Positions 1-32,418 of a stretch of 32,418 nt of DNA are shown piece after piece. Made by a program: the position numbers and the translations under genes. Each line of letters starts with the position of its first letter. The first letter of the stretch is position 1. The notes under the pieces were generated by a model that was not told where the DNA came from, ran no database searches, and saw only the letters and a list, made by a program, of their open reading frames with translations. This stretch comes from Methylophaga sp. (GTDB lineage Bacteria; Pseudomonadota; Gammaproteobacteria; Nitrosococcales; Methylophagaceae). The stretch is from assembly GCA_013139345.1 (NCBI GenBank), contig WTAY01000091.1, forward strand, positions 1-32,418, given 5' to 3'.

Positions 1-8
1 ATAAAGCT

Positions 9-88
9 CGTCATCCCCGTGAAAACGGGGATCCAACGATAGTGGTTATTTTCACTGCCCATGGATTCCCATTTTCATGGGAATGACG
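9..88. repeat. Composite inverted repeat with CGTCAT ends (dRS3-like)
   Basis: The outer ends CGTCATCCCC and GGGAATGACG are inverted copies of each other. Inside are two smaller hairpins, CCCCGtgaaaaCGGGG and ATTCCC-N8-GGGAAT. The second fits the pattern of the small dRS3 repeats known from Neisseria. A similar body lies at 32183-32256. It has no coding capacity and lies upstream of waaA. It is a non-autonomous dispersed repeat; what mobilises it is unknown. Confidence 0.7.
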
Positions 89-100
89 AAGTGAGAAACA

Positions 101-127
101 GGCAGCTTCATTGATTACGGGTATATA
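101..127 (-). repeat. TATATACCC end module, copy 1
   Basis: Read on the minus strand it begins tatatacccgtaatcaatg and continues toward the CGTCAT repeat. It matches modules at 6750-6777, 32145-32172 and 32290-32317, and a fragment at 27850-27868. In this copy the module and the CGTCAT body are adjacent, as at the right edge of the window but in opposite orientation. The remaining sequence to 287 holds the likely waaA promoter region, in which I see no convincing hexamers. Confidence 0.65.
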
Positions 128-287
128 TCCCCTGATTAAAAAAGTCTTTAGCCATACAACACTAAAACTCATCATCCTCACAATTATTTCTTAAAACTTA
201 TTCATAGTAAATCGAATCAAACTCACTCCTATGCTATTATTCCGTCTGGTTATCAGCCCAACATACAGCATCTAAAATGAGTTACAT

Positions 288-1562
288 TTGAAATTACTCT
301 ACACCACCCTATTTACACTTGGTCTGCCCTTTATTATTCTCCGTTTAATTTGGAGAGGATTCCGCGCTCCAGCCTACTGGCACAGATGGTCTGAACGCTT
401 TGGTTCAGCCCCCACGCTAACGCAAGGCCCCGTGATATGGATACATGCCGTCTCTGTCGGAGAAGTAGAGGCATGCCGACCTCTTGTGAAGGCATTGCAA
501 CTTGAATATCCAGCAAATCAGCTTCTTATTACCACAATGACACCCACGGGCAGTGCTCGCGTTAAGCTATTATTTGCTGATTCTGTAGCACACTGTTATC
601 TCCCCTATGATATTCCCTTTGCCATTAAGCGTTTTCTTAAGCGAACAAAGCCACAGTTTGGCATTATTATGGAAACGGAAATCTGGCCCAATCTATTAAG
701 TGTATGTTATCAGTCCAAGATTCCTTTAGTTTTAGCCAATGCGCGTATGTCAGAGCGTTCTGCAAAAGGTTATGCTCGATTTTCTAGCTTCACACGCTCT
801 ACTCTCCAACACTTATCCCTTATTGCATCTCAAGGACAAGATGATAAGAAACGTTTCCAACAATTAGGTACTGAAAGTAAGAACGTTCATGTTATCGGCA
901 ATTTGAAGTATGAGATTAACCTCCCTGCAAGCTTAAAAGAACAAGCATCGGCAATGCGTAATATGTGGGATAACAACCGTCCTGTTTTAGTTGCGGCAAG
1001 TACCCATGAAGGCGAGGAAGAAATGCTACTAAATGCAGCCCGTCAAATTCGTGCACACTTTGCTGATTTATTATTAATCATTGTCCCAAGACATCCTGAA
1101 CGCTTTGATCGTGTTTCAGCACTTGCACAGAAATCAGGAGTCAGAACCCTACGTCGTAGTGAGCATCGTCCCTGCCCTTCTGATACTCAAGTCTTAATCG
1201 TCGATACGATGGGGGAATTGCCCCTCTTTTATGCGACAAGTGACATTGCCTTTGTCGGAGGCAGTTTAGTAGCGCATGGTGGGCATAATATCTTAGAACC
1301 TGCGATATTAGGTCGAGCCGTTGTAACAGGGCCTCATTTCTTCAACTTTAATGACATCACTAAACAATTCCTTGCCGCCAATGCTGCTTTACAGGTCAAT
1401 AACACTGAAGAACTGGCTCAAACCGTTATCACCTTGCTACAGAACTCTCAACAACGTGCACAAATGGGGGAGGCAGGATTAAAACTGATAGCGACTAGCC
1501 AAGGAGCAAGCACACGTCTTGTAAACCTTATCAAACACAATATTACCCGTAATGAAAAATGA
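288..1562 (+). CDS. waaA: 3-deoxy-D-manno-octulosonic acid (Kdo) transferase
   Basis: WaaA (KdtA) transfers Kdo from CMP-Kdo onto the lipid A precursor at the cytoplasmic face of the inner membrane, the step that links lipid A to the LPS core. The 424-residue length is normal for the family. An N-terminal hydrophobic anchor (about residues 3-25) is followed by the family's typical RAPAYWHRWSERFG stretch. The METEIWPN motif lies in the N-terminal GT-B lobe, and GGSLVAHGGHNILEP is the signature of the C-terminal nucleotide-sugar lobe. The start is a TTG; the only nearby upstream ATG is out of frame, and the N-terminus aligns with the family from this TTG. The gene overlaps tadA by 11 bases, so the two are probably co-transcribed. 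Confidence 0.95.
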   Translation: MKLLYTTLFTLGLPFIILRLIWRGFRAPAYWHRWSERFGSAPTLTQGPVIWIHAVSVGEVEACRPLVKALQLEYPANQLLITTMTPTGSARVKLLFADSVAHCYLPYDIPFAIKRFLKRTKPQFGIIMETEIWPNLLSVCYQSKIPLVLANARMSERSAKGYARFSSFTRSTLQHLSLIASQGQDDKKRFQQLGTESKNVHVIGNLKYEINLPASLKEQASAMRNMWDNNRPVLVAASTHEGEEEMLLNAARQIRAHFADLLLIIVPRHPERFDRVSALAQKSGVRTLRRSEHRPCPSDTQVLIVDTMGELPLFYATSDIAFVGGSLVAHGGHNILEPAILGRAVVTGPHFFNFNDITKQFLAANAALQVNNTEELAQTVITLLQNSQQRAQMGEAGLKLIATSQGASTRLVNLIKHNITRNEK

Positions 1563-2004
1563 TCAGTACTGGATGGCTCACGCCTTAACACTTGCTAAAC
1601 AAGCAGAACAGCAAGGTGAAGTACCGGTTGGTGCCGTCATTGTTCGTGATGGTGAACTGCTAGGAGAAGGTTGGAATCAGCCTATTAGTAGTCATGACCC
1701 GACCGCCCATGCTGAAATTCAAGCCCTACGAAATGCCTGTAATAAAGTCGAGAATTACCGCCTTCCCGAATCAACGCTCTATGTCACTCTCGAACCCTGC
1801 ATCATGTGTGCAGGAGCCATTGTTCACGCTCGTATTGACCGCGTTGTTTATGCCACAAAAGAACCTAAAACAGGTGCAGTAGGCAGTTGTTTCGATATAT
1901 TCAATACCCAACAACTTAATCATTATGTTCATTGTGAACATGGGATATTAGCAGATGAAAGTAGTGAACTATTACGCCATTTTTTCCAATCTCGGCGGCA
2001 GTAA
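1552..2004 (+). CDS. tadA: tRNA-specific adenosine deaminase TadA
   Basis: TadA converts the wobble adenosine of tRNA-Arg(ACG) to inosine in the cytoplasm. The 150-residue protein shows the zinc cytidine/adenosine deaminase core: HAE at residues 53-55 (zinc ligand His and catalytic Glu) and PCIMC at 82-86 with Cys83 and Cys86 as ligands. The spacing is that of bacterial TadA. The ATG lies inside the end of waaA, giving an 11-base overlap that suggests translational coupling. A later in-frame ATG (residue 8) is possible. The gene converges on trhP downstream. Confidence 0.95.
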   Translation: MKNDQYWMAHALTLAKQAEQQGEVPVGAVIVRDGELLGEGWNQPISSHDPTAHAEIQALRNACNKVENYRLPESTLYVTLEPCIMCAGAIVHARIDRVVYATKEPKTGAVGSCFDIFNTQQLNHYVHCEHGILADESSELLRHFFQSRRQ

Positions 2005-2008
2005 CAAG

Positions 2009-2046
2009 CCAATAAACCTACAAACATAGGCCTATTGCTTTTACTT
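2009..2046. terminator. Hairpin between convergent tadA and trhP
   Basis: CAATA-aa-CCTA pairs with TAGG-cc-TATTG around a six-base loop, followed by cttttac on the + strand. An imperfect stem between two convergent stops is plausibly a shared, weak rho-independent terminator. Confidence 0.45.
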
Positions 2047-2049
2047 TGT

Positions 2050-3399
2050 TTATAAGTAGCGAGCTAACAAACCTTTCTCAGGTACAGTTCCAGAGTAAGG
2101 TACTTTAACGTGATGGCCACTCCCTGGAGCAACATCAATTGCTTCGCCATTTTTATTGATTAACTTCTCAAGCGTAAATTCAATATTACCTTGTGGCAAA
2201 ATGAGTTCTAATTTATCGCCGATTGAGAACTTATTCTTAACGTCAATTTCCAAACATTGTGTTGCAGTATCGTAACCTGTAATCTCACCCACATACTGCT
2301 GACGGTCACTGCTTGAGTAGCCTTCCATATAATTTTGCTGCTCTTGCGTTGGATGACGTTGATAAAAACCATCGGTATAACCACGATTAGCTAAGTTATC
2401 TAACTTACCAATCAATGTCGGATCAAACTTATTACCTGCCATCGCATCATCAATCGCACGGCGATAAATTTGTGCTGTACGCGACACATAATAAATAGAC
2501 TTAGTTCGCCCTTCGATTTTTAGTGAATCCACACCAATCTTAGCTAAACGCTCAATATGTTGAATGGCACGTAAATCTTTTGAGTTCATGATGTATGTGC
2601 CATGCTCATCTTCAAAGATAGGCATTAATTCACCGGGGCGATTGGCCTCTTCAATCAGATAAATATCATCTGCTAGAGGATGTCGTTCTTGGCTACCACA
2701 ATCAGAAAAGGCATTTTGATTATTCATCGCATCAAATGCCTTAAACTCAATCTTTTGTGGTGAATCATCATTGCCATCACTACCATGCGTTTTATAGTCC
2801 CAACGACATGAATTGGTGCATGAACCTTGATTAGGATCGCGGTGATTAAAGTAACCAGACAATAAGCAGCGACCAGAATAAGCAATACATAATGCACCAT
2901 GTACAAACACTTCAATTTCCATTTCTGGACAAAGTTGACGAATCTCCTCAATCTCATCAAGTGATAGTTCACGTGACAAAATCACGCGACTAACGCCAAC
3001 TGAATGCCAAAACTTAACCGCTTGCCAGTTAACTGTATTTGCTTGAACAGATAAATGAATCGGCATTTCAGGCCAACGTTCACGCACCATCATAATCAAG
3101 CCTGGATCGGCCATAATAAGAGCATCAGGTTTCATCGCAATAACCGGTTCCATATCTGCCATATAGGTTTTAACTTTAGCGTTATGCGGCATCAAGTTAC
3201 TTGCGACAAAAAACTGTTTACCTAATGCATGCGCTTCTTCAATACCTTGTGCTAAAACAGGTAATTTATGAAAATCATTATTTCGTACGCGTAGGCTATA
3301 CCTAGGCTGTCCGGCATACACGGCATCTGCCCCATAGGCATAGGCATAACGCATATGTTGCAAACTACCTGCAGGCAACAATAACTCTGGCGTATTCAT
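2050..3399 (-). CDS. trhP: U32-family tRNA hydroxylation protein TrhP (YegQ)
   Basis: TrhP (formerly YegQ, annotated as peptidase U32) takes part in forming 5-hydroxyuridine at the wobble position of certain tRNAs, using prephenate-dependent chemistry. The protein starts with MNTPELLLPAGSLQHMRYAYAYGADAVYAGQPRYSLR, the hallmark N-terminus. It also has the U32 signature region around IEVFVHGALCIAYSGRCLLS and a cysteine cluster in GSCTNSCRWDY. About 449 residues matches the E. coli protein. The ORF track begins at a TTG 15 bases upstream (3414). I prefer the ATG because family members begin close to it and a GGA-containing Shine-Dalgarno (ttGGAaataaagagt) precedes it. The gene is transcribed alone and converges on tadA. 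Confidence 0.9.
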   Translation of the reverse strand: MNTPELLLPAGSLQHMRYAYAYGADAVYAGQPRYSLRVRNNDFHKLPVLAQGIEEAHALGKQFFVASNLMPHNAKVKTYMADMEPVIAMKPDALIMADPGLIMMVRERWPEMPIHLSVQANTVNWQAVKFWHSVGVSRVILSRELSLDEIEEIRQLCPEMEIEVFVHGALCIAYSGRCLLSGYFNHRDPNQGSCTNSCRWDYKTHGSDGNDDSPQKIEFKAFDAMNNQNAFSDCGSQERHPLADDIYLIEEANRPGELMPIFEDEHGTYIMNSKDLRAIQHIERLAKIGVDSLKIEGRTKSIYYVSRTAQIYRRAIDDAMAGNKFDPTLIGKLDNLANRGYTDGFYQRHPTQEQQNYMEGYSSSDRQQYVGEITGYDTATQCLEIDVKNKFSIGDKLELILPQGNIEFTLEKLINKNGEAIDVAPGSGHHVKVPYSGTVPEKGLLARYL

Positions 3400-3553
3400 A
3401 CTCTTTATTTCCAAGCTAAATCAAGGTAAGGGATTATAAGCTATTTATGAAAAAATCCAATAAAAACAATATGATTAGTTATCACAGAACTTAAACCGTG
3501 CAAAACTGGTCATATCACGAGATAATCAGACATCTCAATTTACGGGAATTCTT

Positions 3554-4963
3554 TTGAAATTTTTTAGCCTATTACTCGTATCATTAACATTCCTTATTGC
3601 CTGTGGTGAAGCGCAACCCCACCTAGAAGAAATTCGTGAACGCGGTGAACTGCGCGTTCTTAGTCGTTATGGGCCGACAAGTTATTATGTCAAAGGCGAG
3701 TCATTAGCTGGTTTCGAGTATGAACTAGCAGGAAAATTTGCCACTCACCTTAATGTAAAACTCAAAATTATTGTGCCTGATAATTTAGGCAATATGCTGC
3801 ACTTAATAGAGCAAGGTAAAGCAGATATTGCTGCGGCAGGACTTACAATTACCCCAGCACGAAAAGATATCATACGTTTTGGTCCCGTCTATCAAGAAGT
3901 GTCACAACAGCTGGTCTACCGTCAGGGAACAAGAAAACCAAAGGACATTACCGCTTTAGCCGATGGCCAACTAGAAGTCGTTGCTAACAGTAGCCACGTT
4001 GAGCAGTTACACTCTCATCGACAGGAGATCCCAACTCTTAGCTGGACAGAAAATGAAGAATTAGATAGCAGTGGTTTATTAGAGCTTGTGCAGCTAGAAA
4101 TGATTGATTACACCATTGCAGATTCAAATGAAATTGCTGCTAACCGACCACATTTTCCTGAACTTCGTGTTGCCTTTAATATATCTGAACCTCAACCTTT
4201 AGCATGGGCAATGCCCTTGGCAGAAGATGGCTCTCTTTATAATGAAATGGCTTTATTCTTTGAGAATATTGAAGAATCAGGAGAGCTAGATCGTTTGATA
4301 GAAAAATATTACGGTCATATTCGTCGTTTTGATTATGTCGATACACGAGCAATTCACCGTAAAATATTAACCCAACTGCCTAAATATCAATCATTATTTG
4401 AACAAGCTGCAATAGAACATGGCTTTGACTGGCGACTCATTGCGGCTATCTCATATCAAGAATCACATTGGGATCCAAAAGCAATATCAAGCACAGGCGT
4501 TAAAGGTTTAATGATGCTGACTTTGGCAACAGCCAAACAAATGAAAATTGATAATCGTGAAGATCCTGTACAAAGTGTTTCAGCAGGAGTTGCCTACCTC
4601 GCCTCAATAAAAAAACGACTTCCTGAACAAATTAAAAATGAACAAGATAGGTTCTGGATGGCATTAGCATCCTATAATATTGGTCTGGGCCATTTAGAAG
4701 ATGCCCGGGTGTTAACTCAAAGGGATGGAAAAAACCCCAATCTTTGGACTGATGTAAAACAATACCTTCCTTTATTAGCTAAAAAGAAATGGTATAAGAA
4801 AACGAAACATGGCTACGCACGTGGTGGTGAACCCGTTCGTTATATTGAGAATATTCGTCGTTATTATGATATTTTATTACAAACGCCACTCTCAGGTAGC
4901 ACAATACGTATAGACGACGATGCAGATGCGACGAATAAACATACAGCACCTGCAGCATTGTAA
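3554..4963 (+). CDS. mltF: Membrane-bound lytic murein transglycosylase F
   Basis: MltF cleaves peptidoglycan glycan strands to 1,6-anhydro-muropeptides and is anchored in the outer membrane facing the periplasm. A lipoprotein signal ends in LIAC with Cys17 as the lipidated residue. Residues of about 28-255 form an extracellular solute-binding family 3 domain (regulatory module), and about 275-440 form the SLT catalytic domain. The catalytic Glu is E303 in SYQESHWDP, with GLMMLTLATA and ASYNIGLGH as the other SLT motifs. The 469-residue length is usual. It starts with TTG after a GGGA-type ribosome site. The stop is 16 bases before the diguanylate cyclase ATG, so an operon is likely. Confidence 0.93.
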   Translation: MKFFSLLLVSLTFLIACGEAQPHLEEIRERGELRVLSRYGPTSYYVKGESLAGFEYELAGKFATHLNVKLKIIVPDNLGNMLHLIEQGKADIAAAGLTITPARKDIIRFGPVYQEVSQQLVYRQGTRKPKDITALADGQLEVVANSSHVEQLHSHRQEIPTLSWTENEELDSSGLLELVQLEMIDYTIADSNEIAANRPHFPELRVAFNISEPQPLAWAMPLAEDGSLYNEMALFFENIEESGELDRLIEKYYGHIRRFDYVDTRAIHRKILTQLPKYQSLFEQAAIEHGFDWRLIAAISYQESHWDPKAISSTGVKGLMMLTLATAKQMKIDNREDPVQSVSAGVAYLASIKKRLPEQIKNEQDRFWMALASYNIGLGHLEDARVLTQRDGKNPNLWTDVKQYLPLLAKKKWYKKTKHGYARGGEPVRYIENIRRYYDILLQTPLSGSTIRIDDDADATNKHTAPAAL

Positions 4964-4979
4964 TTAAAGGACTTTGTCG

Positions 4980-6590
4980 ATGGCCAATGATGTAGCGCAG
5001 CAACTTGAAGAATGGAAGCAAAAATACTATCACTCCATCACCGATCTAGAAAAACAACAAAGCTATGACGAACTCCTACAGCGTAGCTTAGCTCGCTTGG
5101 CCTTAGCTGCACAAGGCTTAGATCCTGCTCTCGATCGACAATTAAAGTCCCTTCGTAATGTCTTGCGAGGTAAAAGTGATCAAGCTGAAATTGAGCAAAT
5201 TCTAGAGCAAATGGAAAAAGCCATTGCTAGAATGGAGAGTAATAAAAGCACTGATAATACTCTATCAACAGGACAAATACTTGCTGATTTATTACTCACT
5301 CTAAAACTCCCTAAAGCCTTTAAATCTAAAGCAAAAAATCTATCAAAACAGTTCAAGGCTACAGACAATGATAATATTAAACCGATCATGCCTGAGCTTT
5401 TATCATTACTTGATAATTGCTTAAATAGCGCATCAAGCACGTCATCCTCAGGTCTAGGCTTTAACCTTTTTGGTTTAGGAAAAACCACAGAAAAAGAAAG
5501 TCCCCCTCCTGAAGATAGCCAAGATGAAGTAGACAATGCTGAACATGAAATGCCAGCTCATCTGGTGTTAATGCAGTTACTAGAACGCCTAGCATTACCT
5601 ACTGAGTTAAGTAAAAAAGCAACGAAGATTCGTCATCAAATAGAAACAGGGATTGAGCAATCTCAAATCCCCCATATTATTAATGATATTGCAGAGATTG
5701 TGAGTAGCTTAGGTTCACAAGCTGTAACAGAAAAACAAGAATATGAAGAATTTTTAAAAACACTCACATCTCGCCTAGCTGAACTTGATCAGCACATAAG
5801 GCAAACAAGTGATGAAGACAGTAAAGCATTCAAAGAGCGTCATGTTATTAGCCAAGCCGTTGAAGAAGAGGTATCAGGCCTACGTAGTCACGTTGAAGAT
5901 GCTGATGACCTAGAACAATTAAAATCATCTGTTAGTGGTCGACTTGATGTGCTTAATCAACACTTTGAGAAATATCGAAAGTCAGATCATGACCGTTTTG
6001 AACAGTCTCAACTTCAAATTCAGGCGCTTAACCAACGTCTACAAAGTATGGAGCAAGAAAGTACCGAATTACGTAAATCAGCTGAAGAGTCGCGTGAACT
6101 TGCACTTAAGGATGCATTAACAGGTATTTGGAACCGCCAAGCACTTAACGAAGATTTAGAAAAAGAATTTACTCGTTGGCAGCGTTATCAAAAACCACTC
6201 AGTATTGTCGTATGGGATATCGACTTCTTCAAGCGAGTTAACGATAATTACGGCCATGCTGCTGGCGATAAAGTATTAAAAACAATCGCCCGTATTTTTA
6301 TGCAAGCTACCCGTGATGCAGACTTTATTGCTCGTTTTGGTGGTGAAGAGTTTGTCGGTGTATTCCCTGAAACGAGACTAGAAGATGCACTGAGCTTAGC
6401 AAATAAAATCAGGCAGAAAATCGAAACCTCTAAGTTTCATTATGAAAACAAACCCGTGCCTATTACAGCGTCGGCTGGGCTTGCCACCTTTCGTCCTAAT
6501 GACACTATAGATGATGTATTTAAACGGGCTGATGCGGCACTCTATCGTGCCAAAGAAGCAGGTCGTAACCGCTGTATTGCAGATGATTAA
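4980..6590 (+). CDS. Diguanylate cyclase with helical repeat N-terminus (GGDEF)
   Basis: The C-terminal domain (about residues 365-535) makes cyclic di-GMP from two GTP. The signature is GGEEF at 454-458, an active variant, with the allosteric inhibitory I-site RDAD five residues before it. DALTGIWNR marks the domain start. There is no signal peptide or membrane segment, so it is cytoplasmic. Residues 1-360 are helical. Three similar units of about 45 residues can be seen (around LARLALAAQGL, LADLLLTLKLPKAF, LMQLLERLALPTEL), followed by a long coiled coil. I choose ATG 4980 over the track's TTG 4974, since AAAGGA ends 8 bases before the ATG and only 2 before the TTG. What the N-terminus senses is unknown. 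Confidence 0.9.
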   Translation: MANDVAQQLEEWKQKYYHSITDLEKQQSYDELLQRSLARLALAAQGLDPALDRQLKSLRNVLRGKSDQAEIEQILEQMEKAIARMESNKSTDNTLSTGQILADLLLTLKLPKAFKSKAKNLSKQFKATDNDNIKPIMPELLSLLDNCLNSASSTSSSGLGFNLFGLGKTTEKESPPPEDSQDEVDNAEHEMPAHLVLMQLLERLALPTELSKKATKIRHQIETGIEQSQIPHIINDIAEIVSSLGSQAVTEKQEYEEFLKTLTSRLAELDQHIRQTSDEDSKAFKERHVISQAVEEEVSGLRSHVEDADDLEQLKSSVSGRLDVLNQHFEKYRKSDHDRFEQSQLQIQALNQRLQSMEQESTELRKSAEESRELALKDALTGIWNRQALNEDLEKEFTRWQRYQKPLSIVVWDIDFFKRVNDNYGHAAGDKVLKTIARIFMQATRDADFIARFGGEEFVGVFPETRLEDALSLANKIRQKIETSKFHYENKPVPITASAGLATFRPNDTIDDVFKRADAALYRAKEAGRNRCIADD

Positions 6591-6657
6591 ATGCGATACC
6601 TGTTATCCATGAAGACGCATAACACCAGATTAATGATTGGCATTTAGCTTTTCCCCC

Positions 6658-6777
6658 TCATCCCAACCTTCTCCCTCGAGGGAGAAGGAGCTAAAACTCC
6701 CTCTCCTGTTGGAGAGGGTTGGGGTGAGGAGGTAAAATTAAGGGTTAACCTGCATCTTGAATGGTAACGGGTATATA
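6658..6777 (-). repeat. Dispersed palindromic repeat, inverted copy of 32290-32418
   Basis: The stretch tcatcccaaccttctccctc ... ctgcatcttgaatggtaacgggtatata is almost identical to the reverse complement of the right edge of the window. Differences are a few substitutions and a short gap after the AATTAAGG segment. It carries hairpins such as TTCTCCCTCgAGGGAGAA and CCCTCTCCtgttGGAGAGGG. It fills the gap between the cyclase gene and dsbA and may act as a transcript end for both. The rest of 6591-6813 holds nothing else I can support apart from the adjacent dsbA hairpin. Confidence 0.85.
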
Positions 6778-6796
6778 AAGCTGATAGATTATCAGC
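6771..6796 (-). terminator. Probable terminator after dsbA
   Basis: On the minus strand a perfect stem GCTGATA-atc-TATCAGC is followed by TTTATATA, 18 bases after the dsbA stop. The T-rich tail is also the tip of the TATATACCC repeat module. Confidence 0.5.
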
Positions 6797-6813
6797 CTAT
6801 AGAAACGTTGTAC

Positions 6814-7446
6814 TTATTTAGCAGATTCTTTTTGGATTAAGAAATCAACTGTATTTAACATCTCAGTCATGCCGCCAGCTAAGGGGGCTTCAGTACGGTA
6901 CCGACCATTTACAATCATGGCAGGCACACCTGTAATACCCGATGTTTGACTCAGCATTAATGCTTTTTTCACTTTAGCGACAACACTCATTGATTTCATT
7001 GTTTTAGCAAATGATTCACGGTCAATATCTTGCTCAGCAACAAAATCAAGTAACTGTTCTTCAGTTTGTAAGCGACGCTTTTCAACATGAATCGCGTTAA
7101 ACAATAATGGATGTAATTTTTCTAAGTTACCCGTTGCTTCAGCAGCATAAAACACACGTGCTAACTGCATCCAACTATCACGAAAAATCGCAGGAACATG
7201 TTTAAACGTTACATTTTCTGGCAATGTTTTTTTCCAAAGTTCTACTTGAGGATCTAAACGGAAACAATGAGGACAGCTGTACGAGAACAACTCAATTACT
7301 TCAATCTTATCTTCAGAGTTTGTTGCTAAGCGAGTAGGTGTCGCTTTGTAATGCACGCCATCAATAAATGCCTCAGGCATTGCCATTGATGATAGTGGTA
7401 ATAATGATGCACTTAATAATAGTGCCGCTGTAATCATTTTTTTCAT
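6814..7446 (-). CDS. dsbA: Thiol:disulfide interchange protein DsbA
   Basis: DsbA introduces disulfide bonds into proteins in the periplasm. The signal peptide (residues 1-22) ends near SSMAMP. The thioredoxin fold has the active site C58-P-H-C61, the DsbA dipeptide, and the cis-proline loop TGVPAMIVNG near residue 174. At 210 residues it is normal length. It lies 25 bases after ccsA in the same direction. The neighbourhood of cytochrome c4, ResB and CcsA suggests a shared role in periplasmic thiol chemistry and cytochrome maturation, although DsbA itself is a general oxidase. Confidence 0.93.
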   Translation of the reverse strand: MKKMITAALLLSASLLPLSSMAMPEAFIDGVHYKATPTRLATNSEDKIEVIELFSYSCPHCFRLDPQVELWKKTLPENVTFKHVPAIFRDSWMQLARVFYAAEATGNLEKLHPLLFNAIHVEKRRLQTEEQLLDFVAEQDIDRESFAKTMKSMSVVAKVKKALMLSQTSGITGVPAMIVNGRYRTEAPLAGGMTEMLNTVDFLIQKESAK

Positions 7447-7471
7447 ACTGTTATATCCTTTAATCTAATTT

Positions 7472-8629
7472 TTATAGTGTGCCGTATGAGTGTAGACCCG
7501 ACAAGAACATATTCACGCCCAAGAAGGCAAATAAAGTAACAAATAAGCCTATTACAGCCCACCATGCCATTGGTCTACCATGCCAGCCTTTTGTCATTCT
7601 CATATGTAACCATGCGGCGTAATTTAACCAAACAATAAGCGCCCATGTTTCTTTTGGATCCCACGACCAGTAACCGCCCCATGCTTCAGCGGCCCATAAG
7701 GCACCCAATACTGTTGCTACAGTAAAGAAGGCAAATCCTAATGCAATGGATTTATACATCAAATCATCCATCACACTGAGGTCAGGTAATCCAGTTGCCA
7801 AGACGTTTTGAGGCCTTATCTTTTCTATTGATGATTTAATTAAATACGCAACACCAATCATTGCCGCCATAGCAAATGCACCATAGCCGACAAAGTTTGC
7901 TGGCACATGAATCTTCATCCAATAACTTTGCAATGCAGGCACTAAAGGTTGAATCTCATGAGCACCTTTACCAAAGGTATACCAAAGTTGGAAGGCAACC
8001 GCGGCACTAATCACCAATAAAACAAAGCCACCTAAACTACGCGTTTTATAACGGCGCTCATAGAACAAATAGAGTAATGCAGTAATAACAGCAAAAAGAA
8101 TAAAGACTTCATATAAATTACTAACAGGAATATGGCCAACATCATGGCTAATTAAATACGATTCACGCCAGCGAACCATCAGTCCAATCATGCCCATTGT
8201 TGCGGCTGACCACGTTAATGCTGAAGCAACCTTCTCCGTGAAGTCTGAACGCATAAATAAACCGGCAAAATAAGCAACGGTTGCCATCACAAATAAAGCA
8301 CTCATCCACATAAATGCAGACTGACTGGCTAAAATATAGTTTAAAAAGAAATCTGTTTCACCTAATGCTAAGTCTTGTCCATATCGCCATATACTTAGAA
8401 AGCTAAGTAATGTGACAGCAATAACATGACGACGGAAACCTGACCAGTTCTGGCCTAATAGAGCCAAGCTCACCGCAGTTAAGACAACAATACCTATTTC
8501 GTAACTATCAAAAACGCTTGAATAAAGCATTAATAGAACGACAGCCGCAATAGCCATTAGCCCACGCCACGACCATTGTGCTAATGCCGTGTCATTATCA
8601 ATATTCAGTGTGTTTATACGATTTCTCAT
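7472..8629 (-). CDS. ccsA: System II cytochrome c biogenesis protein CcsA/ResC (TIGR 'CcsB')
   Basis: This is the haem-handling subunit of the System II cytochrome c synthase; with ResB it moves haem to the periplasm and attaches it to CxxCH apocytochromes. The 385-residue protein is almost entirely membrane segments. Near the C-terminus it has the tryptophan-rich WWD haem-binding motif WGGYWSWDPKETWALIVW, flanked by conserved histidine-containing helices (for example AAWLHMRMTKGWHG). Naming differs between databases: NCBI calls this family CcsB, others CcsA or ResC. It follows resB by 38 bases, so the two are probably one transcript, as their products form one complex. Confidence 0.92.
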   Translation of the reverse strand: MRNRINTLNIDNDTALAQWSWRGLMAIAAVVLLMLYSSVFDSYEIGIVVLTAVSLALLGQNWSGFRRHVIAVTLLSFLSIWRYGQDLALGETDFFLNYILASQSAFMWMSALFVMATVAYFAGLFMRSDFTEKVASALTWSAATMGMIGLMVRWRESYLISHDVGHIPVSNLYEVFILFAVITALLYLFYERRYKTRSLGGFVLLVISAAVAFQLWYTFGKGAHEIQPLVPALQSYWMKIHVPANFVGYGAFAMAAMIGVAYLIKSSIEKIRPQNVLATGLPDLSVMDDLMYKSIALGFAFFTVATVLGALWAAEAWGGYWSWDPKETWALIVWLNYAAWLHMRMTKGWHGRPMAWWAVIGLFVTLFAFLGVNMFLSGLHSYGTL

Positions 8630-8667
8630 TAACTGTTCTCTATTTTATACAAGGTTTAAGAACCTAA

Positions 8668-10674
8668 TTATTGCTGAGAGTTCCCAGATACCTGTTTTAA
8701 TTGTTCACTAATCTGATCAAAAAACAGGTCAAATTCACGCGGGTTACGATTACTCATGCCTGCTAGAACGATATTGGCACCGTTATTCTTGTTCTTTACA
8801 ATCGCCCAAAAGCGACGCTGAGGTAAATAAAACAATAAGAATACACCGATAATTAACAAGGCACAGCCTAAATACACCGTAGATTTACCCGGTGAATGTG
8901 TCACTTGTAAACCACTAGCTTCAACATGCTCAAAGTCTGCCAGCAAGAAGTAGACAGGTGAACCGTAACGAGAAAAGCTGCCAATTGCATCAACAGCATC
9001 TTGTAAAAAGGTAAGCTGCTGGTCAGTATCGGCGTTTGATTCTGTTGGCTCCATGCCACTAAAATAAATCCGCGCTAACATTTCATTCAACATGCTGACA
9101 TATGCAGCTCCTAACGTATCACGTTCGGCTTCAGGCAATGTCGTATCAATAAATGTGGCAACTTTCGTAAAACCACCAGCCATAAATATCTCAACAAGGC
9201 CGCTTAGTGATTCTTGTAAACTCTGCTCCAATTTATCATCTTTATCTTCCATAGGTGATAAGGTTTCCAACATCATTTGATGCGCAATAGAGTCAACAAG
9301 TTCATCATCATGTAAACGTTTTAAGAATTGATTAAAATCAGTTAACTCACCATCTGAATCAAGAGGAAGATAGAGATAACCGAACTCTTCTGCTGGACTT
9401 GAACGCACACCACTTAAATAAAAGTCTCTACCATTTCGTGGTACTGGCAGCATATAGTTTAAATATTCACGAGCCTCACCTGTTTTTGAACGTAACTTAA
9501 ACCCAAAACTTGGGCCAAAATTACGTAAATTGCTAGGATCATCTTCTGTCGGATCGGGATTAATATTAAAAGGTCGGAATGATAAGACCTCTAAACGTGC
9601 ACTCTCCTCACCCCAATGCATTTGTCGGTTTTCAAATACTTTGGTCTCAAAAGTAAATGGCTCATGTCCAGCGCCACTATCTAATGGCCACGCTTCCAAT
9701 GACAAGCCCGTACCGCCATCACTAAAGCTTGCTTGATAAATCGAATAGCCCTTATAAATCAAAGGGTGGTTAACAGAAATAGTAACTTCTAAGGGGTGTT
9801 CTAACTCATCATCATATAAAACCAAATCAGTTTCAAAGGACTTTGGTTGCCCCGTCGCATAATGTTCAATGCGGAAGTCTTTTACTTCTAGTTTAAAGGG
9901 AAGTTCTTGTACCAAATAACCATCACGCATCGCGAGAAATGCAACTTCAGATGAGCGCCCTTCAGGAATATGAATACTGCCTCTAAATGCATTTGATCCC
10001 ACTGGCAGACGACTGATGGCTGGAACTTGATTTGTCGGCAAGTCACGCGTTTCAATTTGTATGCGCCCCTGCCATTCAGCCAATTTCAACGGTAAATTGC
10101 TATCTAACAAGCCACCCAAACAAATAATAATAATCGCCATATGAGTGAAGATATAACCTAAGCGGTTCATTCCGCCACGCATTGACGAGATGAGGATCCC
10201 ATTCTCTTTTTCTGTTTGTTTTACGCGAAAACCTTGCTCACTCAACTCTGTAGCTAATTTATTAACACTCTCGTCAACGGATGAAGTCACATCCCATTCC
10301 TGACTATGGTGCATGGCCTTAAGTGATTTTTCTTGCACATGGGTACGCAAATTCCACATGTCTTTTATCATGCTTGGCGTATGGCGAATCACACAGACAG
10401 ATGTTGAAATGACCAATAACGTTAAAATCGCTAAAAACCACAACGAGCTATACACATCATAAAGCCCCGCTGATTCAAATACATCAAACCAAAATGGGCC
10501 AAATTTAATGAGATAATCGGTATAAGGTTGATTTTGTTGCAGAACCGTACCGATAACTGATGCTATTGCGAGTGCAAGTAACAAGGTAATGGCAAGATCC
10601 ATCGAGCCAAGAAAATGGAAAATTCTCTGGCCAAAGGAATGGCGTGGAGTAGAAGTACGGCTTTCATCAGACAT
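8668..10674 (-). CDS. resB: System II cytochrome c biogenesis protein ResB (Ccs1)
   Basis: ResB is the partner of CcsA in the membrane-bound haem lyase and presents reduced apocytochrome for haem attachment. It has about three N-terminal membrane segments (SMDLAITLLLALAIASVIGT, SSLWFLAILTLLVIST, YIFTHMAIIIICLGGLL). A large periplasmic domain of some 400 residues follows, then one C-terminal segment (VYLGCALLIIGVFLLFYLP) before a cytoplasmic tail. The ORF track begins 27 bases upstream at 10701. I prefer MSDESRTSTP because it leaves more room after the cytochrome c4 terminator, but neither start has a clear Shine-Dalgarno. Length is typical for proteobacterial ResB. Confidence 0.9.
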   Translation of the reverse strand: MSDESRTSTPRHSFGQRIFHFLGSMDLAITLLLALAIASVIGTVLQQNQPYTDYLIKFGPFWFDVFESAGLYDVYSSLWFLAILTLLVISTSVCVIRHTPSMIKDMWNLRTHVQEKSLKAMHHSQEWDVTSSVDESVNKLATELSEQGFRVKQTEKENGILISSMRGGMNRLGYIFTHMAIIIICLGGLLDSNLPLKLAEWQGRIQIETRDLPTNQVPAISRLPVGSNAFRGSIHIPEGRSSEVAFLAMRDGYLVQELPFKLEVKDFRIEHYATGQPKSFETDLVLYDDELEHPLEVTISVNHPLIYKGYSIYQASFSDGGTGLSLEAWPLDSGAGHEPFTFETKVFENRQMHWGEESARLEVLSFRPFNINPDPTEDDPSNLRNFGPSFGFKLRSKTGEAREYLNYMLPVPRNGRDFYLSGVRSSPAEEFGYLYLPLDSDGELTDFNQFLKRLHDDELVDSIAHQMMLETLSPMEDKDDKLEQSLQESLSGLVEIFMAGGFTKVATFIDTTLPEAERDTLGAAYVSMLNEMLARIYFSGMEPTESNADTDQQLTFLQDAVDAIGSFSRYGSPVYFLLADFEHVEASGLQVTHSPGKSTVYLGCALLIIGVFLLFYLPQRRFWAIVKNKNNGANIVLAGMSNRNPREFDLFFDQISEQLKQVSGNSQQ

Positions 10675-10720
10675 AGAAGGTAAACCATTTAAAGTTGGCA
10701 TATGCTAATGCCAAATATAA

Positions 10721-10755
10721 AAAAGCCGCATGGTTATTATCACCATACGGCTTTC
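10721..10755 (-). terminator. Rho-independent terminator after cytochrome c4
   Basis: On the minus strand AAAGCCGTATGGT pairs with ACCATGCGGCTTT across gataata and runs into a T-tract. It lies 15 bases after the cytochrome c4 stop and only about 20-47 bases before the possible resB starts. Confidence 0.85.
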
Positions 10756-10770
10756 AAGTAGTATTATTTT

Positions 10771-11379
10771 TTAATGTAAGCCAGCCACATAACTTGATAC
10801 GGCTTTCATCTCATCGGCTGTCATTTTTGCAGCGATATCACGCATCATGCTATTTGGATCATTGCTACGAGTACCAGCAGCAAATGCTTTTAATTGCGCT
10901 TCAATATACGCCGCATACTGACCTGATAATGCTGGCCATTTAGCAGAAGGAACACCTGCACCTGTTGGACCATGACATGCCATACATGCAGGCAAACCTG
11001 TTTCTTTATTACCAGCGCGATATACGGTTTGGCCTGCTACAACTAAATCTTCAGACGTTGCTGCTGGCGCAATATTATTTTTTGAATAATACGCTGCTAA
11101 ATCAGCCATATCTTGCTCAGTTAAAGCAGCAACCATGGGTGCCATTACCGCATTGTTACGCACACCGCTTTTGAATTCTTGTAATTGTTTTACTAAATAG
11201 GCTTCGCCTTGACCGGCTAATTTTGGAAACATATTTGAAGGGCTATTACCGTCTGCACCATGACATGCAGCACATATCGCAGATTTATCTTTCCCTGCTG
11301 AAGCGTCACCCGCAGCCATGCTTGCAGATGCGACACCTAACGTTAAAAGCGCCAGTGTTGTTATGAACAGTTTTTTCAT
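10771..11379 (-). CDS. Dihaem cytochrome c4
   Basis: Cytochrome c4 is a periplasmic two-haem electron carrier that feeds terminal oxidases. A signal peptide (about residues 1-23, ...ASASMAAGD) is followed by two class I c-type domains, with haem motifs CAACH at 36-40 and CMACH at 132-136. Candidate axial methionines follow (NMFPKLAGQ, VMAPM, SMMRDIA). The length of 202 residues is typical. The ORF track begins at a TTG 18 bases upstream. I choose the ATG of MKKLFITT because GGGA lies at Shine-Dalgarno distance and the signal peptide then has normal length. It is followed by resB, ccsA and dsbA, and its maturation needs the first two. It could accept electrons from dehydrogenases encoded in this window; that is inference. 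Confidence 0.92.
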   Translation of the reverse strand: MKKLFITTLALLTLGVASASMAAGDASAGKDKSAICAACHGADGNSPSNMFPKLAGQGEAYLVKQLQEFKSGVRNNAVMAPMVAALTEQDMADLAAYYSKNNIAPAATSEDLVVAGQTVYRAGNKETGLPACMACHGPTGAGVPSAKWPALSGQYAAYIEAQLKAFAAGTRSNDPNSMMRDIAAKMTADEMKAVSSYVAGLH

Positions 11380-11512
11380 CGTCATTCCCAAATTCAATTT
11401 ATACAGTTGAGGTTCATGCTAAAAATTTAAGAATAGTTTTTAGCGTTCCCTTAAACAAAACTGTGGATATGCTACTCTTATTACTGTTTTTTTGCACCAT
11501 GAGTCATTACTA

Positions 11513-12151
11513 ATGTCACAAATTTATCGCCAAGCCCACTACACCATCAGTGCCACTCAATTATCAGAACTCCCGATTGATAGCGGGATTGAGGTTGCAT
11601 TTGCTGGGCGCTCCAATGCTGGAAAATCAAGCGCAATCAATACGATTACAGATCAAAAGTCACTGGCTCGAATCAGTAAAACACCTGGTCGTACTCAGAT
11701 GATTAACTTTTTTGCGATGGATGAACATCGTGCCTTAGTTGATTTACCTGGCTACGGTTATGCCAAAGTACCCGAAAAGATGAAGATTCGCTGGCAACAA
11801 ACCTTAGGAAAATACTTAGAAACACGGCAATCATTGCGCGGTTTAATGTTGATGATGGATATTCGTCATCCCCTTAAAGAGTTTGATTTACAAATGGTCA
11901 AATGGGCAAACAATGCAAAACTAGATGTCCATATTTTACTGACAAAGTCAGATAAACTTAATAATGGTGCGGCTATGGCCACATTACATGCGGTAAATTC
12001 AAAACTAAAAGAACAAACTCTAATAGCAAGTGTCCAATTGTTTTCCTCTCTAAAAAGATCAGGCAAAGAGGAAGCCATTGAACAACTTGATCGTTGGTTT
12101 ATCCCCGATGAAGATCTTTCAGTCATACCTGAAGAAGCTGAACAAGAATAA
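11513..12151 (+). CDS. engB: Ribosome biogenesis GTPase EngB (YihA/YsxC)
   Basis: EngB is an essential small GTPase needed for assembly of the 50S ribosomal subunit. Motifs are G1 GRSNAGKSS (residues 32-40), G2 around SKTPGRTQ, G3 DLPGYG and G4 TKSD. The 212-residue length is normal. The ORF track begins at a TTG (11492); I choose the ATG of MSQIYRQAHYTISA because homologues begin here. The gene is divergent from cytochrome c4, and the roughly 130 bases between them hold both promoters. This divergent arrangement of engB and cytochrome c4 is common in gammaproteobacteria. Confidence 0.95.
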   Translation: MSQIYRQAHYTISATQLSELPIDSGIEVAFAGRSNAGKSSAINTITDQKSLARISKTPGRTQMINFFAMDEHRALVDLPGYGYAKVPEKMKIRWQQTLGKYLETRQSLRGLMLMMDIRHPLKEFDLQMVKWANNAKLDVHILLTKSDKLNNGAAMATLHAVNSKLKEQTLIASVQLFSSLKRSGKEEAIEQLDRWFIPDEDLSVIPEEAEQE

Positions 12152-12162
12152 GGAATATCACC

Positions 12163-13425
12163 ATGAGTACTCCCCCCACACAAAGTCGTCGTCAATTCTT
12201 ACAGAAAGCTGCTTTAGGTGGGGCGTTGGCAGGCACGGTTAGCCTACCGATCTTAGCGAATACAGATAAACTCGAATTTCCCGATAATTTACCAGAATGG
12301 ATGCGTGCACCGGGTGGTGAGTTTGGCAATTATGGTCAACCATCAAAACATGAACAACAGGTTATCCGCTGGATCTCAGCCAATCCAGCCGCGCCCGGCA
12401 ATGGTGTATCGTGGACACCTTTACACGATCTGCAAGGCACGATCACTCCCAACGGCTTGCATTATGAACGCCACCACAATGGTGTGCCTCAAATTGATCC
12501 TGAACAACATGTTTTACTTATTGATGGATTAGTCGATAAACCACTGAGTTTTGATGTTAAAAGCTTAATGCGCTACCCAATGGTGTCGCGCACTTGCTTT
12601 ATTGAATGTGGTGGAAATAGTAATAGTGGCTGGCGCTCAAATCCTATCCAATCTCAAGCAGGCTATGCACATGGACTAGTATCTAATGCAGAGTGGACAG
12701 GTATTCCGCTTAAATTATTATTAAAAGAAGCAGGCATTAAAACATCTGCCAAATGGGTTATTGCAGAAGGTGCTGATGCCGCCGCATTAAACATCAGTAT
12801 TCCACTAGAAAAACTACTTGATGATGCCTTGCTCGCACTGTATCAAAATGGTGAGCGTTTAAGGCCTGAAAATGGCTACCCAATGCGCTTAGTTTTGCCC
12901 GGATGGGAAGGTATTTTGAATGTTAAATGGGTACGACAACTACGTCTGACCGACGAGCCAATTATGTCTCGAGATGAAACATCTCAATATACCGAGTTAT
13001 TGCCAGACGGAACGGCGCGACAATTTACCTTTATCAATGAAGCAAAATCACTGATCACCTCACCTTCATTAGGCATGATGTTGCCCGACAATCCCGGTAT
13101 TTATCAGATCTCAGGTCTAGCATGGTCTGGTCGAGGCAAAATAACCCGTGTTGAAATATCTGCTGATGGTGGTGATAGCTGGGTTGATGCCGAATTACAA
13201 GGGCCTGTTCTTGATAAAGCCTTTACACGCTTTAGTCTGCCGTGGCATTGGCAAGGTGAATATGCCATTTTACAAAGCCGTGCAACAGATGAAACAGGTT
13301 ATGTGCAACCTACACGAGAAGCCTTAGTTGAAAACCGTGGTAAGCATGGGTTTTTCCACTATAACGCAATCGTTAGCTGGGAAATTACAGAAGAAGGAGA
13401 TATTAATCATGTCTATGGTTTCTAA
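12163..13425 (+). CDS. soxC: Molybdopterin sulfite/sulfane dehydrogenase, SoxC type
   Basis: This is a periplasmic oxidoreductase of the sulfite oxidase family that oxidises sulfite or protein-bound sulfane sulfur and passes electrons to a cytochrome c. A twin-arginine signal SRRQFLQKAALGGALAGT shows export in folded form with its cofactor. The molybdopterin domain (about residues 95-270) holds RTCFIECGGNSNSGW, whose Cys149 is the expected Mo ligand. A C-terminal Mo-co dimerisation domain follows (KITRVEISADGGDSWVDAEL). Length of 420 residues fits SoxC. The gene starts 11 bases after engB and overlaps its cytochrome partner by 17 bases. No soxXAYZB is present here, so a stand-alone sulfite dehydrogenase role is as likely as full Sox activity. 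Confidence 0.88.
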   Translation: MSTPPTQSRRQFLQKAALGGALAGTVSLPILANTDKLEFPDNLPEWMRAPGGEFGNYGQPSKHEQQVIRWISANPAAPGNGVSWTPLHDLQGTITPNGLHYERHHNGVPQIDPEQHVLLIDGLVDKPLSFDVKSLMRYPMVSRTCFIECGGNSNSGWRSNPIQSQAGYAHGLVSNAEWTGIPLKLLLKEAGIKTSAKWVIAEGADAAALNISIPLEKLLDDALLALYQNGERLRPENGYPMRLVLPGWEGILNVKWVRQLRLTDEPIMSRDETSQYTELLPDGTARQFTFINEAKSLITSPSLGMMLPDNPGIYQISGLAWSGRGKITRVEISADGGDSWVDAELQGPVLDKAFTRFSLPWHWQGEYAILQSRATDETGYVQPTREALVENRGKHGFFHYNAIVSWEITEEGDINHVYGF

Positions 13426-13942
13426 ATTTATCGCCACCGCACTACTTCTGTCACTATCTAGCTATAACTATGCTGACACTGAACATCAAGCACTAGGAAA
13501 ACCTGCAGAAGCACTGACTCAGCAGGCACAATGGAACCTTAGTATTGCCCCTGATGGAAAAGCACTTCCAAAAGGAAAAGGCGTTGCTGCACAAGGTAAG
13601 AAAATCTTTGCCTTAAAATGTGCAGCGTGTCATGGTCCAGAAGGCATCGGTGCAAGTGCCGATCCTCTTATGGGAGAAGTCGGTTCCTTAACGAGTGATT
13701 ATCCAGAAAAAACAGTCAATAGTTATTGGCCTTATGCCACCACCTTGTTTGACTATATTCGTCGTGCAATGCCTATTAATGCCCCTTTTTCATTAACACC
13801 TGATGAAGTTTATGCGCTTAGTGCCTATATATTGAGCCAAGATGCTATAATCGCTGAAGATTTTGAACTCAATGAAAAAACCCTACCTCAGGTAACCATG
13901 CCCAATCGTGAAGGATTCACGGCTTTTTACCCTGAGAAATAA
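13409..13942 (+). CDS. Monohaem cytochrome c, electron acceptor of the SoxC-like dehydrogenase
   Basis: An exported c-type cytochrome, named here as the SoxD/SorB-like partner of the preceding dehydrogenase. A signal peptide (to about residue 22, ...SSYNYADT) is followed by one haem motif CAACH at 71-75 and a likely axial methionine in RRAMPINAPFSL. I see only one haem site in 177 residues, whereas classical SoxD is a larger dihaem protein. The start is the ATG after GAAGGAGATATTAATC, not the track's 13328, which lies far inside soxC. The 17-base overlap with soxC implies coupled translation and a 1:1 complex. Confidence 0.87.
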   Translation: MSMVSKFIATALLLSLSSYNYADTEHQALGKPAEALTQQAQWNLSIAPDGKALPKGKGVAAQGKKIFALKCAACHGPEGIGASADPLMGEVGSLTSDYPEKTVNSYWPYATTLFDYIRRAMPINAPFSLTPDEVYALSAYILSQDAIIAEDFELNEKTLPQVTMPNREGFTAFYPEK

Positions 13943-13975
13943 ACCTCTATTTAAGAACTTTTAAGGACCCATTTT

Positions 13976-16480
13976 ATGAGCCCTCGCTACACGTGCACGG
14001 TTAATCCTAACCCAGATTTATATGACACTCCTAAATTAGGAATGGACGAAAAGTCGTTAGAAAAGGATTTTAAGAATTACTACGGAAACCATCTAGCACA
14101 AGATAAAGGCTGCGCATCTGGCCACTATTTATACTCATCACTTGCACTTACTTTGCGTGATCGTTTGTTTGAACGTATGAAACATACCAAACACACGTAT
14201 GCAGAAACAAAATGTAAACAAGCTTACTACCTATCAATGGAATTCTTGATGGGCCGAGCAATGGGTAATGCGGCACTAAACCTTGGTTTAGAAGAAACTG
14301 CTAAAAAAGCCATGCATGATCTTGGTTTAAACTTTGAAGAATTAACAACGTTAGAACATGATGCCGGCTTAGGTAATGGTGGTTTAGGCCGTCTTGCTGC
14401 GTGTTTCATTGATAGTTGTGCCACATTACAACTGCCTGTAACAGGCTATGGTATTCGCTATGAATACGGCATGTTCCAACAAAGCATTGATCAAGGTAAT
14501 CAAGTTGAGATGCCTGATCACTGGTTACGTGATGGCAACCCTTGGGAACTTGAACGCCCAGAGTTTACTCAACGTATTAAATTTGGTGGCCACACTGAAT
14601 TCCATAAAGACAGCAATGGCAAAACTCAAGTTCATTGGGTTAATACCAACGACGTTTTAGCAGTACCTTATGATCTACCAATCCCTGGTTATCAGAACGG
14701 CACGGTAAACAAATTACGTCTATGGAAATCAACAGCAACAGACGAATTTAATTTAGAAGATTTCAACGCAGGTTCATACACTGAAGCAGTAGCGGCTAAA
14801 AATGAAGCTGAAAACATCAGCATGGTGTTATATCCAAATGATTCCAGTGAAAATGGTAAAGAATTACGCTTACGCCAACAATATTTCTTAGCCTCTTCTA
14901 GCTTACAAGATATTCTTGATTACTGGGTCACAACCCATGGTGAATCATTTGATACCTTCTCAGAAAAAAATGTTTTCCAGCTAAATGATACTCACCCAAC
15001 CGTAGCCGTTGCTGAATTAATGCGCCTATTGATGGATGAACATGGCCTTGAATGGGATGAAGCATGGAAAATCACGACTCAAACAATGGCTTACACAAAC
15101 CACACTTTATTGCCTGAAGCATTAGAACGCTGGTCTGTAAACATGTTTGGTCGTCTACTTCCTCGTGTTTTAGAAATCATCTACGAAATCAATGCTCGCT
15201 TCTTAAGTGAAGTTGCTCGTCGCTGGCCTGGTGATAAAGATCGTCTTGCTCGCATGTCGATCATTGAAGAAGGTCATCACCAAAATGTCCGTATGGCTCA
15301 TTTGGCGATTGTAGGTAGTTTCTCAGTCAATGGTGTTGCAGCATTACATTCAGAGTTATTACAAAAAGGCTTATTTAACGACTTTTATCAACTCTGGCCA
15401 ACAAAGTTCAACAATAAAACTAATGGTGTAACACAACGTCGCTGGATGGCATGGTGTAACCCAGAGTTGAAACAACTCTTATCTGAAACGATTGGTGACA
15501 AGTGGATTACCGACTTAAGTCAGCTTAATAAATTAGCCGCTTATTCTGAAAACCCACTATTCCAACAGCAATGGCATCAAGCAAAAAAAGCAAACAAACA
15601 ACGTCTTGCTGACTTAGTTAAACAAAGCTGTGGTGTTACTTTCAACACTGATGCACTATTTGATATTCAAGTAAAACGTATCCACGAATACAAACGTCAA
15701 TTGCTTAATGTACTGCACGTTATTCATCTTTATGATCGTATCAAACGTGGTGATATTGAAGGCATTGCTAAACGTGCCGTACTATTTGGTGGTAAAGCAG
15801 CGCCTGGCTATGCCATGGCAAAAGACATTATCAAACTTATTAATAATGTTGCCGATATTGTTAATAATGATCCTGATATTGGTGATTTATTAAAAGTCGT
15901 CTTTTTACCTAATTACCAAGTATCAGCAATGGAAGTTATCTGTCCTGCTGCCGACTTATCAGAGCAAGTTTCTACTGCCGGTAAAGAAGCTTCTGGTACA
16001 GGTAATATGAAGTTCATGATGAACGGTGCAGTCACCATCGGAACATTAGATGGAGCCAATATTGAGATTCGTGAAGAAGTCGGCGACGAGAACTTCTTCC
16101 TATTTGGTTTAGACGAAGTAGAAGTTGAACAACAACGTGTTAATTACAACCCAAGAGCGATTATCGCAAAAGATAAAGACTTAAAACGGGTTGTTGATTT
16201 ATTAGAAAGCGGCTACTTCAACCAAAATGAACCAAACCGTTTTGGTGACATCATTAACGCCTTTACAAGCCATAATGATCCTTGGATGACCATTGCAGAT
16301 TTCCGTAGTTATATTGATGCCCAACATCAAGCAGGCCTTGCATACCAAGACCAAAAACGTTGGACAACAATGAGTATTCTTAACACAGCGTACAGTGGTA
16401 AATTCTCAACTGATCGCACCATGGAAGAATACAACCGTGATATCTGGAAACTTGAAAAAGTAACACCTCAACACAAATAG
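13976..16480 (+). CDS. glgP: Glycogen/starch/alpha-glucan phosphorylase
   Basis: GlgP releases glucose-1-phosphate from the non-reducing ends of glycogen in the cytoplasm, using pyridoxal phosphate. At 834 residues it is full length for the GT35 family. Recognisable motifs are YYLSMEFLMGRAMGNAALNLGL near the N-terminus, DAGLGNGGLGRLAACF, NDTHPTVAVAELMRLL, and the PLP-lysine signature EASGTGNMKFMMNGA with the cofactor Lys in GNMKF. The ATG is preceded by AAGGA. It lies 33 bases after the cytochrome gene but ends in its own hairpin. No other glycogen genes are adjacent. Confidence 0.96.
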   Translation: MSPRYTCTVNPNPDLYDTPKLGMDEKSLEKDFKNYYGNHLAQDKGCASGHYLYSSLALTLRDRLFERMKHTKHTYAETKCKQAYYLSMEFLMGRAMGNAALNLGLEETAKKAMHDLGLNFEELTTLEHDAGLGNGGLGRLAACFIDSCATLQLPVTGYGIRYEYGMFQQSIDQGNQVEMPDHWLRDGNPWELERPEFTQRIKFGGHTEFHKDSNGKTQVHWVNTNDVLAVPYDLPIPGYQNGTVNKLRLWKSTATDEFNLEDFNAGSYTEAVAAKNEAENISMVLYPNDSSENGKELRLRQQYFLASSSLQDILDYWVTTHGESFDTFSEKNVFQLNDTHPTVAVAELMRLLMDEHGLEWDEAWKITTQTMAYTNHTLLPEALERWSVNMFGRLLPRVLEIIYEINARFLSEVARRWPGDKDRLARMSIIEEGHHQNVRMAHLAIVGSFSVNGVAALHSELLQKGLFNDFYQLWPTKFNNKTNGVTQRRWMAWCNPELKQLLSETIGDKWITDLSQLNKLAAYSENPLFQQQWHQAKKANKQRLADLVKQSCGVTFNTDALFDIQVKRIHEYKRQLLNVLHVIHLYDRIKRGDIEGIAKRAVLFGGKAAPGYAMAKDIIKLINNVADIVNNDPDIGDLLKVVFLPNYQVSAMEVICPAADLSEQVSTAGKEASGTGNMKFMMNGAVTIGTLDGANIEIREEVGDENFFLFGLDEVEVEQQRVNYNPRAIIAKDKDLKRVVDLLESGYFNQNEPNRFGDIINAFTSHNDPWMTIADFRSYIDAQHQAGLAYQDQKRWTTMSILNTAYSGKFSTDRTMEEYNRDIWKLEKVTPQHK

Positions 16481-16493
16481 CTGTATCTATGAT

Positions 16494-16525
16494 ATTCAGC
16501 GACAGACTTTTGTCTGTCGCTGAAT
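16494..16525 (+). terminator. Strong hairpin after glgP
   Basis: A perfect 14-base-pair stem, ATTCAGCGACAGAC with tttt loop and GTCTGTCGCTGAAT, begins 13 bases after the glgP stop. The tail (taatcatc) is not a clean T-run, so it may end transcription imperfectly or protect the 3' end of the mRNA. Confidence 0.65.
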
Positions 16526-16572
16526 TAATCATCATTCACATAATTAAGCTAGAACAACAAAACCAAAAAACG

Positions 16573-16578
16573 TATAAT
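16573..16578 (+). promoter_or_regulatory. Possible -10 box of the tRNA-Arg promoter
   Basis: A perfect TATAAT lies about 48 bases before the mature tRNA. I could not find a convincing -35 hexamer at 16-18 bases, so the assignment is tentative. Confidence 0.35.
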
Positions 16579-16626
16579 TCAAGGCCTACTGTTTATGGCA
16601 CTGTTTTAAACACATCACCCGATTAT

Positions 16627-16703
16627 GCGCCTGTAGCTCAGTTGGATAGAGTACCAGTTTCCGAAACTGGGGGTCACAGGTTCGATTCCTGTCAGGCGCA
16701 CCA
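16627..16703 (+). tRNA. tRNA-Arg (anticodon CCG)
   Basis: A 77-base cloverleaf. The acceptor stem GCGCCTG pairs with CAGGCGC, and the D arm is GCTCAGTTGGATAGAGT. The anticodon arm CCAGT-TTCCGAA-ACTGG has anticodon CCG at 16661-16663. The T arm is CACAGGTTCGATTCCTGTC, and the discriminator A is followed by an encoded CCA. It reads the arginine codon CGG. It stands alone between glgP and the sensor kinase. The ORF-track entry across it (16489-16767) is a shadow. Confidence 0.97.
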
Positions 16704-16755
16704 CTACATTCTTTTGGTTCTCTTAGCCAGAGAGCTAATATGCATATGTATTAAA

Positions 16756-16778
16756 GACAGACTTTAATTTGTCTGAAA
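16756..16778 (+). terminator. Weak hairpin downstream of tRNA-Arg
   Basis: CAGAC-N8-GTCTG lies about 55 bases after the tRNA and is followed by AAATT, not T-rich. It may be a processing or weak termination signal. The remainder of 16704-16893 holds no gene I can support. Confidence 0.3.
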
Positions 16779-16893
16779 TTCAATAACTCCCCACATCCTT
16801 TCCCAGTATGACTTTCTCCTTATTTTTCACAACACCTTCTTCTCAACCGTAACATTCGTTATGCTGATTTAAATACGATTAGCTGAGTTTTTT

Positions 16894-17829
16894 ATGCCTG
16901 AGAAGTCCACCAATATGCATGCACACATCGCCACAGATACTATAGTGGTGGTTTCTCTTTCCCTACTTACGTGGTTTTTCGCTAGGTATTTTGATTTAAG
17001 CGAACGCTTTTATAACTGGAGTCGAGTCTGGGAGAATTATCAAGCTGATGAGTTGTTTTTCCCTCTCTTCAGCTTATCTTTAGGGCTTATTTGGTTCAGT
17101 TACCGTCGCTATCAACATGTAAAAATTAATGATTTTAATACTCGAATTCTACTCTCTGAAAACAGACGTTTAGTAAAAAGACTAACCGAAACCCAAGAGA
17201 ATGAGCGACTTTTCTTGGCACAAGAATTACATGATATTTTTGCTCAACACTTAACGGCCTTACGTACTAATGCCGAAACAATTCAAGCTTTAGTTGGCAA
17301 TGAAAAAATGGCCGCATTAAATGCGGCAAAAATGATTACAAATAATGTTGAGAAACTGCATCATATCACCCGTTCACTCCTAAAAACGCTACGCCCTCCC
17401 CCTCTTGATTTCGGTGTCGTCATGGCTATTGAAGATTTAGTGACCGAGTGGCAACACAATCATAGTTCGGTTCATTGCCAGCTTAATTTCCATGGCGACC
17501 AATCTGAACCTTGTGAAAAAAGCGTGTTGACCTTATATCGTACTATTCAGGAAGGTTTATCTAATATTTCTCGTCATAGTAAGGCTAAGAATGTTGTCAT
17601 TGATTTTTATTTTCCTACATCAACGAATGAGCATTCATCCACCTTAAAACTACGAATGATTGATAATGGTTCAGGCATTAACCTCGAACGTCTACAAGAA
17701 GGCTTAGGTCTTATTGGCCTTCGTGAACGTGCTCAAAGTCTAAATGGACAGTTCCGTATCTCAAATAATGTTCCCTCTGGCTGTATTCTAAATCTAATTC
17801 TTCCCATCAATGAAGCGGTTCAAAACTGA
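16894..17829 (+). CDS. Sensor histidine kinase, NarX/UhpB-type (HisKA_3)
   Basis: A membrane-bound kinase that phosphorylates the response regulator encoded directly after it. Two N-terminal membrane segments (about residues 16-32 and 55-70) enclose a short loop, DLSERFYNWSRVWENYQADELF, a pattern seen in many kinases of this class. The dimerisation/phosphoacceptor domain is LFLAQELHDIFAQHLTALR with His113. The ATPase domain has the N box EGLSNISRHSKAKN, DNGSGI and GLGLIGLRERA. There is no large periplasmic sensor, so the signal is probably sensed in the membrane or through a partner. Its stop shares one base with the regulator ATG. By context it could be related to MxaY, which governs the methanol dehydrogenase metal switch in some methanotrophs; that is unproven. 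Confidence 0.9.
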   Translation: MPEKSTNMHAHIATDTIVVVSLSLLTWFFARYFDLSERFYNWSRVWENYQADELFFPLFSLSLGLIWFSYRRYQHVKINDFNTRILLSENRRLVKRLTETQENERLFLAQELHDIFAQHLTALRTNAETIQALVGNEKMAALNAAKMITNNVEKLHHITRSLLKTLRPPPLDFGVVMAIEDLVTEWQHNHSSVHCQLNFHGDQSEPCEKSVLTLYRTIQEGLSNISRHSKAKNVVIDFYFPTSTNEHSSTLKLRMIDNGSGINLERLQEGLGLIGLRERAQSLNGQFRISNNVPSGCILNLILPINEAVQN

Positions 17830-18485
17830 TGGCAGCAGAAATAACGGTTCTTCTTGTTGATGATCACATTGCCGTACGTGAAGGTTATCGCTTATTACTG
17901 GCTCAATTTGATATTACGGTTATTGCCGAAGCGGATAGTGGTGAAAAAGCATTTAATGAATATCAAAGGCACAAACCCAACATTGTATTGATGGATTTAT
18001 CTATTAACGGTATGAATGGTCTGGATAGTATTGCTCGAATTATTTTGCACTATCCTGATGCTCGTATCATCGCGTTGTCTATGCATGATAATACCAATTT
18101 TGTCTCCAGATCGATTGAGAATGGTGCAATGGGTTATGTGCTAAAAAGTAATCCTTCCACAGTCTTACTTAAGGCGATTCATCAGGTTCACTACCACGCA
18201 AAAAAGTTTCTTTGCCCAGAGGTTTCTACACTTATTGCAATGCAGCATGTCAGGCCATCTGACGACAAAATAGCAAGTTTGACGACGCGAGAATATGCTG
18301 TTTTTTTACTCTTAACTGAAGGAAAAACACGCAATGAGATTGCCAGTTCATTATCGCTTAGCACGGGTACAGTCTCTAATAACAAAGTGCGAATTATGCA
18401 AAAACTAGCTGTTAACAACATGGTTGATTTATTAAAAATCGCACTGGAACATAAGACCCTTAAACACAATCAGATTATTCAATAA
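17829..18485 (+). CDS. NarL/FixJ-family response regulator
   Basis: A DNA-binding regulator activated by phosphorylation from the upstream kinase. The receiver domain (about residues 5-120) has the acidic pair DD at 11-12, the phospho-acceptor Asp56 in VLMDLSINGMNG, and a conserved Lys in YVLKSNPS. The LuxR-type helix-turn-helix is LTTREYAVFLLLTEGKTRNEIASSLSLSTGTVSNNKVRIMQKL. It shares one base with the kinase stop (TGATG), meaning tight coupling. The next gene, a TonB receptor, starts 114 bases downstream and is a natural candidate target. MxaB, a regulator of methanol dehydrogenase genes, is also of this family, but I cannot assign orthology from sequence alone. Confidence 0.9.
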   Translation: MAAEITVLLVDDHIAVREGYRLLLAQFDITVIAEADSGEKAFNEYQRHKPNIVLMDLSINGMNGLDSIARIILHYPDARIIALSMHDNTNFVSRSIENGAMGYVLKSNPSTVLLKAIHQVHYHAKKFLCPEVSTLIAMQHVRPSDDKIASLTTREYAVFLLLTEGKTRNEIASSLSLSTGTVSNNKVRIMQKLAVNNMVDLLKIALEHKTLKHNQIIQ

Positions 18486-18599
18486 TTACTATTTAGGACT
18501 TTCTCCTAGCTAAAACAGTTAACTCTGCATCACTCTTTTCCACCTCTCTTTCCGTATGATTTCAATGTGCAAAAAACATATTTTAATTAAGGAAAAACG

Positions 18600-20966
18600 A
18601 TGCAATTTAAACGCCACAAACTCTCGCTGTTAATTCATAGCGCAATGCTATTATCAGCGATATCAACCACCTCTCTCGCAAACAGTAACAACCCAGCCTC
18701 AGCAATGGAATTACCAACATTAAGCGTTATCAGCACTACGCCACTGCCTGGCATTGGAGTTCCCGTTGAAGACTATGCTGGAAATATTAAAGTCATTAGT
18801 GCCGAAACCATTGAAAATGAAAACGCACTAGATATGGCTGAATTAATGTTTAAAAACATAGGGAGCATTGACATTAATTCAGCACAAAACAATCCTTATC
18901 AAAATGATGTTAATTACCGTGGTTTTCTAGCTTCTCCCCTTGTCGGTAGCGCCATTGGTCTTTCCGTTTATGTTGATGGACAACGTGTTAACGAAGGGTT
19001 TGGCGACACCTTAAACTGGGATCTCATTCCCGACTTTGCATTGTCCAATATTGTGCTTATCCCCGGTTCTAATCCTTTATTTGGTTTAAATACATTAGGG
19101 GGAGCAATATCAGTACATACCAAAAATGGCTTTAATTTTGAAGGAACAGAAGTCGAGCTCTCAGCAGGTGAAAATGGGCGACGTCAAGGCACTATTCAAC
19201 ATGGCGGCAACAGTGGCAATGTTGATTGGTATGTTGGCGCAACTAAGTTTGAAGAAGATGGCTGGCGTGTTAACTCTCCATCAGATGTAAAACAGTTCTT
19301 CGGTAAAGTGGGCTGGGAATCAGATACAACCGATTTAGACCTAAGCTACACCCATGTTGACACAGATTTGATCGGTAATGGTTTTGTTGCAGAAAGTCGC
19401 CTAAATAGCCAAGGCAGGGATGCGATTCATTCCTACCCTGATCAAACTGAAAATAAAATGGACAATCTTAACCTGAATGCCTCTCATTGGCTCAATGATA
19501 ATACACTGGTGGCCGCCAATGCTTTTTATCGAAATTATAAAAGAAAAACCTTGAATGGAGATGTTGAAATTGGCTGTGCAGTTGATGTAGCTGCATTGGG
19601 TGATGATTTTGAAGCTGAAGATACACATCTCACCTCTTGTATTCCGGGAGCAAGCGCTGCTGGGACTCAATATGAAGATGATCTAGGTGTTATACAAACG
19701 GCTATTGCGGCTGATGAATTTGAAGTTGAAATAGAAGGTGAAGAACGCCGCACTGAAACTGAAACAGATTCATGGGGTACTAGTTTACAGTTTACACACA
19801 GTCATCAAATTGCATCCATGGATAATCAATGGACAATAGGTGCAAGCTATGACAAAGCAGAGACAGACTTCCTTAGTATTGAAGCTGAAGAAGGTGATGT
19901 AGATCTAAGTAACGGAACAATCATCGCTGGCACAGTAGATGAGGCTGAAGTTGGTGTCGATATTAAAACAGAGCGTATCAATTATGCCTTAATGATTTCT
20001 GACACCTTAAATTTATCAGATAAAACAGCATTAACACTAGCTGGACGTTATCAACATTCTGAAGTAAAAATTGATAATTTTAATCCTGGTGATGAAAAAC
20101 TAGAGGGTGACCATTCATTTTCACGCTTTAGCCCGGCGGTATCATTGAGCCATAAATTACAAGAAGATGTAACACTATACGGAAGCTATAACGAAAGTTT
20201 TAGAACACCAACGGCTGCCGAACTAACCTGTGCCGATCCTAATGATCCTTGTAAATTACCTAACTCATTTGTTGCCGATCCACCACTTGATCCTGTTATC
20301 GGTAAAACCATAGAAATCGGGGCTCGCGGTAAATTAGTCTCATCAATCAATTGGTCTATTGCTGCTTTTAGAACAGAATTAGAAGATGATCTATTGTTCA
20401 CACTTGCTGATAATGCCGGTGGTGGTTATTTTATTAATGTTGATGAAACTCGCCGCCAAGGTCTTGAGCTTGGTTTAGATGGCAAAGTAAATAGCTTAAA
20501 CTGGTATGGTAACTATAGTTTTATTGATGCCACATTTGAATCTGATGAAACATTAGCCAGCGTCGTTGACCCAAATGGCATTAACGTGCAAGCAGGTGAC
20601 CAATTGCCGGCGATTCCTCGCCATAACATCAAGCTTGGGGCTGATTATGCATTCACACCAACATTTAATATGGGTGCAAGCATGCAATATGCTGGCAGCA
20701 GCTATATGCGAGGCGATGAAGGCAATGAGCTACCTAAAATTAATAGTTACACAACGTTCAACCTCAATGCGCGTTACAAACCACATAAAATGGTTCAACT
20801 GTGGGCTAAAGTTGATAATGTATTTGATCGTGAATATGAAAATTCGGGCATTAGAAACTTTAATTTTTATGAGCTACCTGAGGATGGTGAAGTAATCCAA
20901 GAAGAACGCTTTGTTTCACCTGGCGCGCCACGCTCATTCTGGGCAGGTGTAAAAGTAAGTTTTTAA
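18600..20966 (+). CDS. TonB-dependent outer membrane receptor, candidate metal or metallophore uptake
   Basis: A TonB-driven outer membrane transporter of 788 residues. A signal peptide (to about residue 27, ...STTSLANSN) precedes a TonB-box-like LPTLSVIST. The plug (about residues 55-180) carries VYVDGQRVNEGFGDTLNWDLIP and PGSNPLFGLNTLGGAISVHTKNGF. The 22-strand-type barrel ends in the usual aromatic residue (FWAGVKVSF). The plug wording resembles receptors tied to lanthanide uptake in methylotrophs (LutH, LanA) as I remember them. Long loops are very acidic (DEFEVEIEGEERRTETETD), and two cysteine pairs lie in the loops (CAVDV...TSC, CADPNDPC). The ATG follows AAGGAAAAACG. Placement between the two-component pair and the methanol dehydrogenase genes supports a metal-uptake role, as inference. 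Confidence 0.88.
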   Translation: MQFKRHKLSLLIHSAMLLSAISTTSLANSNNPASAMELPTLSVISTTPLPGIGVPVEDYAGNIKVISAETIENENALDMAELMFKNIGSIDINSAQNNPYQNDVNYRGFLASPLVGSAIGLSVYVDGQRVNEGFGDTLNWDLIPDFALSNIVLIPGSNPLFGLNTLGGAISVHTKNGFNFEGTEVELSAGENGRRQGTIQHGGNSGNVDWYVGATKFEEDGWRVNSPSDVKQFFGKVGWESDTTDLDLSYTHVDTDLIGNGFVAESRLNSQGRDAIHSYPDQTENKMDNLNLNASHWLNDNTLVAANAFYRNYKRKTLNGDVEIGCAVDVAALGDDFEAEDTHLTSCIPGASAAGTQYEDDLGVIQTAIAADEFEVEIEGEERRTETETDSWGTSLQFTHSHQIASMDNQWTIGASYDKAETDFLSIEAEEGDVDLSNGTIIAGTVDEAEVGVDIKTERINYALMISDTLNLSDKTALTLAGRYQHSEVKIDNFNPGDEKLEGDHSFSRFSPAVSLSHKLQEDVTLYGSYNESFRTPTAAELTCADPNDPCKLPNSFVADPPLDPVIGKTIEIGARGKLVSSINWSIAAFRTELEDDLLFTLADNAGGGYFINVDETRRQGLELGLDGKVNSLNWYGNYSFIDATFESDETLASVVDPNGINVQAGDQLPAIPRHNIKLGADYAFTPTFNMGASMQYAGSSYMRGDEGNELPKINSYTTFNLNARYKPHKMVQLWAKVDNVFDREYENSGIRNFNFYELPEDGEVIQEERFVSPGAPRSFWAGVKVSF

Positions 20967-21086
20967 CATAAACAACTTAGGACTAAATCATAGTTTTTGA
21001 ACGATTAATTCTGATTTATAGTAACGATGAAGCAGATAAAATAACTACAGTTTATTGAATTCAGCTTCATTAAATGTCTCATGTTT

Positions 21087-21115
21087 GGCCAGATAATTTA
21101 TCTGGCCTTTTTTTT
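21087..21115 (+). terminator. Rho-independent terminator after the TonB receptor
   Basis: GGCCAGATA-att-TATCTGGCC followed by eight T's, 120 bases after the receptor stop. The ORF-track start at 21081 for the next gene would place its 5' end inside this terminator, which supports the later ATG at 21132. Confidence 0.92.
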
Positions 21116-21131
21116 AATTGAGGAATTTAGA

Positions 21132-21932
21132 ATGGCCATCTCACTTAAATACTCACTCACTCTCATTCTTATTTTTTTATCACTGAATCAACGCTGCATC
21201 GCCGATGACAGCGATACAACTCGTGTTTGGCAACAATTAAAACATGAATATTTTGGTCATCGACTTATCAGTGATAACGCCACTGATCTATTATTTATTG
21301 AGGTCCCCAACAAGGTTGAAGATGCAGCGATCATGCCCATCACCATAAAATCACTCTCAGCCCAGACACCTCAACATCATATAAAAACATTACACTTAAT
21401 TGTTGATAATAACCCTCAGCCTTACTCTGCTGAATTTCACCTTTCACCTAAACTTGGTCCGATTAATATCTCAACCCGAATTAGAATGGATAACTTCAGC
21501 AATGTACGAGTCATTGCAGAAATGAATGATAATAGCTTACATATGGTAAATCGCTTCGTCATCGCCTCTGGCGGTTGCTCTGCTCCAGCAAGTAAAGACC
21601 CTGAAAAATCTCTCGCTAGACTAGGCAAGGTGAAAATGCGAATGCGTGAACCAATTATTGGTCAAGAAACAACCGTACAAATCATTGTCAGCCACCCCAA
21701 CTCAAGTGGCATGCAATTTAACAAAGCATCACGCCAGTTTATTCCCGCTCATTATGTCACCGATATTAATATCAGCTTTAATGATGAAGCCTTGCTAACA
21801 GTTAAGACAGGCATCACTCTCAGCGAAGATCCCAGTATTCGATTTACGTTTACCCCTCAAGTGTCAGGAACCTTAACTGCCAAAATTATCGACAGTAAGC
21901 AAACAATCTACCTTGTTGAAAAGAAAATATAA
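21132..21932 (+). CDS. Quinoprotein dehydrogenase-associated SoxYZ-like carrier
   Basis: An exported protein of 266 residues resembling a fusion of SoxY and SoxZ, of the kind found next to PQQ-dependent alcohol dehydrogenases. A signal peptide (to about Ala24, ...NQRCIADD) precedes a SoxY-like beta domain whose end carries the cysteine motif ASGGCSAP (Cys149), reminiscent of the swinging-arm GGCGG of SoxY. The SoxZ-like immunoglobulin domain begins near VKMRMREPIIGQ. Its exact function in methanol oxidation is unknown. I choose ATG 21132, preceded by GAGGAAT, over the track start, which lies within the upstream terminator. It is separated from the TonB receptor by that terminator and converges on mxaL. 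Confidence 0.83.
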   Translation: MAISLKYSLTLILIFLSLNQRCIADDSDTTRVWQQLKHEYFGHRLISDNATDLLFIEVPNKVEDAAIMPITIKSLSAQTPQHHIKTLHLIVDNNPQPYSAEFHLSPKLGPINISTRIRMDNFSNVRVIAEMNDNSLHMVNRFVIASGGCSAPASKDPEKSLARLGKVKMRMREPIIGQETTVQIIVSHPNSSGMQFNKASRQFIPAHYVTDINISFNDEALLTVKTGITLSEDPSIRFTFTPQVSGTLTAKIIDSKQTIYLVEKKI

Positions 21933-22087
21933 CCCGTCGGGAGTTTATCCCATAAAACATCAGGCATTACCCTCAATTCCTTTTGAGCCAAAACATCTAT
22001 AATAAACATTCGTTTTTCAGAACAGTACTCTAAACACTTTGTACAAAACGATATTCTCCCATTGCTTATTCTCAATAATAAGTTTAG

Positions 22088-22115
22088 GCCAGGCTTCTCG
22101 CCTGGCTTTTTTTTT
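22088..22115 (+). terminator. Terminator between the SoxYZ-like gene and mxaL
   Basis: GCCAGGC-ttctc-GCCTGGC followed by nine T's on the + strand, about 155 bases after the SoxYZ-like stop. It lies between convergent genes. On the minus strand the stem is preceded by A's but not followed by T's, so it mainly serves the + strand. The rest of 21933-22149 shows no gene. Confidence 0.85.
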
Positions 22116-22149
22116 ACTTTTTTCTAAGAGATAAGCCAGCTTGATATTT

Positions 22150-23160
22150 TCAATTTAGACTACGCCTAACCCACCGCCAAACACCGAATGACCTAATCAC
22201 CTGCCAAAACCAACCCAGCAATACCAGAACGGTCGCCAGCAAACCATAAATCCAACGCGCATCACGATCTGCTATCGCATACTTGCGATATTCCACATTA
22301 TTTAAAGCATTGATGGCATCTCTGGGGGTATGCACTCGGGCTAAATCATAGCCAATAGCTTTAGAAATAGTTTGCATCACTTTTCTGCCATAGCTTGATT
22401 GGTGTTCTCTTACCCTATCTAACACTCCTTCTAATGCTTTTTCGCCAGGCGATAGGGTGCGTACATAGGCTAATAAGTCGGGATAGTTGCCTTGTAATAC
22501 GGCTTCTTCTTTTGTCCAATAGCCTATAATTTCATCGCGTTCATTAAATCTGGGGATGGGCTGTAAGGCATCACCGCCGACACCGAGCAATAGCCCTTTT
22601 ATTTGCCCTCGTCGTTTTATCAATGCATTCACATACGGTATATCTTTATGCGGCGCTTCATCGCCATCGGTAATAAAAACAAGGTTAAGATCGCGTTGCT
22701 TGGCATCATCTGTTGCCATGGCGATGGTTTCTGTCAGCAGTGAGTCACCAATCCACCGCATGCGTCTATCCAATCCAGTGACCATTTTTTCTATTGCAGG
22801 AAAGTGCCTACACACTTCTAGCGGTTCAAATAACATCACTGCTTCATCGCCTGCAAATAAGCTAACAGCAACGCGTGAACCACAGGGCAAGCTTGCCATG
22901 CTTTCTCGCACGGCAATTTTGGCTAAGGTGAACCTGTCCGTTTGTGGCTTGGGATAATTCACATCAGTGACATTCATACTTTCGCTGATGTCGATAACGA
23001 ATAAGGTATCTTGCACGAGGCTATTGAGCTTCATTTGGGGGTTAAACCAAACAGGCGCTAATGCAATGGCGGCGAGAATATAAAATACTCCGCCATTTTG
23101 AATAGCATGCCGTAAATGAACACGGAAATGCCCCCACCAATGCTTGAAGTTATGGTGCAT
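22150..23160 (-). CDS. mxaL: MxaL, von Willebrand factor A-domain methanol oxidation protein
   Basis: MxaL is one of the accessory proteins needed to make active methanol dehydrogenase, with a proposed role in metal insertion. The protein has an N-terminal membrane segment (FYILAAIALAPVWF), a VWA domain with the MIDAS motif DISES at 57-61 and TDGDE, and a C-terminal membrane segment (WIYGLLATVLVLLGWFW). Length of 336 residues agrees with the family. It is the last gene of the mxaRSACKL run, 50 bases after mxaK. The mxaD, mxaE and mxaH genes that often follow are not present; a convergent unit lies downstream instead. Confidence 0.88.
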   Translation of the reverse strand: MHHNFKHWWGHFRVHLRHAIQNGGVFYILAAIALAPVWFNPQMKLNSLVQDTLFVIDISESMNVTDVNYPKPQTDRFTLAKIAVRESMASLPCGSRVAVSLFAGDEAVMLFEPLEVCRHFPAIEKMVTGLDRRMRWIGDSLLTETIAMATDDAKQRDLNLVFITDGDEAPHKDIPYVNALIKRRGQIKGLLLGVGGDALQPIPRFNERDEIIGYWTKEEAVLQGNYPDLLAYVRTLSPGEKALEGVLDRVREHQSSYGRKVMQTISKAIGYDLARVHTPRDAINALNNVEYRKYAIADRDARWIYGLLATVLVLLGWFWQVIRSFGVWRWVRRSLN

Positions 23161-23210
23161 TATAAAAACCCTTTCAAGAAGGAGAAGGCTACCTTTAATA
23201 GATTCAACAT

Positions 23211-23807
23211 TTAAGGCAGGCCTCGGCGTGTATTATCTTTCATTAACGCACGTCCATTTTGCTTAAAGGGATCAATACCAATGGTGTAACCATCTATCAT
23301 AGCACTGCCCGCACCGCGTTTTTGTGGACTGATTCTATCAAGTCGTTCTAAGTTATAACGCGCTGCATAGAAGTCAGGCTCAAGGCGTAATGCTCCTTTA
23401 TAATATTCTCGTGCTAATAGGATTCGAGCAACCAAATGTCGGCTACCATGGGCGTCATCTAAATCAGCTTCGGCTGTGTTGGCATATAAATTCCCCAGCG
23501 CGTGTTTTGCTAAGGCTTGTAGGTGTGTAGCATTGCTGGCTTCAGCTACATCAAACGCTTTTACGGCGCGGGCTAGTTTACCTTCATTGACCAATAAATA
23601 GCCCATGCTATAGGCTTCAAGCGTATTGTCATTAGTTAATTCATGGGTGAGTAGAGATTGATCAGCGTAGGCAGTATTTAATCGCACTGCTTGTTGCCAT
23701 TGACTAAAGAAAAACACGGCCACAAGACAAGATACTGCCGCTGCCGCTAAGATAATATGGGGGAAGTAGTCTAATAAATATTGCCTGAATTTAATTCGTT
23801 TATTCAT
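23211..23807 (-). CDS. mxaK: MxaK methanol oxidation accessory protein
   Basis: A small protein with one N-terminal membrane segment (about residues 18-36, HIILAAAAVSCLVAVFFF) and a periplasmic helical region that looks TPR-like (YSMGYLLVNEGKLARAVKAFDVAEASN). Mutations in mxaK abolish methanol dehydrogenase activity in model methylotrophs; its biochemical task is not known. The ORF track begins at a TTG inside mxaC. I choose the ATG four bases after the mxaC stop because GGAG in the mxaC tail lies upstream of it and the membrane helix is then placed normally. Identification rests mainly on position between mxaC and mxaL together with architecture. Confidence 0.82.
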   Translation of the reverse strand: MNKRIKFRQYLLDYFPHIILAAAAVSCLVAVFFFSQWQQAVRLNTAYADQSLLTHELTNDNTLEAYSMGYLLVNEGKLARAVKAFDVAEASNATHLQALAKHALGNLYANTAEADLDDAHGSRHLVARILLAREYYKGALRLEPDFYAARYNLERLDRISPQKRGAGSAMIDGYTIGIDPFKQNGRALMKDNTRRGLP

Positions 23808-23811
23808 GTAC

Positions 23812-24816
23812 TTATTTTCTCCAAGCCTTGATTTCAATTTGCTTTAACCAAAACAATACACCAAGAAATAGCATGGCGATCATATAAAAATAAACGGCAT
23901 AATCTTGTCTTGGTAAGCGAAATTCATAGCGGGTGGATTTATTGGTTGCCCTCCCTATTTCTGCCACTGCTCGTTGCAAGCCTTGCTCGCTATTCACTTC
24001 AAATGCTTGATAGGGCATGCCCAGCGATAGGAAGAGTTGATTTAATGCCACATTGGGATCGACCGCGCCTTCATCTTTGCTGATGTCCTCTTCAAATTCC
24101 AAGGAAAAATCATAGCCCGTATGCACATAGATCCACATCAATTCTGCTTGATATTCTTTGAAGCGTTCTCGCAATATTTCTTTGTCTTCTTCTTTGATTT
24201 TAGTATCACCATCCGACACCAATAAAATCAGTCGTGTTGCTGTGTAGGGTCTATCTTGAAAATAATCCAAGCCCATTTCTAAGGCACGATGCAAAGCGGT
24301 GAAACCTGAGCTATTGCCTTCTGCACTTTTCAATGCTGCGCGCGCCAGCTCTCTATCGGCTGATAATGGGGCTACCGCGATTGGTGAGGCATTAAACACC
24401 ACCACACCAAAGGTATCGCCGGGGCGTTGATCCATCAATTTAAGCAATACGGTGCGTGATGCTTCTATTCGGCTGAGTGTCACTTTCCCCCGAGCGCGCT
24501 CGACGGGATCTTGCTCTTCTAAGCTTTCCGCCATGCTGCCACTGCGATCTAATACGATCACAATTTCAGCACCTTTGCCTGTTCTTGTTTGGGTGCCACC
24601 TTCGGTAAACGGTGCGGCGGCAGCAATCACTAAACTTACTAGCGTTAACACAGCCAACATCCGCACGCCCCAACGCAATAAGTTAGACACCGTATCCTTC
24701 GTCCAATCTTCTAATCCCGGATAGCTAAACTGCTTCACCCCATAAGAAATTAACGGCAATAAGCAAAATGGCAGTAGCCATAATAATTCGGGCTTGAAAA
24801 AATGAAGAGCATTCAT
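23812..24816 (-). CDS. mxaC: MxaC, von Willebrand factor A-domain methanol oxidation protein
   Basis: A membrane protein with two N-terminal helices (ELLWLLPFCLLPLISYG and MLAVLTLVSLVIAAAAPF), a periplasmic VWA domain and a C-terminal helix (DYAVYFYMIAMLFLGVLFWL). The MIDAS motif is intact: DRSGS at 90-94, with SDGDTK further on. MIDAS sites bind a divalent metal, which suits the proposed role of MxaA, MxaK, MxaL and MxaC in delivering metal to methanol dehydrogenase. It starts on the base directly after the mxaA stop, and mxaK follows after four bases, so the genes are one tightly packed operon. Confidence 0.9.
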   Translation of the reverse strand: MNALHFFKPELLWLLPFCLLPLISYGVKQFSYPGLEDWTKDTVSNLLRWGVRMLAVLTLVSLVIAAAAPFTEGGTQTRTGKGAEIVIVLDRSGSMAESLEEQDPVERARGKVTLSRIEASRTVLLKLMDQRPGDTFGVVVFNASPIAVAPLSADRELARAALKSAEGNSSGFTALHRALEMGLDYFQDRPYTATRLILLVSDGDTKIKEEDKEILRERFKEYQAELMWIYVHTGYDFSLEFEEDISKDEGAVDPNVALNQLFLSLGMPYQAFEVNSEQGLQRAVAEIGRATNKSTRYEFRLPRQDYAVYFYMIAMLFLGVLFWLKQIEIKAWRK

Positions 24817-25764
24817 TTACGATTTTCTTGCCGCATGTCTAAATAACCTTTCTGACACTGTTGCACGCTTAATCCACGCCATTGTCTCAGCCACAGAAAT
24901 ATTATGGTCTTGTGCGTTTGTCTCATGAAATGCACGCCATGAATCATCAAAAAATTGAGTAATCGTTTCTTTATCAACTGACAAATAAGGTGCTTTCTCA
25001 AATAATATATCGAGGGTATTCGGATATAAACTCTGACCTGAACTGCCTGCTAAACCTGCATGAATGGCGCGTAAATCATCTGCCGTGAATTGTGTTTGTT
25101 TTATTGTTTCTTGTTGGCGTAGTTGACGTGCCAATAAGGTCATCGCACCCGGATGGCGTGGCAGCCATTTAATACGATCTTGCAACCATAACCACGCTAG
25201 CGCCAACAATATTCCCAACACTAAATACAAGAAAGCCAGATTTAGGGGCATGGCTTCATCAAAACGAGGCGGGGTGATAATAGGGCGTAATGTTTCTTCT
25301 GACGTTAATTGCTCAGGCAACACCGGTGATAAATAAAAACCTTGCTCGGGAATGGTGATAATCAAGGGTTCTCGATCATCGTCGGCGACTTCTACGGCTA
25401 AGGTTTGCAAAATAATAGCCGGGATTTGAATTATTTGTGCTTCGCCAACCGTGCCGAAAAGCTGCCAGGTGAAATCAAGGCTAATGAATTCACGGTCATC
25501 GGCCAATTTTTCTTTATTTGCAGTGACATCACGTAAATCTAACCATGCATTAATCGGCCCTTGGAGTGGCACGCTGTTTAAATCAAAAATATAGCCTTGT
25601 TCTAAGGTGAATTCGGCATGCATGGTAATGATGTCGCCTAAGGTATAACCATGATTACGCATGTTAACGGTCACATTTACATCTGCCGAATTAATGGTGG
25701 TTCCCTCAGCAAACAGTGAGGTCATTATCAGTGATAACAATAAAAATAATAGTGATCTCATCAT
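24817..25764 (-). CDS. mxaA: MxaA methanol oxidation accessory protein
   Basis: MxaA is required for active methanol dehydrogenase in model methylotrophs, apparently for calcium incorporation. The 315-residue protein has a signal peptide (MMRSLLFLLLSLIMTSLFAEG) and a beta-rich periplasmic domain (about 25-170). A single membrane helix (LNLAFLYLVLGILLALAWLWL, near 175-195) and a cytoplasmic helical tail follow. Its ATG overlaps the mxaS stop by four bases (ATGA), and mxaC follows with no gap. Assignment rests on architecture and position; no catalytic motif is visible. Confidence 0.87.
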   Translation of the reverse strand: MMRSLLFLLLSLIMTSLFAEGTTINSADVNVTVNMRNHGYTLGDIITMHAEFTLEQGYIFDLNSVPLQGPINAWLDLRDVTANKEKLADDREFISLDFTWQLFGTVGEAQIIQIPAIILQTLAVEVADDDREPLIITIPEQGFYLSPVLPEQLTSEETLRPIITPPRFDEAMPLNLAFLYLVLGILLALAWLWLQDRIKWLPRHPGAMTLLARQLRQQETIKQTQFTADDLRAIHAGLAGSSGQSLYPNTLDILFEKAPYLSVDKETITQFFDDSWRAFHETNAQDHNISVAETMAWIKRATVSERLFRHAARKS

Positions 25765-26615
25765 GCGTCTTTTCCCATAAAATACGCCGTGAGTGACGCG
25801 GCATTAAATTCACCATTCACCACAAAAGGCCGTGTTCCCAACACCGTACACGCACTATTCACCGATTTTATATGCTTCTCTCGAGCAGCACTCATTTGGT
25901 CGCGCACACTTTGTCGCATCCACACAAATTGCCCCGCCCCTGTTTCTGAATCACGCAAAATAGCGATACCACGTTTAGGTTGCTCATCAATTTCAGTGGG
26001 GTCTTGCAACATAACAGGCACCACATCATGATGACTGAGTTTTTTTAATAAAGATTTAAGCTTGCCTTCACCCCAACGAAAATCAGATATTATAAAGACC
26101 AAACATGGGTTTTGAGGCAGATATGGCACCACATCAAACAAGCCATCGGCATGCGAACCTTCTAGTTTCAAATCAGCAAAATGCTGTTGCAACCACACCC
26201 ATGCACTGCGGTTTGCTTTGGGTGGCAACATTCGTTTTTTATTCATTTTCTCGCCAGCCACATATACCCCAAAGGCATCACCTGAGCGATAGGCCGACAG
26301 AGCTAATTGCGAGGCGACTTCTTTTGCCACGTTAAAGCGATTCACCTTACCGATATAAGACATTGATGCCGAGGTATCGACTAACACAATCACTTTTAAA
26401 GCCGAGTTTAAATAGAAATCTCGCACCCATACATTCTTAAATGGATCGCGTGCACTGGTGCGTAAATCTAAACGTCTTGGATCAGGGCGCTCCCGTAACG
26501 GAACAACCGATCGAAGCTGGTCACCTGCACCAGGCACCACGCCATGTCCCGCACCGGGTTGATGTCCAGATGGTCGCCAGCGAATGTGATAATGAATGAG
26601 AGGTTGTTGTGCCAT
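25761..26615 (-). CDS. mxaS: MxaS, DUF58-family protein
   Basis: MxaS belongs to the DUF58 family, whose members work with MoxR ATPases in assembling or activating metalloenzymes. The N-terminus HYHIRWRPSGHQPGAGHG...LVPLRERPDPRRLDLRTSARDPF-like arrangement is characteristic (here VVPLRERPDPRRLDLRTSARDPF). A VWA-like site, DTSAS at 80-84, is also visible. Length is 284 residues, with no signal peptide or membrane segment, so it is cytoplasmic. It starts four bases after mxaR, consistent with a MoxR-DUF58 pair, and overlaps mxaA by four bases. Confidence 0.9.
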   Translation of the reverse strand: MAQQPLIHYHIRWRPSGHQPGAGHGVVPGAGDQLRSVVPLRERPDPRRLDLRTSARDPFKNVWVRDFYLNSALKVIVLVDTSASMSYIGKVNRFNVAKEVASQLALSAYRSGDAFGVYVAGEKMNKKRMLPPKANRSAWVWLQQHFADLKLEGSHADGLFDVVPYLPQNPCLVFIISDFRWGEGKLKSLLKKLSHHDVVPVMLQDPTEIDEQPKRGIAILRDSETGAGQFVWMRQSVRDQMSAAREKHIKSVNSACTVLGTRPFVVNGEFNAASLTAYFMGKDA

Positions 26616-26619
26616 ATTA

Positions 26620-27636
26620 TTATGGCGTAGGAACGCAGTTCAAAATCGCCTGTGTATACGCCCGCGCTAACCAACCGCGTTGCAATTCGTAAATTGGCGT
26701 AAAAAATACTCTATGCGCCACCACCTGATGAAATACTACCGCCACATCTTGTGGCATCAATTCTAGACGACCATCAAGCCATGCAGATACCTTTGCTGCA
26801 CGCACCAACATACTTGTACCTCGAGGCCCCATGCCCGCCACCATCAACTCATCCATTTCAACATCAGGTAGCTGTACACCATACTTTTCTGGATTATGCG
26901 TTGCTCGCCGCAAATGTTCTACAAAGTTTTGCACTGCCTCTCCCGCAGTTACCGCACTTTGAATCATCGGTGCAAACATAGTGAGCGCTTTGAAATCAAG
27001 GTTCCCTGATGTGACCGACTCGATCAGTGTATCTGTATCATGGAACCGACTATCAAATGTCAGTGACTTATGCACCTCGCTATCATCATCAGGGGCAATT
27101 TCTAACTCCATCAAAAAACGATCTCGCGCCGCACCCGGCAACTCAAAGGTTTCTTCTTTTTCTACCGCATTGCGATCAGCAAACACTAATAAATGTGGGA
27201 ATTGATATTCTTTATTAAAAGCCGTAATACTACGCTCAGCCATCACCCGTAACAATAAAGAATGCACTTGCGGACGAGCGCGGTTAATTTCATTAAAAAA
27301 GAAAACGGATAGCTCTTTACCCTGCGATAAAATTGGCCCAGGGTCAACACGTGGCTTGCCATCTTGATCAATGAAAGTGTGATAAATCAAATCTTGAGGC
27401 ATCAAATCAATCGTACCTTCCATTCGTTGATAACCACCACCTAAACCTCGTGAAGCGGCACGTAGAAGAGTGGTTTTCCCCACCCCCACATTGCCTTCAA
27501 GCAATACATGTCCACGAGCAAAAATTGCAATCACTAATGAGCGAATAACAGGCGCCAATCCCAATACAACCCCATTCAACTCTTGTTCATAAGACACAGC
27601 ACGGCTACGCCAATCTTCAAGTATATTTTCCGACAT
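26620..27636 (-). CDS. mxaR: MxaR, MoxR-type AAA+ ATPase
   Basis: MoxR ATPases act as chaperones that mature specific protein complexes; this type serves methanol dehydrogenase. The AAA+ core has Walker A GNVGVGKT at 48-55, Walker B SVFFFNEINRARP, and a sensor region in LLVFADRNAVEKEETFELPGAARDRFLMEL. The ORF track begins 45 bases upstream. I choose the ATG of MSENILEDW because AGGAAG lies four bases before it. At 338 residues it is normal length. It heads the operon mxaRSACKL. The 421 bases before it contain the xoxF terminator, so it must have its own promoter. Confidence 0.92.
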   Translation of the reverse strand: MSENILEDWRSRAVSYEQELNGVVLGLAPVIRSLVIAIFARGHVLLEGNVGVGKTTLLRAASRGLGGGYQRMEGTIDLMPQDLIYHTFIDQDGKPRVDPGPILSQGKELSVFFFNEINRARPQVHSLLLRVMAERSITAFNKEYQFPHLLVFADRNAVEKEETFELPGAARDRFLMELEIAPDDDSEVHKSLTFDSRFHDTDTLIESVTSGNLDFKALTMFAPMIQSAVTAGEAVQNFVEHLRRATHNPEKYGVQLPDVEMDELMVAGMGPRGTSMLVRAAKVSAWLDGRLELMPQDVAVVFHQVVAHRVFFTPIYELQRGWLARAYTQAILNCVPTP

Positions 27637-27978
27637 AGAACTTCCTACAATTTTATAAAATAGCTTAGCTATAATTATCACTCGAAAACCAGTTATTTAT
27701 ACAGGGAGTAACTCCTTAAATATAAAACTAAAGGGAAAAATATGGGATTAAGACCTCACTTACCATCCGTGTCTATTAATTTCGCCATAATAGCCATATC
27801 CTCCTCTCCCTATGCAGAAAACATAATCCAGAATCTCCGATAGCGTGGCTATACCCATAATCAATGAATATAAACTACGCCTGCAGGATGGCAGGGAAAC
27901 CGAAGATATTAACCGTCACGTTAAGTTTTCCGCTTGCTTTGGCTGGGGCCCACAACAAGGTTTTACCCTGATTTTAAA
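27637..27978. other. Intergenic gap between xoxF and mxaR, no supported gene
   Basis: This stretch should hold the mxaR promoter on the minus strand; GATAAT and TATAAA sequences occur, but I see no clear -35 partner. A short palindrome, GGAGTtACTCC, lies near 27705. Two small ORFs are present: 33 codons on + (27742-27843) and 32 codons on - (27858-27760, with CIGRGGYGYYGEINRHG), neither convincingly coding. A fragment of the TATATACCC repeat lies at 27850-27868. mxaF operons normally have mxaJ, mxaG and mxaI immediately before mxaR; none is detectable here. Confidence 0.5.
27850..27868 (+). repeat. Fragment of the TATATACCC end module
   Basis: Tatacccataatcaatgaa differs at one of 19 bases from the reverse complement of the module at 101-127. 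The adjoining sequence does not match either repeat body, so it looks like a remnant. Confidence 0.45.
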
Positions 27979-28011
27979 CAAAAAAAAGCCCGACACATAT
28001 GCCGAGCTTTC
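27979..28011 (-). terminator. Rho-independent terminator of xoxF
   Basis: On the minus strand AAGCTCGGCA-tatg-TGTCGGGCTT forms a ten-pair stem, including two G-U pairs, followed by seven or more T's, about 50 bases after the xoxF stop. The wobble pairs only work in the minus-strand RNA, which fixes its direction. Confidence 0.88.
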
Positions 28012-28057
28012 TTTATTACGATTTATGTATTAAATAATATTAATACATAAGGGTATT

Positions 28058-29836
28058 TTACAGGCTAAATACGCTTAAAACACCACCTAAGTTAGTCCAG
28101 CTAGATAGCGCTTTGTAAGCACCTACCGCACCTAGACCATCAGAGTCATTTTCTAAGCTAGGAATAGCCATACCGATACCAGCCCAACCACCTACACCAG
28201 AAAGGATAGAGATGTACTGCTTACCTTCATGTTTGTAAGTATTCACATTACCGATGATACCTGATGCTGTTTTGAATCTCCAAAGCTCACGACCTGATTG
28301 TGCATCTACCGCTTTAATGTAACCTTCTAATGTACCGTAGAAAACAACATCAGTAGCAGTCGCTAGAGCACCAGACCATGCTGAGAAACGTTCTGGGTTA
28401 GACCAAACGATCTTACCAACACGTGCATCCCAAGCGATGAAGTTACCTAGGTGTGTACCACCTGGCGCTGGGTACATGTTTAATGTCGCACCAACATAAG
28501 GTTGACCTGATGTAAATTCAACTTCAAATGGTTCGTAATCCATACATACGTGGTTTGTTGGCACATAATGCAAACCAGTACGTGGGGAGTAAGCAGCTGG
28601 TTGCTGATCTTTAGAACCTAACGCAGCAGGACAAATACCTGTTGTGTTAACGTCTGCGCCATTACGATGTGTTGAATATTTAGCGACACGATCATGAAGA
28701 CCTGTTTTAAGGCTAACACCGTTAGACCAGTTAACAGCTGGATCAAATTTCTCAGCAACTAATAATTCACCACTTACGCGATCAAGAGTGTAACCAAACC
28801 CGTTACGATCGAAATGTACAACCGTTTTACGCATTTTTCCTTTCACTTTTTGATCTTGCAAAATAACTTCATTCACACCATCATAATCCCACTCATCATG
28901 AGGCGTCATTTGGTAGATCCATTTAGCAGCACCGGTGTCTAAATCACGTCCCCAAAGAGACATTGTCCACTTGTTATCACCAGGACGTTGAGCTGGATTC
29001 CACGTTGATGGGTTACCGTTACCGTAATAGAACATGTTCAAATCAGGATCGTAAGAATACCAACCCCATGTTGTACCACCACCGATTTTCCATTGGTCGC
29101 CTTTCCACGTTTTCAAAGAAGAATCTTTGCCAACTGGTTTCAACATAGACATTGTTTTCTTCGGATCAACAATCATTTCATCATCAGGACCAACGCCGTA
29201 GGCAGTCCATGCTTCTTTACCATCTAAGCCATACGCTTTAACGTAACCACGTACACCAAACTCACCACCAGAAACACCTACTAGCACTTTATCTTTAAAT
29301 ACATGTGCTGCACCCGTTGAAGTAGCGCCTCGTGTTGCAGTGTCACGCTTGTGAGACCAAATTGGCGCCCCCGTGTTCATATCTAAAGCAACTAATACTG
29401 TATCAGCTTGTGCTAAGAAGATTTTACCATCACCATACGCTAAACCACGGTTAACAGTGTCACAACACATCACTGGAACAGTTTCGTCGTAGTCTTGTTT
29501 TGGTTCATATTTCCATTTTATTGCGCCGTCGTTGTTTAAATCTAAAGCGAAAACGATGTTTGGAAATGCAGTGTGAACATACATAGTACCGTCGATAACA
29601 AGTGCGTTACCTTCATGACCACGCAAAACACCTGTTGAGAATGTCCACGCCATTTTCAAATCAGCAACGTTGTCTTTAGTGATTTGAGCGAGCTTGCTGT
29701 AACGTTGGTTATTGTAATTACCAGCAGCAGATACCCAGTTATTTTCATTTTCTTGCATTGTACGAATTTCATCAGCCACTGCTACATTTGTAGCCGCCAA
29801 TGTCATCATCGCAATTGATAGTGCTTTCAGCTTCAT
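28058..29836 (-). CDS. xoxF: Lanthanide-type PQQ methanol dehydrogenase XoxF
   Basis: XoxF oxidises methanol (to formaldehyde or formate) in the periplasm with PQQ and a lanthanide ion, passing electrons to a c-type cytochrome. A signal peptide (1-21, ...ATNVAVA) precedes an eight-bladed propeller of 592 residues in total. Visible active-site features are the adjacent cysteines CC at 124-125, Glu192 in GGEFGVRG, Asn275 in GNGNPSTWN, and the pair Asp317 and Asp319 in [10 protein letters not shown]. The second Asp marks the lanthanide enzymes; calcium MxaF has Ala there. The ATG follows AAAGGAATAACT. It has a private terminator, and the leader contains two inverted repeats. No xoxG or xoxJ lies beside it. 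The assignment to XoxF rather than MxaF is firm; the clade is not determined. Confidence 0.96.
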
Positions 29837-29876
29837 AGTTATTCCTTTCTATGTCTTAATTATTAATCGTCAGTGA

Positions 29877-29914
29877 TATGTGTATAAATTCACATAGTCA
29901 CGCGAACTGTGACT
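29877..29914 (-). promoter_or_regulatory. Two adjacent inverted repeats in the xoxF leader
   Basis: TATGTG-N8-CACATA (29877-29896) is joined to AGTCAC-N7-GTGACT (29896-29914), 41-78 bases before the xoxF ATG. They could be operators for a dimeric regulator or hairpins in the 5' leader. No confident -35/-10 pair was found. A further weaker stem, AGCTCC-N11-GGAGCT, lies at 29948-29970. The rest of 29837-30052 has no gene. Confidence 0.45.
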
Positions 29915-30052
29915 TTATCCCGAACGCCACTTTGAAGCACTAGGAGGAGCTCCCCTTGTGAGTAGGAGCTTCTCCCATCATCATTAAGAACAGATACTAG
30001 AATATGATTCCTCTTCTTCCTAGATCCTTATAGCAGAAGCGATAACAACTAT

Positions 30053-31084
30053 TTATGGCACAATGTCAGCGTCCAACTCATCGAAGTTATAACGGTCTAT
30101 TTGCACAAAGCCACCATCTTTCATTTCGGGAACTTTATGAATTCTAACCTCACCAACACGAATACTGCCGTCATCATCATTTAGCCAAAAATCAATATCA
30201 TAGTATTCGTTTGTACTGCCATGCTTACGAAAATCTGTGCAGGCAAAGTAACGGCCATCTTCTATAAGTCGTCGTACAGGTTGATGCACACCGACAAACT
30301 CTAAGCTGATGGTCTCACCTGTTTTTTCGTCTGTAAGGATGTATTCACCCTTACTTTGAAGACGTTGTTCAAGCACATTTGTTTCAATCGCTGAAATCAC
30401 TTCCCATGCTTTTTTTTCCTCTGATTCACCAGGGTGCTCTGACGCAGGGATCCACCACCAAGGACGAGGGTCTCTCATCCAAGTAACCCATTTACCCTCA
30501 TAGCGTCTAGGTGCTTTATAAATCCGCTCTTCCATCACAATTAACTGTCCATTTTCAGGTTTCACCCAAAAATCAATCAGATACTTTTTATTATCATCGC
30601 CTTCTAAATGGAATTTCACACTCGGGAAATAACCATAGCCATGTAACCGTCGAGCGAAATCAATCTCATCGTATATTAACGCAAGGTCTCGCCCGAGAAT
30701 GGCATCTCGTAAAGGAAATGAACCACCATGTGATCGCGCTTTATCCGTAATATAATGATCAATAAATTTGTTCACATCCTTTGTCGAAAATAAGCCCATT
30801 TGACCTTGTGTTTTTTTCAGGCTATTAACGGCATAAAACGCTTTCGCTCGCTCCACATTTCTAGCGGAGTCTCCGATGAATACTGATTTTGCATCCTCAC
30901 TCTGGAAACAATAGGTTTTGCTATCATCGCTCTGCCATATAACATCACAATCTGTCTTAATAACTTTGCCTTCAGCCAAGCCCATAACACACAAGCCACC
31001 AAATTCTGCACCGTCAATATCTCCAGCATGACTGGAGCTTATCAAACCACATAGTAATAATATATTAAGTAATAGTATTCTCAT
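30053..31084 (-). CDS. Exported YHS-like domain protein with duplicated C-terminal module
   Basis: I do not recognise a named family for the whole 343-residue protein. A signal peptide (1-20, ...SSSHA) is followed by a YHS-like metal-binding region (about 28-84), with Cys32, Cys46 and Cys59 in GGLCVMGLAEG, TDCDVIW and KTYCFQSEDAK. The remainder holds two related units (about 146-192 and 270-319). They share RRL...G.YF....F...G....Y.IDFW......G.i.v.E.RI.K.P, joined by a tryptophan-rich linker (DPRPWWWIP). It lies 216 bases upstream of xoxF in the same direction and after a terminator that follows the beta-propeller gene. A periplasmic metal-handling or XoxF-associated role is a guess from the YHS domain and position. 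Confidence 0.75.
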   Translation of the reverse strand: MRILLLNILLLCGLISSSHAGDIDGAEFGGLCVMGLAEGKVIKTDCDVIWQSDDSKTYCFQSEDAKSVFIGDSARNVERAKAFYAVNSLKKTQGQMGLFSTKDVNKFIDHYITDKARSHGGSFPLRDAILGRDLALIYDEIDFARRLHGYGYFPSVKFHLEGDDNKKYLIDFWVKPENGQLIVMEERIYKAPRRYEGKWVTWMRDPRPWWWIPASEHPGESEEKKAWEVISAIETNVLEQRLQSKGEYILTDEKTGETISLEFVGVHQPVRRLIEDGRYFACTDFRKHGSTNEYYDIDFWLNDDDGSIRVGEVRIHKVPEMKDGGFVQIDRYNFDELDADIVP

Positions 31085-31099
31085 CGTTATTCTCCTAAT

Positions 31100-31126
31100 A
31101 AAAAAGCCCCTTCAAATGAAGAGGCT
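31100..31126 (-). terminator. Rho-independent terminator after the beta-propeller gene
   Basis: On the minus strand AGCCTCTTC-att-TGAAGGGGCT with a T-run lies 12 bases after the stop of the upstream gene and about 16 bases before the ATG of the YHS protein. The two genes therefore appear to be separately expressed, or linked by read-through. Confidence 0.85.
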
Positions 31127-31137
31127 CTAATTGGCTC

Positions 31138-32106
31138 CTAAGGGATATACACACCCCAAGGCATCTGCCCAACAGATATCGTTTCTATCACCTCTAACGT
31201 AGAGGTATCAATCACGGACACACTATTAGAACGTCCATTAGCCACATAAAGTTTAGAGTCATCTGATGTTAAGCCCATATTCCAAGGTCGCTCTCCAACG
31301 GGAATGCTCTTAATAACAAAGTCACCTTCTGTATCAATAACATCAACCGTATGAGATTTACCCGCAGAGATATACACTCGCTTACCATCGGATGACACTT
31401 TGACACCATTTGAGCGTTCCCCCGTATTAACCGCAGTCTCAAATGTCCAATCAATCGTGTTCCAAACCTCAGTGACATTTGCACTTTCATTGGCAACATA
31501 TAGCTTCAATCCATCAGGTGAAAACCCCATACCCCTAGGATGACCAGCCGCAGGTAATGTTCTGATAATTCTTGGATTGATAGCATCAATCACATCAATT
31601 GAATCTGAACCTTCTTGGCTGGCAACAACAACTTTACCATCGGGTGAGTAAACACAATGTTCAGGTGCATCTCCCATTACTTTAATCGATGCTGTTATTT
31701 TAAAGCTGGCAACATCAATGAAAGAAACGGTCGCCGCCCCCTCTTCACATACCACCAATGTTTTGCCATCAGGTGAAATATCTAAGCCTTCTGTGCCTTC
31801 ACCAACTTCAATTTTATTTACTATTTGACGGCTTGTAAGATCAAGCTGAATCAACTCAGCGTCATCGGCATCAACCACATATAAATACTGGCCTGCATGA
31901 CCAATAACCGTCGCATTAATTTCCTCACCTAAACGACCTGAAGCAGGGAGTTTTCCAACGACTTTATCCGTTGCCGTATTAATCAACGAAATAGTGGCAT
32001 CTTTTTCATTAATTGCATAAGCAATCTCGCCCTGCATCGACGTCACAGGCATGCTTTGACATGCTGATAGTGCCAATGCCAAGGGTAATAATTTAAATAG
32101 TTTCAT
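31138..32106 (-). CDS. YVTN-type beta-propeller lipoprotein, PQQ-catabolism associated
   Basis: A repeat protein of 322 residues with a lipoprotein signal (MKLFKLLPLALALSAC, lipobox LSAC, Cys16), probably anchored to a membrane facing the periplasm. About seven repeats of some 42 residues carry the YVTN pattern, for example LYVVDADDAELIQLDL, LYVANESANVTEVWNT and LYVANGRSNSVSVIDT. They form a beta-propeller without enzyme motifs. Proteins of this kind are often found beside PQQ-dependent dehydrogenases and are annotated as PQQ-dependent catabolism-associated; their role is unknown, perhaps scaffolding. The ATG follows AAAGGAAATCTG. Its promoter region directly abuts the repeat module at 32145. 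Confidence 0.85.
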   Translation of the reverse strand: MKLFKLLPLALALSACQSMPVTSMQGEIAYAINEKDATISLINTATDKVVGKLPASGRLGEEINATVIGHAGQYLYVVDADDAELIQLDLTSRQIVNKIEVGEGTEGLDISPDGKTLVVCEEGAATVSFIDVASFKITASIKVMGDAPEHCVYSPDGKVVVASQEGSDSIDVIDAINPRIIRTLPAAGHPRGMGFSPDGLKLYVANESANVTEVWNTIDWTFETAVNTGERSNGVKVSSDGKRVYISAGKSHTVDVIDTEGDFVIKSIPVGERPWNMGLTSDDSKLYVANGRSNSVSVIDTSTLEVIETISVGQMPWGVYIP

Positions 32107-32144
32107 TCAGATTTCCTTTTTTATAAAAATAAAGTGCAAGCTCG

Positions 32145-32172
32145 TATATACCCATAATCATTCAAAGTGCAG
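32145..32172 (+). repeat. TATATACCC end module, copy at the right edge
   Basis: Tatatacccataatcattca... matches the module at 32290-32317 at 24 of 28 positions, in direct orientation. It lies immediately upstream of the beta-propeller gene and could contribute to its promoter. Confidence 0.7.
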
Positions 32173-32182
32173 TTTTTTTACT

Positions 32183-32256
32183 CGTCATCCCAGCATGCTT
32201 TTAGCTGGGATCTGCTTAAGGCAATAGATTCTCGATAAGAGCATTCGAGAATGACG
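32183..32256 (+). repeat. CGTCAT-ended inverted repeat, right copy
   Basis: It begins CGTCATCCC and ends GAATGACG, with internal hairpins CCCAGC...GCTGGG and ATTCTCGA-N9-TCGAGAAT. The architecture equals that of 9-88, although the interior differs. With the module at 32145 it forms a composite like that at 9-127, in the opposite orientation. Confidence 0.65.
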
Positions 32257-32289
32257 GGAGTTCTAGGATCTTCACCTTCAAGGGATGGG

Positions 32290-32418
32290 TATATACCCGT
32301 TATCATTCAAGATGCAGGTTTTCCCCATTAATCCTTAATTTTATCTCCTCACCCCAACCCTCTCCAACAGGAGAGGGAGTTTTAGCTCCTTCTCCCTTGA
32401 GGGAGAAGGTTGGGATGA
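32290..32418 (+). repeat. Dispersed palindromic repeat, partner of 6658-6777
   Basis: It starts with the TATATACCC module and continues through CCTCACCCCAACCCTCTCC to the end of the window, where it may be cut off. It is nearly identical to the reverse complement of 6658-6777, with a short extra segment (around ttttccccat). Confidence 0.85.

What the first reader, a model, noticed from the sequence alone, without database searches (positions are those of the whole stretch)
30053..31084. Uncharacterised exported YHS-like protein beside xoxF
A signal peptide and a three-cysteine YHS-like region are seen directly upstream of the dehydrogenase gene. YHS domains are associated with metal binding. 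A periplasmic metal-binding protein next to a lanthanide enzyme is a candidate metallochaperone or new XoxF partner.
Basis: partly seen in the sequence, partly recalled or inferred. Interest (0 to 1): 0.66.

Follow-up and report, generated by a model that had tools for sequence, protein, structure and literature searches.

The report
Unstudied partner of lanthanide methanol dehydrogenase
This gene encodes an exported protein, never characterised as far as I could find, made of a cysteine-bearing YHS-like domain plus a duplicated domain of no named family, and relatives of it recur inside the gene clusters for one type (XoxF1) of rare-earth-dependent methanol dehydrogenase in several groups of methanol-eating bacteria, so it is probably a helper of that enzyme.

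Summary
The ORF at 30053-31084 (-) is a real, exported 343-aa protein under strong purifying selection (dN/dS 0.04-0.08), directly upstream of a XoxF5-type dehydrogenase gene. Its N-terminus is a divergent YHS domain with three invariant cysteines, but the canonical YHS FCSxxC cysteines are absent. Survey: the tandem domain, with or without YHS, sits in clusters xoxF1 - xoxJ(ankyrin fusion) - [this] - xoxG - beta-propeller in 21 of 31 genomes that carry it (Methylophaga, other Gammaproteobacteria, a Burkholderiales MAG, Methyloceanibacter, Hyphomicrobiaceae). YHS-only proteins fill the same slot in three others. In 369 gammaproteobacterial genomes, the three with XoxF1 all carry it and only one of the other 366 does. 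The 'metallochaperone' half is untested and, for lanthanide through the YHS cysteines, unlikely. It is optional: lost or absent in some XoxF1 genomes. Best guess: a periplasmic maturation/assembly helper working with XoxJ and XoxG.

The parts
30053..31084 (-). gene for the exported YHS + tandem-domain protein (343 aa)
   Evidence: ORF and translation; purifying selection, omega 0.04-0.08
31025..31084 (-). signal peptide, residues 1-20 (predicted by eye; cleavage SHA|G)
   Evidence: sequence and hydropathy
30815..31015 (-). YHS-like domain, residues 24-90, with invariant Cys32, Cys46, Cys59
   Evidence: NF041384 and PF04945 hits at family level; alignment A5
30470..30793 (-). C-domain repeat 1, residues 98-205
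   Evidence: hhalign repeat 1 vs repeat 2: probability 99.5, E=2.3e-23
30428..30469 (-). linker motif PWWWIPASEHPG; W209-W211, P213, E216, H217, P218, G219 invariant
   Evidence: alignment A1
30056..30451 (-). C-domain repeat 2, residues 212-343; invariant H267, R271, C282, D284, D296, D298, W300, H316, K317
   Evidence: AF2 model of the unit, pLDDT 88.9
28058..29836 (-). xoxF5-type lanthanide methanol dehydrogenase gene, downstream neighbour
31138..32106 (-). YVTN beta-propeller protein (TIGR03866-like, below cut-off), upstream neighbour, conserved in xoxF1 clusters
31103..31128 (-). terminator-like hairpin between the propeller gene and this gene
   Evidence: a similar hairpin is seen in G009
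22150..27681 (-). mxaRSACKL-like block downstream of xoxF5 (names by gene order and homology to L008/L017 blocks)

Best explanation
It is a periplasmic accessory protein of the XoxF1-type lanthanide methanol dehydrogenase system, retained in Methylophaga between the XoxF1 cluster and a XoxF5 gene. SHOWN: export signal; divergent three-cysteine YHS domain; tandem-duplicated domain of no named family; conserved gene order xoxF1 - xoxJ(ankyrin) - [tandem domain and/or YHS] - xoxG - propeller in several methylotroph lineages; optional presence. INFERRED: it works on the dehydrogenase, XoxJ or cytochrome as a maturation/assembly helper. The tandem NTF2/cystatin-like domain would dock the client, with repeat 2 carrying the conserved polar site. 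The YHS thiols would supply an auxiliary redox or soft-metal function that some lineages supply from a separate YHS protein or dispense with.
For: Cluster position in 21 of 31 genomes that carry the tandem domain. In 369 Gammaproteobacteria, XoxF1 in 3 genomes and the tandem protein in the same 3 plus G000 (Fisher p=4.8e-7, not corrected for relatedness). In 103 Hyphomicrobiaceae, a homologue (tandem or YHS) in 12 of 26 XoxF1 genomes versus 2 of 77 others (p=4.2e-7). YHS-only proteins sit between xoxJ and xoxG in G479, G511 and G512. XoxF1 identity supported by best PDB hit 7o6z and the diagnostic Asp (GGDEF) in nearly all copies (PMC8546591). Purifying selection.
Against: Fourteen of 26 XoxF1-bearing Hyphomicrobiaceae have no detectable homologue. 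The gene is a remnant in G014 and absent between propeller and xoxF5 in G004 and apparently in G022, so it is not essential. Ten genomes have only copies away from xox genes (one of these 7 kb from xoxF1). XoxF1 was not found in G000 itself (78% complete). Single-unit relatives sit beside a sterol-desaturase-like hydroxylase, not a dehydrogenase. No interaction or biochemical data.
Confidence: 0.55

Rival explanations
1. Lanthanide metallochaperone: it binds Ln3+ in the periplasm and loads XoxF.
For: Periplasmic, beside Ln-dependent enzymes; repeat 2 has an invariant polar/acidic set (D284, D296, D298, H267, H316). A tandem-domain periplasmic Ln-binding protein (two PepSY domains) is known from another methylotroph (PMC11845868).
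Against: No EF-hand or PepSY hit in Pfam. YHS thiols are soft ligands. The invariant polar set of repeat 2 is shared by single-unit proteins next to a hydroxylase, so it need not be Ln-specific.
Confidence: 0.12
2. Thiol-redox factor: the three YHS cysteines act on the dehydrogenase's vicinal disulfide (CC next to PQQ) or on the XoxG haem site.
For: An odd number (3) of invariant cysteines in an exported domain; XoxF1 and XoxF5 carry the CC pair (CCDT).
Against: No CXXC motif or thioredoxin-like fold. Many operon-linked homologues lack the YHS domain entirely (L016, L018-L020, L024, G452, G453, G456).
Confidence: 0.15
3. Structural or electron-transfer subunit of the XoxF1-XoxJ-XoxG complex rather than a maturation factor.
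For: Gene sits between xoxJ and xoxG; MxaF-MxaJ complexes exist in the PDB (9ism).
Against: Optional presence; no cofactor motif such as CxxCH; the M. thermophilum xoxF1, xoxJ and xoxG genes carry consecutive locus numbers with no extra gene (PMC7907005).
Confidence: 0.13
4. Unlinked function; neighbourhood is hitchhiking or chance.
For: Solo copies exist: the YHS-tandem + YHS + YHS loci of Methyloceanibacter-type genomes.
Against: Same cluster slot in distant lineages, and co-occurrence statistics.
Confidence: 0.05

Closest known systems
YHS domain (Pfam PF04945) / NCBIfam NF041384 YHS (seleno)protein
   Same: Family-level profile hits; CxM ... YxF ... F..dP pattern; length about 60 aa
   Different: Matches the second half of NF041384; lacks the canonical FCSxxC pair; carries its own invariant C46 and C59; window protein scores below curated cut-offs
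XoxJ/MxaJ, XoxG and other methanol dehydrogenase accessory proteins
   Same: Periplasmic, encoded in the same operons
   Different: No sequence relation to XoxJ (solute-binding fold), cytochromes, SoxYZ-like carriers or propellers; optional
LanPepSY (lanthanide-binding, two PepSY domains, Methylobacillus; described in PMC11845868)
   Same: Periplasmic methylotroph protein with two tandem small alpha/beta domains
   Different: No PepSY profile hit in any homologue; the modelled unit is a helix plus 7-8 strands
NTF2-like / cystatin-like folds
   Same: Helix plus bent antiparallel sheet in confident AF2 models
   Different: No significant structural match (best E 0.01 for the full model, 0.05 for the unit; TM 0.44 or less to NTF2 proteins)

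Membership tests
YHS domain | Profile match to PF04945/NF041384 | tested here: met
   20/31 homologues hit NF041384 (best 1.3e-7), 7 hit PF04945; the window protein alone only E=0.0019, below curated cut-off
YHS domain | Canonical metal-type cysteines (CxM plus FCSxxC; motif from own knowledge) | tested here: not met
   CxM present (C32), but the FCSxxC positions are Q61 and A65; C59 aligns with an aromatic of YYF
YHS domain | Metal binding | not testable with these tools
   needs purified protein
XoxF1-cluster accessory protein | Recurrent position in xoxF1-xoxJ-xoxG clusters across lineages | tested here: met
   21 of 31 genomes
XoxF1-cluster accessory protein | Cluster dehydrogenase is truly XoxF1 type (best hit 7o6z; diagnostic Asp in GGDEF) | tested here: met
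   exceptions Asn in L008 and Ser in one L024 copy
XoxF1-cluster accessory protein | Required for XoxF1 activity | not testable with these tools
   dispensable in some genomes; needs genetics
Lanthanide metallochaperone (LanM / LanPepSY-like) | EF-hand or PepSY domain | tested here: not met
   no such Pfam hit in any member
NTF2-like superfamily | Significant structural match | tested here: inconclusive
   topology similar, Foldseek E at or above 0.05, TM at or below about 0.44

The most novel reading that the evidence does not exclude
A new protein family (tandem NTF2/cystatin-like domain, with or without a three-cysteine YHS domain) is a dedicated, previously unrecognised maturation or metal/cofactor-loading factor of XoxF1-type lanthanide methanol dehydrogenases, acting with an ankyrin-fused XoxJ.
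Probability: 0.3. Interest if true: 0.75.

Novelty: new variant of a known kind. Interest (0 to 1): 0.52.

Why it matters
How lanthanides and PQQ are inserted into XoxF enzymes, and what XoxJ does, are open questions (own knowledge). A conserved extra gene in the XoxF1 operon, present in genera with cultured members (Hyphomicrobium, Methyloceanibacter, Methyloligella, Methylophaga), is a concrete candidate for deletion and pull-down work. I found no paper in the searched library that links a YHS protein, or an ankyrin-fused XoxJ, with XoxF.

Tried and rejected
Plasmid records held no homologue. PDB sequence searches gave nothing for the whole protein or the C-domain; the only significant YHS-domain hits were eukaryotic adenylate-kinase-9-type proteins. 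Full-model Foldseek found nothing significant. An EF-hand-like reading of 'NDDDGSIRVGE' in repeat 2 was rejected: homologues do not keep the acidic positions. The idea that it is a known MxaE/MxaH could not be tested for lack of a reference sequence; papers mentioning those genes were not opened for sequence. Rfam found only a tRNA. Membership in PepSY, SRPBCC (MxaD-like) or SoxYZ was not supported by Pfam.

Full report
OBSERVATION. The ORF at 30053-31084 (-) encodes 343 residues with a signal-like N-terminus and a ribosome-binding AGGAG. It is preceded by a YVTN beta-propeller gene (31138-32106) and followed, 216 bp on, by a dehydrogenase gene (28058-29836) whose best solved relatives are XoxF 6oc5 and 6dam. 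That enzyme has WDYD and a Gly where XoxF1 enzymes have Asp, so it is XoxF5 type. A block in the order of mxaRSACKL follows. The gene is under strong purifying selection: dN/dS 0.04-0.08 in six pairs of Methylophaga copies.

DOMAINS. The window protein alone has no Pfam hit and only a weak NCBIfam hit to the second half of the YHS (seleno)protein model, E=0.0019. Across the family the YHS assignment is firm: 20 of 31 members hit NF041384 (best 1.3e-7) and 7 hit PF04945. C32, C46 and C59 are invariant in 21 YHS-bearing sequences, including stand-alone YHS proteins. The classical FCSxxC cysteines are not there (Q61, A65). Residues 98-343 are a tandem duplication (hhalign 99.5%, E=2.3e-23) with no Pfam or PDB sequence relative. 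AlphaFold2 models are confident (pLDDT 87.7 whole, 88.9 for repeat 2): each unit is a helix plus a bent antiparallel sheet, closest in topology to NTF2/cystatin folds but without a significant Foldseek match. The invariant polar set (H267, R271, C282, D284, D296, D298, H316, K317) is in repeat 2; repeat 1 keeps only part of it.

RELATIVES. A genome-collection scan found homologues only in methylotroph-type genomes and MAGs: Methylophaga, Hyphomicrobium, Methyloceanibacter, Methyloligella, Hyphomicrobiaceae, one Burkholderiales and one unclassified Pseudomonadota MAG. Profile searches added Gammaproteobacteria, Hyphomicrobiaceae and other Hyphomicrobiales. Neighbourhoods were annotated by tblastn with a fixed query set and HMMs of the three domains. 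The recurrent arrangement is xoxF1 - xoxJ fused to ankyrin repeats - [tandem domain and/or YHS] - xoxG - (gap) - propeller. The enzyme there is XoxF1 type: best PDB hit 7o6z, the first XoxF1 structure, and the diagnostic Asp in GGDEF in all but two copies examined (PMC8546591). The ankyrin-fused protein matches XoxJ 6onp and MxaJ 9ism in its first half.

COUNTS. Of 31 genomes with the tandem domain, 21 have a copy in or contiguous with such a cluster: G000, G008, G018, G159, G341, G106, G414, G410, G411, G415, G416, G417, G419, G452, G453, G456, G802, G789, G703, G590, G624. G000 is counted for xoxG1/propeller/xoxF5 only. Ten have copies only elsewhere (one 7 kb from xoxF1, one a fragment). 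In G479, G511 and G512 a YHS-only protein fills the xoxJ-xoxG slot. In Methyloceanibacter-type genomes the operon copy lacks YHS while a second locus carries YHS-tandem, YHS, YHS. Co-occurrence: 3/3 versus 1/366 in Gammaproteobacteria, and 12/26 versus 2/77 in Hyphomicrobiaceae. These p-values ignore shared ancestry; one search is not an unbiased sample, whereas searches did not use XoxF as bait.

DISPENSABILITY. In Methylophaga G014 only a remnant remains between propeller and xoxF5. In G004 propeller and xoxF5 lie about 400 bp apart with no such gene, and G022 shows no trace in 260 bp. G009 shows the gene's first codons at a contig end. Fourteen of 26 XoxF1-bearing Hyphomicrobiaceae have no detectable homologue. 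It is an optional accessory.

THE WINDOW COPY. The contig ends 312 bp upstream of the propeller, so the XoxF1 part of the cluster is not visible. In the close relatives G018/L008 and G008/L007 the order continues xoxG1, xoxJ-ankyrin, xoxF1. G000 holds a second copy on contig C103 (xoxG1-propeller-YHS-xoxF5; locus L058), either a duplication or strain contamination; XoxF1 itself was not found in this 78%-complete bin. Adjacency to XoxF5 is therefore a Methylophaga feature, and XoxF1 is the partner suggested by the other lineages.

MECHANISM. Shown: exported, conserved, modular, operon-linked. Inferred: a periplasmic helper in maturation or assembly of XoxF1 with XoxJ and XoxG. A lanthanide chaperone is possible through repeat 2 but unsupported; via the YHS cysteines it is chemically unlikely. 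A thiol role on the vicinal disulfide of the dehydrogenase is a specific but weakly supported rival, since many operon copies lack YHS.

NOVELTY. No held paper joins YHS or ankyrin with XoxF clusters. I rate it a new variant of a known kind (an undescribed accessory family of a known enzyme system), interest about 0.5.

Noticed in passing
L008:3563-5296, L007:4359-6011 and other xoxF1 clusters: The XoxJ-like protein of XoxF1 clusters is fused to a C-terminal ankyrin-repeat domain (Ank_2 E=3e-31 in L008; the homologous region recurs in the other clusters); no paper on it was found.
   Followed up: partly
window 21081-21932 and L012:2184-2933: SoxYZ fusion protein (SoxY + SoxZ Pfam hits) next to the mxa/xox cluster, as in known quinoprotein-associated SoxYZ-like carriers.
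   Followed up: partly
window 16894-20966: Histidine kinase, LuxR-type response regulator and a TonB-dependent receptor beside the methanol cluster; the receptor is a candidate for lanthanophore or metal uptake.
   Followed up: no
L046:7347-8954, L047:5682-7109, L048:7125-8875: Single-unit relatives of the C-domain lie next to a histidine-rich membrane hydroxylase (sterol-desaturase-like) in three Gammaproteobacteria of different families.
   Followed up: partly
window and L058 (G000 contig C103): Two copies of propeller-YHS-xoxF5 in one bin with uneven synonymous divergence (dS 0.47 for xoxF5, 0.96 propeller, 1.7 YHS gene), suggesting recombination or a mixed bin.
   Followed up: partly
window 31103-31128 (-): Terminator-like hairpin between propeller and YHS gene, just before its Shine-Dalgarno; a similar one in G009.
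   Followed up: no
L133, L136-L141: Methyloceanibacter-type genomes carry a separate three-gene locus YHS-tandem, YHS, YHS away from xox genes.
   Followed up: partly
L008:1552-3456; L024 one of two xoxF1 copies: The Asp said to be diagnostic of XoxF1 (PMC8546591) is Asn or Ser in these two copies.
   Followed up: no
window 29840-29980: Conserved upstream region of xoxF5 with repeated GGATAAAGTC-like motif, also in G004 and G014; possible regulator site.
   Followed up: no
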